NCBI RefSeq assembly: GCF_021018745.1
Contig: NZ_CP063845.1
Coordinates: 4,588,001-4,652,000 of the forward strand
DNA: 64,000 nt
From: Gloeobacter morelensis MG652769
GTDB lineage: Bacteria; Cyanobacteriota; Cyanobacteriia; Gloeobacterales; Gloeobacteraceae
Direction: 5' to 3'
Shown: positions 1 through 64,000 of the stretch, piece by piece
Layout of the letters: each line of letters begins with the position of its first letter
How positions within the stretch are numbered: position 1 is the first letter of the stretch
Position numbers and translations under genes: made by a program
The notes under the pieces: generated by a model
The model's database searches: none
What the model was told of the DNA's origin: nothing
Seen by the model: the letters and a program-made list of their open reading frames with translations, nothing else

Positions 1-951
1 GCGGGCGTTGATCGCCTGGGTAGAACTGAGGGCGGTGCCGTTGGAGACGATGGTCTGGGGAATGCGAAACTGAACGTTCTGGCTGATGGTCGCCGTCTCG
101 CCGTCGCTGACCACCAGTTGTTGGTCGATGAGCGTCTGCAGGGCGTTGACCTGCTGAAGCAGCTGCAACTGTAGAACAATGTTTGCAAAAGTCAGAGTGA
201 GGGCAGAGCGGTTGGGCAGTACGCCGTTGTTGCCCAGAGGGGCGGTGCTCAAAGCGCCGGCCCCGGCCGCAAGCCCCGAGTACTGTGGAAACGCGCCGCC
301 GCCCAACGCCCCGCCGCTACCGAGATCCAGGCCAAAGCGGCCCATCGCCACCGGACGGCCGAAGGCGTCGTAGGAACCGGAGGTGATCCCGGTGCCCAGG
401 CTGAGGCCGCGTTCATTGGCGACGCTGTCGTTGACCAACAGCACCCGCAGCCGGATGACCACCTGGGCGGGAGCACTTAGCTTGTCGGAGACATAAATGA
501 TGTTGCGGCTAGCCCGAGAGCGAAAGGCCCGAAAGCCGATGATTTCAAGAATTTCCTTGAGTTGGGCGTAAGCGTCGAGGCCCTGGAGGTTGCTGAAGCT
601 GAGATTAAACTGCGACGGCAGCGGGATGTCGATGCGTTTGCCGCGGGGGTTGGGGTTGGCAAGGCCGGGGGTATTGGAGGTGGTGTTGACGACATTATTG
701 CCGGAGTAAACGTCCCCTTCGGGCCGGGATTGTTCATTGGGCGCCTCCGTGCCCGTGGCGGCCCGCCCCTGGCCCCGTTCGATAAACACTACCGTCAGGC
801 CCGCCTGGGAGGCCAGATTCTGGATGAAGTCCCGGGCGGAGACATTGCTTTGGGCTGAGAGGTTGAAGGTGCTGCTCTGGGCGCAGGCCGGAGCGCCCGC
901 GAGCAAAGCCGCCAGTGCCCCGGTTACCAGAGGTAAAGCGCGGATGTGCAT
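1..951 (-). CDS. PilQ/GspD-like secretin, N-terminal 317 residues (C-terminus outside window)
   Basis: Reading runs from ATG at 951 to the window edge without a stop, giving 317 residues. It opens with a short signal peptide ending near ALLAGAPACAQ. An STN-like segment follows (SARDFIQNLASQAGLTVVF, then LDAYAQLKEILEIIGF), and then secretin-type beta sequence (VVIRLRVLLVNDSVANERGL, later QNVQFRIPQTIVSNGTAL). This order fits an outer-membrane secretin of type IV pili or type II secretion. The pore-forming C-terminus lies outside the window. It starts 9 bp after the stop of the upstream membrane-protein gene, so the two are probably co-transcribed. No clear Shine-Dalgarno is visible. I infer the secretin family from overall pattern, not from the complete barrel. 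Confidence 0.72.
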   Translation of the reverse strand, partial: MHIRALPLVTGALAALLAGAPACAQSSTFNLSAQSNVSARDFIQNLASQAGLTVVFIERGQGRAATGTEAPNEQSRPEGDVYSGNNVVNTTSNTPGLANPNPRGKRIDIPLPSQFNLSFSNLQGLDAYAQLKEILEIIGFRAFRSRASRNIIYVSDKLSAPAQVVIRLRVLLVNDSVANERGLSLGTGITSGSYDAFGRPVAMGRFGLDLGSGGALGGGAFPQYSGLAAGAGALSTAPLGNNGVLPNRSALTLTFANIVLQLQLLQQVNALQTLIDQQLVVSDGETATISQNVQFRIPQTIVSNGTALSSTQAINAR

Positions 952-960
952 GGGGTGGGG

Positions 961-1833
961 TTAATAAAGGGGTGTGATTTGCTCTGGGCTGGGGACGGGC
1001 GGTGGCACAGACGATTCGAGCCGGGCGAGTGCTTCCGGGGGGTTGCCGGTGGCTGCAAGGCCGCTCACCAGACTGAGTTCCACCGCCCGGCCGTCCGCTT
1101 GGCGCACTCGCACGCGATAGCGGCCCGGGCTGGTGTGTGCCGAGACCACGGTGACGGAGCGCGGGCCGCTCTGGCCGGGAGCGAGTTGCACCCGTTCGCC
1201 TTCGACCTCAAGCAGTACCACCCGCTCGTTGCCGCCAATCAGGGCGATTTTTGTCTGGCCGGCTTCCTGGGCGGGGCGCACCGGCGGCGGCAAGGGCGTC
1301 ACACGATTCAGGGAGGGAGGCGCGGCAAGGGGCGGCAAAGGGGGCAATTGACGCACCGGCGGCGGCAGCATCTGGGCAAAGCGCGGGGGGGCTGCCGGGG
1401 GCGGCGGGGGCGGCGGGGGCGGCAGGGTCAGGACCGGCCGGGGAGGACCCTCCTGTTCGAGCAGTTGTTCGATGCTGGTCTGCACCTCAGCACCTTTGCG
1501 GGCGGCTTCGCTGTGCACGGAGTTTGCGGTGCGCTCGATTTGTCGGTCGAGGGTGTGCCGTTGGCGGACCAGCCACCAGTCTTGAGCAAGGGCGTACCCC
1601 CCGCCCGCCAGGAGCAGCATACCCGCGAGCACGAACAGCACCGGTCTTTGCCACTGCCGGGGGCGCACCGGCTCGATGCCGTCCCACTCCGGGTCCGGTA
1701 CGAGCGGTTCGCTTGCCGCGGCGTCGCGCCCACTCAGCAAGGGGGCAATACTCGGCTCCGATGACTCTGGGATAAAACCCGCCTGTGAAGCCGAATCGAA
1801 CCGTTTTTTCCACTGTTCGCGCAAAAATGTCAT
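961..1833 (-). CDS. Single-pass membrane protein with Pro-rich linker (possible GspC/PilP-type secretin partner)
   Basis: This is a 290-residue protein. It has an acidic cytoplasmic N-terminus of about 60 residues, one membrane segment at about 64-83, a periplasmic stretch containing a long proline run (about 137-150), and a compact beta-rich C-terminal domain (IALIGGNERVVLLEVEGERV onward). This layout (short N-terminus, one TM, Pro-rich spacer, small C-terminal beta domain) is that of GspC/PilP inner-membrane partners of secretins, and the secretin gene lies immediately downstream. The start ATG overlaps the stop of the preceding gene by 4 bp (ATGA), indicating translational coupling. I see no motif that proves a family, so the role is inferred from architecture and context. 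Confidence 0.7.
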   Translation of the reverse strand: MTFLREQWKKRFDSASQAGFIPESSEPSIAPLLSGRDAAASEPLVPDPEWDGIEPVRPRQWQRPVLFVLAGMLLLAGGGYALAQDWWLVRQRHTLDRQIERTANSVHSEAARKGAEVQTSIEQLLEQEGPPRPVLTLPPPPPPPPPAAPPRFAQMLPPPVRQLPPLPPLAAPPSLNRVTPLPPPVRPAQEAGQTKIALIGGNERVVLLEVEGERVQLAPGQSGPRSVTVVSAHTSPGRYRVRVRQADGRAVELSLVSGLAATGNPPEALARLESSVPPPVPSPEQITPLY

Positions 1834-2468
1834 GGTGATTCACCTGTCATCTGGTGAGCATCGGGACGGCGGCTACCGGGACAGACCCGTCCCTGGGAGC
1901 ACTGGCGCCCCTGCGGCTCGCAGCAAAGAACGGCTTCTGGATAATTGAGCAAAATGTGGTGCCAGAGCGAGCCGGTTTCCGCCACCCGATAGCGGCTCGA
2001 CAATGGCAGCGGCTCGACCCCCAGCGACTGCAGGTAGTCGTGGCGGTAGCGGGCGAGGCCCAACCCGAAGGTGCGTCTGGAGCGCTGTAGCCGCTCGATG
2101 CAGTTGCGCACCCTGGCCATATTTTGAGGATCGACATCGGGGTGCACCAGCGTCAGCAGTCGCACCTCCGGCTCACCGGGGATGGCACTCTGGTTGCTGA
2201 TGAGGGCCAGTTCCTCCGCCTGAATCACCAGCAGGTCGCCGCGCTCGAGCCAGCGGGTGCGCCAGAGGCGAAAAATATGCATCAAAAGCGTATCTTCCGC
2301 GTAGCTGCGGCCCCCAGCCACCCGTGCTCCCACGACCACATCCTGCAGATGGATGGGCGGCCGTTCCGGATGCAATTCGACGTGGGGCGGTTGTTCGCCC
2401 TGCAGACTGCCCTCGACGATAAACCATCCCTCCGTCGCCCGGATGATCAAGCGCCCGACCTTGCTCAT
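1830..2468 (-). CDS. Uncharacterised protein of the secretin cluster
   Basis: This 212-residue predicted soluble protein has no signal peptide or membrane segment. The N-terminal third is beta-rich (GRLIIRATEGWFIVEGSLQG) and the middle is charged. It has a Cys-containing C-terminus (CCEPQGRQCSQGRVC) that could bind metal or form disulfides. I do not recognise the family. It overlaps the next gene by 4 bp and follows the preceding gene by 4 bp, so it belongs to the same minus-strand operon as the secretin. A cytoplasmic accessory role in pilus or secretion assembly is plausible only from that context. Confidence 0.62.
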   Translation of the reverse strand: MSKVGRLIIRATEGWFIVEGSLQGEQPPHVELHPERPPIHLQDVVVGARVAGGRSYAEDTLLMHIFRLWRTRWLERGDLLVIQAEELALISNQSAIPGEPEVRLLTLVHPDVDPQNMARVRNCIERLQRSRRTFGLGLARYRHDYLQSLGVEPLPLSSRYRVAETGSLWHHILLNYPEAVLCCEPQGRQCSQGRVCPGSRRPDAHQMTGESP

Positions 2469-2472
2469 AGCC

Positions 2473-3267
2473 TTACACCGAAGCTTGGACGTCGTACCAG
2501 GCCGCCTGACGGGCGGCCTCCGCGAGCATGCCCGCGGTCATACCCGCACTGGTCAGATACGTACCGACATAAGCCTCGAAGCTGGCGCTTTTAGGATCGA
2601 GGTGGGCGGCTTTTTCTAAGAAGCGCTGTAGCCTTGGAAACTGGCGCAGCTTGCTGCGGTGGCGAACGATAGCGTCGAGATCGGTGCCGGCACCCAGGCG
2701 TGGCTCGACGCTCACAGGTTCGCTGGCCGGACGCAAGGGTAAAGCCGGGGCCACGGCGGTCGGTGCTGTCGCATCTATGGCGAGCCCGGGTCGGGCAATG
2801 GTGACGAGTGTATCGGTGCGCACCGCGAGCGGGGTCACCGCAGGATCGACGTTGACCCGCGGCACTTCGATGGTCGCGGGCTGCTCCGCGACAACCCCAC
2901 CGGGCAGTACCGCGGGTGTCGAAGGCTCCGGGGGGGCCTGAGCCGCAGAGTGGCGCACCGAGCGCAATTGGGCCAACTCGCCCCTGAGGCGGTCGATAAT
3001 CGCCTGCTGCTCCTGGTCACGGCGGACCATCAACTCGATGATCCGCGCCTCGCTCATCAGCAACTCTTCGCGGCGCACCGCCTGCTCCGGCCCAAAATAC
3101 TGGCTTGCCGGATTGGTCTTGAAGATGCCATGCTTTTCGAGCACCTCCAGCCACCGCGCCTGGGCGGGATTGAGATCTTTAAATCGCGAGGGAGTCGCAG
3201 CAGGCGGCGGCGTCTGAAGGCTCGCCACCTGGGGGGGCTCGGGGGGCAGCGGAAGGATAGGCGCCAT
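2473..3267 (-). CDS. Uncharacterised Pro/Ala-rich protein, first gene of the secretin operon
   Basis: Starting at ATG 3267 (MAPILPLPPEPPQ) the protein has 264 residues. The same frame stays open further upstream, but that extension would begin at a weak start inside the divergent promoter region. It has a Pro-rich N-terminus, a helical charged segment around residues 55-105 (RWLEVLEKHGIFKTN through LMVRRDQEQQAIIDRLRGEL) that may form a coiled coil, a low-complexity Pro/Ala/Val linker, and a C-terminal helical module (FPRLQRFLEKAAHLDPKSAS). I recognise no family. Its stop is 4 bp before the next gene, and it heads the four-gene minus-strand unit leading into the secretin. Confidence 0.62.
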   Translation of the reverse strand: MAPILPLPPEPPQVASLQTPPPAATPSRFKDLNPAQARWLEVLEKHGIFKTNPASQYFGPEQAVRREELLMSEARIIELMVRRDQEQQAIIDRLRGELAQLRSVRHSAAQAPPEPSTPAVLPGGVVAEQPATIEVPRVNVDPAVTPLAVRTDTLVTIARPGLAIDATAPTAVAPALPLRPASEPVSVEPRLGAGTDLDAIVRHRSKLRQFPRLQRFLEKAAHLDPKSASFEAYVGTYLTSAGMTAGMLAEAARQAAWYDVQASV

Positions 3268-3454
3268 GTCTACTCCTGAGGAATTTACCCTGTCTGGGAT
3301 GCAATGTCCGGATTGTGACAAATTTCCCACGTGTGGTCAAGGGCTGGATCAAGTTTTTCCGGTATCGATGGTTGTCCAGGTGCCACACACTCCCGGCGGT
3401 AGCCGATCTTGCCTGCAGCAATATTTTGGTAAGGTGGTGGCAGCGCGATAGCTT

Positions 3455-4252
3455 GTGATGTATCCCTGGGAAAAACCAGTCAGTTCTTCTTCGGAGGCGG
3501 ACATTGGCTCCATCGAGGATCCGTCCGAGAGCTACCCCTGGCTTAAACCGGCGGCTTCGGCGGAGGCGCTGACCGCCTTTGAGGAAGAATCCACAGCGGC
3601 GCGCTCCCCGGACGAAGAACGTCTGCTCGAACAGATTGCCGCCAACGTGCCTGTAGCCTTGAGCCGGCCTGCGAGTGTGAGTTACAGCGAGCCGGATAGG
3701 CCCAACTGGCTGCCCCTGACCGGGGTACTGCTCGGTGCCATCCTGGTGGGGGCACTGGCGGTCTGGTGGTCGCGCCCGGACCCGTCCGAGCCTGTGGTGC
3801 TTCCGTCTGGCCCCGCGCCAAAAACGCCCCCGGCGGGCGCTCCGTCCCCGACCGGCGCTGCACAGCAATCCCCGGTGGCTGTGCTCATTGAACCGTCTCC
3901 GACGCGGCCTCTGGTCGAAAAGACCCTCAAAGACGGCGGCCGGACGAATCCCTTTGGCAGCGCCCTGCCTGAAGCAGCTCCCCCAAGAGCGCCCGAGAAT
4001 TTGTCGCCTGTCCCGGTGATCCGCACCCCGCCCCCGCTGCCTCCGGCCCCGCCGGTGCTGAATTTGGTGAGCCTCGCAGTCTCGGCTAGCAGCCGGGCGG
4101 CTTTCATTCAGGTCACTGGCGAGGGGAGCGAGCCCAGTTACCACGAGGTGACCGTGGGCGATACGGTGGCGGGTTGGCGGGTGGTCGAAATTACGCGGGA
4201 GCGGGTGCGACTGACCCAGGGCAGCAAAAAGCAGACCCTGCTTGCCCAATGA
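3455..4252 (+). CDS. PilP/GspC-like inner-membrane protein
   Basis: The protein has 265 residues from GTG 3455, or one fewer from the ATG immediately after it. The N-terminus contains a repeated motif (YPWEKP near residue 3, YPWLKP near 27). One membrane segment lies at about 85-105, followed by a Pro-rich periplasmic spacer, then GRTNPFG and a C-terminal beta domain ending VTVGDTVAGWRVVEI...VRLTQGSKKQTLL. The Asn-Pro-Phe motif and the 'V.VGD.V.GW.V..I...RV.L' pattern are typical of PilP and GspC homology regions that contact the secretin. It is divergent from the secretin operon and overlaps the AMIN-domain gene by 4 bp (ATGA). Confidence 0.72.
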   Translation: MMYPWEKPVSSSSEADIGSIEDPSESYPWLKPAASAEALTAFEEESTAARSPDEERLLEQIAANVPVALSRPASVSYSEPDRPNWLPLTGVLLGAILVGALAVWWSRPDPSEPVVLPSGPAPKTPPAGAPSPTGAAQQSPVAVLIEPSPTRPLVEKTLKDGGRTNPFGSALPEAAPPRAPENLSPVPVIRTPPPLPPAPPVLNLVSLAVSASSRAAFIQVTGEGSEPSYHEVTVGDTVAGWRVVEITRERVRLTQGSKKQTLLAQ

Positions 4253-4872
4253 AACGGATTGCGGCCCTGGTGCTGGCGCTGGCGGCCCTGGTGACCCCGG
4301 CAGCGGCGGCTCCCCTGGCCCAGATTGAGCCGGTGGAGAACGAGAAAGAAAGAATGATCCGCATCAGTGCCCAGGGGCCACTGCCCTTCGAGGTACTCGC
4401 AAAATCGGCCTCCTCGTTGGTGCTGTTTTTGCCCCGCGCCGAATTGGGCAATGCCCCGGCCCTCTTGTCGCTTGCGCCTTTGGCGGATCTGACGCTGGAG
4501 CAGAACCCCGTAGGGGTGCGGGTCAATTTCGAAAACCTGATGATGCCGTTTCTGGTGCGCGCGGGCAAAAAACCCGGCATCGTTGAGATCAGTTTTCCCA
4601 AGCCGCCCCCACCCCCCCCGCCGTCGGCCGCTACCACACAGCAGGGGCGGCCCGGCACACCGGGAGCACCGGGTCTGCCCGGCTCTGCCGGTGCCGCACA
4701 ACGCACCGGCGTGCAGCCCGCAGGCACCCTGCAACCGTCGGATATCGAGCAGGGTCAGCTCACCGACACTTCCCAGGTGGGCAAAGCTTCCGAAATCGCC
4801 GAGGAGGAACCGGACCCCCCCCGGCCGGGGATCGCTCCGGTGCCCCCGCGCTCCAATCCGCCGCGACCCTGA
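4249..4872 (+). CDS. Secreted AMIN-domain protein with Pro-rich and collagen-like tail
   Basis: This 207-residue protein has a signal peptide (MKRIAALVLALAALVTPAAAA). Residues of about 25-117 resemble an AMIN domain (RMIRISAQGPLPFEVL, SSLVLFLPRAEL, VGVRVNFENLMMPF, GIVEISFPKP), the peptidoglycan-targeting module normally at the N-terminus of PilQ. It is followed by a Pro run, six Gly-X-Y triplets at about 133-150 (GRPGTPGAPGLPGSAGAA), and a Pro-rich acidic end. It starts inside the stop of the PilP-like gene. Finding an AMIN domain as a separate gene beside a secretin lacking one suggests the PilQ functions are split between two polypeptides. That is inference. Confidence 0.72.
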   Translation: MKRIAALVLALAALVTPAAAAPLAQIEPVENEKERMIRISAQGPLPFEVLAKSASSLVLFLPRAELGNAPALLSLAPLADLTLEQNPVGVRVNFENLMMPFLVRAGKKPGIVEISFPKPPPPPPPSAATTQQGRPGTPGAPGLPGSAGAAQRTGVQPAGTLQPSDIEQGQLTDTSQVGKASEIAEEEPDPPRPGIAPVPPRSNPPRP

Positions 4873-4913
4873 ACCCGCGCTGGCATAATAAAGCCAGCAT
4901 TGGAAGATTTGCC

Positions 4914-5276
4914 GTGCAGATCGTTCGGGCTTTGCACACAGCGCTCCTAGTCAGCAACCTGGAGCGCGCCGAATATTTTTATGGAACCGTTCTGGGTCTT
5001 GCCAAAGTCGAGCGCCCATTGTCCTTTGCCGGAACCTGGTACCAGGTGGCCGACTACCAGATTCACCTGATCAGCGCCGAGCAGTGTGTCGACGACCGCG
5101 TCGACTGCGAGCGCTGGGGGCGCAACCGCCACGTGGCCTTTGCGGTGACTGATGTGCGGGCTGCCAAAGACCAATTGCTGCGACACGGCCATACAATCCA
5201 GATGAGCGCCTCGGGCCGGGCGGCGCTGTTTACTGAAGATCCCGACGGCAACCTCATCGAACTGAGCCAGATGTAA
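4914..5276 (+). CDS. VOC (glyoxalase/bleomycin-resistance) family protein
   Basis: This 120-residue single-domain protein starts at GTG 4914. It has the paired beta-alpha-beta-beta-beta modules of the vicinal oxygen chelate fold: LHTALLVSNLERAEYFYGTV at the N-terminus, and HVAFAVTDVRAAKDQLLRHG and LFTEDPDGNLIELSQ in the second half. The likely metal ligands are the His of LHTALL, the His of NRHVAF and the Glu of NLIEL. The length is normal for single-unit VOC proteins. The family covers glyoxalase I, dioxygenases and resistance proteins, and the substrate cannot be told from sequence. A short 6-bp hairpin (GCTGGC/GCCAGC at 4879-4898) separates it from the AMIN gene. Confidence 0.85.
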   Translation: MQIVRALHTALLVSNLERAEYFYGTVLGLAKVERPLSFAGTWYQVADYQIHLISAEQCVDDRVDCERWGRNRHVAFAVTDVRAAKDQLLRHGHTIQMSASGRAALFTEDPDGNLIELSQM

Positions 5277-5288
5277 ACGGCTCCAGGG

Positions 5289-5415
5289 CTACTGGTAGAG
5301 TTTGATTCGGTTCGGGTGGTCCCTTAGAACCAGTATCAGGCTATCGAGGTTTCCAGGCTGCCTGCCGCCCTCCGTGCAACCGAAAACCGCTCCAAACGAA
5401 ACGCTCTACCAGCAG
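5289..5415. repeat. Imperfect inverted repeat flanking a 103-bp noncoding spacer
   Basis: CTACTGGTAGAG at 5289-5300 is matched by CTCTACCAGCAG at 5404-5415. Eleven of the 12 bases are complementary, and similarity continues weakly inward. The 127-bp unit fills most of the gap between the VOC and acetoacetate-decarboxylase-like genes. It could be a degenerate MITE or a convergent terminator structure. No second copy is seen in this window. Confidence 0.4.
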
Positions 5416-5452
5416 TGGCAAACAGCCCAGGCCACAGCAGACGAGAGTGACT

Positions 5453-6268
5453 TCACACAATCGGCGTCGGCACAGCCAGGTTGAAGCTGAAGCGCTCGAA
5501 GCGCAGGCCCACCAGCGGTTGGCGCAGTTGCAGCAGGTGGTAGGGGCTCTCGTCGGGGGCCTCGGCGCGCATCTCGAAGCGCACCGCCGCCGCCCCACCC
5601 TCAAAATGGACGGCCGTGCGCAAGAAGGTGCCGCTTTTGTAGGTGATCAGATTCAGCCCGCCAAACTGCAGCGGCACGCTCAGATCCTGCAGGGCGTCGC
5701 GCACCCCGGAGAGCCATTCGGGCAGATCGATCGTGTGCAGGGGCAACGCCTCGGTGCAACTGGCCGTCACCAAAGCCGGCAAGTCGGGGGCGCGGCGCAC
5801 GGCGAAGTCGGCCCGGCCGGGCTGCCAGGTGTACTCGAAGGTGCGCAGCTGCTTGGGTAGACCCCACTGGAAGCGGCCGTTGCGCCGCGACACTTCCGAA
5901 TCGACATCCATCGCCGCCACCCACTGCGAAATCACGTCGCCCGAGCGTACCAGCGCCGGGGCGATCACCAGTTCGTTGTAGGGGCCGATCGGTGCCTCGT
6001 CGTAGGCGATCAAGGCGACCGTGCCCAGGGTATAGCCGGGCCAGGTCTGCAAAATCTCCAGCCCGGCAGGCACGAAGGGTCGCACGGCCTCCACCGGAAA
6101 CTGCGCCAATTCGAGCGCCGCCTGTCCCCCCAACTGCCAGGGGGGCGTCACCAACTGGGGGTCGTCCATGGGCACATCGAGGCTCGGATCGCTCGGGGTG
6201 CCCGTGCCCGGCACGCCGATATCAGGCAGCGAAAGATTGCGCAGTCCCGAAAACAACTGATCGATCAT
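5453..6268 (-). CDS. Acetoacetate decarboxylase-family (ADC-like) protein
   Basis: This is a 271-residue soluble protein. The core (GQAALELAQFPVEAVRPFVP, TVALIAYDEAPIGPYNELVI, ISQWVAAMDVDSEVSRRNGR, FQWGLPKQLRTFEY) matches the acetoacetate decarboxylase-like superfamily pattern of bile-pigment/acetoacetate-type barrels. In particular it has the 'A..YDE.PVGPYNELV' block and the 'GR..WG.PK' motif, whose Lys may be the Schiff-base position. Many ADC-like proteins in cyanobacteria do not act on acetoacetate, so the substrate is unknown. It sits upstream of nothing obviously related, and its stop faces the VOC gene. Confidence 0.8.
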   Translation of the reverse strand: MIDQLFSGLRNLSLPDIGVPGTGTPSDPSLDVPMDDPQLVTPPWQLGGQAALELAQFPVEAVRPFVPAGLEILQTWPGYTLGTVALIAYDEAPIGPYNELVIAPALVRSGDVISQWVAAMDVDSEVSRRNGRFQWGLPKQLRTFEYTWQPGRADFAVRRAPDLPALVTASCTEALPLHTIDLPEWLSGVRDALQDLSVPLQFGGLNLITYKSGTFLRTAVHFEGGAAAVRFEMRAEAPDESPYHLLQLRQPLVGLRFERFSFNLAVPTPIV

Positions 6269-6300
6269 GGTGACTTTACCTTGCGGCGGTACTTATCAGT

Positions 6301-7989
6301 TTAGCGGCTGGTAGGGAGCGCTAGAGCCTCGCGGGCGCGCTCAACCACGGCACCGAGGGCGCCGGGGGCAAGGGGGGAGACCAACCCGGCCGAGCGAACC
6401 AGTTGCTGGAAGGGTGCTTCACCCCCCCGGCGGCACAGCGCCACGTAATCGGCGAGCGCCCCTGCGTAATCGCTCTGGGCCTTGGCCCAGAACTGCAGTG
6501 CGCAGCAGCCTGCCAGGGTGTAGTCGATGTAATAAAAAGGCGATCCGTAGATGTGCCGCTGCAACTGCCAGCGACCGCCCGCCGCCGGGTAGGCCAGATC
6601 CCCGTAGTCCCGCCAGGGCAGATAGCGCCGCTCCATCTCCAGCCACAGCTGTCTGCGCTCGGCCGGGGTCGCCTCCGGATGGGCATAGACCAGCTGCTGA
6701 AAGTGATCGACCGCCACGCCGTAGGGCAAAAACAGCAGCGACTCGGCCAGGTGGATCGTGCGGAAGCGCTCGGCCTCAGCTCCGAAGAAGCGGTCCATAT
6801 AGGGCCAGGTGAGAAATTCCAGACTCATCGAGTGGATTTCGCACGATTCGAGGGTCGGCCACAGGTAGTCGTAGACAGGGGTCTTGCGGCTTTGCCAGTT
6901 CTGGAAGGCGTGGCCCATCTCGTGGGTGAACACTTCGACGTCGTGCTTGGTGCCGTTGAAGTTGGCGAAGATATACGGCAGCCCGTAGCTCGGAAAGCTC
7001 GTGCAAAAGCCGCCGCCCGCTTTGGCGGGACGATTTTTAAGATCGAGCAGGTGGTGCTCGACCATCACCTCAAAAAATTCGCCCAGCGGTGCGGCCATAT
7101 CGTTGAACATCGCGCGCGCCTGCTCGACCATCCAGTCGTGATCTCCGAGCGGAGCAGGATTACCCTTCGGATCGAAGACCGGTTCGTCCCAGAAGTAGAC
7201 CTGCTCGACCCCGAGATTCTGGGCCTGGCGGGCGATCAGTTGTTCGGCCAGAGGCACCACGCTCGCCGCCACCTGATCGCGGTAGCGCGCCACGTCCTGG
7301 GCGTCATAATCGATGCGCTGCATGCGCCGGTAACCCAGGGCGATGTAGTTGTCGAACCCGAGTTTGCGGGCCATGGTGTGGCGCAGGCGCACCAGATCGT
7401 CAAAGATGCGGTCGAGGGCAGCCGCGTTCTGCTCAAAAAACTGCCACTTCACCCGCTGGGCTTGGTGGCGCACCTCGCGGTCGGCGTGCTGGGTGTACTT
7501 GTCGATCCCTTCGAGGTTGAGCATTTCCCCGGCAAATTCGAGTTTGGCTGTGGCGAGCAGTTCGGTGTACTCGGCCGCCAGGCGCGCCTCGGCCACCAGA
7601 TCCGCTTCGATGGCCGGGTCGAAGGTCGTGACATCCGCCTGCCACAGGGCGAAGGCTTGAGGGCCGATGTGCGCTTCAAAGTCCGTCCGGCGAGGATCGC
7701 CTAGCAATTGCCGCTTCAGCTGCACCTCCAGGTCGGTCAATCTGGGCGACAGCTCGTCGCAGTAGTCGCGGGCCTGTTTGAACTCGGAATTGGCGGTGTC
7801 CTGGCTGAAGCGCAGGTAGGCGAGGGCGCTCCAGGAAGCGAGCCGCCGCCTGAGCGCGTCCCAACGGCTAAACGCGCTTTGCCAGTCGGTCTGGGAAAGC
7901 CCTCGGCGGATTTCGTCGTACTCGGAGGCCACCTGCTCGTAGGTCGGCACCTCGGCTTGAATGTCTGAAAAATCGACAAGTTCTTTCAT
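6301..7989 (-). CDS. M3-family oligoendopeptidase (PepF-like)
   Basis: This 562-residue cytoplasmic zinc metallopeptidase carries the gluzincin motif HEMGH at residues 356-360 within VFTHEMGHAFQNW. A downstream Glu (WPTLESCEIHSMSLEF) provides the third ligand region. The tail FLPYGVAVDHFQQLVY and GSPFYYIDYTLAGCCALQFW is typical of M3 oligoendopeptidases. The length agrees with PepF/M3 proteins (about 550-600 residues). It cleaves short peptides inside the cell. It begins 32 bp upstream of the ADC-like gene and may be co-transcribed with it. Confidence 0.93.
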   Translation of the reverse strand: MKELVDFSDIQAEVPTYEQVASEYDEIRRGLSQTDWQSAFSRWDALRRRLASWSALAYLRFSQDTANSEFKQARDYCDELSPRLTDLEVQLKRQLLGDPRRTDFEAHIGPQAFALWQADVTTFDPAIEADLVAEARLAAEYTELLATAKLEFAGEMLNLEGIDKYTQHADREVRHQAQRVKWQFFEQNAAALDRIFDDLVRLRHTMARKLGFDNYIALGYRRMQRIDYDAQDVARYRDQVAASVVPLAEQLIARQAQNLGVEQVYFWDEPVFDPKGNPAPLGDHDWMVEQARAMFNDMAAPLGEFFEVMVEHHLLDLKNRPAKAGGGFCTSFPSYGLPYIFANFNGTKHDVEVFTHEMGHAFQNWQSRKTPVYDYLWPTLESCEIHSMSLEFLTWPYMDRFFGAEAERFRTIHLAESLLFLPYGVAVDHFQQLVYAHPEATPAERRQLWLEMERRYLPWRDYGDLAYPAAGGRWQLQRHIYGSPFYYIDYTLAGCCALQFWAKAQSDYAGALADYVALCRRGGEAPFQQLVRSAGLVSPLAPGALGAVVERAREALALPTSR

Positions 7990-8061
7990 AGAGCCCTTTT
8001 CCTTGCGCCGCCACCGATCCTAACTACACTGGCTTTAAATTCGCCCAGTTGGGACAAGCCC

Positions 8062-8285
8062 GTGATCACCATTGACGCTTTTGAAGCCGCGCTCCAATGG
8101 GACAGTTTGCTGGGGCGCGCGGCTGGCTCAAGGCGAGCAGATCACCATCACGAAGCAAGGCACGCCTGTTGCCCGTCTGGTTCCTGTCCAAAGCGTTGAG
8201 CGCAGGCAGACTCGACGGGCCATCGGTCGATTCAAGGAGTCGCGCTCAGGGCAAAGACTCAATGACTGGTATGGAGGGAACGCAT
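8062..8285 (+). pseudogene. Frameshifted Phd/YefM-type antitoxin remnant
   Basis: From GTG 8062 the first frame reads MITIDAFEAALQWDSLLGR, a normal Phd/YefM N-terminus. The family sequence then continues in the next frame (ARLAQGEQITITKQGTPVAR, then LVPVQ) at about 8118-8190. A single-base indel between about 8105 and 8125 therefore separates the DNA-binding N-terminus from the rest. The C-terminal part also diverges and no PIN/Doc/RelE toxin follows. It appears to be a decayed toxin-antitoxin locus. The frameshift could also be a sequencing error. Confidence 0.72.
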
Positions 8286-8327
8286 TGACCAAGGTCGTCG
8301 ATGAGCGCTCTGGTCACCCTCAGCGAT

Positions 8328-8561
8328 TCATCGCTCGGCCGGGGAGGTTGCAGCAGGCGCCTGGGTAGGCGGCATTTTGCTGGTCACTGGTTTGTAGAGC
8401 AGCAGGGTCGCCCCAAAAAACGCAAAGCTCACGAGCAGGCCCACCGCCACGCCGATGGCGAGTTTCTTGCTGAGGGGGCGCTCTTCGTACTGGAGCAGAT
8501 CGTCGAACCAGGCGGGGTTGCCGCGCGGCAGGCCGTCGTCGTCGGGGCGCGAGGGACGCAT
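8328..8561 (-). CDS. Small single-pass membrane protein
   Basis: Starting at ATG 8561, which has a GGAG six bases upstream, this is a 77-residue protein. It has a hydrophilic N-terminus (MRPSRPDDDGLPRGNPAWFD), a basic boundary, one membrane helix at about 36-58 (LAIGVAVGLLVSFAFFGATL), and a Pro/Ala-rich tail. The topology is probably N-in. I recognise no named family. It lies alone between the antitoxin relic and tex, in the opposite orientation to the relic. Confidence 0.7.
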   Translation of the reverse strand: MRPSRPDDDGLPRGNPAWFDDLLQYEERPLSKKLAIGVAVGLLVSFAFFGATLLLYKPVTSKMPPTQAPAATSPAER

Positions 8562-8624
8562 CGGGATCTCCAAAGGGCACACTTTTCATCCTAAATCGGT
8601 TTTCCCCCTGACACCTGACACCCC

Positions 8625-10772
8625 CTAGCGCCGCATCGACAGCCCAATGCGCCCCAGGGCCGTATTCACCTCCAGCACGCGCACCCGGACGATTTGACCG
8701 ACTTTGACGATGGCCTTCGGATCGGCCACGAAGCGGTCGGCCAGTTGCGAGACGTGCACCAGTCCGTCCTGGTGCACACCGATATCGACAAAGGCGCCGA
8801 AGTTGGTGACGTTAGTGACCACTCCCTCCAGTTCCATGCCGACGACCAGATCTTTGAGTGCATTGACGCCCTCTTTGAAAGTGGCGTACTGGAAGGCGGC
8901 GCGCGGGTCGCGGCCGGGTTTTTCCAGTTCGCTCAAAATGTCGCGCAGCGTGGGCTCGCCGACGGTGGGACTGGCGTAGCGGCTAAGATCAGCCGGTTGC
9001 AGGTGTTTGGGAATCTCGGCGATGCGGCCGGGGGAAATACCCAGATCGCTCGCCATCGCCCGGACCACCGGATAGCTCTCCGGGTGGACGGCGGTGTTGT
9101 CGAGGGGGTTGTCGCCGTCGCGGATGCGCAGGAAACCGGCCGCCTGCTCGAAGGCTTTGGGGCCGAGCTTGGGAACTTTGAGCAGTGCGCGGCGGTTTTT
9201 AAATGGACCCTGGGTGTCGCGGTGCGCCACGATGTTGCGGGCGAGGGCGGCACCGATCCCCGACACAAACGTCAGCAGTTCGGCCGAGGCGGTGTTGAGG
9301 TCGACTCCAACGTGGTTGACGCAGCTTTCGACCGTTTCATCGAGCTTGCGCTTGAGCAATTTTTGATCGACGTCGTGCTGGTACTGGCCTACACCGATCG
9401 ACTTGGGATCGATCTTGACCAGTTCGGCGAGCGGATCTTGCAGCCGCCGGCCGATGCTGATTGCTCCGCGCACCGTCACGTCGAGATCTGGAAACTCGGC
9501 GGCGGCCACTTCGCTCGCCGAATAGATCGACGCTCCCGCCTCGCTCACCATCACCTTGACGGGCTGCGGATCGAGCGCAGCGATCACCTCGCCCACGAAG
9601 GCGTCGGTCTCGCGCCCGGCGGTGCCGTTGCCGACGGCAATCAGCTCAATACGGTGGCGAACGATCAGCTCCCGCAGCACCCCTGCTGCCTGGGCGCGCC
9701 GGTCCGCCCCCTGGTGGGGAAAGATTGCCTGGTACGCGATAAAGGTACCCGTAGGACCGAGGACCGCCACTTTGCAGCCGGTGCGAAAACCCGGATCGAT
9801 GGCCAGGGTCGGTCGGTGGCCGGCGGGGCTCGCCAGGAGCAATTCGCGCAAATTGGCCTCAAAAGTCTGAATCGAGGCGAGGTCGGCTTCTTGCTTTTTG
9901 AGGGCGCGCACTTCGCCGGTGAGAGAATTTTGGAACAACCGCTCGAAGGCGTCCTGGAGCATCTGTTGCCAGAAGCGGCGCAGGGCCGGCTCGCGGGTGC
10001 GGATCTCGCGCGTCTCGAGATAATCCAGCACGGCGCGCTCATCAAACTCCAGATCCACTGCGAGCACTCCCTCGGTCTCACCCCGAAATAGAGCGAGCAG
10101 GTTGTGGGGAGCGACATTGCGCACAGCAGTGCGGTAGTCGCGGTACATCTCGAATTTGGTGGTGCCCGCCGGGAAGCCGGGCTTGATGCGGGCGGCGAAA
10201 CTTCCGGATTTGAGCAGATAATCGCGCACCCAGGCGCGCAGCGGCGCCCGCTCGGCCACCGCCTCCGCCAGGATGTCCGCGGCCCCGGCGAGCGCCTCCT
10301 CGATCCTCGTCACCGATTCGCCCACGTACCTCGCCGCCTCAGCCTCCAGCCTGGCCGCCGGGGCGTCGGGACGGTTGAGGGTGGTAAGCCGCTCAGCCAG
10401 GGGCTCCAGACCCTTCTCGCGCGCCGCGGCGGCGCGGGTGCGCCGTTTGGGCCGAAAGGGCAAATAGAGATCTTCTAAATCGCTCTTCGTCGCGCATCGG
10501 GCGATGCGCTGTTTGAGATCGTCGCTCAGCTTGCCCTGCTCGGCGATGCTCGCCACGATTGTCGCCTTGCGATCCTCCAGTTCACCCAGGTAGGCGTGCC
10601 GCTCGGCCAGGGCGCGCAGTTGTACCTCGTTCAGGCCGCCGGTGCGCTCCTTGCGGTAGCGGGCTGCAAACGGGACTGTCGCTCCCCCAGCAAAGAGTTC
10701 GAGGGTGTTTTCCACCTGGGTCGGGGCGAGGGAGAATTCCCGCGCCAGCACTTGGACAAGATTCGAAGCCAT
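8625..10772 (-). CDS. tex: Tex-family RNA-binding transcriptional accessory protein
   Basis: This 715-residue protein has the full Tex layout. It begins with an N-terminal helical region (LAREFSLAPTQVENTLELFA, VPFAARYRKERTGGLNEVQL). A YqgF/RNase H-like domain follows (RPTLAIDPGFRTGCKVAVLG), then HhH segments (ELLTFVSGIGAALARNIVAH, LLKVPKLGPKAFEQAAGFLR), and finally a C-terminal S1 RNA-binding domain (VVTNVTNFGAFVDIGVHQDG). The length is slightly shorter than the usual 730-780 because the protein ends right after S1. Tex binds RNA/DNA nonspecifically and affects transcription. It is divergent from the small gene at 10890. Confidence 0.96.
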   Translation of the reverse strand: MASNLVQVLAREFSLAPTQVENTLELFAGGATVPFAARYRKERTGGLNEVQLRALAERHAYLGELEDRKATIVASIAEQGKLSDDLKQRIARCATKSDLEDLYLPFRPKRRTRAAAAREKGLEPLAERLTTLNRPDAPAARLEAEAARYVGESVTRIEEALAGAADILAEAVAERAPLRAWVRDYLLKSGSFAARIKPGFPAGTTKFEMYRDYRTAVRNVAPHNLLALFRGETEGVLAVDLEFDERAVLDYLETREIRTREPALRRFWQQMLQDAFERLFQNSLTGEVRALKKQEADLASIQTFEANLRELLLASPAGHRPTLAIDPGFRTGCKVAVLGPTGTFIAYQAIFPHQGADRRAQAAGVLRELIVRHRIELIAVGNGTAGRETDAFVGEVIAALDPQPVKVMVSEAGASIYSASEVAAAEFPDLDVTVRGAISIGRRLQDPLAELVKIDPKSIGVGQYQHDVDQKLLKRKLDETVESCVNHVGVDLNTASAELLTFVSGIGAALARNIVAHRDTQGPFKNRRALLKVPKLGPKAFEQAAGFLRIRDGDNPLDNTAVHPESYPVVRAMASDLGISPGRIAEIPKHLQPADLSRYASPTVGEPTLRDILSELEKPGRDPRAAFQYATFKEGVNALKDLVVGMELEGVVTNVTNFGAFVDIGVHQDGLVHVSQLADRFVADPKAIVKVGQIVRVRVLEVNTALGRIGLSMRR

Positions 10773-10826
10773 GGAGCCGGATTATTGTGTCATGCTGTTG
10801 CTGCCCAGCCATTTTAGCCGTCCACC

Positions 10827-10855
10827 TTGCCGCCTCCCGCAGCATTGTGTACAAT
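10827..10855 (+). promoter_or_regulatory. Predicted sigma-70 promoter for the 10890 gene
   Basis: TTGCCG (10827-10832) and TACAAT (10850-10855) are separated by 17 bp, which is ideal spacing for the principal sigma factor. The pair lies 35 bp upstream of the ATG at 10890 in the gap between divergent genes. Confidence 0.5.
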
Positions 10856-10889
10856 TGTTCGCAACAGCCAAGCAAGCAGGAAACTCCCT

Positions 10890-11288
10890 ATGGTAGCGAC
10901 ACAGCCCAAGAACGGGATGCAGGCGGAGGCATCGGCGGTGCCCACCAACCCAGGGGTGACCGAGTTGTCCAAATCGCGCCAGCGCCAACCCCAAGAGAAC
11001 AGCACCGAAAAAGCGATCAAAGAGATCAAAAATCTGGTCTCCCTCAAGCTCAAGGTCCAGCAGGGCCGCAAGCAGGTGGCCGGGGTGCGCGAGGCGATCG
11101 GGCGGCTCTTTTCGGACGACGAGCTTGCCGAGGCTGAAGCCCAGCAACTCCTTGAGCAGATCGACGCCCTTGGCGAATACATCAAGCTGCGCCAGCAGTA
11201 CCGGCAGGCGCGCGAGAAGGCCCGTCCCGCCCTCGCCCTGCTCGAAGAAAGCGAGATTAGCGAAGACGAAATTCTCGATTTTAATTAG
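10890..11288 (+). CDS. Uncharacterised coiled-coil-prone small protein
   Basis: This 132-residue soluble protein starts at ATG 10890. The N-terminal 45 residues are polar and disordered-looking. The remainder is a run of charged helices (KAIKEIKNLVSLKLKVQQGR, AEAEAQQLLEQIDALGEYIK, LRQQYRQAREKARPALALLE) ending in an acidic tail (SEISEDEILDFN). It is likely an all-helical protein, possibly a coiled coil. I recognise no family. Its 3' end overlaps the end of hflX by 8 bp in convergent orientation. Confidence 0.7.
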   Translation: MVATQPKNGMQAEASAVPTNPGVTELSKSRQRQPQENSTEKAIKEIKNLVSLKLKVQQGRKQVAGVREAIGRLFSDDELAEAEAQQLLEQIDALGEYIKLRQQYRQAREKARPALALLEESEISEDEILDFN

Positions 11289-12999
11289 CCCCCAGTTCGC
11301 CGCCTGTGCCCGATTCGGCCATGGGCGGCCACAGATCGCTCAGCGAGCGCACCCAGCGGATGAGCGCCTCGCGCAGCGCCAAAAATCCCGAGCCGTGCTT
11401 GGCGCAGATGAAGATCGCGAGCGGATATTCTTGCTCGGCGAAGGCGCGCACCTGGGAGCTGACCCGGTCGACTTTGTTGAAGACCAGGAGTTGCGGTCCG
11501 GTGGCGATGGGCAGGCTTTCGAGGATGTGCTGCACCGCCTGGATATGGTTCATCCAGGCCGGGTTGGACAGATCGACCACGTGCAGCAGGGCGTCGGCCT
11601 CGGTGACTTCTTCGAGGGTGGCCCGAAAGGCGTCGATGAGTTGCGGCGGTAGATCGTGCACGAAGCCGACCGTGTCGGTGAGCAGCACCGCGTCGCCGGT
11701 GGGCAATTCCAGGCGGCGCGTGGTCGGATCGAGGGTGGCAAACAGTTGGTCCGCCACCAGGGTTCCGGCGCCGGTGAGGGCGTTGAGCAGGGTCGATTTG
11801 CCGGCGTTGGTATAACCCACCAGGGCGAAGACGGGTACTTCCTTGCGCTGGCGGCGGGCGCGCATGCGGGCGCGGTGGGCCTGCAGGTCATCCACCTCGC
11901 CCTGCAATTTGGCGATCCGGCGGCGGATCACCCGCCGGTCGGTCTCCAGTTTCGTTTCACCGGGACCGCGGGTACCGATGCCGCCGCCCAAGCGCGAGAG
12001 AGCCTCGCCCTTGCCCGTCAGGCGCGGCATCAGATATTGCAACTGGGCCAGCTCCACCTGCAGCTTGCCCTCGTGGGAGCGGGCGCGGCGGGCAAAAATA
12101 TCGAGAATCAGTTCGGTACGGTCCACCACGCGCACCCCCAGGGCGAGTTCCAGGTTGCGCGCCTGGCTTGAGGTCAGTTCGCGTCCGCAGACGACCAGAT
12201 TGGCCCCCAGTTCCTGAACGCTCAGGGCCACTTCTTCGAGTTTGCCCCGACCGATCAAAGTCGAGGAGTCGGGTTGTTCGCGGCGCTGGTAAAAGACTTT
12301 GAGTACCTCGCCGCCCGCACTGGTGACCAGTTGTACCAGTTCGGACAGTTCCTCTTCCATGGCGCGCTGGCTGGTGCGCGTCGAGAAAAAGTCGATAAGC
12401 AGCACCCGCTCGCGGTCGCTTTCGACTACCCGCGCTGTCCATTCCCGGCGAAATTCGTCTTCGAGATCCCCGAGAAATTCGTCAAAGTCCTGGTTGCTCA
12501 CCTGACCCAGCGGCTGGGGCGTCGAGACTACCCACTTGGCGAGCGGATCGGGCACCAGGTTGGCGACGTGCACGCGCTGGACAAAGCCGCTCAGCCCGCC
12601 GCCCTGGCGCCGGTGGCCCTGGATGGCCACATCGAGAATCACCAGCGCATCCAGGCGCTGCAGGGCGAGGGCCGTCAGATCGCCGCGGCTGGGGCCGTCG
12701 CCATCGAGGCGGGTCGCCACGCAGCGCAGGCCGCTCAGGCGCTCGGCACCCTGGCGCGGCAGTTCGTCCGCCGAAAACTGGGTTTCTTTGGGGGTGCCCA
12801 CCCCGACGCGCACCACCTGGCCTCTGCGGTTGGCGTAGACGCACAGGGGCGTCTCCAGCTCCGCACTCAGGGCGGCCAGCCGCTCGGCAAACTCAGGGCT
12901 CAAAAAGCGGTTCACGGGGAACGGCCGACTGTACAGGCGGCTGAGTTGCCTCAGTTGGGCGGGCTTCAGACCTTTGTGCGGACCGTAGATTTTGTCTAT
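11281..12999 (-). CDS. hflX: HflX ribosome-associated GTPase (conserved N-terminus starts at an ATA codon)
   Basis: The G domain carries FALVGYTNAGKSTLLNALTG (G1), LTDTVGFVHDLP (G3) and VFNKVDRV (G4). The HflX-specific domain precedes it (VVCGRELTSSQARNLELALG, GGIGTRGPGETKLETDRRVI). HflX binds the 50S subunit and splits stalled ribosomes. The first canonical start is GTG 12915, but the frame is open upstream and encodes IDKIYGPHKGLKPAQLRQLS and more. As I recall them, cyanobacterial HflX proteins begin with a very similar block at their initiator Met, which aligns with ATA at 12997-12999. I give that extent (572 residues). The conservative alternative is 11281-12915 (544 residues). Confidence 0.85.
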   Translation of the reverse strand: MDKIYGPHKGLKPAQLRQLSRLYSRPFPVNRFLSPEFAERLAALSAELETPLCVYANRRGQVVRVGVGTPKETQFSADELPRQGAERLSGLRCVATRLDGDGPSRGDLTALALQRLDALVILDVAIQGHRRQGGGLSGFVQRVHVANLVPDPLAKWVVSTPQPLGQVSNQDFDEFLGDLEDEFRREWTARVVESDRERVLLIDFFSTRTSQRAMEEELSELVQLVTSAGGEVLKVFYQRREQPDSSTLIGRGKLEEVALSVQELGANLVVCGRELTSSQARNLELALGVRVVDRTELILDIFARRARSHEGKLQVELAQLQYLMPRLTGKGEALSRLGGGIGTRGPGETKLETDRRVIRRRIAKLQGEVDDLQAHRARMRARRQRKEVPVFALVGYTNAGKSTLLNALTGAGTLVADQLFATLDPTTRRLELPTGDAVLLTDTVGFVHDLPPQLIDAFRATLEEVTEADALLHVVDLSNPAWMNHIQAVQHILESLPIATGPQLLVFNKVDRVSSQVRAFAEQEYPLAIFICAKHGSGFLALREALIRWVRSLSDLWPPMAESGTGGELGAN

Positions 13000-13040
13000 G
13001 GCTGGTTCCCCAAAGCGGCAATCGTGGAATCGATGGCCAC

Positions 13041-13046
13041 ATTATA
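13041..13046 (-). promoter_or_regulatory. Consensus -10 element upstream of hflX
   Basis: A perfect TATAAT on the minus strand lies 41 bp upstream of the ATA codon at 12999 and about 125 bp upstream of GTG 12915. There is no clear -35. Its position suits transcription that includes the conserved N-terminal extension of hflX. Confidence 0.45.
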
Positions 13047-13128
13047 ACCACCGCACCGAGGCGATCCCACGGTATTAAGGTGTGTGGGTCGATATCGTTG
13101 ACCGCGCAAAAATGCGGTCGCGCTGCCG

Positions 13129-13923
13129 TCAATTTTTTAAGCCCGTCGTGGCGATACCGCGGACGAGTTGGCGCTGGCCGAGGGCAAACAGCACGATTAC
13201 CGGCAGCGAGCTAATCACGGTGGCCGCCATCAGCAGCGAAAAATCGGTGGCGAAGGTTTCTTGAAAGCGGCTGAGGGCCAACTGCACCGTGAGCAGATTG
13301 CCGGCCGGGGCGAAGACCAGGGGCTTGAACAGGTCGTTCCACTCGGCAATAAAGGTGAATAGCCCCAAAGTCACCAGCGCCGGGCGCGACAGCGGCAGCA
13401 AAATTTCCCAGAGCACCCGCAGGCGGCTCGCGCCGTCGATGTAGGCCGCTTCTTCGAGGGCAAGCGGTACGGTGAGGAAAAATTGCCTGAGCAAATAGAT
13501 ACCGTAGCCGTTGGCGGCGGTGGGCAAGACCAGCGCCCAGAAACTGTTGACCAGACCTCCGGCCCTGAGCACCAGGAAGATCGGCACCACCAGCACCTGG
13601 TAAGGGATCACGATCGTGGCGAGCACCAGCAGCAACACGCCGCGCTTGCCGCGAAAATTGAGCCGGGCGAGGGCGTAACCCGCGAGGGCTGAAGTGACCA
13701 CCTGCAGTAACGTCACCATCCCGGCCACCAGCGCCGTGAGGGCGAAGGCGAGCAAAAAATTGGCCTGCGCCCAGGCCGCACGGTAATTGCCGAAGTTCCA
13801 ACGGCCGGGATCAAGGCTCGCCACCAACCCGCCCGGCTGCAGCGAGCTGACCACCACCAGAACCAGGGGCAGCAGAACGATCCCTGCCCCCACCACCACC
13901 GCCAGCCAGCCGAAAGTGCGCAT
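13129..13923 (-). CDS. Carbohydrate ABC transporter permease (MalG type)
   Basis: This 264-residue inner-membrane protein has about six hydrophobic helices. The cytoplasmic EAA loop is clear (LEEAAYIDGASRLRVLWEIL followed by LPLSRPALVTLG), as in MalG/UgpE-type permeases that couple to an ATPase. The N-terminal helix (GWLAVVVGAGIVLLPLVLVV) and the C-terminus (GQRQLVRGIATTGLKN) are normal for the family. The usual partners (binding protein, second permease, ATPase) are not adjacent in this window, so it is either an orphan or assembles with products encoded elsewhere. The sugar substrate is unknown. Confidence 0.9.
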   Translation of the reverse strand: MRTFGWLAVVVGAGIVLLPLVLVVVSSLQPGGLVASLDPGRWNFGNYRAAWAQANFLLAFALTALVAGMVTLLQVVTSALAGYALARLNFRGKRGVLLLVLATIVIPYQVLVVPIFLVLRAGGLVNSFWALVLPTAANGYGIYLLRQFFLTVPLALEEAAYIDGASRLRVLWEILLPLSRPALVTLGLFTFIAEWNDLFKPLVFAPAGNLLTVQLALSRFQETFATDFSLLMAATVISSLPVIVLFALGQRQLVRGIATTGLKN

Positions 13924-13967
13924 AGCGATCTATTGAACCACCCGTCGATGGTGTCCGCAGCGTTGTA

Positions 13968-15851
13968 CTAACGGCCGCCGCCCGGCCTCCGGGGCGGTTG
14001 CTCCACTCCCAACCAGTCGAAGGTGTCGATAAATTCGTCTTTGCTCACGGTGAAACGCCCGTCGTCTTTGCCGTCTCGGGGGCGGCCATTCGCACCTTTG
14101 GGTTCCTCGCGGCCCCAGGGATTTTGCATTTCTACCTGCCCATCTTCGTAGCCGACCACGGCGTAGGCGTGGTTGTCCGGCAGGACAATGCCGCCGTTTT
14201 GCTTTTCATCCTCGTTGTCGCTGAGGCTGGCAAGGGCCAGCCGGTCGTCTTCGAGGGCCGATTCTAGAGCGCTTAGAGCCTCGGCTCGGTGTTCGCCGTC
14301 GAGAGCGATCGCAGTGGAATCGTTGCCGGTGACGGCGCGGATCGTATTTTCGAAGTTGTTGCCGTCGCCGCTCAGGCCCGCCTGCAGGACGGCTTTTTCG
14401 TAGACCGCCTGCCAGTCGCCATTCTCGGCGCGGCCAAAGTAGGCGCGCTCGGCGTCGGTGAGGGGGGCTACCTTCTGCTCACCGCTGCCGAGTTCGACGC
14501 TGAAGCTGCCGTCTGCGTTTTGCCCAAAGCGCTCCTGAACCGCCTCGGGATCTTGAGAAAGTTCGCCAATCAGGGCCGAGAGCGGATTGCAGGTGCCGGC
14601 GTTGCCCTGCTCGACATCGGCCGCCTCGATGGTGCCGTCGCCGGTAAAGAGCCCCTGGCTACGGGTTTGAGCGCTGAGTCCTTCGATGTAGTTGTCGGTG
14701 CGCAGGAAGTAAGCTTCGGTGAGCTTGCGGTTCTCGTCGTCCTCGCCAAGCCGGGTGTAGGCGAGCAAATCCGCTTGGCTCATTCCTTCAGGGTCTTCCG
14801 ACCACGGAAAGCGGCCGTCGTCGCTCAATGCGCCGATATTCCAGGTGTCGGCCTGCCCCTGCATCGAGCGCAACGTGCCCAGGGTCGCCGCATCCTGGCC
14901 CTCGATGCTCGGATCGCTCATCAGCTGGATGGTTTCGGCCTTTTCTACCAGGCCGTCGTCGTCGAGATCCCAGTTGTCAAAGTTGCGGTAGGCGCCGTGG
15001 GCAAAGCTGTGCTGCTCGACGACAGGCACCTGCAACGGATCCGCTGCGGTGGTGGTTTCGTTTTGGGCTTGATCTGCCGCTGTGACCCGGTCCTGGGCCT
15101 GGGCGATAAACCAGTTGTTGCCCTGGATGTCTTCGAGGGTGTCGCGACCATGCCCGGCGTGCAGGACATCGTCCCCTGCGCCGCCGGTAAGCTTGTCGTC
15201 GCCGCCGCCCCCGTCGATCGTGTCGTTGCCCTCGCCGGCGTCGATCGTGTCATTGCCCAGACCGCCGCGGATCAGATCGTCGCCCCGTTCGCCTGCAATG
15301 GTGTCGTCGCCGCCGCCCCCGTCGATCGCGTCATCGCCCCGGCCGCCGTCGATGGTCTCGTTGCCGCCGCCACCCTGGATCGTGTCGCTGCCATTGCCGG
15401 CTTCGATGGTAAGGTCGGCCTGGACCGCCGCGTCGATGGCGAAGGTATCTCCTCCGGCTCCTCCCCGAAGGGTGAGGTTGTCAGCTTCCTCGCCCAGGTA
15501 CGATTTGCTGAAGCCGGATTGGGTCGAGACTGTGACGCCGTCGACTTGCCGCAAAATGCCCAGCCCCAGAAATCCGTCGTCGTAGTGGGCCTCGACGGCA
15601 AATTCGTCGCCGAAGCTTGCCCCCTGCACCGTGATATCGCCCTCGGCGTCGCGGGTCTCCCGAAAACGTGTGTTGCCGTCGTCGTCCTGCTGTTCGCTGA
15701 GAATTTCCGGGACCGCAGGCGGCCCCTCGGATTCAAGGCTTGCAAGCAGCTGCGGCTCCTCGGGTTCCGGTGCTTCGAGCGCCATCGCCGGCTCGTCCAT
15801 TTCCCCGGGCGATGCGTCTTCTTCGTAAAATTCTGCTGCTTCTTCGGGCAT
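13968..15851 (-). CDS. RTX/EF-hand protein with C-terminal calpain-like cysteine protease domain
   Basis: The start chosen is ATG 15851, preceded by GGGAG, because an upstream in-frame start would overlap the next gene; the product has 627 residues. The layout is an acidic N-terminus, then about nine RTX nonapeptides at about 150-238 (GGxGxDx type), then a canonical EF-hand loop at 295-306 (DLDDDGLVEKAE). A C-terminal domain follows with Gln415 and Cys421 in EQGNAGTCNPLSALIG, His561 in DNHAYAVVGY and Asn577 in MQNPWG. These match the family C2 calpain catalytic set (QGxxGxC, H, NPWG). No Sec signal is seen, and RTX proteins are usually exported by type I secretion. The predicted role is a secreted calcium-dependent protease. 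Confidence 0.82.
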   Translation of the reverse strand: MPEEAAEFYEEDASPGEMDEPAMALEAPEPEEPQLLASLESEGPPAVPEILSEQQDDDGNTRFRETRDAEGDITVQGASFGDEFAVEAHYDDGFLGLGILRQVDGVTVSTQSGFSKSYLGEEADNLTLRGGAGGDTFAIDAAVQADLTIEAGNGSDTIQGGGGNETIDGGRGDDAIDGGGGDDTIAGERGDDLIRGGLGNDTIDAGEGNDTIDGGGGDDKLTGGAGDDVLHAGHGRDTLEDIQGNNWFIAQAQDRVTAADQAQNETTTAADPLQVPVVEQHSFAHGAYRNFDNWDLDDDGLVEKAETIQLMSDPSIEGQDAATLGTLRSMQGQADTWNIGALSDDGRFPWSEDPEGMSQADLLAYTRLGEDDENRKLTEAYFLRTDNYIEGLSAQTRSQGLFTGDGTIEAADVEQGNAGTCNPLSALIGELSQDPEAVQERFGQNADGSFSVELGSGEQKVAPLTDAERAYFGRAENGDWQAVYEKAVLQAGLSGDGNNFENTIRAVTGNDSTAIALDGEHRAEALSALESALEDDRLALASLSDNEDEKQNGGIVLPDNHAYAVVGYEDGQVEMQNPWGREEPKGANGRPRDGKDDGRFTVSKDEFIDTFDWLGVEQPPRRPGGGR

Positions 15852-15886
15852 CTGCCGCTCCCTGGCAATCGCCCGGCTACTAGGGT

Positions 15887-16969
15887 TCAAACCGGCGCGG
15901 GCAAGTTCCAGCGATCGAGCCAATCGTCGATCGCTGCCAGGAGCCGTTCGGAGTCGATACCGGCAAGCTCAGCGGCAATGGCCAGACCGCCCGCGCCTAC
16001 CCCTTCTTTGACGTAGCCGCGCTCGTAAGCCTGCAAAGCCGAATGCCGGGAGTGCGAAAAGTCGAGCGCCGCGGCCAAAAGCGGCACCACCCCGATGCGC
16101 GCCGCCAACAGCGCCGCATCGGCGGTCGGATCGGCGGCCACCCAGCGGGTGGTACCCACCGCTATCTGCTCCGGCCGCCAGCCAAGCCCCGCCTCCGCCG
16201 CGAGGCGCTCGGCCACCGCCGCCACCGCAAGCATCTGTGTCCCTCCGGCAAGCAGCACCGGCACCCGGCGGCTCGCCGCAATCGCCATCCCGGCAATGGC
16301 CGGTTGGGCAGGATCGCCCAGGGCGGCAAGAATCGCCAGGGCGGAAGCGTCCTTCGGCAACGCGGCATTGGCGATCGCCAGATCCACGAGGGCACCTTTT
16401 TGGGTGTGGTTGCAGCGGGGATGGGAACTGCTCACCAGCCCGTCGGCGGCATGACCCAGGGCGCGCAGCACCGCGAGCGCCGTCGTCGTCCCGCCGGCTA
16501 CGCACTCGCCGATGGCCAGGTAGCCGCCCGCGTCCGCAAGCCGCTCGCCCCAGGCGAGCCCCTGAGCAAATAAGTGAGCGACCGTATCGGGTGCCAGGGC
16601 TCGGCCAGTACTCAGGCAGCGGGCCGGTGAGCCGCCCAGGTGGACCGCACCTTCGCAGGTCTCGGGCAACCCGGCGTCGAATACCCGCACCGGCAGTCCC
16701 AACAGTTCCGCCACCGCGCGGCTAATCACCACCGGCGAAGGGTAACCTTCCGGGGCACTCGGAAGACGCTTCGAGTATCCCGTCAGCAACACCTCACCGT
16801 CGCCCAAGGCAGTAAAGCGGCGGGCCTCAGGTGTCAGGCCCGCCGCCGAGATGCCCGCAATCAAAGCGGTCTCCGTAAAACCCAGCACGCAGGCAAACTG
16901 CGGGCGTATCCCCATCAGGCGCTCCGTCCACCGCCGCCCCCGCTCGGGATCAAAACAGTAAATGACCAT
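15887..16969 (-). CDS. UPF0284 / CobT-like phosphoribosyltransferase-fold protein
   Basis: This 360-residue protein starts at ATG 16969 (MVIYCFDPERGRRW). That position matches the usual N-terminus of the family, although the frame stays open to 17038. Family signatures include RPQFACVLGFTETALIAGIS, IGECVAGGTTTALAVLRALG, SSSHPRCNHTQKGALVDLAI and PVLLAGGTQMLAVAAV. The fold is that of nicotinate-nucleotide:dimethylbenzimidazole phosphoribosyltransferase (CobT), and cyanobacterial members are thought to act in cobamide lower-ligand activation. That function is not established for this branch. It lies between the calpain-like gene and the M16 peptidase, all on the minus strand. Confidence 0.85.
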   Translation of the reverse strand: MVIYCFDPERGRRWTERLMGIRPQFACVLGFTETALIAGISAAGLTPEARRFTALGDGEVLLTGYSKRLPSAPEGYPSPVVISRAVAELLGLPVRVFDAGLPETCEGAVHLGGSPARCLSTGRALAPDTVAHLFAQGLAWGERLADAGGYLAIGECVAGGTTTALAVLRALGHAADGLVSSSHPRCNHTQKGALVDLAIANAALPKDASALAILAALGDPAQPAIAGMAIAASRRVPVLLAGGTQMLAVAAVAERLAAEAGLGWRPEQIAVGTTRWVAADPTADAALLAARIGVVPLLAAALDFSHSRHSALQAYERGYVKEGVGAGGLAIAAELAGIDSERLLAAIDDWLDRWNLPAPV

Positions 16970-17037
16970 AGGCAAAATTCTGGCACCGATCGGCCGACGG
17001 CAACCCTCCCCCAGTTGCTCGTGGGACCCGATCGACA

Positions 17038-19740
17038 TCAGGGCCCACTTGCGGCCGGTTTAGCGACCGGAGCAGGGTTGGGGCTGACCACCACGGTGGT
17101 GAAGGCCTCCGGCTGCAGCAGGCGGTTGGCCACCCGGCGGATGTCTTCGACTTTGAGCGCTTCTAAAGAACGCACGAAGCGGGTGGGGTAGTCGCGGCCG
17201 AGGCCGTAGATCGTTTCTTCGAGCAGCAGATTGGCCACCCCGGCGTTGTCGGTGAGCGCCAGCGGAAAACGATCGATAAGCGAGCGGCGGGCGCGCGTGA
17301 GTTCGGCTTCGGTCGGGCCGTCCTTGCGAAAGCGCTCCAATTCTTCGCCCACAGCGGCCACCGCCCGCTCGACGTTGGTCGGATTGGTCTGCATCTGGAT
17401 CGTGAACGGACCGGCGAGTTCGCCGGGGGCGTAGCGCGAGTAGACGCCGTAGGTGAGACCCAACTGGTCGCGCACCCGCGCGCCCAGGCGGCTGGAAAGC
17501 GTATTGCCCCCCAGAATGTCGTTCATCACCAGCACCGCGTAGTAGTCAGGATCGGTGCGGGCAATGCCGACACCGCCCAGGATCACCTGCGCTTCGCGCT
17601 TGCCGGGCAGGACCACCGCCTCGCGGCGCAAGGCCGGGGTGACCGGGGCGGCCTTCAACTCGGGCGCCGGTCCTTCGACTTGCCAATCGCCGAAGTGGGT
17701 GCGCACCTGCTCAATCACCCGCTTCGGATCGACGTCGCCCACCACCGTCAAAATGAAGTCCCGGGGCCGGTAGAAGCGGCGGTGAAAATCGACCAGGTCC
17801 GCGCGGGTGATCGCCTTGAGCGAAGCCTCGGTGATCTGGGTATGAAAGGGGTGCGCCGGCGGGTACAGCAGCGAGTAAAACGTGCGCTGGGCCACCCCCG
17901 CCGGGCTGTCCAGGGTGTTGGCAAGGCTGGTGAGGTACTGGGCGCGCACGCGCTCCAGTTCTTTTTCAGGAAAGATGGGGTTGCGCACCACATCGGCGCC
18001 CAGCGCCATCAGCAGGTCGAGATCTTCAGCGAGGGCCGTAGCTTGCATCAGGGTGTTCTCGCGGCGGGCCTGGAAACCCAGGCGGATGCCCTGATCCTCC
18101 AGCTTCATCGCCAATTCGTCGGCGCTGCGGGTGCGGGTGCCCTCGTCTAAGAGCGCGCCCACCATCCCGGCGATCCCGGCGCGCTCGGGATTTTCGAAGG
18201 CCGAACCCGCCTGGAAGCGGCCCAACACCGACACGGTGGGCGCACTCGGGTTGCGCAGCACCTGCACGCGGATGCCGTTGGGCAAAGTCGCCTCCACCGG
18301 CCGCGGCTCACGCACCGGACCGGATTGACCGAGGGTGGGCAGGTAGCGGCTCACCGCGTCAAAGTCCACCGGCTGACCGCTCGCGTAGGAGGTGACCTGG
18401 GTGGTCTCGGGTGTGCCCTGGGGAGCGGTGGCCACCCCGTCGGTGGGGATGAATACCCCCACGGTGCGGTTGGCGGGCTCGAAGTACTTCTGCAGCACCC
18501 GCCGGATATCCCCCGAACCCACCCGGTCGATCCGCTGCAGGTACGTGTCGAGTTTGCGGTAATCGCCAAAGGTGGTCTGAAAGGAGCCGAGCAGGTTGGC
18601 CTGGGCTTCGATCGAATCTTTGCCCAATAGCAGGCCGACGCGCACCTGTTCGCGGGCGCGGGCCAGTTCCGCCGCCGTGACCCCCCGGCTACGGACCTCG
18701 GCGAGGGTGGCATCGAGGGCCTTGAGTACGGTTTCAGGGTCCTGGCGGGGGGTGATGCTGAAGCTGTACCAGCCGGGGTCCTTTTGGGTCGACTGGCTGC
18801 CCCCGGCCCCGGTGGCGAGGCCCGTCTCGATGAGCGCTTTAAAGAGCCGGCTGCTGCGGCCGTTGGTGAGAATCGTGTCGAGCACGTCGATTGCCGGCAC
18901 ATCGGGGTCGTTCGCGGCGGGGGTGCGGTAGAGCACCTGCAGGGCGGGCACCCGGCCGGGACGGCGCAACTCGACGCGCTGCTCGGCGCTCTGGGGCGGC
19001 TCGACCGGGGGCACCAGCGGCTTGAAACCGGCTATCGGTTCAATCGACCCAAAGTAGCGGCGCACCTTATCGAGCAGCCCGGCGGTCTCAAAATCGCCCA
19101 CAACGATGAGCGTGGCGTTGTTGGGACCGTAGTGGCGGCGGTAAAAATCGCGCACCTGATCGACTGTGAACGCCTCGACGTCTTTGCGCTCGCCAATGGG
19201 TGTGATGCGGTAGGGATGGCGGCTAAATACCTTGGCAAGCACCATTTCGTTCAGTACCGAGCGGGGATTGTTCTGGCGGCCGTCCAGTTCGGAGAGCACG
19301 ACGGTCTTTTCGCCGGCGAGCGACGGGGCGTCGATGACCGCACCGCGCATGCGGTCGGCCTCCAGCTGCAACAGCGCCTCCAGCTTGTCCGAACCGGCGG
19401 TGGCGTAGTAGGCGGTCTGATCGAAACTGGTAAAAGCGTTGGCATCCGCCCCCAGGGCGTTGAACAGCCGGCCGAACTGCACCGGGCGGGCTTTGGTGCC
19501 CTTGAACAACAAGTGCTCCAGCTGGTGGGCCAGACCCGTGCCGCCGGGCACCTCATCGCGCGATCCGACGCCGTACCAGACCTGCACGGTGACGGCGGGG
19601 CTGGTGCGGATTTCTTTGGTCAGTACCCGCAGGCCGTTGGGCAAGATCGTCTGCTGCACCTCGGCGGCGAGGGCAGGCGCTGCCGCCCACAATACCAGAA
19701 GCACACACCAGAACCAGGGAATTGTTTGCATCATCGCCAT
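17038..19740 (-). CDS. Secreted fused M16 (pitrilysin-type) metallopeptidase, two tandem M16 units
   Basis: From ATG 19740 (MAMMQTIPWFWCVLLVLWAA, a signal peptide with a predicted cleavage after ALAA) the protein has 900 residues. The first unit has the inverted zinc motif HxxEH at residues 72-76 (AHQLEHLLFKGT). The second unit (LPNGIRVQVLRNPSAPTVSV onward) has GIAGMVGALLDEGT in the equivalent place and is catalytically dead, as in clamshell M16 enzymes made of active and inactive halves. It probably acts in the periplasm. It is divergent from the TPR gene across 67 bp. Confidence 0.92.
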   Translation of the reverse strand: MAMMQTIPWFWCVLLVLWAAAPALAAEVQQTILPNGLRVLTKEIRTSPAVTVQVWYGVGSRDEVPGGTGLAHQLEHLLFKGTKARPVQFGRLFNALGADANAFTSFDQTAYYATAGSDKLEALLQLEADRMRGAVIDAPSLAGEKTVVLSELDGRQNNPRSVLNEMVLAKVFSRHPYRITPIGERKDVEAFTVDQVRDFYRRHYGPNNATLIVVGDFETAGLLDKVRRYFGSIEPIAGFKPLVPPVEPPQSAEQRVELRRPGRVPALQVLYRTPAANDPDVPAIDVLDTILTNGRSSRLFKALIETGLATGAGGSQSTQKDPGWYSFSITPRQDPETVLKALDATLAEVRSRGVTAAELARAREQVRVGLLLGKDSIEAQANLLGSFQTTFGDYRKLDTYLQRIDRVGSGDIRRVLQKYFEPANRTVGVFIPTDGVATAPQGTPETTQVTSYASGQPVDFDAVSRYLPTLGQSGPVREPRPVEATLPNGIRVQVLRNPSAPTVSVLGRFQAGSAFENPERAGIAGMVGALLDEGTRTRSADELAMKLEDQGIRLGFQARRENTLMQATALAEDLDLLMALGADVVRNPIFPEKELERVRAQYLTSLANTLDSPAGVAQRTFYSLLYPPAHPFHTQITEASLKAITRADLVDFHRRFYRPRDFILTVVGDVDPKRVIEQVRTHFGDWQVEGPAPELKAAPVTPALRREAVVLPGKREAQVILGGVGIARTDPDYYAVLVMNDILGGNTLSSRLGARVRDQLGLTYGVYSRYAPGELAGPFTIQMQTNPTNVERAVAAVGEELERFRKDGPTEAELTRARRSLIDRFPLALTDNAGVANLLLEETIYGLGRDYPTRFVRSLEALKVEDIRRVANRLLQPEAFTTVVVSPNPAPVAKPAASGP

Positions 19741-19807
19741 CGCGCGCAAGCTTGAGCTAAGATGGCGCCCGATTTCGCGATGTTCCCCGTTCGCCGCAGG
19801 TGGGTCC

Positions 19808-20947
19808 GTGAAGCACAGCCTGATCATCTGGTTTGCCGGTCTTTTCGTGTGGGTTTCACCCGCAGTGTACGCGCACTCCAGCCAACGCACCGAGGATGGC
19901 CCAACCCCTGTCCACCTTGCCCAGGTGGGCATCGGCCGCTACGAAGCGCAGCAGCGGTTCAACGAGGCCGGCGCGAAGGCCGAGCGGGGCGATTACGCCG
20001 GGGCGATCGCCGACTACAGCGAGGCGATTCGTCTCTATCCACAGTACTACCAGGCGCTGGGCAAACGCGCCGACACCCGTTTAAAAATGGACGACCTGCA
20101 GGGTGCCGTCGCCGACTACAAAGCGATGCTGCGCGTCTACCCCAACGACATCGGCGTTTACCACAACCTCGCCAAGGCCTATTTCACACTCAAAAATTAC
20201 CCCGATACGGTCATCTACACCGGCGAAGCGCTCAACCGCAACCCCGGCATGATCGACGTGCGCCAGCTGCGCGCCCGGGCGCTGGTCAGGCAGGGAGAAT
20301 TTGCCCGCGCCGTGGCCGATTACAACGAAATTCTCCAGAACCAGCCGGAGGAGGCAGCCGTGCTTGCCCTTCGCGCCCGGGCCTACCAGCGCCTGGGGGA
20401 CTACACCCGGGCGTTCGACGATTTCAGCGCCGCTCTGCAACTCAACCCGAAGCTCGCGGATATCTATGCCTACCGTGCCGCGATGCGCCTCGACCAGGGG
20501 TCGAACCTGGCGGCCCTTGAAGATGGCGACCAGGCCATCAAGCAGGGGGAAAAAACGGCGCTGATCTACTTCGTCCAGGGCAACGCCCGCTTCAACCTCG
20601 GCCAGGCGGCCCAGGCGGAAGCAGCCTACCGCGAGGGCGAGGCATTACCCTTTGGCCAGGCGGGGGATCCCGACGATTTCGATTACAAACTGCGCGCCGA
20701 CGCCCGGCTCAATCAAAAGCGCTACAAAGAAGCCCTGGCCGATTACACCGAGGCGCTCAAGCTCAACCCCAGCTACCCCGAGGCTTACTTTAAGCGCGGC
20801 AACCTGCGGGTGACCATCGAAGATCGCGCCGGAGCAATTAGCGACCTGCGCCAGGCCCGGCAGTTGTTCGCCGGCCGCGGCGACACCCTCAACGCCAAGC
20901 GGGCCGAAACGCTGCTGGTGAAGCTGCAGGCGGCACCCACCTCCTAG
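19808..20947 (+). CDS. Secreted TPR-repeat protein
   Basis: This 379-residue protein starts at GTG 19808. A signal peptide (KHSLIIWFAGLFVWVSPAVY) is followed by about nine tetratricopeptide repeats, for example AGAKAERGDYAGAIADYSEA, RADTRLKMDDLQGAVADYKA, ARAYQRLGDYTRAFDDFSAA and DARLNQKRYKEALADYTEAL. It is probably a periplasmic scaffold for protein-protein contacts. It is transcribed divergently from the M16 peptidase, sharing a 67-bp promoter gap, and is followed by the DisA-like gene 44 bp later. Confidence 0.9.
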   Translation: MKHSLIIWFAGLFVWVSPAVYAHSSQRTEDGPTPVHLAQVGIGRYEAQQRFNEAGAKAERGDYAGAIADYSEAIRLYPQYYQALGKRADTRLKMDDLQGAVADYKAMLRVYPNDIGVYHNLAKAYFTLKNYPDTVIYTGEALNRNPGMIDVRQLRARALVRQGEFARAVADYNEILQNQPEEAAVLALRARAYQRLGDYTRAFDDFSAALQLNPKLADIYAYRAAMRLDQGSNLAALEDGDQAIKQGEKTALIYFVQGNARFNLGQAAQAEAAYREGEALPFGQAGDPDDFDYKLRADARLNQKRYKEALADYTEALKLNPSYPEAYFKRGNLRVTIEDRAGAISDLRQARQLFAGRGDTLNAKRAETLLVKLQAAPTS

Positions 20948-20991
20948 CGGCCCGCGGTGTCACAATTGAACTGCTCCCATCGACAGTCAGG

Positions 20992-22314
20992 ATGAGCCAC
21001 GCTTACCCCCGGGATCTGGCTTCCTTCGTGCTCAAGCACTGGAGCCGCAGCGAGGCGCAAGCCGCCGATGGCGCCGCAGTCGCCCAACAGACCCCGCTGC
21101 CGCCTTTGAATGTGCTCGAAGAGATCCTTTCGACGAGTTATCAGGCGAGTTTGCTGGTCGACGAGCAGCGCCCCGTCACCTTCCGGCTGATCTTTTGCGA
21201 ACCGGTCGATTTGCCGTCGGGGGACGGTCCACCCCAGGGGTTGCACCGCCTGCTGTTCGACGAATTGCAACCGTTTACCCCCCACGATCTGCGGCGGCTC
21301 TCGCCCGCGGCCACCTTCGACCGCTCGCTCATCGGCATCTGCCTGGACGGCGAAGGGGAACTGAAAATCTGGGGCATCGCCCACTCCGGCGTGCGCTGGT
21401 TGCGGCCGCTGCGCGGCGGGCGCGCTCCCGGCAGGCCGCTACCCCCGGCCCTGGTGATCTGTACCAGCGGACGGGGACGCCTCGAGGTCTGCAGGGGCTC
21501 CGTCGCCGTCGCCCAGCTCAACGAAGGCCGCTTGCTCTCGGCGACGACGAACGTCTTCGATTCCCATTGGCTGCCGGCCGGTTTTGCCCAGGTCCGCAGC
21601 GAACTGATTGCGCTGCACAGCGAGGCGCGCGAGCGCTCGGCAGAACCCTGGGCCACCCTGGATGGCCGGACTATCCAGTCGCTCGGCCAGAATATCGTCA
21701 AGCGCATCATCGCCACGATCCGCACCCGCCACCACGGCGGCATGGTGATCTTTGTCGATCCCGAGCGCGCCCAGGCACTCACCCAGAAGAACCCGTATCT
21801 GAGCTTTAAGTACGGCTTCAAGCCGGAGGAGCCGCAGGCGCGCTTTCGCACGCTGCTGCTGAAGATCATGAATGCCCTGGCCGCCCTCAACGGCGGCAGC
21901 GAACGGCCGGTGGGCTGGCGCGAGTACGAACAGAGCAACAACCCCCTGCTTGCCACCCTCGACGAAGCCCTCTTCGAGACCGCCCACTTTGTGGCGGATC
22001 TGGCGGCGGTCGACGGCGCGGTGGTCATGACTCGGCGCTTTGAGCTGCTGGGTTTTGGTGGATTTATCGCCTGCGACAACGTCGATGTGCGGGTGGTGGC
22101 GCGCGCCCTCGATCTCGAAGGCGAGCAGGTGAGTTTCGAATCGACCGCGAGCGTCGGAACCCGCCACCGCTCCGCCTACCGCCTGTGCCACCAGTTGCAC
22201 GACGCGATGGCCATCGTCGTCTCCCAGGACGGCAACGTGCGCTTTGTGCGCTGGAACGACGGCTTTGTCACCTGTTGGTCGCAGCAGACGCTGCTGGAAC
22301 TGGGCGAATTTTGA
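20992..22314 (+). CDS. DisA_N/DAC-like (DACNV-type) protein, possible diadenylate cyclase or nucleotide sensor
   Basis: This 440-residue soluble protein has a C-terminal third that resembles the DAC domain of diadenylate cyclases. It contains DGA at 341-343 ([20 protein letters not shown]) and GTRHRSA at 389-395 with RHR intact, followed by [20 protein letters not shown]. In DisA/CdaA these two motifs bind ATP and catalyse c-di-AMP synthesis. The N-terminal 300 residues are of a type described as a sensor region in DACNV proteins, whose function is unknown. Its stop overlaps the start of the ABC exporter gene, so translation is coupled. Whether it makes c-di-AMP is not shown. Confidence 0.72.
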
Positions 22315-24167
22315 GCGCCACCCCGGTCGGGTTAGCCTTGGAAAGTTCTCAACCCGAGCGTGCGGTGTCCGGAGTTCTCAAATCCCTGCGCACCGGTTTT
22401 GCCACCCATCCGCTGTGGCGGCTTCTGGCCTATGGCCGGGCCTACCGCACCCGCTTCTGGCAGGCGGCCGGCTGCTCGGTACTCAACAAAATTTTTGATC
22501 TCGCCCCGCCGGTGCTCATCGGCGCGGCGGTGGACGCGGTGGTCGAGAAGCAAAATTCGTGGCTGGCCCGCCTCGGGATTGCCGACGTCTTTGGCCAACT
22601 GGCGCTGCTGTCGGCCCTCAGTGCGGTCATCTGGGCGCTCGAATCGCTCTTTGAGTACCTCTACGGCAGGTTGTGGCGCAACCTTGCCCAGGATATCGAG
22701 CACGAAATGCGCCTGGACGCCTACGGCCACCTGCAGCGGCTCGAACTTGCCTACTTCGAGGAGCGCAGCACCGGCGGGCTGCTGGCCGTCTTGAACGACG
22801 ACATCAACCAGTTGGAACGCTTTTTGGACAGCGGCGCCAACGAAGTGCTGCAGGTGGTGACCACGGTCCTGGTCATCGGCGGCATCTTTGTCTATCTGGC
22901 CCCCGGGGTCGCCTGGCTGGCGCTGCTGCCGATGCCGTTGATTCTCTGGGGATCGATCGCCTTTCAGGGACTGCTTGCCCCCTACTACGCCGAGGTGCGC
23001 GAAAAAGTCAGCCTGCTGAGCGCCCGCCTCGCCAACAATCTAGGCGGGATCACGACAATCAAAAGCTTTGCAAGCGAAGCGTTCGAGCTCGAACGCCTGC
23101 GCGCCGACAGCGACGCCTACCGCCAGAGCAACCGTCGCGCCATCGCCGTGAGCGCCGCCTTCGTACCGCTCATCCGGATTTTGATCTTGATTGGGTTTGT
23201 GGCCACGCTGCTGTTCGGCGGGATGGCGGTGGCGGCGGGCAGCCTTTCGGTCGGCAACTACAGCGTGCTGGTCTATTTGATCCAGCGGCTGCTCTGGCCG
23301 CTGACGCGCCTGGGCCAGACGCTCGATCTTTACCAGCGGGCGATGGCCTCGACCGCCCGGGTGCTCGACTTGCTCGACACTCCCATTGCCCTGCACGGCG
23401 GGAACCAACCGCTCCCCGCCGCCGCGGCGCGCGGCGAGATTGTTCTAGCCGGGGTGGACTTTGCCTACCGGGGGCGCAAGCCGGTGTTGGAGAATTTTTC
23501 CCTTGCGATCCCCGCCGGGAAGACGACGGCCATCGTCGGTCCCACCGGCTCCGGCAAGAGCACGCTGGTCAAACTGCTGCTGCGGCTGTACGAACCTACG
23601 GCTGGGGCGATCACCCTGGACGGACGCCCCCTGGGCGACCTCGCCCTGGCCGATCTGCGGCGGGCCGTGGGCCTGGTGAGCCAGGAGGTGTTTCTCTTTC
23701 CCGGAACGGTGCGCGAGAACATCGCCTACGGCAGCTTCGACGCCTCGCCCGAGCAAGTCGTCGCGGCGGCAAAGGCGGCGGAGGCCCACGGATTTATCGG
23801 CGAGCTGCCCCAGGGGTACGACACGGTCGTGGGCGAGCGCGGCCAAAAACTCTCCGGCGGCCAGCGCCAGCGCCTCGCCCTGGCGCGCGCCATCCTCAAA
23901 GACCCGCCGATTCTGATCCTCGATGAAGCTACCTCCGCCGTCGACAACGAGACGGAGGCGGCTATCCAGCGCTCGCTGGAGCGCATCACCCGGGGGCGCA
24001 CGACGATCGTCATCGCCCACCGCCTCTCGACCGTCCGAACCGCCGACTGCATCCACGTCATCGACCGCGGGCGCCTCGTCGAGCACGGTCGCCACGACGA
24101 CTTGCTCCGCCAAAGCGGTCTGTACGCGGCGCTATGGCGGGTGCAGACCGGCGAGCGATCCCCCTAG
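22311..24167 (+). CDS. ABC-type exporter, fused membrane and ATPase domains
   Basis: This 618-residue protein starts at TTG 22311, which overlaps the TGA of the preceding gene. The first 330 residues form an ABC transporter type 1 membrane domain with six predicted helices. The ATPase domain follows: Walker [18 protein letters not shown]-loop [17 protein letters not shown], signature [16 protein letters not shown], Walker [17 protein letters not shown] and the His of [10 protein letters not shown]. All are intact. It would work as a homodimer or half-transporter for lipids, peptides or drugs. The tight coupling to a DisA-like protein suggests nucleotide-signal control, which is inference. Confidence 0.95.
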
Positions 24168-24233
24168 GGCAGCTCACCTGCATCCAGCCCGGCCCCGGCA
24201 GGCGTATTGTAGGGGTGGTGCACGGAGCCGCCC

Positions 24234-25121
24234 TTGAAGACGTTCTGCCTGCTGAGCATCGGACAGAGGGGGGTGGGCAAAACCGTCTTTCTGGCCGGCA
24301 GCTACGCCGAGTGGCGGCAGACCGAGGACGCACGGCCCGCCGCCTGGTTCGACTGCGACGACGAGACCTCCCGCCGCCACCTGGAGCAGGTGCTCGCCTA
24401 CATCGGGCGCACCGGCCACTATCCGCCCGCGACCATCAAGGTCACCGATTTTCACTTTCACCTGCGCGTGCGCCACTGGAGCGGCCAGAAGACCCTCTGT
24501 CACTTCGACTGGCAGGACATCCCGGGCGAGCTGTGCGAGCAACCCGACGGCCGCCTGCGCGCCATGGTGCTCAATTCCCACGGCTGCTGCGTTTTTCTCG
24601 ATGCCCTGGCGTTGTACAACCGCGACGATTACGCGGACCGGCTGCAGACGATCCTCGAAATGGTCAAATCGATCGCGCTGCTCGCGGCCGAGGCGGGATT
24701 GCCCTACGCCTTCGCCATTGTGCTCACCAAGTGCGACTTGCTCGCCGCGGCGGGCGGCGGCCGCGGCCGACTGATCGCCCGCCTCGCCCCGATGACCGGC
24801 TGGCTTGCTGCTCGCCGCATCGACTGCCGTCTTTTTTTCGTCGGCATGCCGCTGATCCGGGAGGCCCAGCGGGTCGTTCTGCGGCCGGTGGGCGCGACCG
24901 AGACGCTCGTCTGGCTGGTGGGGCGCATCGTGGATCTGCACAGTACAACCGGCCGGACTCCCTGGGCAATGGCCCTGCGCACCTGGGTGCGCAGCTTGCG
25001 CGGCGAGCGCCCCCCCCCGGAGCCCGGTATCTTGGGTCGCCTGGCCCAGCGGCATCCGCCCCCGCCCCCGGCCGGGGACGGCATCGAACCTTCCCCACCG
25101 GAGATTGCCGGAGGCCGTTAA
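24234..25121 (+). CDS. P-loop NTPase, small-GTPase-like, function unknown
   Basis: This 295-residue protein starts at TTG 24234, with GGAG six bases upstream. It has a Walker A (SIGQRGVGKTVFLAGSYA), a DxxG-like switch (HFDWQDIPGELCE) and a G4-like motif (AIVLTKCDLLAAAG; TKCD resembles NKxD). These suggest a G-protein-like nucleotide switch. Pro-rich sequence ends the protein. I cannot name the family, and the substrate or partner is unknown. It follows the ABC exporter by 66 bp on the same strand and may be in its transcript. Confidence 0.72.
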   Translation: MKTFCLLSIGQRGVGKTVFLAGSYAEWRQTEDARPAAWFDCDDETSRRHLEQVLAYIGRTGHYPPATIKVTDFHFHLRVRHWSGQKTLCHFDWQDIPGELCEQPDGRLRAMVLNSHGCCVFLDALALYNRDDYADRLQTILEMVKSIALLAAEAGLPYAFAIVLTKCDLLAAAGGGRGRLIARLAPMTGWLAARRIDCRLFFVGMPLIREAQRVVLRPVGATETLVWLVGRIVDLHSTTGRTPWAMALRTWVRSLRGERPPPEPGILGRLAQRHPPPPPAGDGIEPSPPEIAGGR

Positions 25122-25203
25122 GGAATCCTCACAAAATGTGTAATTTGCTACAAAGCACTTGTTTTTGAGTAGAATTGGAGTGGTGATAGATGGGTAGGCG
25201 CAG

Positions 25204-25377
25204 ATGAAACTTTGGGGAAAAAGCGAAGGCACACGCATCAGCCACTTTCGCCGGTTGCAGTTAGAAAACTGGAAACGGCAGCTCGATGGGCGCATCGTCA
25301 GAGCGCAACAGAGCGGCGACAAACGGTTGCTGACGGCGCTGCAATCTGAGCAGCAGTACCTGGAGCGCTGCTGGTAG
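25204..25377 (+). CDS. Small basic helical protein, 57 residues
   Basis: ATG 25204 to TAG 25377 gives 57 residues, beginning MKLWGKSEGTRISHFRRLQL and ending LQSEQQYLERCW. It is rich in Arg, Gln and Leu and predicted helical. A strong palindromic terminator lies 30 bp downstream, which supports real expression of this short gene. I do not recognise a family. Confidence 0.55.
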   Translation: MKLWGKSEGTRISHFRRLQLENWKRQLDGRIVRAQQSGDKRLLTALQSEQQYLERCW

Positions 25378-25406
25378 CGGCGGGCATTCAGCTCTCAAGA
25401 CCGATA

Positions 25407-25434
25407 ACGGCCGAGGAATCGATTCCTCGGCCGT
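25407..25434 (+). terminator. Intrinsic terminator, perfect 14-bp arms
   Basis: ACGGCCGAGGAATC is followed directly by its exact reverse complement GATTCCTCGGCCGT and then TTTT. It would end transcription of the 57-residue gene. Confidence 0.85.
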
Positions 25435-25528
25435 TTTGGCGATCGGTGCCGTCGACAAAAAGCGGCCCCTGAGTCAGGAAGCCGCATTGGCTAAGGGAAA
25501 GACCGCGGTGGGGAAGTCGCGAAGCTTT

Positions 25529-25741
25529 TTATTCGCGGATAACATTCTCAGGGCTGGTTGCGTCGGAGGGATTGGGTTTGTTGGGCCAACGCTTTTGATC
25601 CGGGGTCAGGTCCGGTACGACGTCGGGCTTTTTCGCCGCTTCCCAACCCGGCGGACGCTTGGAGTTGTACCAGGCGATTGAGCCGAAGGTAACCGCAGCG
25701 ATAAATCCAACTACCAACAAAACGATGGGCAAACTTTCCAT
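25529..25741 (-). CDS. Small thylakoid/cytoplasmic-membrane protein, probable Psb35-type PSII factor
   Basis: This 70-residue protein has an N-terminal membrane helix (MESLPIVLLVVGFIAAVTFG) followed by SIAWYNSKRPPGWE and a polar tail. As I recall, the helix plus 'WYNSKRPPGWE' is characteristic of the small cyanobacterial protein Psb35 (Ssl2148 type), which associates with CP47 and high-light-inducible proteins during photosystem II assembly. I rely on memory of the motif, so the assignment is tentative. The leader holds a hairpin (CCACGTT/AACGTGG at 25767-25783). Confidence 0.6.
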   Translation of the reverse strand: MESLPIVLLVVGFIAAVTFGSIAWYNSKRPPGWEAAKKPDVVPDLTPDQKRWPNKPNPSDATSPENVIRE

Positions 25742-25911
25742 AACCGAAGATTCCGTTTTGACACTGCCACGTTATCAACGTGGGAGCTACTATTCATCAA
25801 TCTACTGACAGAACGTGATCGAACGGTCGCTAGCCCGCAGGACTGAGAAGGACAGATGTGCCGCAGTGGCGTACATTGAATCCCAGAGGGGCCAATCGGA
25901 GACAACCGGCT

Positions 25912-26973
25912 ATGGGTGTTCGCCGCCACTTTATTCTGGGGAGTATGGCCGTTGCTGCTTTTGGAAGTTTTGCAGCGCAGGCCGCCGATCCACCCCGAAC
26001 GTTACCTTTGGTAGTGCTGCCGGAGGCTGTTCTTTTTCCGGGGCAGCCGCTCACTTTAAGCATCGTCCAGCCCCGCGACCGCAAGATGATGGGCGCGGTA
26101 CTGAACGGCGACGGACGGCTGGGGGTCGTGCTTAAAACCAACGGCAAACCGGCCGCGATCGGCTGCACGGCCGATATTCTCTATATCGAGCAGCTCGGTG
26201 GCGGCGGTTTCAATATGCTGACCCAGGGCGGGCGGCGCTTCCGGGTCGGCTCCTATACCCAGCGCGATCCGTTTTTGCTGGCGGCGGTCGATTGGCTTGC
26301 CGAGGGGCCGTCCGGCAAAGAGTTGGAGCCGCTGGTCATCGAGACTAAACAACTGCTCCAGGACGTGGTGGGCCTCTCGAGCGAAGCGCTCAAGCGCACG
26401 GTGGACCTCCCCAAACTGCCGAGCGAACCCAGAGAATTTTCGTATTGGATGGCCAGTCGCTTCTACGGTGATCCGGGGACGCAGCAGATGCTTCTGGAGA
26501 TCCCCGGTACGGCGGAGCGGCTGCAAAAAGCCAAAGCAATCCTGCTCAGTACCCGCCAGGAATTGATCGCGAGCTTGCAGCGGCAAAGCGGCCGTACCCG
26601 TGCCGCCGACACGCCCACCCCCGGCGAAACCAAACTCGCCCTGGGCGGCAGCGATCCGATCTCCTTTTCGATGCTCATCGGCAGTGACTTCCTACAGGGG
26701 GTTGTGCTCAGCGACCGGCTGTTGCTCACCCGTCGCAAAGGCGGTGCCGCCGAGGTCGGCACGCAGATCCGGCTCACGCCTGCCCAGCAGCAACAATTTT
26801 TCAAGCTCTGGATCGCCTTTGTCAAGGATGTCGAAGCGGGTGCCTACGCCCGGGCGGACAAAAAACCCGCCCAACCGTCGCCCCTCAACGGCTGGCTGCG
26901 AGAGGTGGTCTTTGCGAGCAGCACCCCGGACCGGGCCGAACTGCTCGCCGCTCTCCAGAAAACCCAACCCTGA
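25912..26973 (+). CDS. LON substrate-binding-domain protein with Tat-type signal peptide
   Basis: This 353-residue protein starts at ATG 25912. The N-terminus (MGVRRHFILGSMAVAAFGSF then AAQAADPP) has a twin-arginine motif (RRHFIL), a hydrophobic core and an AxA cleavage site. The following 170 residues match the Lon N-terminal (LON/PUA-like) domain: RTLPLVVLPEAVLFPGQPLT, GVVLKTNGKPAAIGCTADIL, GRRFRVGSYTQRDPFLLAAV, and SLLKS-like helices later. There are no AAA or protease domains. LON-only proteins are normally cytoplasmic, so export of one, probably folded, is unusual. A C-terminal 170-residue region is unassigned. Confidence 0.8.
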   Translation: MGVRRHFILGSMAVAAFGSFAAQAADPPRTLPLVVLPEAVLFPGQPLTLSIVQPRDRKMMGAVLNGDGRLGVVLKTNGKPAAIGCTADILYIEQLGGGGFNMLTQGGRRFRVGSYTQRDPFLLAAVDWLAEGPSGKELEPLVIETKQLLQDVVGLSSEALKRTVDLPKLPSEPREFSYWMASRFYGDPGTQQMLLEIPGTAERLQKAKAILLSTRQELIASLQRQSGRTRAADTPTPGETKLALGGSDPISFSMLIGSDFLQGVVLSDRLLLTRRKGGAAEVGTQIRLTPAQQQQFFKLWIAFVKDVEAGAYARADKKPAQPSPLNGWLREVVFASSTPDRAELLAALQKTQP

Positions 26974-27086
26974 ATCGGCCTCTTGCTTGGGAAGGACAGC
27001 CACCGCCGCACTTCCCACCTGGGGAAGACGAAGCTCGCACCACCCGAATGGGATGATGTCGAGGTGTGCATTACAGTTCCAAACCG

Positions 27087-28211
27087 ATGACCAACCCGCC
27101 GCCCGCCCCCTTGCCCCTCTGGCAGAAGGGACTCGACTTGCTCAAAGAAACCGGTCAGGAGTGGTCGAATGACAAGGTACCGCGTCTGGCGGCAGCCCTT
27201 GCCTACTACACCTTCTTTTCGCTGGCACCGCTGTTGGTGGTGGTAATCGCCGTCGCCGGGTTTTTCTTAGGTCCAGATGCGGTGCGCGGCCAGCTCGACA
27301 ACCAGATTGCCGGTCTGGTGGGCCAGCAGAGTGCGTCGGCTATCCAGGAACTGGTCAAAAGCGCCTACCACCCCACCTCGGGGTTCACCGCCACCGCCAT
27401 CGCCCTCGCTGCCATCCTCTTCGGCGTCTCGGGGCTGTTCGGCGAGCTGCAAGACGCCCTCAACACCATCTGGGGCGTGGCGCCCAAGCCCGACCGCAGT
27501 TGGGTGGAGGTGGTCAAACAGCGCTTCGTCTCCTTTTCGATGGTCTTTGGGATCGCTTTTTTGATGCTGGTGTCGCTGGTCGTCAGCGCCGTCGTCAGCG
27601 CCGTTACCGGTTACTTCGGCGCCCTGCTGCCGATGCCCGGCTTCGTGCCGGGATTGGCGGACGTGCTTGTTTCAGTTGCGATCACGACGCTCCTGTTCGC
27701 GATGATTTACAAAGTGCTCCCGGACGTCAAAATTGCCTGGCAGGACGTCGCCATTGGTGCGGCGATGACGGCGATCCTGTTTGTGCTGGGCAAGTCGCTC
27801 ATCGGGCTTTACCTGGGCCAGAGCAGCTTCGGCTCCAGCTACGGGGCGGCAGGCTCGCTGGTGGTTGTGCTGGTGTGGGTCTACTACACGGTGCAGATTC
27901 TTTTTTTCGGGGCCGAATTTACCAAGGTCTTCGCCAAGAAGTACGGCTCGCAGATCGTGCCTGCCGACAATGCCATGCCCATCGAGCAAAGCGTGCTCGC
28001 CCGCCAGGGCATCGGCCCGAGCCAGTACTCCCAGGCAGTCGCAGCACCCGCCGAGCCGGCGGCCCTGCCTGCTTTGCAGGCGGTCGGTGCGGAGGCGAGG
28101 CTCGACCCAGACGCACAACAGTCCGAAGGCCAACCGGAACCCACCAACCCGCTCAAGCGCGCTGCCGCATTCATAGTGAGCTTCCTCGTGCTCGCAAGGC
28201 TTCGCAAATAG
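27087..28211 (+). CDS. YihY/BrkB-family integral membrane protein
   Basis: This 374-residue protein starts at ATG 27087. It contains the YihY/virulence factor BrkB signature: DKVPRLAAALAYYTFFSLAP near the N-terminus, FTATAIALAAILFGVSGLFG, LQDALNTIWGV, and QSSFGSSYGAAGSLVVVLVW near residue 265. About six membrane helices are predicted, with a hydrophilic Ala/Pro-rich tail of some 80 residues. Members were once taken for RNase BN, but that is not accepted, and the function is unknown (possibly transport). Confidence 0.92.
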   Translation: MTNPPPAPLPLWQKGLDLLKETGQEWSNDKVPRLAAALAYYTFFSLAPLLVVVIAVAGFFLGPDAVRGQLDNQIAGLVGQQSASAIQELVKSAYHPTSGFTATAIALAAILFGVSGLFGELQDALNTIWGVAPKPDRSWVEVVKQRFVSFSMVFGIAFLMLVSLVVSAVVSAVTGYFGALLPMPGFVPGLADVLVSVAITTLLFAMIYKVLPDVKIAWQDVAIGAAMTAILFVLGKSLIGLYLGQSSFGSSYGAAGSLVVVLVWVYYTVQILFFGAEFTKVFAKKYGSQIVPADNAMPIEQSVLARQGIGPSQYSQAVAAPAEPAALPALQAVGAEARLDPDAQQSEGQPEPTNPLKRAAAFIVSFLVLARLRK

Positions 28212-28379
28212 CCTTTGGTCTGCTTCCCAACGGCCAAACCAGTTCTTTGGGCGTGGCAGGATGGCCACCGAGTTGGTATTCGAACCGGGCCTACAAAATT
28301 TCAACTGATATAGCGCGCGGCCAGGCTGCGCAAGCTGGCACCGCAAGGGCGGCGGGTCGCGCGCTTGAAGCCCCCGATG

Positions 28380-29249
28380 TCAAAGAATTTCTCCTGCCAG
28401 TGAAATTTCCGCGTGCAACCGGTCACCGGGTGGCACCATTTGCAGGTGATCGCCGGTGTTCATGGCGTTGCGCGGCGCCATCCAGGGTTCCAGGCAATAA
28501 AAGGGTTTGTCCTTGAGCGTCCAGAACACCAGAAAGGCAAAAACTGGGTCGTAGCGCAGGGCGACCCGGTAGCCGTCGGCGGGGCTGGTGACCGCCGCTT
28601 GCTGGGCGTGTACGTCCGTAAAGAGCCAGTCGATCGACGGGGCGTCAAAAGGAAAACCCGTTTGCAAATTGCCGGGCTTGCCGGTGAGTTGATCGATATA
28701 GCGGCTGGCGGGCAGATCGAACCGGAGCTTCGATTTGTCCGTGCAAACAAAGTAAGGATGAAAACCTGCGTACATCGGCAGCGGGCGCTCGGAGCGGTTG
28801 TCGTACTCCTGGCGAATGGTCAATTCGCCCCCGCGCAACAGGTAAGTAAAGCGTACGGTGAAATCGAACGGGTAGCGCTCGCGCGTGGCCTCGTCGCTCG
28901 CCAGTTCGAGGGTGAGGCCCGCAGCACCCACGGTCGATTCTTCGACCACCTGCCAGGCCATGGTCCGCGCCAGGCCGTGCTGTTTGAGGATGTAGGGTTG
29001 GCCGGCAACGGTGTAGATGTCGTTGGGCAGATTGCCGCAGATGGGAAAGAGAATCGGGTTGCCGCCGCGCACCGAGCGGGCGGGGTCATAGTAAGTTTCC
29101 AGGTCCAGGTAGAGCAGATCTCGACCGGCGAGGGTGAAACCGCTCACCATGCCGCCCCGGCCGGGGGCGACGCGCACGGTCGCATCGGATTCGCTGTCTA
29201 CCAACCGGCACTCGCCGAAGGGTCCCGTCTCACGCTGCACCTGAAACAC
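28380..29249 (-). CDS. Aldose 1-epimerase family protein
   Basis: This 289-residue protein has the beta-sandwich epimerase pattern: NPILFPICGNLPNDIYTVAG, QHGLARTMAWQVVEES, YAGFHPYFVCTDKSKLRFDL (catalytic His region), and YCLEPWMAPRNAMNTGDHLQ (catalytic Glu in LEPW). These proteins interconvert the anomers of hexoses or hexose-6-phosphates. The divergent N-terminus and the 'LEPWMA...N' ending resemble the cyanobacterial/bacterial YihR-like subgroup rather than GalM. The gene is 4 bp downstream of the 2Fe-2S protein gene on the same strand. Confidence 0.9.
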   Translation of the reverse strand: MFQVQRETGPFGECRLVDSESDATVRVAPGRGGMVSGFTLAGRDLLYLDLETYYDPARSVRGGNPILFPICGNLPNDIYTVAGQPYILKQHGLARTMAWQVVEESTVGAAGLTLELASDEATRERYPFDFTVRFTYLLRGGELTIRQEYDNRSERPLPMYAGFHPYFVCTDKSKLRFDLPASRYIDQLTGKPGNLQTGFPFDAPSIDWLFTDVHAQQAAVTSPADGYRVALRYDPVFAFLVFWTLKDKPFYCLEPWMAPRNAMNTGDHLQMVPPGDRLHAEISLAGEIL

Positions 29250-29253
29250 AGAT

Positions 29254-29850
29254 TTACTCCAGTTTGGGAAGCAACTCGCGCAGCAGCAGTTCCGGCGCCT
29301 GCGCAGGATCGACGTCAGTGTGGCGGGTCTTCGAAGGGGTAATCATCAAATTCGGCCCCTGCTTGCAGCGCTTCATGCAACCGGTGGCGCGGATTTCGAC
29401 GCGGTCTTCGAGGCCATAGCGCTCGACCGCTTCTTTGAGGTTGCGAACGAGCTTGCGGGCACCGCGCTTGCAGCAGTCGTCACTCTCGCAGACCAGCACG
29501 CGGGTCTTGGACAACGTCGGGGACACCTTGGGGGGGTAGGCCGGTTCGCGGAGGCTCGGGGGGGCGCTCGGTGGTGAAGCCATGGGTTGGGCGGCGCTCA
29601 CCGTCGCCTTCAGATGCAGCAGCACCGTCGCTTTTAGATACGTCTCGCCGTCGTCGTCGAATTTGAGCTTGCCGCGCACCTGCACCCGCTCGCCCACGGC
29701 GATGGTCTCGGTCACGCGGTAGGCCCATTCTTTTGGAAACTTGACGACAACCTCCCCTTCGGAAGTCGCCAGGGTGCAGCGGTTCACCAGGCCCCGCTTG
29801 CCGGGCAGGTAGGCCGTCACTTCCCCTTCGAGCGTTCGCAGTTCGCCCAT
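29254..29850 (-). CDS. Thioredoxin-like [2Fe-2S] ferredoxin-domain protein
   Basis: The start chosen is ATG 29850, which has AAGGA seven bases upstream; a longer frame to 29877 exists. The protein has 198 residues. The N-terminal 85 residues form an OB-like beta domain (LRTLEGEVTAYLPGKRGLVN, VQVRGKLKFDDDGETYLKAT). After a Pro-rich linker comes a C-terminal thioredoxin-like ferredoxin domain with CESDDCCKRGARK and ATGCMKRCKQGPN, the four-Cys pattern of 2Fe-2S 'shethna-like' and NuoE-type folds. The electron partner is unknown. It is translationally close to the aldose epimerase, but a shared role is not evident. Confidence 0.85.
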   Translation of the reverse strand: MGELRTLEGEVTAYLPGKRGLVNRCTLATSEGEVVVKFPKEWAYRVTETIAVGERVQVRGKLKFDDDGETYLKATVLLHLKATVSAAQPMASPPSAPPSLREPAYPPKVSPTLSKTRVLVCESDDCCKRGARKLVRNLKEAVERYGLEDRVEIRATGCMKRCKQGPNLMITPSKTRHTDVDPAQAPELLLRELLPKLE

Positions 29851-29963
29851 GCGGTATCCTTGCAGCGCTCTTTTCAAGCTAGCACTCCCTCCGGCGGTAC
29901 TGCCTTTGGGATTTGCAGCACGAGTAGAATAATTAGTTGTGAACCAATTTTGAGATTTACCCT

Positions 29964-30527
29964 ATGGTTGCTCTTCGCCACCAATTGCGCCAAGCGTTCG
30001 GACAATTGCAGGATAACGCCGTCGGTCTTGAGCGCAGCATCACCGAGCCCGTCACCGAGGGGCTCAATCATCTGCTCGCCAGCTTTTACACGCTCTATCA
30101 CCAGTACCAGAAACACCACTGGGTCGTCGAAGGCACCGAATTCGGCCAGCTGCACGAAACGTTCGACGATTACGCCGGCGAAGCGCGCGGTTACGCCGAA
30201 GACTTGGGCGAGCGCATCGACGGGCTTGGAGCGGTGCCGGTGAGCCGCCCCGCTAAATTGCAGGAGATGTCCTGCTTCCAGCCAGAGGACGACGGTGTGT
30301 TCGACTGCCGCACGATGCTGGTCAACGACCTGGGTGCCGAACAGTCGATCATCAAGCTGCTGCGCCAGCAAATTGCCGCGGCGGGCAGCCTCGGCGACTA
30401 CGGCACCGAGCACTACCTCAAGGAAGTGCTGCTCAAGACTGAGGAGCGAGCCTTCCACCTGACCCATTACCTGGCCGACGACAGCCTGGTGCTCGACCTC
30501 GACTTGCCCACCAACGGTAGCCGCTAG
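29964..30527 (+). CDS. dps: Dps-family ferritin-like DNA-binding/iron storage protein
   Basis: This 187-residue protein has the Dps four-helix pattern: LASFYTLYHQYQKHHWVVEG, where the H-x(n)-D/E ferroxidase ligands begin, FGQLHETFDDYAGEARGYAE, and DLGERIDGLGAVPVSRPAKL. As in other Dps, the diiron site lies at subunit interfaces. It oxidises Fe(II) with peroxide and protects DNA. The gene is convergent with rca with no spacer, and the stops form part of a 14-bp palindrome. Confidence 0.93.
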   Translation: MVALRHQLRQAFGQLQDNAVGLERSITEPVTEGLNHLLASFYTLYHQYQKHHWVVEGTEFGQLHETFDDYAGEARGYAEDLGERIDGLGAVPVSRPAKLQEMSCFQPEDDGVFDCRTMLVNDLGAEQSIIKLLRQQIAAAGSLGDYGTEHYLKEVLLKTEERAFHLTHYLADDSLVLDLDLPTNGSR

Positions 30528-30534
30528 CTAGCGG
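30521..30534. repeat. 14-bp palindrome formed by two convergent stop codons
   Basis: CCGCTAGCTAGCGG spans the dps stop (TAG, 30525-30527) and the rca stop (30528-30530 on the minus strand). The genes abut with no spacer. Confidence 0.6.
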
Positions 30535-31412
30535 CGCGTATACGCTTCGACCAATCCGCCCTCGATCGCCTGCTGGTCGCTCAAGATCTGCTCACCCCAG
30601 CGCAAGCAGCGATCGAGATCGAGGCGGACCGCCTCGAAGCGGGGGGCGTGGCCGCCGTGGTTGACCAGATTGCGGCTGACGTTCTCCAGGCCCCAGGCTT
30701 TGACCTGGTGGAGCAGCATGTCGTCGTAGGCGCGCGAGCGGATGGCGGCAAAAAAATCGACCGGCTGAGCACCGAAGCGCTGAATCAGCCGCTCCAGGTC
30801 GTAGCGACCGAGGGTGGCGCCGTCCTCGGCAAACAGGTATTCCACGATCTCGGACTTTTCGGCAAAGGTCGGCTCCCACGAGAATTTACTCATCCGCCCG
30901 TCGCGCACCAGCGGTGCGTAGAGTTTCGAAAAGTCGTTGCCTGTGACCACAAACGGGATGCGCGGCAGCGGCGTTGGGTCGTAGCTGCCCGGCAGTTGCA
31001 CGTTGGTCGGATTGTCGGCGATCGCCATCAACGTGGCGTTGACCAGTTGGGTATTGACCGTGTACTGGGTAGTTGCACTCCAGAAACCCGCGCCCGCGTC
31101 GATGTCGTGGATGACGATGGCCGCCACCCGCCCGCGCACCTTCACCAACTCCGCCGCCTCCCGGTAGCGCAGGCGGATAAGCCGCCCCGGTTCCCCCGCG
31201 TCCGGGCTTTCAAGTTCCGAGGAGGAGATGACGATCACGTTCGCCTGCAACTCCTGCAGCACCCGGTCGACCATAAAGGACTTGCCCTCGCCCTTCGGGC
31301 CGTGGATGCCCAATATCAAGGGCGTCTGCACCTTCGGTAGCGCCGCGTAGTTTTTGGCGATGTGCAAAATAATCCGGTCGCGAAAACGATCCGGGATGAA
31401 ATAGCCGGCCAT
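30528..31412 (-). CDS. rca: RuBisCO-activase-like AAA+ protein
   Basis: This 294-residue AAA+ protein has a Walker A (LGIHGPKGEGKSFMVDRVLQ), a Walker B/sensor region (VAAIVIHDIDAGAG), IPFVVTGNDFSKLYAPLVRD and RDGRMSKFSWEP, which closely follow plant and cyanobacterial Rca. These remove inhibitory sugar phosphates from RuBisCO. The protein ends just after the AAA C-terminal helices and carries no RbcS-like (SSUL) domain, unlike many cyanobacterial activases. No RuBisCO genes are in the window. Transcription comes from the ATP synthase side, across a perfect 32-bp palindrome. Confidence 0.88.
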   Translation of the reverse strand: MAGYFIPDRFRDRIILHIAKNYAALPKVQTPLILGIHGPKGEGKSFMVDRVLQELQANVIVISSSELESPDAGEPGRLIRLRYREAAELVKVRGRVAAIVIHDIDAGAGFWSATTQYTVNTQLVNATLMAIADNPTNVQLPGSYDPTPLPRIPFVVTGNDFSKLYAPLVRDGRMSKFSWEPTFAEKSEIVEYLFAEDGATLGRYDLERLIQRFGAQPVDFFAAIRSRAYDDMLLHQVKAWGLENVSRNLVNHGGHAPRFEAVRLDLDRCLRWGEQILSDQQAIEGGLVEAYTRR

Positions 31413-31463
31413 GGCCCTGCCCCCGCAAATGCCTTCCCCGCATTATAGGCGGTAGCGAAGGAT

Positions 31464-31495
31464 GCACTTGTCAGGGTGCGCACCCTGACAAGTGC
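31464..31495 (-). terminator. Perfect 32-bp palindrome after atpC, possible terminator
   Basis: Arms GCACTTGTCAGGGTGC (31464-31479) and GCACCCTGACAAGTGC (31480-31495) are exact reverse complements with no spacer. The structure begins on the last base of the atpC stop codon. There is no T tract on either strand, so it may be an attenuator, RNA-stability element or protein site rather than a classical terminator. Confidence 0.55.
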
Positions 31496-31893
31496 TAAAG
31501 CGCTCCCGCAGCGCGCAGACGGGCGTTGGCACGCTCCAGGGCGGTCTGGGCCTGCAACAGGTCGGTTTTGTTCTGGCTGGTGGCAAGGGTCTGCTCGGCG
31601 CGGGCAAGGGCAGCGCGGGCGCGATTCACATCGATGCCGCTGCCGAGTTCGGCAGCCATCGCCACGACACTCACTTCGTTGTTGTCGACTTCGGCCACCC
31701 CCGTGAGCACGGCGATCGGGATGAATGTGCCCTGCTTGCGCACCCGCATCACACCATTGCCGAGGCCGGTGATCAGCGGGGCATGGTTGGTGAGGATACC
31801 TAGCTGGCCGCTGACGCTGGGCAGCACCACCTCATCGACCTGGTCGTCGAAGACGACTTTGTTGGGAGCGACAATCTTGATCTTCAAAACCAT
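31495..31893 (-). CDS. atpC: F1Fo ATP synthase subunit epsilon
   Basis: This 132-residue protein reads MVLKIKIVAPNKVVFDDQVD, VVLPSVSGQLGILTNHAPLI, GVMRVRKQGTFIPIAVLTGV, then a C-terminal helical hairpin with DVNRARAALARAEQTLATSQ. This is the standard epsilon subunit (N-terminal beta sandwich plus two helices) that regulates rotation and ATP hydrolysis. In most cyanobacteria it directly follows atpD. Here a pyruvate dehydrogenase E2 gene intervenes, and atpC starts 46 bp after it. Confidence 0.96.
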   Translation of the reverse strand: MVLKIKIVAPNKVVFDDQVDEVVLPSVSGQLGILTNHAPLITGLGNGVMRVRKQGTFIPIAVLTGVAEVDNNEVSVVAMAAELGSGIDVNRARAALARAEQTLATSQNKTDLLQAQTALERANARLRAAGAL

Positions 31894-31939
31894 GGCAACT
31901 CTCTCCTCGCAAAACGGCGTCCGGACAATCGATCATCCC

Positions 31940-33178
31940 TCAAAGCGTCAACTGCTGCGGCGATTGCTCGATGAGCAGGGCCAGATCCTGCAGGAAGCGC
32001 GCCCCGTCGGTGCCGTAGAAGACCCGGTGGTCGCCGCTCAAGTTGACTTGCATCTGTTTTTGAATGGCGATGTGACCCGCTTCGGTGACCACTACGGTCG
32101 GTTTGGCGGCGCCGATGGCCAGAATGGCGCTGGTGCCGGGGGGCACGATGGCGTCGAAGCGGTCCACCCCGAACATGCCCAGATTCGACAGCGTGAAGTT
32201 GCCGCTCGTGTACTCCTCCGGCTGCAGCTTTTTGAGGCGGGCGCGCTCCACCAGATCTTTCCACTCGCGCGCCAGGGTATACAGATCTTTGCTGTCGGCG
32301 GCGCGCAGGACCGGGGTGATCAGCCCCCCCTCCTCCATGGCCACCGCCACCGCGACATTGACCGCCGAATGGTAGCGGATGCCGGATTCGCTGTAGGCGG
32401 CAAACAGCAGCGGGTGCTTGGCGAGGGTAATGGCCACGGCCTTCACCAGCATCGTGGTCACCGTCACACCCTTCGATTTGACCGATTTGTGCAGTTCGTC
32501 AAACCCATCGGTGGTAATCGTGTAGCCGACCCGAAAGGCCGGGATGGCCAGGGCCGCTTCCATGTTGCGGTTGACCGCCTGCTGCAGGGCACTGAAGGCC
32601 ACCGGCTGACCGCTCGCGGCCGGGGCGGGCGCCGGTTTGGCAGCGGCGGCGGCTGGAGCCGGGGTCGGCGCTTTGGCGCTCGCCGCAGCGCGCTCGACGT
32701 CTTCGCCCACAATGCGGCCGCCGGGACCGCTACCTGTGATGCTTGCCAGATCCACCCCCAGTTGTTCAGCGAGGCGGCGGGCATTGGGAGAAGCGACGAT
32801 CCGGCCGCCGTTGCTGCCGGAGGAGGCTGGAGTTGGGGCGGCCGCCACCGGGGCGGGAGCACTCGGCGCCTGTGCCGCCGCAGGTGGTGCGGCGGCAGTG
32901 CTGCTGGGGGCGCGTTTTTTCGCCTCTGCCACCTCCGCCTCGGTCTCGGCAATCAGGGCGATGACCGAGCCTACCGGGGCGCTGCCGCCGTCGCTTACCA
33001 GGATGTTCGCGAGGATGCCCTCGTCAAAAGACTCGACATCCATGTCCGCCTTGTCGGACTCGACGACCAGCAGGATGTCGCTGCGGCTGACCGCATCTCC
33101 CTCCTGCTTCTTCCAGGTGACGATCTTGCCCTCGGTCATCGTCGAGGACAGGGCGGGCATCGTGACTTCGCGTATCAT
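31940..33178 (-). CDS. Pyruvate dehydrogenase E2, dihydrolipoamide acetyltransferase
   Basis: This 412-residue protein has one lipoyl domain (TMPALSSTMTEGKIVTWKKQ with lipoyl-Lys in VVESDKADMDVESFD), an Ala/Pro linker, a peripheral subunit-binding domain (ASPNARRLAEQLGVDLASIT, GSGPGGRIVGEDVE), a second linker, and the acyltransferase core ending SGDHRVFYGTDGARFLQDLA with the catalytic DHR. It transfers acetyl from E1 to CoA. The single lipoyl domain and the short core are typical of cyanobacterial E2 (pdhC/odhB). It lies between atpD and atpC. Confidence 0.95.
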   Translation of the reverse strand: MIREVTMPALSSTMTEGKIVTWKKQEGDAVSRSDILLVVESDKADMDVESFDEGILANILVSDGGSAPVGSVIALIAETEAEVAEAKKRAPSSTAAAPPAAAQAPSAPAPVAAAPTPASSGSNGGRIVASPNARRLAEQLGVDLASITGSGPGGRIVGEDVERAAASAKAPTPAPAAAAAKPAPAPAASGQPVAFSALQQAVNRNMEAALAIPAFRVGYTITTDGFDELHKSVKSKGVTVTTMLVKAVAITLAKHPLLFAAYSESGIRYHSAVNVAVAVAMEEGGLITPVLRAADSKDLYTLAREWKDLVERARLKKLQPEEYTSGNFTLSNLGMFGVDRFDAIVPPGTSAILAIGAAKPTVVVTEAGHIAIQKQMQVNLSGDHRVFYGTDGARFLQDLALLIEQSPQQLTL

Positions 33179-33224
33179 CGGCGTCTGCGTAACAAATCAC
33201 AACAGATACTATCATCTCCGCTCT

Positions 33225-33262
33225 CAAAAAACCGCCACCCCCGGCAGTGCGGCGGCGGCGGT
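33225..33262 (-). terminator. Intrinsic terminator of atpD
   Basis: On the minus strand ACCGCC and GGCGGT close a GC-rich hairpin, followed by TTTTTTG. It lies 20 bp after the atpD stop, so the E2-atpC unit downstream probably has its own promoter. Confidence 0.75.
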
Positions 33263-33281
33263 TCGGGTGAGCCAGAAGTCT

Positions 33282-34727
<1,446 letters not shown>

Positions 34728-34845
34728 TCAAGATACCTTCGCTCGCAATGTAGCACAATCTGTAACAATTCCCGCGCCCGCTTTGGCCTGGGGCAAGCTG
34801 GAGGCGACCCTTGGCGTGGGTCGTACTTTTTAAGGAGTCGATGGA

Positions 34846-35409
34846 ATGTCTCTGGGCAAATACCTGATCGTTTCGGCCGCCTGCGCGTCGCTCTTTGGCG
34901 CCGGTGCCGCCGCTGCCATTCAATTTAGTTCGGGCGAGACAGCCTTCAATGGACCCCTGCGGCTTTTGCGCTCCGCAGTCAGCCAGGTGACGATCGAAGA
35001 CTATCCGGCGTACTACCAGTTCGCAGTCGAAGCACCCGGCAGCCTCGACGAACCGCTTGCCCGCCTCGATATCGGCTTACCCACCGAGTACGGTCCTTTC
35101 GGGCTCAATCTGCCCAATCCGTCCCAGGTGCGCGCCTTCATTCCGACCCAGCCCTACGTCCAGGCACCCCAGTATCCCGCCCGGGACCTGCCGGTCAGCG
35201 CCAGGGTGAGTGAGCAGGTGATCAGCGTCCTCTTCGACCCGCCGGTCGGGCCCGGCAACGTCGTCACCGTCGAGTGGGGTCCGGTGCGCAATCCGCGCAT
35301 GGACGGCAACTATTTGTTCGAGGTCAATGCCTTTCCCCCGGGGGCGATGGCGCGCTCGATGTACGTGGGTACCGGGCGGATCGTCATCCGCCGGGGCGGA
35401 CGCGGATAG
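34846..35409 (+). CDS. Secreted DUF2808 protein
   Basis: This 187-residue protein starts at ATG 34846 with AAGGAG eight bases upstream. A signal peptide (SLGKYLIVSAACASLFGAGA) precedes sequence typical of the cyanobacterial DUF2808 family: YYQFAVEAPGSLDEPLARLD, FGLNLPNPSQVRAFIPTQPY, ISVLFDPPVGPGNVVTVEWG and MDGNYLFEVNAFPPG. Members are periplasmic, with no known activity. It is followed by a hairpin terminator at 35547. Confidence 0.88.
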   Translation: MSLGKYLIVSAACASLFGAGAAAAIQFSSGETAFNGPLRLLRSAVSQVTIEDYPAYYQFAVEAPGSLDEPLARLDIGLPTEYGPFGLNLPNPSQVRAFIPTQPYVQAPQYPARDLPVSARVSEQVISVLFDPPVGPGNVVTVEWGPVRNPRMDGNYLFEVNAFPPGAMARSMYVGTGRIVIRRGGRG

Positions 35410-35546
35410 TGGTTTTGAGCCGCTTTGCCGCCCTGCGCCCGGCCGGTTCGGTATCTGCCGCAATGGACCGAAATACCGATGCCACTTCCACCCAGATCCA
35501 ATTGGAGGCGCTACAATCAGGAAGATTCGAGAGGGTCATGAATTTT

Positions 35547-35577
35547 TAGTCAAATCCTGTGGATTTTGACTATTTTT
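35547..35577 (+). terminator. Hairpin plus T tract after the DUF2808 gene
   Basis: TAGTCAAATCC, loop TGT, then GGATTTTGACTA (one bulged T), followed by TTTTT. It lies 137 bp after the DUF2808 stop. Confidence 0.7.
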
Positions 35578-35752
35578 GATAGCGTGTGAGCGTGTCAGGC
35601 AGTTGCTTCGCTCCCACCTTTTAAACAGGACTACCCTGAAGGGGACCGATCAACCTTGCATCCGGTGCGTGCGACGATCTTTTCTTCCAGACGAAAGAGT
35701 ATAAAGGACACGGTTTGTCTGTTCTGGATCCGCTATCTACGAGGAGTGCAGC
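35578..35752 (+). promoter_or_regulatory. Upstream region of rpoD
   Basis: This noncoding leader contains GAGTATAAAG (35697-35706), which carries a TATAAA that could serve as a -10. GAGGAG at 35740-35745 is an SD-like sequence seven bases before ATG 35753. No clear -35 or other structure was identified in the 343-bp gap from 35410. Confidence 0.4.
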
Positions 35753-36955
<1,203 letters not shown>

Positions 36956-36961
36956 GAGTCC

Positions 36962-39307
36962 ATGGGCGCTCGTGCATTCAAACCCGGTTGGACAAGCGTC
37001 GCAGCGGCGCTGTCCAGGCTGGATCTTGGATTGCTGGCGATGGGCTACGCGGTGTTGCTTACTCTGCGCAATTCCTATTCTGAGATCACCCGCTGGCCCT
37101 GGTGCTTGTTGCCCCAGGGCCTGCTGCTGTTGGGGGCGCTCCAGGCGACTGTTCACTGCCGGAGGCTGGGGCAGCCGTTTGACGCGCTGGTGGGTTTGAC
37201 GGTGGCGGCACTGGTGGTCAGTGCCGCGCTTTCCCCGGATCCCGAGCGCAGCTGGTGGTACGCGACGATGGCGGGCGGCTACTTTGCGCTGCTTTACGGT
37301 TTTTCGGGCCGCTGGCCGCGGGGAGTCTCGCTGCTGGGCAGCGTTGCCCTCGCCCAGGTGCTGGTCAGTGTCGCGGGTCTTTACCAGTACGCGCTGCTGG
37401 TAGTGATTCCCGAGTGGCAGGCTGGACCGCCTTTTCACTTTTTTAACAACGTCTACCCGCTGGGCCATCACAATTTTGGCAGCGGTTTGTTGTCGCTGAC
37501 GCTGCCGGTGACGCTGGCGCTCGCCCTGGCTCGACCCGGCAAAGGGCGGTGGTTGTGGGGGCTGTCGGGGCTTCTGGGTTTGGCGCTGCTCTTTTCGACC
37601 CAATCGCGCGGCGGCTGGTTGGGGGCCTTGGCCGGTTGTGTCCTCGTCTGCGGGCTGCTCATCCGGCTGGACCGGCGGGCCTGGCTTGCCCTGGGGGCGG
37701 CGGCCGGTGTGATTTTTGCTGTCGGTGCTCTGTCGCTCACCTTTGCCAGTACCAAATCGCAGTTGTTTTTGCAGGGCCGCGACATCAGCGCCGCCCAGCG
37801 GTGGGTTTTCTGGCAGACGGGGGTGCGCCTGTGGCTCGATCACCCGCTGTTTGGCGTGGGCCAGGGGGTGACCGGTTTTTTGTTCCCGGGCTACCGCAGC
37901 GAGATCGACCCCTGGATGGCCCGCACGGCCCAACAACTGCACAGCACTCCCGTACATCTGCTCGCCGAAACCGGTCTGGCGGGTCTGGCCGCCTACCTGG
38001 GGTGGCTGGGGGGTTGCGCGCTGGCCCTCGGGCGCCTGGTGAGCCGCGAACGGACCGCTGCTGTTGCCCTGGCGGGTGCTCTGGCGGGTTATGCCGTCTC
38101 CAGCCTCACCGACTTTCAGCTCGAAAATCCGGCGATTGCGCTGACGCTGGTGCTGCTGGCTGCCGAACTGGTGCGGTTGAGCCATCCCGAACCGCCCCCG
38201 GCTGTACCTGGATTGCGACCGCTGGCCGTCCTGCTGCTTGCCGCCGTGCTCTCGGGCTGGGTGCGCATCGACCAGGGCTGGCAAAAGGCGGACCAGGCCT
38301 TTGCCCTGCGCCGCCGGGGCGACATCCCTGCCTTTATCGAAGCGATGCGGCAGGCCGAAAGCCTCGATCCCCGCCAGCCTTACTATCCGCTGCAAACGGC
38401 CCAGGCGCTGCTTTTTGCCGCCCGCGGGCTGGAGGAAGCGGATCCGCGCCGGGGGCAGTGGATCGCCGTTGCCAATCGGGCCGCTGAGCGGGCTGTCCGG
38501 CTGTTGCCCACCGACCCTTTTACCCTGACCGCCTCCGGCTGGCTGCACTACTACCGGGGAGAACTTTCCCAGGCGGCCGGACGCTTTCGCGAGGCGTTGC
38601 GCTATGACCCGACGACCACCGCGACGCTGCGGTTGGGCCTCGGCCTGACCCTGGCGGCCCAGGGCGAGACCGAGGCGGCCCTGCCGCACCTCAAAGCCGA
38701 GCTGTTGCTCTTCCCGGATCAGTGGACCGACGATCGCTGGCACACCGGGGCGCTCAGCGCCCTGGCTCCCCGCCTCGCCCGCGAGGCGCTTGCCGTCTAC
38801 GACCGGCTTCTGGCGCGCTACCCGGCGGAGCACGACGCGCTCTACCTGCGCTCGACGCTCTGGTTGTGGCTCGGTCGTCCCGACCAGGCTCTCCAAAGCC
38901 TGAATGCCATGCCTGCCACCCAGACGGTCCAGCCCGACATGCCCGTCGCCCTGCGCCTGCCCTGGCGCGTCACGGCCGGCCGGGCGGCGGGTCTGCGCGT
39001 CCTGGCGCTGCGGCAGGCGGGTCGGCGCGAGCAGGCGGAAGAAGCGATCGAAGCGTTGGCCGACTCCGAACCGAGAACAGCCCGCTGTCTGAGCGACACA
39101 TTTGCCAGGCCGCCGGCCCAAGCGAAGGAGCGCTACTACGTCGCCAACGGCCAGGATTATTTTTTGTTGCGCCGCACCGGCGGCCCGGTGCTCGAATTTT
39201 ATGAGCCGCTGCATCTGAAGAGCTGGGCGGCGATGGACTGTGTCACCTATGGCGGTGATGGACGCAACTGGCGGCTGCCGACAGCAGATTGGTTGCCGGT
39301 TCAATAG
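36962..39307 (+). CDS. O-antigen ligase (Wzy_C)-like polytopic protein with C-terminal TPRs
   Basis: This 781-residue protein has about 12 hydrophobic helices in the first 430 residues. They include the ligase-type periplasmic segments NVYPLGHHNFGSGLLSLTLP and LDHPLFGVGQGVTGFLFPGY with HSTPVHLLAETGLAG, typical of the O-antigen ligase/WaaL/Wzy family. TPR-like repeats follow (TASGWLHYYRGELSQAAGRF, REALRYDPTTTATLRLGLGL, ALAVYDRLLARYPAEHDALY). It is probably an inner-membrane glycan ligase or polymerase. It starts 6 bp after the rpoD stop. Confidence 0.85.
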   Translation: MGARAFKPGWTSVAAALSRLDLGLLAMGYAVLLTLRNSYSEITRWPWCLLPQGLLLLGALQATVHCRRLGQPFDALVGLTVAALVVSAALSPDPERSWWYATMAGGYFALLYGFSGRWPRGVSLLGSVALAQVLVSVAGLYQYALLVVIPEWQAGPPFHFFNNVYPLGHHNFGSGLLSLTLPVTLALALARPGKGRWLWGLSGLLGLALLFSTQSRGGWLGALAGCVLVCGLLIRLDRRAWLALGAAAGVIFAVGALSLTFASTKSQLFLQGRDISAAQRWVFWQTGVRLWLDHPLFGVGQGVTGFLFPGYRSEIDPWMARTAQQLHSTPVHLLAETGLAGLAAYLGWLGGCALALGRLVSRERTAAVALAGALAGYAVSSLTDFQLENPAIALTLVLLAAELVRLSHPEPPPAVPGLRPLAVLLLAAVLSGWVRIDQGWQKADQAFALRRRGDIPAFIEAMRQAESLDPRQPYYPLQTAQALLFAARGLEEADPRRGQWIAVANRAAERAVRLLPTDPFTLTASGWLHYYRGELSQAAGRFREALRYDPTTTATLRLGLGLTLAAQGETEAALPHLKAELLLFPDQWTDDRWHTGALSALAPRLAREALAVYDRLLARYPAEHDALYLRSTLWLWLGRPDQALQSLNAMPATQTVQPDMPVALRLPWRVTAGRAAGLRVLALRQAGRREQAEEAIEALADSEPRTARCLSDTFARPPAQAKERYYVANGQDYFLLRRTGGPVLEFYEPLHLKSWAAMDCVTYGGDGRNWRLPTADWLPVQ

Positions 39308-39346
39308 GCCATAATTCGAGAAAGACGCCCAAGCGCTGCCAGTCCG

Positions 39347-39805
39347 ATGGCTCAAGATTGGTCCCATTTGGCAAGCACATCGCACTATCTGACGGCTGTG
39401 GAGATCCAGCATGCCCTCGAAGATGGTGACCTCCAGGCGGCCCGCGAAGGCATCGCCGCCCTTACCGAGGCGATGAGCCGCTCGGACAGACGCGCCTTGC
39501 GCTCACAGCTGATTCGATTGATGGCGCACATCATCAAGTGGGAAACTCAACCCGAGCGCCGCACACGCAGCTGGCTTGTCACTATCCACGGCAGCCGCCG
39601 CGAAATCGAAGATCTTTGCGAAGATACGCCATCGCTTACCCGAAAAGTGATCGAGGAAGAGCTCTGGCCGAAGTGTCTGTCGGCGGCGCTGCGCGAAGCT
39701 GAGGACGAAATGGGAGTCCAGGCCAAGCGGGGGGAATTGAGCTGGCAGGCGGTGTTTGAAACCGAGTACCACTTGCCGTTGGACGGCGAACAGCCCGATT
39801 TGTAG
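39347..39805 (+). CDS. DUF29 family protein
   Basis: This 152-residue protein resembles DUF29: DLQAAREGIAALTEAMSRSD, LRSQLIRLMAHIIKWETQPE (the 'L..HLLKW..QP' helix), RRTRSWLVTIHGSRREIEDL and LPEEC-like LWPKCLSAALREAEDEMGVQ. DUF29 is common in cyanobacteria, often in multiple copies, with no known function. It is convergent with a Uma2 gene 14 bp away. Confidence 0.8.
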   Translation: MAQDWSHLASTSHYLTAVEIQHALEDGDLQAAREGIAALTEAMSRSDRRALRSQLIRLMAHIIKWETQPERRTRSWLVTIHGSRREIEDLCEDTPSLTRKVIEEELWPKCLSAALREAEDEMGVQAKRGELSWQAVFETEYHLPLDGEQPDL

Positions 39806-39819
39806 TTTATCGGCGGGTT

Positions 39820-40497
39820 CTACAACCCTACGGGATCCTCGCCCAACTGCCGCAGCCGCCGCTCCAAAGCGGCAATCTTTGCCCGCTCTTGCTCCATCTG
39901 TTCTTCGGGAGTGGACAGCCTACGGCCGTCTTGGTTGAACCAGTAAAGCCACTCGCGCTGCCAGCCTTTGTAGGTGCCTTCGCCGCGTCCGAGACCCAGG
40001 CCCACTTCCTGCATCCAGAAGGGCTCCGCCTCCTGCCGGTGATAATTGCCGTCGACAAGCCGGTACGCAGCAAAAGGGCTTTGCTGGCGACGGCGCATGG
40101 GGTTGTAAATCACGTAGTAAGGAATAGCCAACTGCTGGTAGAGCGTCAGTTTGCTGCCGTACTCGCCCCGGTACGTCCGGGAGACGATTTCCAGCACAAG
40201 TACCGGCAGGGCACCCTCTTCCCAGACAACATAGCTGGGGCGGCCGTGCTCACCTTTGTGTCGCTGTACCCCCAGACTCAAGAAGCCGTCGGGGACCACC
40301 GGCTCCTCATCAGGAGCATAGTAGAGGCCCAGGTTCGCACCGAAAAACCAGTCCGTGCGACCGGCCCAGGCCAGCGAGAGAATCGCGGACAACAAACCGG
40401 CCACTTCTACCTGAAGCTCATTGTCCACGGGTTTTCCGTCCGAGTCGGGCAATTGCTCGACGGTGGGTAAAGGCTCGGCAGGGTTGTACTGAAACAT
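39820..40497 (-). CDS. Uma2-family PD-(D/E)XK nuclease-like protein
   Basis: This 225-residue protein carries the Uma2 catalytic signature: PVVPDGFLSLGVQ (Asp), LVLEIVSRTYRGEYGSKLTL (Glu and Lys in VLEIVS...GSK), YQQLAIPYYVIYN, and a C-terminal helical coiled-coil-like tail (EQMEQERAKIAALERRLRQL). Uma2 is a large cyanobacterial family of restriction-endonuclease-fold proteins of unknown biological role. The long C-terminal tail is typical of the larger subgroup. Confidence 0.9.
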   Translation of the reverse strand: MFQYNPAEPLPTVEQLPDSDGKPVDNELQVEVAGLLSAILSLAWAGRTDWFFGANLGLYYAPDEEPVVPDGFLSLGVQRHKGEHGRPSYVVWEEGALPVLVLEIVSRTYRGEYGSKLTLYQQLAIPYYVIYNPMRRRQQSPFAAYRLVDGNYHRQEAEPFWMQEVGLGLGRGEGTYKGWQREWLYWFNQDGRRLSTPEEQMEQERAKIAALERRLRQLGEDPVGL

Positions 40498-40586
40498 AGC
40501 AGTCCTTTGCTACCTGCCTCCAGTTTAGTTATCTAACAGGAGCGCACGGTTGGAGAAGTACAATAGGCGCAGGTTTATTCGTCGTC

Positions 40587-41435
40587 TTAGGAGTTGGTTA
40601 ATCCAGCTTCTTGAATAGCTCGAGCCAGCATCTCCGTGAGGCTCAGGCTTGCTGCCCAGCTGTAGAGGTACGATAGATCCAGCTTTTCAGCCTGAATCTT
40701 GAGAACCCCCAACACGTCGCGCCACTGCTGGCTGGATGTCTGTTCTGCTAGTCGATACCAGAGCAGTTTCTGCAAGATGATGTCCTCAGCGCTGTAAATC
40801 CACAGATACCCAGGTGGGTTCTCGCGAACGGCTATCCGCTGTCGGCGCTCCATGGCTGCTCTTGCAAAGGGCTGCTCACCGAGAACAAAAATATCGAGCT
40901 TCTGGAGCGTCTCAAGCTCGATGGCGTTGAACGATGGAAAGTCGGCCTGGGCGCCCAAGGCTGCGTAAATTGCACTCTCACTAATGTAATAACTGGATTG
41001 GAAGGCTTCGATGAGAGCAGCAACCTGCTGTGCCTGCAAATCGGCAACTACAGCGAGGTCCATGGTTGCACGCGGCTCTCCCAAAATGGAACTTGCCAGA
41101 GAGCCGCCGACCAGATAGGGAATTTTTAATCTGTCTAGAATATCGGCTATTTCTAAAGCAAAAGTAATCGGATCTCCAACCATCCAACCGGTTCCAAGAG
41201 GTACTACTTTGATCGCCCAGTTCTCGCCTAACCAACGTAGAGCGTAGTGCTGACGACGCTCCAGCGCCTCTATGTCGGGGTACTGCTGACAGATACCGGC
41301 GTAGCAAAGTTTGCGTAGCCCCACCGTGAGCCCTTGCACGCGCTGTGCCTTTTGATGCGCAGGCAATTGCCGCCAAGCGCGGATCAAAAAGCGCTCCATC
41401 TCAAGGCTGGTGTCCCGTGCCTGCAGGCGATACAT
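40587..41435 (-). CDS. Nucleotidyltransferase-fold protein (AbiEii-like)
   Basis: The start chosen is ATG 41435, with AAGGTG just upstream, giving 282 residues. The central region has IPYLVGGSLASSILGEPRAT followed by MDLAVVADLQ. This is the 'GG.A...G..R.T.DLD' pattern of the pol-beta superfamily nucleotidyltransferases, with MDLA in the place of the usual Asp-x-Asp pair. The C-terminus reads EDIILQKLLWYRLAEQTSSQ QW-type, as in AbiEii/toxin-associated NTases. The first 90 residues are a separate helical module. It could be a defence or toxin-type NTase, but that is not shown. Confidence 0.75.
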   Translation of the reverse strand: MYRLQARDTSLEMERFLIRAWRQLPAHQKAQRVQGLTVGLRKLCYAGICQQYPDIEALERRQHYALRWLGENWAIKVVPLGTGWMVGDPITFALEIADILDRLKIPYLVGGSLASSILGEPRATMDLAVVADLQAQQVAALIEAFQSSYYISESAIYAALGAQADFPSFNAIELETLQKLDIFVLGEQPFARAAMERRQRIAVRENPPGYLWIYSAEDIILQKLLWYRLAEQTSSQQWRDVLGVLKIQAEKLDLSYLYSWAASLSLTEMLARAIQEAGLTNS

Positions 41436-41454
41436 AACCACACCTTAGCAAACG

Positions 41455-41487
41455 AAAAATGGCCGCAAAGCATTTATGTGCGGCCAT
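41455..41487 (-). terminator. Intrinsic terminator of metK
   Basis: On the minus strand ATGGCCGCA pairs with TGCGGCCAT across an 11-base loop, followed by TTTT. It lies 18 bp past the metK stop. Confidence 0.85.
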
Positions 41488-41504
41488 CAAGATAGGACCG
41501 GAAA

Positions 41505-42764
41505 CTACACCGCCGCCGCAGTCTGGATCGCCTGCTTGAGGATCGCCGCTTTGTCGGTGCGCTCCCAAGGCAAGTCGAGGTCGGGGCGCCCCAGGTGGCC
41601 GTAGGCAGCTACGTCCTGGTAGAAGCGACCGCCGCGCAGGGCAGGCAAACGGCACAGGTCGAAGTCGCGGAGGATGGCTGCCGGGCGCAAATCGAAGTGC
41701 TCTCGCACCAGCAGCATCAAAGCTTCGTCCGAGACGCGGCCGGTGCCGAAGGTCTCCACAAAAATGCTCACCGGTCGGGCAACCCCGATGGCGTAGGCCA
41801 CCTGCACCTCGCAGCGGTCGGCCAGTTCCGCCGCCACGATGTTTTTGGCGACGTAGCGCGCCGCGTAGGCGGCGGAGCGGTCCACCTTGGTGGGATCTTT
41901 GCCCGAGAAGGCGCCGCCGCCGTGGCGGGCGTAGCCGCCGTAGGTGTCCACGATGATCTTGCGGCCAGTAAGACCGGAGTCTCCCTGGGGACCGCCGATT
42001 ACAAACCGGCCGGAGGGATTGACCAGCAGGCGGGTCTGGGCGTCGGGGCGGATGGCCAGATCCGCGAAGACCGGGCCGATCACGTGGGCCTCAAGATCCG
42101 CTTTGATGCGCGCCTGCACTGCGTCGTTGTCGCTGAGATTGTCGATCACAGCGGCGTGCTGGGTGGAGATCAAGATCGTGTCGATGCGCACGGGCCGGTC
42201 GATGCCGTCCTTGCGCTCGTATTCGATGGTCACCTGGGCTTTGCCGTCCGGTTTCAAGTAGGCAAGGGTACCGTCCTTGCGCACCTGGGCGAGGCGGCGG
42301 GTGAGCCGGTGGGCGACGCTGATGGGCAAAGGCATTAACTCCGGTGTCTCGGTGCAGGCAAAGCCGAACATCAAGCCCTGATCCCCCGCCCCGATGCGGT
42401 CGAGGGCGTCCTCTTCGCTCGCGCGCACCTCCAGGGCACAGCTGACCCCCTGGGCAATCTCCGGCGACTGCTCGTCGAGGGCCAGAAACACCGCACACGA
42501 ATCGGCGCTGAAGCCGTTGTCGGCGTCGGTGTAGCCGATTTCGCGAATTTTGTTGCGCACCAGCTTGGTGAAATTGACGTTGGCCTCGGTGGTGATTTCA
42601 CCGGTGACCACCACCATGCCGGTGTTGACGACCACCTCGGCCGCCACCCGCGAACGGGGATCTTGGGTCAATAGCGCATCGAGGATGGTATCGGAGATCT
42701 GGTCGCAGATCTTGTCTGGATGGCCTTCGGTGACCGACTCTGAGGAAAACAGGTAGCGTGACAA
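41505..42764 (-). CDS. metK: S-adenosylmethionine synthetase
   Basis: The start chosen is TTG 42764, giving a 419-residue protein beginning (M)[28 protein letters not shown] five bases upstream supports it over an in-frame start 51 bp earlier. Signatures include [60 protein letters not shown] and [20 protein letters not shown]. It makes SAM from methionine and ATP. The leader contains a SAM-I riboswitch, so it is very likely repressed when SAM is plentiful. Confidence 0.98.
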
Positions 42765-42795
42765 GAAACCCCTCCCGAATAAAATGGGTAGATGC

Positions 42796-42953
42796 GTCTC
42801 TTGGCTTGCAATCATTGCAGAATCAGGATGCCTGACTTATCTTCCGGTTCGTGAGGAACCGCAGGAATTGGCACCTTTTCCCGTTGTGAATGGGCGGTTG
42901 CCGTGGCGTCACCGGGCCTGTTCCCTACGCCTGCTCTGGATAAGTCAAGAGAC
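42796..42953 (-). promoter_or_regulatory. Additional outer stem around the SAM riboswitch
   Basis: GTCTCTTG (complement of 42946-42953) pairs exactly with CAAGAGAC (complement of 42796-42803). It sits outside P1, with one base shared with the P1 5' arm. It may extend P1 or form part of an alternative expression platform. No intrinsic terminator is visible before the TTG start, so control may be translational. Confidence 0.6.
42834..42946 (-). promoter_or_regulatory. SAM-I (S-box) riboswitch in the metK leader
   Basis: On the minus strand the conserved S-box elements appear in order: GACTTATC (P1 5' arm), CAGAGCAGGCGTAGGGA, GGCCCGGTGACGCC, CGGCAACCG, AAGGTGCCAATTCCTGC and GATAAGTC (P1 3' arm). 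This is the RF00162 pattern. Base-paired arms close P1 at 42939-42946 and 42834-42841. It is a cis-regulatory sensor of SAM controlling metK. Confidence 0.93.
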
Positions 42954-43094
42954 CTGTTTAACGTATCACTGCCGCGCAATCAGTGTCAATCCACACAGCG
43001 CCTTGATCTGGAACTAACTATGCTTGTCGCAATGCAACCCGCGCTACCCTACCTTCCCGGAAATTCACAACCAGCTTCGAAGCGCAAATAGTAA

Positions 43095-43122
43095 TCCCCC
43101 CGCTCCAGCAGGAGAACGGGGG
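43095..43122 (-). terminator. GC-rich hairpin after ftsH
   Basis: CCCCCCG, inner CTCC/GGAG stem and CGGGGGG form a strong hairpin (minus strand) 31 bp past the ftsH stop. There is no good T tract. Confidence 0.6.
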
Positions 43123-43152
43123 GACGGGGTGGGGTGTTTGGGTTGCAACGAC

Positions 43153-45045
43153 TTACGAGCTGAGAACCGGCAGAGCCTGATCCTTCATCGGCACCGGCAC
43201 CACCTCGCTGACGATGCGGCGCAATTCGTCGCCATCGACGGTCTCTTTTTCAAGCAGCGCATCGACGATGCGGTCCATCAGGGCGCGGTGCTCGGTGAGC
43301 ATGCTGACGGCTTGCTGGTGACACTGTTTGACGATGGCGCGCACCTGCTCGTCGACCATCGAAGCGACATCCTCGGACATGTCGGAGCGCTGCATCAGGT
43401 CGCGGCCCAGGAAGACCTCGCCACCGCCGGTGAGCGAGAGCAGACCGAGTTCGGACATGCCGAAGCGGGTGACCATCTGACGGGCCAGGTTGGAGACCTG
43501 CTGCAGGTCGGAGGAAGCGCCGGTCGTGACTTCGTCTTCGCCGAAGACCACTTCCTCGGCCGCCCGGCCGCCCAGTGCACCGGTGATGCGCGCCAGAAGC
43601 TGGTTGCGGGTGATGAGCATCTGCTCTTCAGAAGGCGTAAACCAGGTGAGCCCACCGGCCCGGCCGCGGGGGATGATCGTCACCTTCTGCACCGGGTCGT
43701 GCTCGGCAAGCAGCGTACCCACCAGGGCGTGGCCAACTTCGTGGTAGGCGATGAGGCGCTTCTTCTTGCTGTCCACCAGGGGCGGCTTCTCAAGGCCCGC
43801 GATCACCCGGTCGGTGGCATCGTCGATCTCGCGCATGGTGATTTCGGTCTGCCGACGGCGGGCCGCCAAGATGGCCGCTTCGTTGAGCAGGTTGGAAAGA
43901 TCCGCACCGGCAAAACCGGGGGTGCGCCGGGCAATCACATCGAGGTCAATGTCGGGGGCGAGCTTCTTGTTGCGCGAATGGACTTTGAGGATCTCCAGGC
44001 GGCCCGCCATGTCCGGGCGATCGACGGTGATCTGCCGATCGAAGCGGCCCGGGCGCAGGATCGCCGCGTCCAGCACGTCGGGGCGGTTGGTGGCGGCAAT
44101 AATGATGATGCCGGTGTTGCCCTCGAAACCATCCATCTCAACCAGCAGCTGGTTGAGGGTCTGCTCGCGCTCATCGTTGCCGCCGCCGATACCGGCGCCG
44201 CGCTGGCGGCCGACCGCGTCGATTTCGTCGATAAATACGATGCAGGGGGCGTTCTCTTTGGCCTTCTTAAATAAGTCGCGCACGCGGGAAGCCCCCACGC
44301 CCACGAACATCTCGACGAACTCCGAACCTGAGATCGAAAAGAAGGGCACCCCCGCCTCACCGGCGATCGCCTTGGCAAGCAAGGTCTTGCCGGTGCCGGG
44401 AGGACCGACCAGCAGCACGCCCTTGGGGATCTTGGCGCCCACGGCCGTGAAGCGCTCGGGACGCTTCAAAAACTGCACGACCTCCTGCAGTTCTTCTTTA
44501 GCTTCGTCGATGCCGGCCACGTCATCGAACTTGACGCCGGTCTTCGCTTCCATCTGGAAGCGCGCCTTCGACTTGCCGAAGTTCATCGCCTGGCCGGGGC
44601 CGTTGGAGTTGCTCGAGCGGCGCAGCAGCAAAAACAGACCGCCCAAAAGCAAAATCGGGAAAAAGAGATTGCCCAAAATCCCCAAAAACGCGCCGCTGTT
44701 GTTGGGCGGCAGGGAGGCAAAATCGACCTTCTTGTCGCGCATCAGCCCATAGAGCTCATCGAGGTCGGAGGTCGGCAGGTTGACGCGAAAGCGCTGCGGA
44801 GCGGTGTCGGGAATGCTCGGGTCGGGGAGGATGGCGATGGCGATACGGCCACCTTCGAGGATATCAACCTTCTCCACCTTACCCTGCTTGATATAGCTCA
44901 AAAACTCGGTGTAGGAGAGGTTGGCGGTGGCCATGTTCGGGGAATCGCCCCGGGTCGCGCCGTTCGGCAAACTCTGCCACAGCAAAACCCCGATCAAAAT
45001 CAGGGGAATGGCACCCAGTAAGAGCGTTTTCCAGGAAAATTTCAT
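43153..45045 (-). CDS. ftsH: ATP-dependent zinc metalloprotease FtsH
   Basis: The start chosen is ATG 45045 ([20 protein letters not shown], a typical cyanobacterial FtsH N-terminus), giving 630 residues. It has two TM helices, AAA Walker A ([20 protein letters not shown]), Walker B ([16 protein letters not shown]), SRH ([20 protein letters not shown]), and the zinc motif HEVGH in [16 protein letters not shown]. It performs membrane protein quality control, including PSII repair in cyanobacteria. The coding region continues five codons further upstream. Confidence 0.97.
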
Positions 45046-45232
45046 CTGCTGCTTACCCAAGGATTGGCTTCTTAATCTAACTTAACTCCTGGCTTCGGTT
45101 TCTACAACAAACTGGCTTTGCAGGCGAGTTTGGGGCGGGTTGTATCCGGGTGTAGCTGAATGGATTCGGGCCTTGGGGTAGGCTGGGGATCGGTGGCGCA
45201 TGGCTGGCGTCGCCAGCTCTGGGGTTTTGCAC

Positions 45233-46000
45233 ATGAACTCAGCACTTTCGACGCCGACGACGGTTTTTTTGTGTGGCCACGGCAGCTCCGACCGGCGCTC
45301 CTGTCTTGCCTTTGGTGAGCTGGTCGAGCGCTTCCGGCGCTACTCCAATTTTCGGATCGTCTCGGGGACGCTCGAATTTTCGGAGCGGCTGCTCGATGAG
45401 CAAATTGCCCTGCAGGTTGCGCCGGGTCACCGGTTTGTGCTGTTGCCGCTGTTTTTGGCCCCGGGGATGCACGTCGAGGAGGATCTGGCCGAAGCGCTCC
45501 GCCGTGCGCGCCGCGCCCATCCGCAGGTGAACTTTCTGCGCACCCCTTCGCTGGGCGAGCACGAATCGATGGAGGCGATCTTGAGCGAGCGGGTCCGCCG
45601 CCTGGCCGGACGCACCGACGAGCACACCGCCGTGGTGATCCTTGCCCACGGCAGCCGCCGCGAGGAGGCCAACCGTCTGGTGCAGGACATCGCCGACGGC
45701 GTCTGGGAGAACCTGGGCGGCCCCCTGGTGACCGCCGCCTTCTGGAAAGTGCAGCCCGATTTGCGCCACACGCTGCGCGAACTGGTGCACCCTTCGATCC
45801 GGCGGGTGTTGATATTGCCCTATTTTTTGTTTGAAGGCGGTATGACCGACCGCATCACCTGGGAAGTCGAACGACTCGCAAACGAATTTCCCAAATTTGA
45901 CCTGCAACTGGATACAGTGTTGGGACCGGATAATCACCTGCTGCCGCTGATGCAGGATCTGGTGGAAAAGACGCTGGAGTCCGCTTTTGCCGTTGCCTAG
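45233..46000 (+). CDS. cbiX: Sirohydrochlorin ferrochelatase/cobaltochelatase, CbiX long type
   Basis: The start chosen is ATG 45233, giving 255 residues with two CbiX-like halves. The first is VFLCGHGSSDRRSCLAF with LPLFLAPGMHVEEDLAEALR, and the second is VVILAHGSRREEANRLVQDI with LILPYFLFEGGMTDRITWEV. His in GHGSS and AHGSR are the metal ligands. It inserts Fe or Co into sirohydrochlorin. It overlaps cobA by 14 bp, and the pair forms a siroheme/cobalamin operon divergent from ftsH. Confidence 0.92.
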   Translation: MNSALSTPTTVFLCGHGSSDRRSCLAFGELVERFRRYSNFRIVSGTLEFSERLLDEQIALQVAPGHRFVLLPLFLAPGMHVEEDLAEALRRARRAHPQVNFLRTPSLGEHESMEAILSERVRRLAGRTDEHTAVVILAHGSRREEANRLVQDIADGVWENLGGPLVTAAFWKVQPDLRHTLRELVHPSIRRVLILPYFLFEGGMTDRITWEVERLANEFPKFDLQLDTVLGPDNHLLPLMQDLVEKTLESAFAVA

Positions 46001-46727
46001 AGGAAAAGTCTACCTGGTGGGGGCCGGACCGGGGGATCCTGGACTTTTGACCGTGCGCGGCAAGACCCTCATTGAGCATTGCGACGCGATTGTGTACGAC
46101 GCGCTGGTCAGCCCTGAAATTCTGGCGCTCATCCCGGCGCATACCGAGCGCCTCTACGCGGGAAAGCGCTCCGGGCGTCACTCGCTGACGCAAGACGAGA
46201 TCACCGAGCAGCTCATCGCCCTGGTGGAGCGGCACGCGAGCGTGGTCCGCCTCAAAGGCGGCGATCCGTTCATCTTTGGTCGGGGGGGCGAGGAAGTCGC
46301 CGCCCTGCGCGCCGCCGGTGTCGCAGTCGAAGTGGTCCCCGGCATCACCGCCGGCATCGCCGCTGCGGCCTGCGCGGGCATTCCCCTCACCCACCGCGAC
46401 ATGAGCGCCTCGGTGGCCTTTGTCACCGGCCACGAGGCCGTCGAGACCTACCGTCCGGAGATTCGCTGGGGGGAGTTGGCCCGGGGGGCTGAGACGCTGG
46501 TGATCTATATGGGCGTGCTGCAGATTGAATCGATCGTCGAGCGGCTGCTGGCGGCGGGACGCGCCCCCGAGACGCCCGTGGCGCTGATTCGCTGGGGAAC
46601 GACGCCCCGCCAGCAGGTGCTCACCGGTATTCTCGATACGATCGCCCAGCGGGTGCGCGAAGCCGATTTCGAGCCTCCGGCGGTGATAGTCGTGGGCGAG
46701 GTGGCCAGGTTGGCTTACTCGGATTGA
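45987..46727 (+). CDS. cobA: Uroporphyrinogen-III C-methyltransferase
   Basis: This 246-residue protein starts at TTG 45987, about eight bases after a GGAG and inside the end of cbiX. SUMT signatures are [80 protein letters not shown] and [16 protein letters not shown]. It converts uroporphyrinogen III to precorrin-2, upstream of CbiX in siroheme synthesis. The dehydrogenase step (Met8/SirC) is not in this window. The 3' end overlaps a Uma2 gene on the other strand by 13 bp. Confidence 0.97.
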
Positions 46728-47263
46728 TCGAAGATCACTTTGGCGTAGATGAGCCGCAGGGGTATATCCAGGGCAATTGCAGCCAGATGAATGACTTCGG
46801 CGGCTTCGAACAATTGCACTTGCCACAGGTTTTTCTCCTGCCTGCGGTAAAGGCTCGCCGCCACCAGCTGACTGTCAAGCAGCAAATATTCCTGCAACGT
46901 TTCGATTTTGCCGTAATCGCGAAACTTCACCGAGCGATCGAACTCGGCCGTATTCTTTGAAAGCACTTCGACAATCAGGCACGGATACCGCAGCATGTAA
47001 CCGGTCGGTTCTTCGCGATCGTCGCAGCTGACGGAAACTTCCGGGTAGTAAAAAGGACCGGCCGGGCTACAGGCCACTTTCTGATCCGAGTTGAAGACAC
47101 GGCAGGGGCTGTCTGTCAGGTGGCCGTGGATAGCAGCGGTAACGTTGACGGCGATCAGGTTGTGCGATTTGCTGCCGCCTGCCATCGAAAAGATGCGGCC
47201 GTACCGGTACTCGTACTTCTGAGGTTGCTCGCGCTCCCATCGCAAGAATTGCTCGGGACTCAT
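46715..47263 (-). CDS. Uma2-family protein with Asp-to-Glu change at the first catalytic position
   Basis: The start chosen is ATG 47263 (MSPEQFLRWEREQPQKYEYR, the usual Uma2 N-terminus), with AAAGG ten bases upstream, giving 182 residues. The fold matches Uma2: SHNLIAVNVTAAIHGHLTD, FNSDQKVACSPAGPFYYPEV, LIVEVLSKNTAEFDRSVKFR, LQEYLLLDSQ. The first catalytic Asp is Glu here (YYPEVSVSC versus the usual YPDV), whereas the Glu (VEVLS) and Lys (VKFRDY) remain. Activity may be altered. Confidence 0.88.
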   Translation of the reverse strand: MSPEQFLRWEREQPQKYEYRYGRIFSMAGGSKSHNLIAVNVTAAIHGHLTDSPCRVFNSDQKVACSPAGPFYYPEVSVSCDDREEPTGYMLRYPCLIVEVLSKNTAEFDRSVKFRDYGKIETLQEYLLLDSQLVAASLYRRQEKNLWQVQLFEAAEVIHLAAIALDIPLRLIYAKVIFDQSE

Positions 47264-47330
47264 CGGGCCGGGACCTTTGCTGAGAGCCACTCGTCTGCCT
47301 CAATCGGCGCACTCCATTTTAGCGGCGGTA

Positions 47331-48203
47331 CTACACCGGCACCTTCGGGGCTGCGACGGCATCTTGCATCAGCACGACCAACCCATCGAACAGTCGGCGG
47401 GTAAGCGCCCCCGGACAGTAGGGCAGTTCGTAATCATCGATGCGGCTTACAGGGGCCATCAGGCGCACCGACGAACTCAAAAAGGCTTCTTCGGCCGTCA
47501 ATAAATCTGTTTCGGTAAGCGCGGCCTCGATGCAAGGAATCTGCCAATCGCCCAGCAACTTCAGCAAAAAATGCCGGGTGATGCCGTGCAGGATGCCCGC
47601 TTCTACCGCCGGGGTGTAAACCGTGCCGCTTCTCACCAGCCAGAGATTGCTGGTGGTGGCCTCGGTCACCTCACCGCGGCTGTTGAGCAGCAAGGCGTCG
47701 TCGGCCCCCAGGCGGCGCGCTTCGATGAGCGCCAGGATGTTATTGAGGTAGTTGCCGGTCTTGGCGGCCGGAGAGAGTGCCCGCGCGTCGTTGCGCAAGC
47801 GGGGCAGTACCGCCAAATGCACCCCCTGCTCGCTCAAGGCCAGTTGGGAAGCAATGGGCCGCACGATGATCACCAGATCGGGGATAAGTTGCGGCCCGGG
47901 CAGCAGGCTGATTTCTTCTTCCGCGCCGCGGCTGACGACGATCCGAATGTAAAATTCACCGCTGTCGGCGGCAGCCAGGGTGCGCTCGACTTCAGCGGCA
48001 ATCTGCGCGTCGCTCCAGGGAATGTCGAGATAGAGATAGTTCGCGGAGGCGCGCAGCCGGTCGAGGTGCTCCTGCAAAGCGAAGGGTCTTCCCCCGATCG
48101 TGCGCACGACCTCGTAGACGCCGTCGCCGTAGAGAAAACTGCGGTCGAGGACCGAAACTCTGGCTTCCGGCGCGATGGTGCCGTTGAAGTTGACCAGAAG
48201 ACC
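47331..48203 (-). CDS. Class IV PLP-dependent aminotransferase (IlvE/PabC family)
   Basis: The start chosen is ATG 48203, giving 290 residues. It has fold type IV signatures: MGLLVNFNGTIAPEARVSVL, DRSFLYGDGVYEVVRTIGGR, KTGNYLNNILALIEARRLGA (PLP-Lys in KTGNYLNN), GADDALLLNSRGEVTEATTS, and TPAVEAGILHGITRHFLLKL. The family includes branched-chain aminotransferases, D-amino-acid aminotransferases and aminodeoxychorismate lyase, and the exact one cannot be told from sequence. Confidence 0.93.
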   Translation of the reverse strand, partial: GLLVNFNGTIAPEARVSVLDRSFLYGDGVYEVVRTIGGRPFALQEHLDRLRASANYLYLDIPWSDAQIAAEVERTLAAADSGEFYIRIVVSRGAEEEISLLPGPQLIPDLVIIVRPIASQLALSEQGVHLAVLPRLRNDARALSPAAKTGNYLNNILALIEARRLGADDALLLNSRGEVTEATTSNLWLVRSGTVYTPAVEAGILHGITRHFLLKLLGDWQIPCIEAALTETDLLTAEEAFLSSSVRLMAPVSRIDDYELPYCPGALTRRLFDGLVVLMQDAVAAPKVPV

Positions 48204-48273
48204 CATAGCTTGCACTCCCACTGCGCTCACCATAGTGTACCGGCAAGCGAACCGGGCTGTGGCACCACCAGCT

Positions 48274-48696
48274 TCAGGGGTTAAAGGTGGTGCCGCACTG
48301 ACTGCAGTACCACTTTTGCTGCCAATCGCCCAACAGCTTTGGCCACTGCTCGCGGTTCCACTGGTAAACGGTGAACAATCGCCAGGCGATCAGTCCCAGG
48401 GCAAACACCTGCAAGAGCAACTGATTGCTGATCAACCACGAGAAAACGAGGAAGCCGATCACAAATTTTCCAAGCGGGTTTCTGACGGGGATGATCATTC
48501 TTTTCTCAGGCGGAGCGACCTTGAGTGCTGCGAGAGATTGCTGGGTGCCAGTCAAGCTTCCGCCGCCGCCGAACAGGCCGCCGCGAGACAATCCACCGAA
48601 CCCAACGTTACCCACAATGCTCGCTGTGCCTTCTTCGTAGAGCATCGGATAGCGTTTCACCTGCACACCGGTGCAGCAGGGACAAACCACTGCCAT
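48274..48696 (-). CDS. Two-zinc-ribbon-like membrane protein
   Basis: The start chosen is ATG 48696, giving 140 residues. A CPCC pair at the N-terminus (MAVVCPCCTGVQVKRYP) and CSQC at the C-terminus (WQQKWYCSQCGTTFNP) flank a Gly-rich segment and two membrane helices (LGKFVIGFLVFSWLISNQLL, LLQVFALGLIAWRLFTVYQW). The Cys pairs could bind zinc as two half-ribbons brought together, with both ends in the cytoplasm. I do not know a named family. Confidence 0.75.
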   Translation of the reverse strand: MAVVCPCCTGVQVKRYPMLYEEGTASIVGNVGFGGLSRGGLFGGGGSLTGTQQSLAALKVAPPEKRMIIPVRNPLGKFVIGFLVFSWLISNQLLLQVFALGLIAWRLFTVYQWNREQWPKLLGDWQQKWYCSQCGTTFNP

Positions 48697-48891
48697 ACGG
48701 CTCGCTCCTATAGAAAGGGTATAGCGGATTAAAGTTAGCATAGGTACATGCCCATTGCTTGCCAGTGGTGTAAATTTTCCATAAGTTCTGCGCAATCGAA
48801 TGCACCTGCACCCGTGTCGAGGGCGCTGGCGAGGTGCAGAAATTATCATGTGGGTAGAACCGTTCGCCGATCGCATAGTGGGGAAACCGCC

Positions 48892-49551
48892 ATGTACGTA
48901 CCGCCCGAGGGCCGCGACATCGAAAGGGTGATCCGCGAGGGCTACAGCGTCAAAGTCGGCGACTATCTGAGCGACAGCTGGGCCATTTTCGCCAGGAACG
49001 CCGGGGCTTTTGTGGGCTATGCGTTCATCGTGCTGGTGGCGGGTGCCGGACTCAACTGGGCGCTCGAGCTGCTCACCAAGCAGCAACTGGTCATCAATTT
49101 CATCACCGCCGCCATCGCCGCTCCGCTGAGCGCCGGTTTTTATATCGTGGCGCTCAAGCTCAAGCGCGGCCAACCCACCCAGTTCGCCGACTTTTTGAGG
49201 GGTTTCGATGATTTTGTGCCCCTGGCGCTGGCCGGGATGATCACCAGTCTGCTTGTGAGTGTAGGCATGATTTTGCTGGTCCTTCCGGGGATCTACCTGC
49301 TGGTCGCCTACATGTTCACCAATCTGCTCATCATCGACCGGGGACTGGAACCCTGGGAGGCGATGGAAACCAGCCGCAAGATTGTCAGCAAGCGCTGGTT
49401 TTCTGTCTTTGGTTTCGGTTTGGTGCTCAGCCTGATTTTTCTGGTTGGGGCAATTCCCCTGGGGCTCGGGCTGCTGGTCGCGTTTCCGATTATCTACAGC
49501 GCCATCGCCGTGGCCTACGACGATATCGTCGGCTCGCAGCGCTCGTTTTAG
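48892..49551 (+). CDS. Polytopic integral membrane protein, function unknown
   Basis: The start is ATG 48892, giving 219 residues. A soluble N-terminus (EGRDIERVIREGYSVKVGDY) is followed by about six hydrophobic segments, including LAGMITSLLVSVGMILLVLP with GIYLLVAYMFTNLLIIDRGL and FGFGLVLSLIFLVGAIPLGL. The internal sequence DRGLEPWEAMETSRKIVSKR resembles membrane domains of the DUF975/GDPD-associated type. It is convergent with the M16 pair, with a 4-bp overlap. Confidence 0.78.
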   Translation: MYVPPEGRDIERVIREGYSVKVGDYLSDSWAIFARNAGAFVGYAFIVLVAGAGLNWALELLTKQQLVINFITAAIAAPLSAGFYIVALKLKRGQPTQFADFLRGFDDFVPLALAGMITSLLVSVGMILLVLPGIYLLVAYMFTNLLIIDRGLEPWEAMETSRKIVSKRWFSVFGFGLVLSLIFLVGAIPLGLGLLVAFPIIYSAIAVAYDDIVGSQRSF

Positions 49552-50786
49552 AGGGCCGTTGCGAGCACGTCCTCAGGCCCCACCAGCGAGACGATCGGTA
49601 CTGTGAAGGTGCGCCCGGCCACCGCCAGCAAGTCGGCACCCGTCAATTGCTCGATGGTGCGGGTGTACTCGCGGTCGAAGTCGGCACCGACGCCCAGAAT
49701 CTCGTACCAGCCCAGCAGCTGAGCCACCTGGCTGTTGGTCTGCTTGCCGAGGGCGTACTGGCCCAGCAGCTTGTTTTTGGCCGTGCGCAGTTCGGAATCG
49801 CCGAGCGGCGTGCTCGCCAGGCGCTCGACTTCGGTGCGCAGGCCCTCTTCACAGGTGCGGGTGTTCTCGGGGGCGGTGCCGATATAGGCGACGAAGTGGG
49901 AGGGGCAGGCCCGGGTCGGATAGAAGGCGGAGACTTCGTAGGCAAGGCCGCGCTTTTCGCGCAGTTCGGTGAACAGGCGACTGGAAAGCCCGCTGCCGAG
50001 GTAGGTGCCGATCAGTTTGAGGGCCGCAAAATCTTCCGAGTGGATCGGTGCTGCCGGGTAACCGACCAGAACCGTACTCTGCTGGGTGGGCTGTACCGTG
50101 CGCACAGTCTGGGAAATGGCGCCCGGTGACCTGCGCGCTGCTGTGGCCAGTAGCGGCGTCTCAGGTACACTCCAATCGCCCAGATGCTCTTCGAGCAGGC
50201 GGACAACCGCCTCCGGCTCGAGCGGCCCGACGGCTACGAACACGGCGTTGTCCGGTCGAAAATGGGCGCGATAAAAATTCAGCAGATCCTCGCGCCGCAG
50301 GGCCAACACACTCTCCTCGGTGCCCAACTCCGGATAGGCGTAGGGGGAGTTGCCGTAGAGTGCTGCGCGAAACTGGTTGTAGGCGACGGTGAAGGGCCGC
50401 TCCTGCTGGGAGCGGATCGCCTGCAAAGTTGCTTTGCGTTCGATTTCGATTTGCTCGGCAGGAAAGGTCGCCCGCTGCAACAGTTCGGCAGCTAGGGCAA
50501 GCAGGGTCGGAAAGTCTTCGCCCAGGCTTTTGAGGGCAATTTGCAGATAATCGGGGGTACTGTCGGCACCGAGCATCGCCCCGAGCGATTCGACAATCTG
50601 GGCAATAGCCATCGAATCGCGCGCCTCGGTGCCCTTGGTCAGCACGGCACTGACCAGGTGGGCCAGCCCCGGCGGGGTATCTATGCGGCTGTCGGCCCGC
50701 AGGAAAAAGCGGGCGCTCACAATATCGACGGCCGGGTTGTTGAGCACAAGGACGCGAAGGCCGCTGGCAAGCGTGGTACGGAACAT
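49548..50786 (-). CDS. M16-like peptidase subunit lacking the zinc motif
   Basis: This 412-residue protein has the M16 fold: FRTTLASGLRVLVLNNPAVD, LFTELREKRGLAYEVSAFYP (the R/Y substrate site), and FRADSRIDTPPGLAHLVSAV. The HxxEH motif is replaced by HLVSA, so it cannot bind zinc. It probably pairs with the active neighbour upstream, as in mitochondrial MPP alpha/beta. Stop-start spacing to that gene is 6 bp. Confidence 0.92.
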   Translation of the reverse strand: MFRTTLASGLRVLVLNNPAVDIVSARFFLRADSRIDTPPGLAHLVSAVLTKGTEARDSMAIAQIVESLGAMLGADSTPDYLQIALKSLGEDFPTLLALAAELLQRATFPAEQIEIERKATLQAIRSQQERPFTVAYNQFRAALYGNSPYAYPELGTEESVLALRREDLLNFYRAHFRPDNAVFVAVGPLEPEAVVRLLEEHLGDWSVPETPLLATAARRSPGAISQTVRTVQPTQQSTVLVGYPAAPIHSEDFAALKLIGTYLGSGLSSRLFTELREKRGLAYEVSAFYPTRACPSHFVAYIGTAPENTRTCEEGLRTEVERLASTPLGDSELRTAKNKLLGQYALGKQTNSQVAQLLGWYEILGVGADFDREYTRTIEQLTGADLLAVAGRTFTVPIVSLVGPEDVLATAL

Positions 50787-50792
50787 AGATCC

Positions 50793-52067
50793 TCAGGGGG
50801 TTTCGGGCACAAGCCGCAGGACCACCGCCCGATCAGGATCGAGATAGCGGTGGGCGACGCGCTGCAGGTCGGCCGGTTGAACGCGCTGCAGCAACTCGGG
50901 ATAGGCGAGGGCCAGATCGAGTTTCGCCACGGTGCTGTAGTAACCGTAGAGACTCGCCAACTGGGCCGGGGCCTCGGTGCTGAAGATAAAGTCGTTGCGC
51001 AAGATGCGCAGGGCGCGGTTGAATTCGCCGTCCGGCACCGGTTCGTTAGCCAGGATGCGTACTTGATCGCGCACTTCGGCCTCGATGGGTTCGAGCCATT
51101 CGGCGTCGGCCTGGGCAGAGACAATAAACAGGCCCGGGTGTTTTTGGGGCATAAAGTAGGCGTTCACCGAGCGCGCCCAGCCTTTTTCTTCGCGCAGCGA
51201 GCGCACCAGCCGCGAGGTGCGCCCCTCGCTGAGCACGGTGGCGAGCACATCGAGGGCGATCGCATCTTCGATCTGCTCGATCGCAGCACCCAGCCAGGCG
51301 AGCATCAGGCGCGGCTGCTCCAGGCGGGCCAGGACGTGGGTGGATACCCCCGGCGCGGGCGTAGCCGGAAGCGGCACCGTCGGCACTTCGCCTGTCGGCC
51401 CTTCACTCAGGGGTGCAAACAATGCCTCGGCGGCGGCCAGCATCTGCTCCTCCGGTACGCCGCCCACGATGACAACAGTAGTGTTGGCGGGCTGGTAGCG
51501 CTCGCGGTGGTAGGCGCGCATCTGATCGGCCGTCATCGCGAGCAGGCTCTCGGCGGTGCCCAGTACCGGCCGGCTATAGGGATGCTCGGGGTACATGGTG
51601 CAAGTGAGGATCTCGAAGGCCCGGCGGTCGGGGCTGTCGTTGCTGCGGCGGATCTCTTCGAGCACCACCAGCCGCTCGCGCTCGTATTCCGCGGGCGGGA
51701 TCGCCGCGGCGTTGACCAGTTCCGCCAGGTAGGGAAGGGACGCTTCGTAGTGCTCGTTGGCGACGGTGATGAAGTAGTGGGTGTAATCCTGGCTGGTGGC
51801 GGCGTTGGTCACCCCGCCGCGGCTTTCGATTTCGCTGTCGAAGACGCCGGGGCCGACTTTCTCGGTGCCCTTGAAGATCATGTGCTCAAGAAAGTGCGAG
51901 ACACCCGACAGCTGCGACGGTTCGGTGCGCGCCCCGGTGCGTACCCAGATGTCGCAGGTGACGGCGGCAGCGGTCGGGATCTGCTGAACAATCAAAGTCA
52001 GCCCGTTGGGCAGGATGCGGATACGGCCCGCGAAAGCTTCGGCACTTGCAGGTGTGGTCGCTATCAT
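50793..52067 (-). CDS. Active M16 processing peptidase
   Basis: The start chosen is ATG 52067 (MIATTPASAEAFAGRIRILP), giving 424 residues. It has the zinc motif HFLEH at 58-62 (SGVSHFLEHMIFKGTEKVGP) and the third-ligand region ERERLVVLEEIRRSNDSPDR. The frame is open further upstream, but those starts overlap nadE. It belongs to the M16B family (MPP-like) and forms a probable operon with the inactive subunit downstream. Confidence 0.95.
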   Translation of the reverse strand: MIATTPASAEAFAGRIRILPNGLTLIVQQIPTAAAVTCDIWVRTGARTEPSQLSGVSHFLEHMIFKGTEKVGPGVFDSEIESRGGVTNAATSQDYTHYFITVANEHYEASLPYLAELVNAAAIPPAEYERERLVVLEEIRRSNDSPDRRAFEILTCTMYPEHPYSRPVLGTAESLLAMTADQMRAYHRERYQPANTTVVIVGGVPEEQMLAAAEALFAPLSEGPTGEVPTVPLPATPAPGVSTHVLARLEQPRLMLAWLGAAIEQIEDAIALDVLATVLSEGRTSRLVRSLREEKGWARSVNAYFMPQKHPGLFIVSAQADAEWLEPIEAEVRDQVRILANEPVPDGEFNRALRILRNDFIFSTEAPAQLASLYGYYSTVAKLDLALAYPELLQRVQPADLQRVAHRYLDPDRAVVLRLVPETP

Positions 52068-52173
52068 TTCTTCATGATGGCATCGCTTGTCACGGATCGG
52101 GAAAGGTCGGGTATGAGCCGCTGTTACGCTTAGGTAAAGCATTGGTCCATCGGAACTAGCCGGGAGCGAACCC

Positions 52174-53796
52174 ATGCGAGTGGCGCTTTTGCAACTGAAT
52201 TCGACCGTGGGGGATCTCGTCGGCAATGCCGGGCGCATCGAGCGGGCGGCGGGGGAAGCTGCCGCTGCCGGGGCAGATCTGGCGATCACCCATGAGTTGG
52301 CGCTGCCCGGTTATCCGCCTCGGGATCTATTGTTGGACCGGGCCTTTGTGGCCGATATGCAGCAGGCCGCGCACCGGCTTGCCCGTGCGCTCGCGGGGGT
52401 GGTGCCGGTGTTGGTGGGCACGGCGGTGCCGAGCGCGGTGGGGCGGCCCCTGGCCAACGCGGCTTTGCTGTTGGAAGGAGGAGAATGCCGGGCGACGGTG
52501 GCCAAGGGGCTGCTTCCCACCTACGACGTCTTTGACGAGGACCGTTACTTTGAGGCGGGGCAGCGTGCTCACCCGATCGAGATTGCCGGGGTGGCGATGG
52601 GGGTGCACGTCTGCGAGGACATCTGGAACGATCGCGAATTTTGGCCAAGGCCGCGCTACCGCCGCGACCCGGTGGAGGAACTGGCCGGGCAGGGGGCGCG
52701 CTACTTGCTCAATCTTTCCAGTTCGCCTTTTTACGCGGGCAAGCAGCAGTTGCGCGAACGGCTTCTGGCCCACGCGGCCCGCCGCCACCGTCTGCCGGTA
52801 CTCTACGTCAATCAGGTGGGGGGCAACGACGAATTGCTCTTCGACGGCCGTAGTTGTGTCTTCGACGGGGAGGGCCGTCTGAGCGCGCGGGCGCGGGCGT
52901 TTGCTGAGGATATGCTGCTGGTGGACTTGGACTCGCTTGCGGGCCGCATCGAGCCTCAACCCACAGGCGAAGCGGAAATCTGGGAAGCATTGGTGATGGG
53001 TACGGCCGATTACGCCCGCAAGTGCGGCTTTCGGCAGGGGTTGGTGGCCCTTTCCGGGGGCATCGATTCGGCCCTCACCCTGGCGATTGTGGCCGCCGCC
53101 CTGGGGCCGGCGAATGTGCTCGCGGTGATGATGCCTTCACCGTATTCCAGTGCCGGCAGCATCGACGACAGTCTGGCCCTCGCCGCCAATCTGGGGGTGG
53201 AGACGCTCAAATTGCCCATCGCTCCGGCAATGGCGGCTTTTGAGCAGATTCTCGCTCCGGCCTTTGCGGACCTGGCCGCCGATGTCACCGAGGAAAATTT
53301 GCAGGCGCGTATCCGCGGCACCTTGATGATGGCGCTGTCCAATAAGTGGAATCGCCTGGTATTTATCACCGGCAACAAGTCCGAGACCGCCGTCGGTTTC
53401 AACACCCTCTACGGTTGCACCGCCGGGGCACTGGCCGTGATTGCCGATTTGTACAAAGGCGAAGTCTACCGCCTGGCGCGCTGGCTCAACCGGGACGGCG
53501 CGGCGATTCCCGAGGGTATCCTCACCAAGGCTCCTTCCGCCGAGTTGCGCCCGGACCAGCGCGACTCCGATACCCTGCCGCCCTACGACGTGCTCGACGG
53601 TATTCTGCGCGCCCACCTCGAAGGTGGGCGCACCCCCGAGGAGATCGCCGACAAAGGCTATCACCCAGAAGTGATCAAAAAAGTACTCGCCATGGTGCGC
53701 CGGGCCGAGTTCAAACGCAAGCAACTGCCGCCGGGTCTGCGCGTCTCGCCGCGCGCCTTCGGCATCGGCTGGCGCATGCCCATCGCCCGCACCTGA
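52174..53796 (+). CDS. nadE: Glutamine-hydrolysing NAD+ synthase
   Basis: This 540-residue protein has an N-terminal nitrilase-type glutaminase domain (Glu in THELALPGYPPRDLLLDRAF, Lys in ATVAKGLLPTYDVFDEDRYF, Cys in VHVCEDIWND) and a C-terminal synthetase with the PP-loop LVALSGGIDSALTLAIVAAA and FITGNKSETAVGFNTLYGCT. Most homologues have Asp after the Gly in 'TLYGD', and here it is Cys. It completes NAD synthesis from deamido-NAD. It is convergent with the ClpN-Uma2 gene. Confidence 0.95.
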   Translation: MRVALLQLNSTVGDLVGNAGRIERAAGEAAAAGADLAITHELALPGYPPRDLLLDRAFVADMQQAAHRLARALAGVVPVLVGTAVPSAVGRPLANAALLLEGGECRATVAKGLLPTYDVFDEDRYFEAGQRAHPIEIAGVAMGVHVCEDIWNDREFWPRPRYRRDPVEELAGQGARYLLNLSSSPFYAGKQQLRERLLAHAARRHRLPVLYVNQVGGNDELLFDGRSCVFDGEGRLSARARAFAEDMLLVDLDSLAGRIEPQPTGEAEIWEALVMGTADYARKCGFRQGLVALSGGIDSALTLAIVAAALGPANVLAVMMPSPYSSAGSIDDSLALAANLGVETLKLPIAPAMAAFEQILAPAFADLAADVTEENLQARIRGTLMMALSNKWNRLVFITGNKSETAVGFNTLYGCTAGALAVIADLYKGEVYRLARWLNRDGAAIPEGILTKAPSAELRPDQRDSDTLPPYDVLDGILRAHLEGGRTPEEIADKGYHPEVIKKVLAMVRRAEFKRKQLPPGLRVSPRAFGIGWRMPIART

Positions 53797-53799
53797 CTC

Positions 53800-54864
53800 C
53801 TAATAGGACGGCCAGAGGCGGGCGACGGGAACTTCCCAGCCCGCGAGCAACTCCGGCAACCGCAGCACGTCGTCCGCCTTGAGGGTCACCGCTTTGTGCT
53901 TGCCGGGATAAAAAACGCTGATACTGCGTCCGTGGGGATCGGCCATCCATCCCACCTGCACCCCCAAATTCAGCAATAGACGCATCTTCGCCGCCAGGAC
54001 GCGCAACTGCCTCGTGTCGTCGGGCCGTTCCACCACCAGCGCCGCCAGATCCGGGACGCGCGAATTGCCCGCATACAGACGCTCGCGCGAAAAATAGAGC
54101 ACATCGGCCACCAGCACATCGCTGCCGGCCAGGATGGGGCTGGTGGTGGAGACATGGCCAAGGCGGTGCGCTTCCACCCAGTCCAGCAGGGCCGCGCTCA
54201 GCCGCGTGCGCACTTCCCCCGCCGCGATCTGGGCCGGATAGATCTCCTGCACCGGGGCCGGGGCGGACAACGGATGCACCAACACCGGCGGGTGATTCTG
54301 GGTAGCGATCACGATGGGTTCGTTCCACTCATCCTCATCGTCCGCTGCTACCCGGCTCAAAGTCGGGGTGGCGGCTGCACCAAAAGCGGCCACCAGGATG
54401 CCCGCCCGTTTTTCAAGTTCGCGCAGGTCGATGTTGAGATGACGAAAAACACTCGCCGCCCCGCCGCCGCGCTTGCCCGCAAAGAGGCATTCGCGCACCA
54501 GCCCAAAAAAGATATGGCAGGTGTCCATGTGGCTGTGGTGCAGTTGCTCGGACTGATCGAAGGCGATCTCCCAGGCGTAGCGGGCGCGCGGCGTAAAGGG
54601 CATTTCCTTGGGCACCAGCCCGGAGCCGCGGCCGATGAGCCGCTCGACGAGGCGGCGGGTCGCATCGAGGTGCAGATCCTGGTCGACGAGTACTTTTGCC
54701 GCTTCGCTGGTGCCCTCGGCCAGCAGCCCCAGCAGCAAATGCTCGGTGCTCACAAACTGGTAACCCAGCCGCTGCGCCTCGGTGCGGGCGCAATCGAGCA
54801 CCCGGCGGGCGCTGTCGGTAAATTCGCCCGCAAGCGTTCCAAACATCGTCGAAGATTCAGGCAT
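53800..54864 (-). CDS. Fusion of ClpC-type Clp N-domain with an intact Uma2 nuclease domain
   Basis: The start chosen is ATG 54864 (MPESSTMFGTLAGEFTDSAR), giving 354 residues. Residues 6-155 closely follow the double Clp repeat of ClpC: ARTEAQRLGYQFVSTEHLLL with GLLAEGTSEAAKVL, ERLIGRGSGLVPKEMPFTPR, and DTCHIFFGLVRECLFAGKRG. After a linker (155-215), residues 216-354 form a Uma2 domain with Asp254 (VLVADVLYFS), Glu279 (AALVVERPDD), Lys293 (VLAAKMRLLL) and GVQVGWMADPHGRSISVFYP. No AAA ATPase is present. The role is unknown; it might bring substrates or adaptors of the Clp system to a nuclease, which is speculation. Confidence 0.88.
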   Translation of the reverse strand: MPESSTMFGTLAGEFTDSARRVLDCARTEAQRLGYQFVSTEHLLLGLLAEGTSEAAKVLVDQDLHLDATRRLVERLIGRGSGLVPKEMPFTPRARYAWEIAFDQSEQLHHSHMDTCHIFFGLVRECLFAGKRGGGAASVFRHLNIDLRELEKRAGILVAAFGAAATPTLSRVAADDEDEWNEPIVIATQNHPPVLVHPLSAPAPVQEIYPAQIAAGEVRTRLSAALLDWVEAHRLGHVSTTSPILAGSDVLVADVLYFSRERLYAGNSRVPDLAALVVERPDDTRQLRVLAAKMRLLLNLGVQVGWMADPHGRSISVFYPGKHKAVTLKADDVLRLPELLAGWEVPVARLWPSY

Positions 54865-54967
54865 GGCTCGGCCACCCGAAAAGGCCCTTTCTTCTAGCGA
54901 TGAAACGGCCCCGATTCTAGGCCCACGGTACGTTACGATGCACGAAGGCAACCGGAGCCCACGACCG

Positions 54968-55699
54968 ATGCGCATCGAAGCAAAGACCATCAAACCCAGA
55001 CACCCGTTGGTGACCCGCCTGGCCGAATTGCTGGTGAGCACCTGGGGAGAGTACCTGCAGCTGGAGCCGTATCACCTGCCGGCGGATCTGGGCTTTGTCG
55101 AAGGTCAGCTCGAAGGCGACCGGCTCACGATTGTCAATCACTGCTACCAGAGCCGCGTCTTTCGCAAACTGCACCTCGAACTTGCCACAATCGGTCCGAA
55201 TCTGGATATTTTGCACTGCGTGATGTACCCGCGCCCCCAGTTCGACCTGCCCATCTACGGCACCGACATCGTGGCGAGCACCCAGATGGTCAGTGCGGCC
55301 ATCGTCGATCTCTCGCCTGTGCGCGGCCCACTGTCTGAGAGCTACCTTACCGGCCTGGAGCCCAGCTTCGCGCGCTGCACCGATTTTGGCCAGCTGCGCA
55401 ATCTGCCTCCCTGGGGGACGATCTTCTCGCCGCGCTGTGTGTTCGCCCGTGTGGTCACCCCCACCGAGGCGGATCTGTTCATGGAGATCAGCCGCGCCTA
55501 TCTGCGCTTTCACTGCGAGCAGGCCGCCCGCGCCGAAGCGGTCGATACCGCCACCGAAGCTGAGATCCTGGCGGGCCATCGGCATTACTGCGAGCAGCAG
55601 CAACAAAACGATAAGACCCGGCGGATCCTCGCCCAGGCCTTCGACGAAGCCTGGGCCGAGCGCTACATGCGCACGGTGCTGTTCGATTTGCCGCAATAG
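54968..55699 (+). CDS. pcyA: Phycocyanobilin:ferredoxin oxidoreductase
   Basis: The start chosen is ATG 54968, with GGAG ten bases before it, giving the usual 243 residues. PcyA-specific sequence includes RHPLVTRLAELLVSTWGEYL, YHLPADLGFVEGQLEGDRLT, LELATIGPNLDILHCVMYPR, SAAIVDLSPVRGPLSESYLT, LPPWGTIFSPRCVFAR and CEQQQQNDKTRRILAQAFDE. Asp and His of the active site (IVDLSP, DILHCVM) are present. It reduces biliverdin to phycocyanobilin, the bilin of phycocyanin and of phytochromes. It is divergent from the ClpN-Uma2 gene. Confidence 0.97.
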   Translation: MRIEAKTIKPRHPLVTRLAELLVSTWGEYLQLEPYHLPADLGFVEGQLEGDRLTIVNHCYQSRVFRKLHLELATIGPNLDILHCVMYPRPQFDLPIYGTDIVASTQMVSAAIVDLSPVRGPLSESYLTGLEPSFARCTDFGQLRNLPPWGTIFSPRCVFARVVTPTEADLFMEISRAYLRFHCEQAARAEAVDTATEAEILAGHRHYCEQQQQNDKTRRILAQAFDEAWAERYMRTVLFDLPQ

Positions 55700-55808
55700 C
55701 GGGCATTTTGCCCTGCGCTTCCCTGAGACTTCACTTTTGACCGCTACCGTTCGAGGTGCTAATCTCGACGGACTGCTGGCAAACTTTCCGTTTGCGGAGG
55801 TGGTAGAC

Positions 55809-56105
55809 ATGCTTTCAAGTCAGGTGAAGACCGATTCGGAGTGCTGGGCGGTTCACCAAACGCACGACAAAGAGCTGGAGCGCCTGGGCCGCTATATCGA
55901 GGGGGAATTGTTGCAGGGGCTCAACCTCGTACAGCAAAAGGAGCAGCGGTGTCTGTCGCACTATCGCGAGTGGTGCGTGGATCAGGCGAACAACGGCAAG
56001 CGGGCGCGCTTTGTGCTTGCCCTGGACGAACTATTGGAATTGTGGCCGAAGCTCGAACACCTGAGCAGCAACCTGGCCGATATGCGCGAAGATCTGGGTT
56101 TCTAG
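55809..56105 (+). CDS. Uncharacterised helical protein, 98 residues
   Basis: ATG 55809 gives 98 residues of charged, Leu-rich sequence (HDKELERLGRYIEGELLQGL, RFVLALDELLELWPKLEHLS) ending SNLADMREDLGF, predicted all-helical. There is no signal peptide. I recognise no family. It lies 110 bp after pcyA and 36 bp before the radical SAM gene, on the same strand as both. Confidence 0.65.
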   Translation: MLSSQVKTDSECWAVHQTHDKELERLGRYIEGELLQGLNLVQQKEQRCLSHYREWCVDQANNGKRARFVLALDELLELWPKLEHLSSNLADMREDLGF

Positions 56106-56141
56106 GCAAGCCGCTTGCGGCCCTGGTGCTAGATTCGAGGA

Positions 56142-57755
56142 GTGTTTACCGACGAAATTCGCTTATTTGATCTGCCTACTGGGGGTGCCGATGCGGTTCC
56201 GGTGGTTTTTGCCTTTCCAAATACGTACGACATCGGCATCACCAGCCTCGGCTACCAGGTAGTCTGGCGGCTTCTGGCCTGCTGTCCCGGCGTGCGGGTT
56301 GCGAGACTATTTACCGACATCCACGAGCCCCTGCCGGCCCGAGCGGAACTGTTGGGCTTCTCGTTTTCGTGGGAGCTCGACTACGCTAATGTCTTAGATC
56401 TCATCGAGAAGCAGCGCCTGACGCTCTGGGCCGCCGAACGCGGCGAAGACGAGCCGCTGGTGTTTGGCGGCGGTCCAGTCTTCACCGCCAATCCGGAGCC
56501 GTTTGCGCCGTTTTTTGATTTTTTCTTGATGGGCGACGGCGAAGAATTGATTCCCGAGGTGATGGCCACCTACCAGACGGTGCGCACCGCCGGTCGGGCC
56601 GAAAAATTGCGCCGGCTCGCCCGCATTCCGGGCGTCTACGTACCCTCGCTCTACGAAGTGCGCCACCGCGACGGTGACATCACCCTTGCGCCGGTCGAAA
56701 CCGACATCCCGGCCGTTATCGAGCGGCGCGCCTTTCGGGGCGAGCAACTGTCGCACTCGGCGGTCGTCACCGAGCGCTCCGCCTGGCCGGGCATCTTTAT
56801 GGTCGAGGTGGTGCGCTCCTGCCCCGAGTTGTGCCGCTTTTGCCTGGCAAGTTATCTGACATTGCCTTTTCGGACAGCCAGCTTAGCAGGATCGCTCCTG
56901 CCCGCCATCGAGAAGGGCCTCGCCGTCACCGCCCGCCTGGGATTGTTGGGCGCTTCGGTGACCCAGCATCCCGAGTTCGAAGTGCTCATCGACTATCTGG
57001 CCCACCCCGATCGCGCCGGGGTGCACCTGAGCGTCTCCTCGGTGCGCACCAACACCCTTACGCCCAAATTCTGCCGGACCCTCGCGGCGCGCGGCAGCCA
57101 GTCGGTGACCGTCGCAGTGGAAAGCGGCTCCGAGCGCCTGCGCCGCATCGTCAACAAAAAGCTCACCAACGACGAGATCTTCGCCGCGGCCGAGACCGTC
57201 GCCGCCTCCGGCCTGCAGGGGTTCAAACTCTACGGCATGTGTGGTGTACCGGGCGAACTGGATAGCGATCTGGAGGCGACCGCCCGGATGCTCCTCGCCC
57301 TCAAACAACAAAACCCGCGCCTCAGGCTCACTTTCGGCTGCAGCACCTTTGTACCCAAGGCCCATACCCCTTTTCAGCGCTACGGCGTCGACCCCTCCGC
57401 CGAGAAAAAATTGCAAAAGCTGCAAAAGCAACTCAGGCCCCAGGGCATCGACTTTCGCCCCGAAAGCTACAACTGGTCGGTCATTCAGGCATTGGTCTCC
57501 CGCGGCGACCGGCGGGTGGCACGGGTGCTCGAACTGGCCCGCCGCCACGGCAGCACCCTGGGCAGCTTCCGCCGCGCCTTCAAAGAACTCAAAGGCTGGC
57601 TGCCGCCCCTGGAACACTACGTCCACGCCCACTGGCCCGACGCCGGAGACTTACCCTGGGCGCACCTGCGCTCGGGTCTAAGCGCAACCACCCTCGCGCG
57701 CCACACCGAGCACGCCCGCGACCAGATGGCTCCAGGCGCGACTGCCGTATCTTAG
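56142..57755 (+). CDS. B12-binding-type radical SAM protein
   Basis: This 537-residue protein starts at GTG 56142. An N-terminal Rossmann-like segment (VPVVFAFPNTYDIGITSLGY, ELLGFSFSWELDYANVLDLI, EPLVFGGGPVFTANPEPFAP, FFDFFLMGDGEELIPEVMAT) precedes the radical SAM domain with Cys227, Cys231 and Cys234 (VVRSCPELCRFCLASYLTLP), followed by SVSSVRTNTLTPKFCRTLAA and TVAVESGSERLRRIVNKKLT. The layout is that of B12-binding radical SAM enzymes. The substrate is unknown. The C-terminal 100 residues (HWPDAGDLPWAHLRSGLS) recall TIGR03960-type proteins. Confidence 0.92.
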   Translation: MFTDEIRLFDLPTGGADAVPVVFAFPNTYDIGITSLGYQVVWRLLACCPGVRVARLFTDIHEPLPARAELLGFSFSWELDYANVLDLIEKQRLTLWAAERGEDEPLVFGGGPVFTANPEPFAPFFDFFLMGDGEELIPEVMATYQTVRTAGRAEKLRRLARIPGVYVPSLYEVRHRDGDITLAPVETDIPAVIERRAFRGEQLSHSAVVTERSAWPGIFMVEVVRSCPELCRFCLASYLTLPFRTASLAGSLLPAIEKGLAVTARLGLLGASVTQHPEFEVLIDYLAHPDRAGVHLSVSSVRTNTLTPKFCRTLAARGSQSVTVAVESGSERLRRIVNKKLTNDEIFAAAETVAASGLQGFKLYGMCGVPGELDSDLEATARMLLALKQQNPRLRLTFGCSTFVPKAHTPFQRYGVDPSAEKKLQKLQKQLRPQGIDFRPESYNWSVIQALVSRGDRRVARVLELARRHGSTLGSFRRAFKELKGWLPPLEHYVHAHWPDAGDLPWAHLRSGLSATTLARHTEHARDQMAPGATAVS

Positions 57756-57794
57756 AAGGCGTACTTTGAATGTACGTTTTTAATCGGCAGTGAC

Positions 57795-58451
57795 ATGGCT
57801 TCGACAGGTAAATCTCTCAGTATCGGTCTGGCGTTCTGGCTCGGTTGCGCCACCATCATGGCTTCGCCCGCCTGGGCGCTCCCGGAACTGCCGGCGGCCG
57901 ATTTGACCGGCGGCGCCGTCTCGGCCGAAAAATTGCGCGGCAAAGTGTCGGTCGTGATTTTGGCCAACCAGGCGAGCGACCAGGAGGCCACCGACGTCAG
58001 CCGCGAGATTGTCATGGCGATGAACCCGACTCCCGAGCGCTACGCCTTTGCGCTGATTCTCGATTTGCAGAGCATCCCCGATTTTGCCCGCGGCCTGACG
58101 ATGCCCATCATCGAAAGCCGCCTGGAGCAGTCCAACCGCGACATTATCGAGCGCCTGCAAAAGAGCGGGCAGACCTTCCAGCCGCCTTTGCGCCTGGGGC
58201 TTCCCGATTGGAGCGGCGAAGCGACCCGCGCCTGGCTGCAGAGCATCCCGGACCCGGACTACGCCATCTTCCGGGAACAATCGGCGGGCCTCAGCCGCTT
58301 CAAGCGCGAAAAACTCCAGCGCGACCAGCAGCGCCTCAAAAGCCAGGTGCAGGTGTTCGTTCTCGATCCGGCCCTCAACATCAAGGCGCACTTTTCGGGA
58401 CGGCTGGCCGGGGCGCGGGCGATCGAGGCGATGCGCACCCTGGCGGGCTGA
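57795..58451 (+). CDS. Secreted protein, first of a tandem paralogous pair
   Basis: This 218-residue protein has a signal peptide (KSLSIGLAFWLGCATIMASP then AWAL). The mature part has a thioredoxin-like feel: KLRGKVSVVILANQASDQEA, YAFALILDLQSIPDFARGLT, LPDWSGEATRAWLQSIPDPD and VQVFVLDPALNIKAHFSGRL. There is no CxxC and no Cys in the mature protein. It is about 45% similar by eye to the next gene, with the same blocks in the same order. The function is unknown. It probably acts in the periplasm. Confidence 0.78.
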   Translation: MASTGKSLSIGLAFWLGCATIMASPAWALPELPAADLTGGAVSAEKLRGKVSVVILANQASDQEATDVSREIVMAMNPTPERYAFALILDLQSIPDFARGLTMPIIESRLEQSNRDIIERLQKSGQTFQPPLRLGLPDWSGEATRAWLQSIPDPDYAIFREQSAGLSRFKREKLQRDQQRLKSQVQVFVLDPALNIKAHFSGRLAGARAIEAMRTLAG

Positions 58452-58487
58452 TTCAGTACAATCGCGGTGCGGACGCGGGGTTGTACG

Positions 58488-59243
58488 GTGCAGAACAAAC
58501 ACTATGTCTGGGTAGTCCTTGGGTTCAGTGCCTGGCTGTGGTCAGGATCGCTCGCTCCGCTGTCGGCCCAGGTTCCACCTCCGCAGACGCCGCCCGAGCA
58601 GCCGCCCCCGGCGGCCCCGGTCCTCCCGGCTCCCCTGCCCGAGGCGGATTTACAGGACAACCCCGTCAGTCTGGAGCTACTGAAGGGCAAAGTCACAGCA
58701 GTAGTCCTCTCCAGCCAGGACAACGAGCAGGAAATCTCGGCAGTCAGCCGCGAACTGCTCGCGGCGCTTAACAGTGATCGCGACCGCTACGCCTTTGTTT
58801 CAATCATGGACCTGGGGGTGGTCCCCGACTTCGCCCGGGAGGTGGCTGTCGGCATCATCGAAGGGCGGCTGGAGCAGGCCGACCGGGATCTCGCCGGCCG
58901 CCTGGAACTGTCCGGCCAGAAACTGGCCCCCGGCGTCAAACTGCAATTGCCCGACTGGAACGGCGAACGTACGCTCACCTGGCTGCAGGCAAGCCCCGAT
59001 CCCGAGTACGCGGTCTTCAAAGGTAACCCGCGCAGCCGCTTCGAGCGCGAGCGCACCGAGCGCGAACAACAGCGCCTCAGAAGCTACGCCCAGGTCTTTG
59101 TCCTGGACTGGGATTTCACCCTCAAGGCCCACTTCTCGGGCCGCTCCGCCGGGGCAAAAGCCGCCGAGTTGATGCGCGCCCTCGCCCAGCAAGCGCCCAC
59201 AGCCCCCGCTCTCTCAGGGAGTGGGCGGCTCGACCGCCGCTGA
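58488..59243 (+). CDS. Secreted protein, second of the tandem paralogous pair
   Basis: The start is GTG 58488, giving 251 residues. A signal peptide (YVWVVLGFSAWLWSGSLAPL) is followed by a Pro-rich stretch (VPPPQTPPEQPPPAAPVLPA). The same domain as the preceding protein then follows: LLKGKVTAVVLSSQDNEQEI, YAFVSIMDLGVVPDFAREVA, LPDWNGERTLTWLQASPDPE and AQVFVLDWDFTLKAHFSGRS. It is also free of cysteine. The end overlaps the mazG gene by 30 bp in convergent orientation. Confidence 0.78.
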   Translation: MQNKHYVWVVLGFSAWLWSGSLAPLSAQVPPPQTPPEQPPPAAPVLPAPLPEADLQDNPVSLELLKGKVTAVVLSSQDNEQEISAVSRELLAALNSDRDRYAFVSIMDLGVVPDFAREVAVGIIEGRLEQADRDLAGRLELSGQKLAPGVKLQLPDWNGERTLTWLQASPDPEYAVFKGNPRSRFERERTEREQQRLRSYAQVFVLDWDFTLKAHFSGRSAGAKAAELMRALAQQAPTAPALSGSGRLDRR

Positions 59244-60713
59244 CGGCTGGTAAAGGCGGCGCTTCGCCGTTTGCCAGAGGGCTTCCAGTTCGTCGATCGA
59301 ATAGCCGGCCAGATCCCGATCCGCCAGTTGCTCGACCAGGGCAAAGCGCGCCAGAAAGCGGCGGTTGGTGTCTCTGAGGGCCGCCTCGGCATCGATTTTC
59401 TGCCAGCGGGCGACGTTGATGAGCGTAAAGAGCACATCCCCCAATTCTTCCGCCTGGCGCTCGCGGCTCTCACAGGCGATGGCGTGGCGCAATTCGGCCA
59501 GTTCCTCTTCGAGCTTCGCCCAGACGGCGGGGGCGTCTGGCCATTCGAAGCCGATTTTGACGACTTTTTTTGAGATCTCGGCGGCAGCGGCCAGCGCGGG
59601 CATCTGACGGGCGAGCTTTTCGAGTTTCGCGCTCAGCGTGGCGGGCGCGGGCTTTTCCTGGGCCTTGATCGCTTCCCAGTTGACGCGCACGTCTTCGGCC
59701 GTGGGCGCCTGGGCGTCGCCAAAGACGTGGGGGTGGCGACGGATGAGCTTGGAGGTGATCCCGCCCGCCACCTCGACGAGCGTAAATTCGCCACTTTCAC
59801 TGAATATTTGTGCCTGCAACACCACCTGCAACAGCAGATCGCCCAGTTCCTCGCAAATATCTGCCACGTCGTCCGATTCGATCGCGTCGACCGTCTCGTA
59901 GGCTTCCTCGATGATGTACTTGCACAGCGTGCGGGGCGTCTGCTCCAGATCCCACGGACACCCCCCCACCGGGTCGCGCAGACGGCGGATCACCTCGACC
60001 AGATCGCTCACCGCCCGGGTGAGCGCGTAGGATTCGGGGGGCAGATCGCTCAGAGCAGGCACGAACAGGCTGCTCAGGTGGTCAATTTTCACCTGCCGGT
60101 CCAATTCCACCAGCGGCAACCGGGCAACCGCTTCCTCGCCGGTACCCAGGTGGTGCAACAGCTGGACCGGATGATCTTCGGGATAGATCTCCAGCAGTTG
60201 CAGCTTCACCTCGCTGGCAACCTGCGGCGAATAGAGCTGAGCGATCAGCAGCGGCTGGCGCGGGTTGAGGGTGGTGGGCAGCTTGAGCGCGTCGAGCAGT
60301 TGCAGCCCGCCGCTCGGATCGAGGCCCAGGGCGGTTATAGCCGCATCGATGTAGCTGAGCCCCGGCACCAGCACCACCCGGTAGCGCTCGCGCCCGGCAA
60401 GCAGCGCCTGGACAGTCGCCTCGGCCACCAGCGGATGCCCCGGCACAGCGTAGACTGCGGCGCGGTGCACCGCGAGCGCCTGGAGCAGCTCCGCAACGAT
60501 GCCTTCGTACACCTGCTCGAAGCGTTCGCAGCTTTCGTAGAGGCGATCAAAGCTCTCGAAGCGCACCCCCAGATCTGCAAGCGCCGGTACCACCGGATGG
60601 ATGGCGGTGCGCAAAAAAACAGGGGCTTCCCCCCGCAGCGCCGCGAGCGCCTGGGGGGTGAGCTGGTCGGGCGAACCCGGACCGAGACCGACGATCGTGA
60701 GCACTGGCAGCAT
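59214..60713 (-). CDS. mazG: Tetrapyrrole-methylase-domain/MazG fusion
   Basis: This 499-residue protein has an N-terminal tetrapyrrole (corrin/porphyrin) methylase-like domain of about 220 residues (LTIVGLGPGSPDQLTPQALA, YAVPGHPLVAEATVQALLAG, LVPGLSYIDAAITALGLDPS). A C-terminal MazG domain follows (LRDPVGGCPWDLEQTPRTLC, IEEAYETVDAIESDDVADIC, EELGDLLLQVVLQAQIFSES, and a second half with LEEELAELRHAIACESRERQ). The same architecture is known in YabN-type proteins. MazG hydrolyses nucleoside triphosphates. Whether the methylase part is active is unknown. Confidence 0.93.
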   Translation of the reverse strand: MLPVLTIVGLGPGSPDQLTPQALAALRGEAPVFLRTAIHPVVPALADLGVRFESFDRLYESCERFEQVYEGIVAELLQALAVHRAAVYAVPGHPLVAEATVQALLAGRERYRVVLVPGLSYIDAAITALGLDPSGGLQLLDALKLPTTLNPRQPLLIAQLYSPQVASEVKLQLLEIYPEDHPVQLLHHLGTGEEAVARLPLVELDRQVKIDHLSSLFVPALSDLPPESYALTRAVSDLVEVIRRLRDPVGGCPWDLEQTPRTLCKYIIEEAYETVDAIESDDVADICEELGDLLLQVVLQAQIFSESGEFTLVEVAGGITSKLIRRHPHVFGDAQAPTAEDVRVNWEAIKAQEKPAPATLSAKLEKLARQMPALAAAAEISKKVVKIGFEWPDAPAVWAKLEEELAELRHAIACESRERQAEELGDVLFTLINVARWQKIDAEAALRDTNRRFLARFALVEQLADRDLAGYSIDELEALWQTAKRRLYQPSAAVEPPTP

Positions 60714-60739
60714 GCCAAAAGTGTAGCGCGAGCCCGAGC

Positions 60740-63379
60740 TTAGACCGCTTCGCTGACCGGGAAGCGATCGAGCAACCGCTGGGACTCGGCGCAGGTTTGC
60801 CGCACGCTGTCGGTCAAATAGGGAACGTGGGGCACCTGCCGGAGCAGATCGGCCGTGCGGCGCAATAGCCGCACCAGGTCGCCCTCATCGAGGTTGGTGC
60901 TTGCGCAGAGCGTCTGCCAATCGGCGCCTTTGGCCCACAGTTCGACCAGGCCCACCAGCCGCTCCTCCAACCAGACCGGGATGAGCACTTGCTGGCGGCG
61001 CTGCAGGCGCACCAGGTTGCGGCGGGTCTGCTGCAGGGCGCCAATCGCTTCTTCTACCTGCGCAGAAGGCGTGACCGTCGCCCAGGTATTGGGCCGCGGC
61101 GGTTCGCTCACCAGGGCGGCAGCCAGCCCCGCCATCTGCACGGCATTCAGCTTTTCGACTTCCGGATTGAGCAGGGCCAGGGCAATCCATAGTTCGTTGT
61201 CGCCGCGGATGGCGGCGGCCACCGCCCCGAGGGCGTTGGGCTTATGGTTGTCGAGAAATTCGACCTTCTCAAGGACCCGCACCAGGCGCAGAAATTCTTG
61301 CCAGTAGCGGTCGGATTCGCCGCTCAGCTGCTCGGCCAGGCGCTGGTGGCGCTTGAGCAATTTTTCGCGGTGGTGCTGGACGCGCTGGTGGGCGGAGCGG
61401 CCGGACCAGCGGTGGGCGGGATGGTTTTCCTGGGCCAGGCGCAACCGCTCGACCTCGTTTTTCTGGGCCGTCACCGCCTCCGGCGGCTCGGGCACCGGCA
61501 GCGCAGGCAAACGGCAGCTTAGATCCAGACTCTCGGGGTTCCCCGCGATGTGGCCTCCGGGGCGCAGCATCAGGTAGGTAGGAATGGACAGGCCCTCGGC
61601 CTCGTCGAAGCGCCCCGAGTGGGGTTGAAAATCGAGCACCCCCCCGACACCGGTCACCACCCAGCGGTTGTCGGCGGTGAGGCAAACGAGCATCAGCGGC
61701 GGGCCGGGCACCTTGCGCACCAGCACAGCCGTCTTGGCCACCCGGTCGAGCGGATCGAGCACCACCACCAGCGACCCGACCAGGGCGAATTTGAGCTGGC
61801 TTTCCAGCGCCTGTTCGCGCTCGCGGTCGGCCTGCTCCTTGAGGATCATCTGCAGCCGCCGCGCCTCGCGCAGTTGGCCGCGCAATTTTTCGTAGGCGGC
61901 AAGCTCCACCTCGCTCACCGGGGCGTCGCCATCCGCGAGCGCCTCCAGTTCGGCGCTCACCTCGGCATGCTCGCGGCGCACCGGCTCCAGGTGCAACGTC
62001 GCCAGATACTGCCCGAAGCTGTTGCCCACCAGACGCTGGGCCGTCTCCAGCGAGTGGCGCTCCAGCAAATTGAGCACCATACCGTAACTCGGGGTGAACT
62101 GGCTGACCAGCGGATCCGCCTGCGACAGCGCCAGGGCGGCGGCCTCCGGGGCCGATTCGAAGGGGCTTTGCAAAGTCACCACGTGGCCCACCTCATCCAT
62201 GCCGCGCCGCCCGGCCCGCCCGGCCATCTGCAAAAATTCCGACGCGTTGAGGGGCCGGTGGCCGCGGTCGGTGCGCTTGGAGAGCATCGAGATGACCGTC
62301 GTGCGCGCCGGCATGTTGATGCCGGCAGCCAGCGTCTCGGTGGCAAAGACGACCTTGATGAGCCCCTGCTGAAACAGCTCCTCGATGAGCGCTTTCCAGG
62401 CGGGCAGTACCCCGGCGTGGTGGACCGCCAGACCGTTGTAGATCTGAGAGAGCTGGTGGGTGCGCACCGCCTCGGGGTGTTCGCGCACAAAATCGTCCAC
62501 CTGCCGGGCCAGTTGCTCCTGCTCGTGTGCGTCGAGCAGGCACAGATCGCCCAGTTCTTCGAGGGCTTGGTCGCAGCCGCGGCGGCTGAAGATGAAATAG
62601 ATCGCCGGCAGCATGTCGCGGCGGGCCAGCTGAGCGATGACGTACTTGTGGCTGGGGGCATCGGCCTGCAGATTGCGCTCGCCGCGCAGGTGCTTTTTGA
62701 TGTTCTTGAAATGGGGATTGATGCGCTGGTTGCCCCGATCGAGCAGCGGGAAAAGCCCCTTGGGCGAGCAAAAGTGAATTTCCAGCGGCACCGGCCGAAA
62801 GTCCGAGTAGATAAGCCGCGTCGGGCCGTGCACGCGGGTGATCCAGTCGGTGAGCTGCCCGGCGTTGGCGATCGTCGCCGAGAGCGCCACCAGCTGGATA
62901 TTGGCGGGGCAATAGATAATCGACTCCTCCCAGACGGTGCCGCGCTGGGAGTCGTTCATGTAGTGGCACTCGTCGAGGATCACCGCCTCCACCTGCGCCA
63001 GGGTCGTGCCCATCTCGCCCAGGGGCATGCCGTAGAGCATGTTGCGGAAGATCTCGGTGGTCATCACCACCACCGGCGCGTCGCGATTGAGCGAAATGTC
63101 GCCGGTGAGCAGGCCGACTTGCTCCGGTCCGAACTGGGAGCAAAAATCGCGGAATTTCTGGTTGGACAGCGCCTTGAGGGGCGTGGTGTAGAAGACCCGT
63201 TTTTTGCGCGCAAGGGCGCGGTGGACCATATATTCGGCGATCACCGTCTTGCCCGAACCGGTAGGGGCGCAGACCACCACCGATGCGTTTTCATCCAGAG
63301 CGGCAATCGCCTCGCGCTGGAAATCGTCGAGGTCGAACGGAAATAATTGCAGTAGATCGAGTTGGGCGGAGGCGACCAC
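60740..63379 (-). CDS. Ski2/Mtr4-like DEAD-box RNA helicase
   Basis: This 879-residue protein has superfamily 2 motifs: motif I (VVCAPTGSGKTVIAEYMVHR), motif II DECH (AVILDECHYMNDSQRGTVWE), motif III SAT (LVALSATIANAGQLTDWITR), motif VI (FLQMAGRAGRRGMDEVGHVV). A C-terminal DSHCT-like region follows (VEEAIGALQQTRRNLVRLQR, LVRLLRRTADLLRQVPHVPY). It is related to eukaryotic exosome helicases, and common in cyanobacteria. Predicted role: RNA unwinding or turnover. Confidence 0.95.
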   Translation of the reverse strand: MVASAQLDLLQLFPFDLDDFQREAIAALDENASVVVCAPTGSGKTVIAEYMVHRALARKKRVFYTTPLKALSNQKFRDFCSQFGPEQVGLLTGDISLNRDAPVVVMTTEIFRNMLYGMPLGEMGTTLAQVEAVILDECHYMNDSQRGTVWEESIIYCPANIQLVALSATIANAGQLTDWITRVHGPTRLIYSDFRPVPLEIHFCSPKGLFPLLDRGNQRINPHFKNIKKHLRGERNLQADAPSHKYVIAQLARRDMLPAIYFIFSRRGCDQALEELGDLCLLDAHEQEQLARQVDDFVREHPEAVRTHQLSQIYNGLAVHHAGVLPAWKALIEELFQQGLIKVVFATETLAAGINMPARTTVISMLSKRTDRGHRPLNASEFLQMAGRAGRRGMDEVGHVVTLQSPFESAPEAAALALSQADPLVSQFTPSYGMVLNLLERHSLETAQRLVGNSFGQYLATLHLEPVRREHAEVSAELEALADGDAPVSEVELAAYEKLRGQLREARRLQMILKEQADREREQALESQLKFALVGSLVVVLDPLDRVAKTAVLVRKVPGPPLMLVCLTADNRWVVTGVGGVLDFQPHSGRFDEAEGLSIPTYLMLRPGGHIAGNPESLDLSCRLPALPVPEPPEAVTAQKNEVERLRLAQENHPAHRWSGRSAHQRVQHHREKLLKRHQRLAEQLSGESDRYWQEFLRLVRVLEKVEFLDNHKPNALGAVAAAIRGDNELWIALALLNPEVEKLNAVQMAGLAAALVSEPPRPNTWATVTPSAQVEEAIGALQQTRRNLVRLQRRQQVLIPVWLEERLVGLVELWAKGADWQTLCASTNLDEGDLVRLLRRTADLLRQVPHVPYLTDSVRQTCAESQRLLDRFPVSEAV

Positions 63380-63486
63380 AGGTGCCTGTTCCGGTTTGTG
63401 CGTTTTTCCTAGCCTAACCCGAAAGCCCCGCTTGCGTGCACGGAGGGGCAGCGTTCAGGACCGTTGGATTGACCGCACCAGTCGCG

Positions 63487-63795
63487 CTAGCGGCCTCTGG
63501 AGGCACGGCGGATGCCTTCTTGATAGCCCTGATCGTAGGCGGAGGAGTTGCGCGGGTTGTCGTAGCGCAGGTGTTTGATGCCGTCGTTGACCCCCCGGCC
63601 GTACTCGGCTTCCGGCGGATAGTAGCCGCCGCGGGTCTGGTTGTTGGCGCGGATGGTGTTGACGGCGGTGACCCCTGCGCCAATCCCGATCACCTCGCCC
63701 CAGGTGAGGGCCAGGGTCGATACGGGCAACAGCGCACCGAGGACGACCGGGAGCAGCAGACCAATGGCGAAACTTGTAGCCGGTTTGCACTGCAT
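63487..63795 (-). CDS. Small secreted protein
   Basis: The start chosen is ATG 63795 (MQCKPATSFAIGLLLPVVLG), giving 102 residues; an in-frame start six codons upstream exists. A signal peptide is followed by LALTWGEVIGIGAGVTAVNT and a polar Tyr/Arg/Asn-rich end (YYPPEAEYGRGVNDGIKHLR, AYDQGYQEGIRRASRGR). The hydrophobic Gly segment may be a second membrane helix. I do not recognise the family. Confidence 0.65.
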   Translation of the reverse strand: MQCKPATSFAIGLLLPVVLGALLPVSTLALTWGEVIGIGAGVTAVNTIRANNQTRGGYYPPEAEYGRGVNDGIKHLRYDNPRNSSAYDQGYQEGIRRASRGR

Positions 63796-63943
63796 CGCAA
63801 CAGATTTCTCCAAACCACCGGACGGTCGGGGCCGGTATGAGATTATTTTTGCACCCTGTCGGTCGATTGGGACGAAAGTTTGCGGCGGCAGATGGGCGGG
63901 ATAATCTTGTGCTCATACACGATGGCTGGAGAGCTGGTGCACG

Positions 63944-64000
63944 ATGCCTAAAATTCACTGCCGCGCCCTGGTCGGATGCCTGGCGATTGCCGTTGGGACA
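63944..64000 (+). CDS. N-terminus of a probable secreted protein (continues beyond window)
   Basis: ATG 63944 reads MPKIHCRALVGCLAIAVGT to the last base, which looks like a signal peptide. An upstream ATG at 63931 in the same strand stops after nine codons. Only 19 residues are visible, so the identity cannot be judged. Confidence 0.45.
   Translation, partial: MPKIHCRALVGCLAIAVGT

Follow-up and report, generated by a model that had tools for sequence, protein, structure and literature searches.

Known Clp_N proteins and the Uma2 family

ClpC uses its N-terminal domain to bind adaptors, substrates that carry a degron, and unfolded segments. Sites lining its ligand pockets have been described, including T7, R9, E32, E106 and R122 (PMC12583610). 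Clp_N domains also occur in proteins without AAA+ modules. The mycobacterial ClpC2 is both an autorepressor and a sponge, and a ligand of ClpC lifts its binding to DNA (PMC10030653). In plastids, the ClpP ring has ClpT as an accessory protein (PMC7966870). Clp_N repeats have further been described in conflict systems, without Uma2 (PMC7159879). Two loci seen here (L254 and L255, at G415:C113 and G399:C58) resemble these systems: their frames are long, with 907 and 2563 aa in G415, and combine tandem arrays of ClpC-type N-domains with TPR-like repeats and an AAA region of FtsH-like type.

Uma2 is among the most expanded cyanobacterial families. One study put it forward as a probable family of solo toxins (PMC2701414), and another remarked on its presence close to TA loci (PMC4963859). 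In the literature searched no established role for Uma2 was found, and no paper mentioning the "Clp N-terminal domain" together with Uma2 turned up with the terms tried.

A Clp_N-Uma2 fusion gene in Gloeobacter

The window analysed here is a stretch of 64,000 nucleotides from Gloeobacter morelensis (G000:C1:4588001-4652000), part of a 5.1 Mb genome. It contains a gene that a first-pass annotation had read as a ClpC-type N-domain fused to an intact Uma2 nuclease. Reading of the open frame confirmed its coordinates and strand, and gave a single 354-aa frame with an ATG at 54864 and a stop codon at 53800-53802; the start is backed by a common N-terminus, M-P-[EP]-x-S, among the orthologs. The features of the locus are collected in Table 1.

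Table 1. Coordinates of the fusion gene, its parts and its neighbours in the window
Feature	Position	Strand	Basis
Clp_N-Uma2 fusion gene, 354 aa	53800..54864	-	ORF and Pfam; ATG start
ClpC-type N-domain, residues 12-165, two Clp repeats	54370..54831	-	PF02861; VIA-align Z 22.6 to 6cn8
Low-confidence linker, residues 166-205	54250..54369	-	pLDDT <50 in AF2 model
Uma2 / PD-(D/E)XK fold domain, residues 206-353	53806..54249	-	PF05685 27-172 of 172; VIA-align Z 18.3 to 1wdj, 9y1l
Asp254, motif II Asp, kept	54103..54105	-	Family alignment
Leu276, most probably in the catalytic-Glu slot	54037..54039	-	Pro-5 / hydrophobic+1 rule; strand register
Glu279, conserved among orthologs, 3 residues off the family register	54028..54030	-	Alignments
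Lys293, helix Lys, kept	53986..53988	-	Family alignment
Divergent intergenic region, ~103 bp, common to fusion gene and pcyA	54865..54967	.	Head-to-head pair in G000, G061, G013, G033, G072
pcyA, ferredoxin-dependent bilin reductase, divergent neighbour	54968..55699	+	PF05996 (Fe_bilin_red) E 6.5e-76
nadE, NAD synthase, convergent neighbour	52174..53796	+	PF02540 E 2.4e-66

Full-length orthologs were found in four other Gloeobacteraceae genomes, G061, G013, G033 and G072, at 97%, 96%, 59% and 45% identity, the last from another genus. The same fused frame thus recurs in independent assemblies and represents one gene; two separate genes joined by a sequencing error, and a split gene, were thereby ruled out.

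Both domains scored above their Pfam cut-offs. An AF2 model of the protein (pLDDT 79.6), for which only window and locus sequences were used, contains two confident domains separated by a linker of low confidence; how the two domains are placed relative to each other is unreliable in it (pTM 0.48). The fold matches given below are among the best PDB matches listed by VIA-align.

Clp_N-Uma2 fusions in other cyanobacteria

The same architecture was then found to extend beyond these orthologs, to at least four lineages. Lineage A comprises the window gene and its orthologs, and lineage B is a Gloeobacter paralog (L002, L091). In lineage C, from Nostoc, Brasilonema, Calothrix and Oscillatoriales (L099-L105, L208, L210), an XRE-type HTH_3 domain (E 7.6e-17) precedes two Clp_N repeats and Uma2, which places the Clp_N and Uma2 module pair in a transcription-regulator frame; no conserved neighbour gene was seen. 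Lineage D is the locus L178. The survey covered Cyanobacteriota, with lineage A and lineage C fusions as queries; a fusion with an intact Uma2 domain is not expected to score lower. In filamentous cyanobacteria the fusions are patchy, occurring in 3 of 60 and 1 of 65 genomes. Placing all fusions in one clade gave an AU p of 0.23, and the trees are compatible with a single or several origins of the fusion.

The ClpC-type N-domain

The first-pass annotation placed both Clp halves in the first 155 residues, without an AAA+ module, and both statements were borne out. Two Clp_N stretches lie above the Pfam cut-off (PF02861; whole-protein E 1.8e-15), residues 11-168 of the AF2 model match ClpC N-domains, the ClpC1 NTD (6cn8) with a Z of 22.6, and the Pfam scan of the protein returned no AAA+ family. 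The two AAA+ modules that define a ClpC unfoldase are therefore absent.

In cyanobacteria the ClpC N-domain is almost invariant among the eleven sampled: eleven genomes from across the class (L003, L068, L077, L024, L025, L032, L180, L181, L211, L227, L228) share it letter for letter over the stretch compared. The lineage-A domain is 45-48% identical to these cyanobacterial domains and carries a loop insertion, ECLFAGKRGGG, relative to ClpC. Its two phosphoarginine-type ligand pockets were mapped in ClpC numbering as pocket 1 (T7/E32) and pocket 2 (T81/E106/R122). Pocket 1 retains its Thr and Glu, and the groove its Phe. In pocket 2 of G000 and G033, Glu106 is replaced by Cys (Cys116 in the window protein) and Arg122 by Ser (Ser138); the Glu is retained in G072. 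Lineages B, C and D retain both pocket Glu residues. The lineage B domain is 81-83% identical to the cyanobacterial ClpC NTD, with nearly all mapped pocket residues kept. The link to the Clp system first proposed for this gene stands as likely, given the ClpC-type N-domain and the pocket residues mostly kept by related proteins. Elsewhere in the G000 genome, a 157-aa frame at G000:C1:1053384-1053785 encodes a stand-alone double Clp_N protein, ClpT- or ClpC2-like.

These features bear on the idea of a decoy for ClpC partners, which the earlier reading had also raised. A free ClpC-type N-domain would compete with ClpC for adaptors, substrates and ClpC-directed peptides, and the Uma2 domain would be a mere scaffold, for example for dimerisation. 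The fold match makes the domain clearly of ClpC type, the paralog domain resembles the ClpC NTD still more closely, and both ClpC2 (PMC10030653) and plastid ClpT (4y0b/4y0c) are AAA-less Clp_N precedents. The idea stays alive; however, the low identity of the lineage-A domain and its lost pocket-2 residues are odd for a ClpC mimic, and the conservation of the Uma2 domain suggests more than an inert scaffold. A decoy or sponge is, on balance, possible but unlikely.

The Uma2 domain and its active site

Residues 210-348 match Uma2 (PF05685) with an E of 4.4e-13 and 49.5 bits against a cut-off of 27, lacking the first ~26 profile positions. In the AF2 model, residues 211-351 match the Uma2 structure 1wdj (Z 18.3, rmsd 2.5, 136 aligned) and 9y1l equally well, so that a PD-(D/E)XK fold is predicted. 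The G000 genome holds ~114 Uma2 matches, with further copies within the window, e.g. at ~40006-40419 and 46778-47257 on the minus strand. A solo copy at G000:C1:1567303-1567794 carries a full triad. One solo Uma2, L007 (G000:C1:1814059-1814496), has Glu replaced by Arg and Lys by Gln, and its N-terminal part is also missing; it groups near the fusions in one tree (82/70) and not in another.

Asp254, Glu279 and Lys293 had been taken as evidence of an intact nuclease. As letters all three are present, and they are conserved in all lineage-A orthologs; as an intact PD-(D/E)XK triad they were not confirmed, Leu276 being most probably at the catalytic-Glu position and the canonical triad most probably broken by a Glu to Leu change. 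An intact triad by letter count was rejected on register tests. Of 70 aligned solo Uma2 proteins, 62 belong to the G000 genome and 8 to other cyanobacteria; all 70 have Pro five positions before the catalytic Glu column, and all 70 a hydrophobic residue directly after it. Leu276 satisfies both rules (Pro271, Val277) and Glu279 neither (Ala274, Arg280); the residue that follows the Glu279 equivalent is Pro in G033 and Gln in G072. Predicted structures, which are not fully independent of the supplied alignments, place Glu102 fourth in the LVVEV strand (99-103) of the canonical solo protein L041 and Leu276 fourth in the LAALV strand (273-277) of the window protein, leaving Glu279 two residues beyond the strand end. 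Leu276 is thus favoured by the strand register, as it is by MAFFT and by the 30-sequence HMM alignments of G072 and G033. For the window protein, the 30-sequence HMM aligns Glu279 with the Glu column, yet it has Leu there for G033 and G072, and the HMM alignments that favour Glu279 in the window protein insert three residues in the middle of the core strand. A smaller seven-sequence HMM favoured Glu for G033 too.

An "intact Uma2 nuclease" is not supported: at least one canonical catalytic residue is missing from each fusion found. In lineage A the change is most probably Glu to Leu, with Asp kept; in lineage B, Asp to His or Asn and Glu to Val; in lineage C, Asp to Arg, His or Cys, with Glu kept; and in lineage D, Glu to Gln, with Asp and Lys kept. 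A complete canonical triad was found in none of the four fusion lineages, whereas Asp/Glu and Glu are kept in 67 of the 70 solo Uma2 proteins. Because these lesions differ, at least two losses are independent, even if the fusion arose once.

An active nuclease with a relocated acid has also to be considered, in which Glu279, Asp254 and Lys293 would form the working site and the ClpC N-domain would target the nuclease or set its stability. Such a site is possible because the three residues are kept across diverged orthologs (G033 and G072 included), something that a completely dead site would not call for; this counts against a non-cleaving protein. Residue migration is known in the PD-(D/E)XK superfamily (PMC1913061), and one family HMM lends Glu279 its support. 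The proline and hydrophobic rules met by Leu276, the Leu given by that same HMM in both diverged orthologs, the strand correspondence and the plain Gln in the Glu slot of lineage D all speak against it. The suggestion of a nuclease targeted through Clp adaptors is weakened, and a relocated working site appears distinctly improbable.

Selection and gene neighbourhood

Among the three closest genomes the whole-gene dN/dS is 0.14-0.19. By part, it is 0.07-0.15 for Clp_N and 0.08-0.14 for Uma2, save for 0.53 in the G000-G061 comparison of the Uma2 part, a value that rests on ten changes. In most comparisons purifying selection acts on both domains, which are therefore probably functional.

The fusion gene lies head-to-head with pcyA in all five genomes that have a lineage-A ortholog (G000, G061, G013, G033 and G072, from two genera). 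The arrangement is absent from G104 of the same family, and the adjacency may reflect chance vertical inheritance. The adjacency of nadE is not kept in G033 and G072. No record covering 80% of the query was found among plasmid-borne copies, the listed matches being only to the ClpC-like part, and PADLOC returned no match to a defence system.

The pcyA neighbour had prompted a phycobilisome hypothesis linked to NblA. NblA (PF04485) was found in the control genome and in G122, and in none of five Gloeobacteraceae genomes (G000, G013, G033, G061, G072), which led to the rejection of this hypothesis and makes NblA an unlikely partner of the fusion protein in this organism. Each of these five genomes has three ClpS genes, whose products are obvious partner candidates.

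That the fusion is an evolutionary by-product, drifting without selected function in a genome rich in Uma2 copies, would suit the large Uma2 expansion, the catalytic decay and the patchy distribution in filamentous cyanobacteria, but the low gene-wide dN/dS and the retention over two genera at the same place with pcyA make it very doubtful.

Proposed function

The ranking favoured here puts a Clp-linked, non-cleaving regulator first, a plain decoy second and a nuclease with a relocated site third. The regulator is preferred, tentatively, because the recruitment domain is kept, the nuclease lacks canonical residues and ClpC2 provides a precedent. The head-to-head arrangement with pcyA conserved over two genera speaks for it, and so does the HTH of lineage C; the absence of an HTH from the window protein itself and of a conserved neighbour from lineage C speaks against it, as does the possibly chance adjacency of pcyA. 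The analysis shows the domain architecture, its conservation, the fold match of the predicted model, the missing canonical residues in all fusion lineages found and the XRE-HTH version; we infer catalytic inactivity, ligand binding, DNA binding and a regulatory role, and likewise any effect on pcyA.

A duplicated ClpC N-terminal domain would have fused with one of the many Uma2 proteins of cyanobacteria, and the Uma2 partner would then have lost its catalytic Glu (Leu276). Most likely, the N-domain would bind a ligand of the ClpC pathway, be it an adaptor of the ClpS type, a segment of a substrate or a compound directed at ClpC. The Uma2 fold would not cleave but would offer a platform for binding nucleic acid or protein. 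Once bound, the ligand would alter the effect of the fusion protein on a target, for which the common promoter with pcyA is the first candidate; alternatively, the fusion protein may titrate the ligand away from ClpC.

In a broader and unlikely extension, Clp_N-Uma2 proteins would be cyanobacterial one-component regulators: the ClpC domain would read ligand load, the disarmed fold, with or without an HTH, would act on DNA, and proteolytic load would control transcription. If true, this would be the first non-nuclease role for the Uma2 fold. The ClpC-domain link together with catalytic loss gives Uma2 a testable context, that of a disarmed nuclease fold in protein quality control or transcription, and the fusion is a candidate extra Clp partner in organisms without NblA.

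Comparison with known systems

The window protein resembles the ClpC N-domain (PF02861; 6cn8, 5gui, 2y1q) in its double Clp repeat, in its fold (Z ~22) and in the pocket-1 Thr and Glu and the groove Phe. Unlike ClpC, it has neither AAA+ modules nor a middle domain, and the pocket-2 Glu and Arg are lost in the Gloeobacter orthologs. Its residues 206-353 belong by fold and sequence to Uma2 / DUF820 / COG4636 (PF05685; 1wdj, 9y1l, 3ot2), and differ from typical Uma2 in the probable replacement of the catalytic Glu by Leu, the missing N-terminal profile positions and the fused Clp_N. Plastid ClpT1 and ClpT2 (4y0b, 4y0c), recovered as fold matches, are likewise AAA-less double Clp_N proteins, but have no Uma2 domain. 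XRE-type one-component regulators share the HTH_3 domain of lineage C, which the window protein lacks.

Mycobacterial ClpC2 similarly joins a ClpC-type N-domain without AAA+ modules to another domain. Its structures 8ad9 and 8b9o were matched by sequence, and 8b9o also by fold (Z 14.7). The extra domain of ClpC2 is an N-terminal four-helix dimerisation domain and not Uma2, and its DNA binding and ligand have been demonstrated, whereas for the window protein both are predicted.
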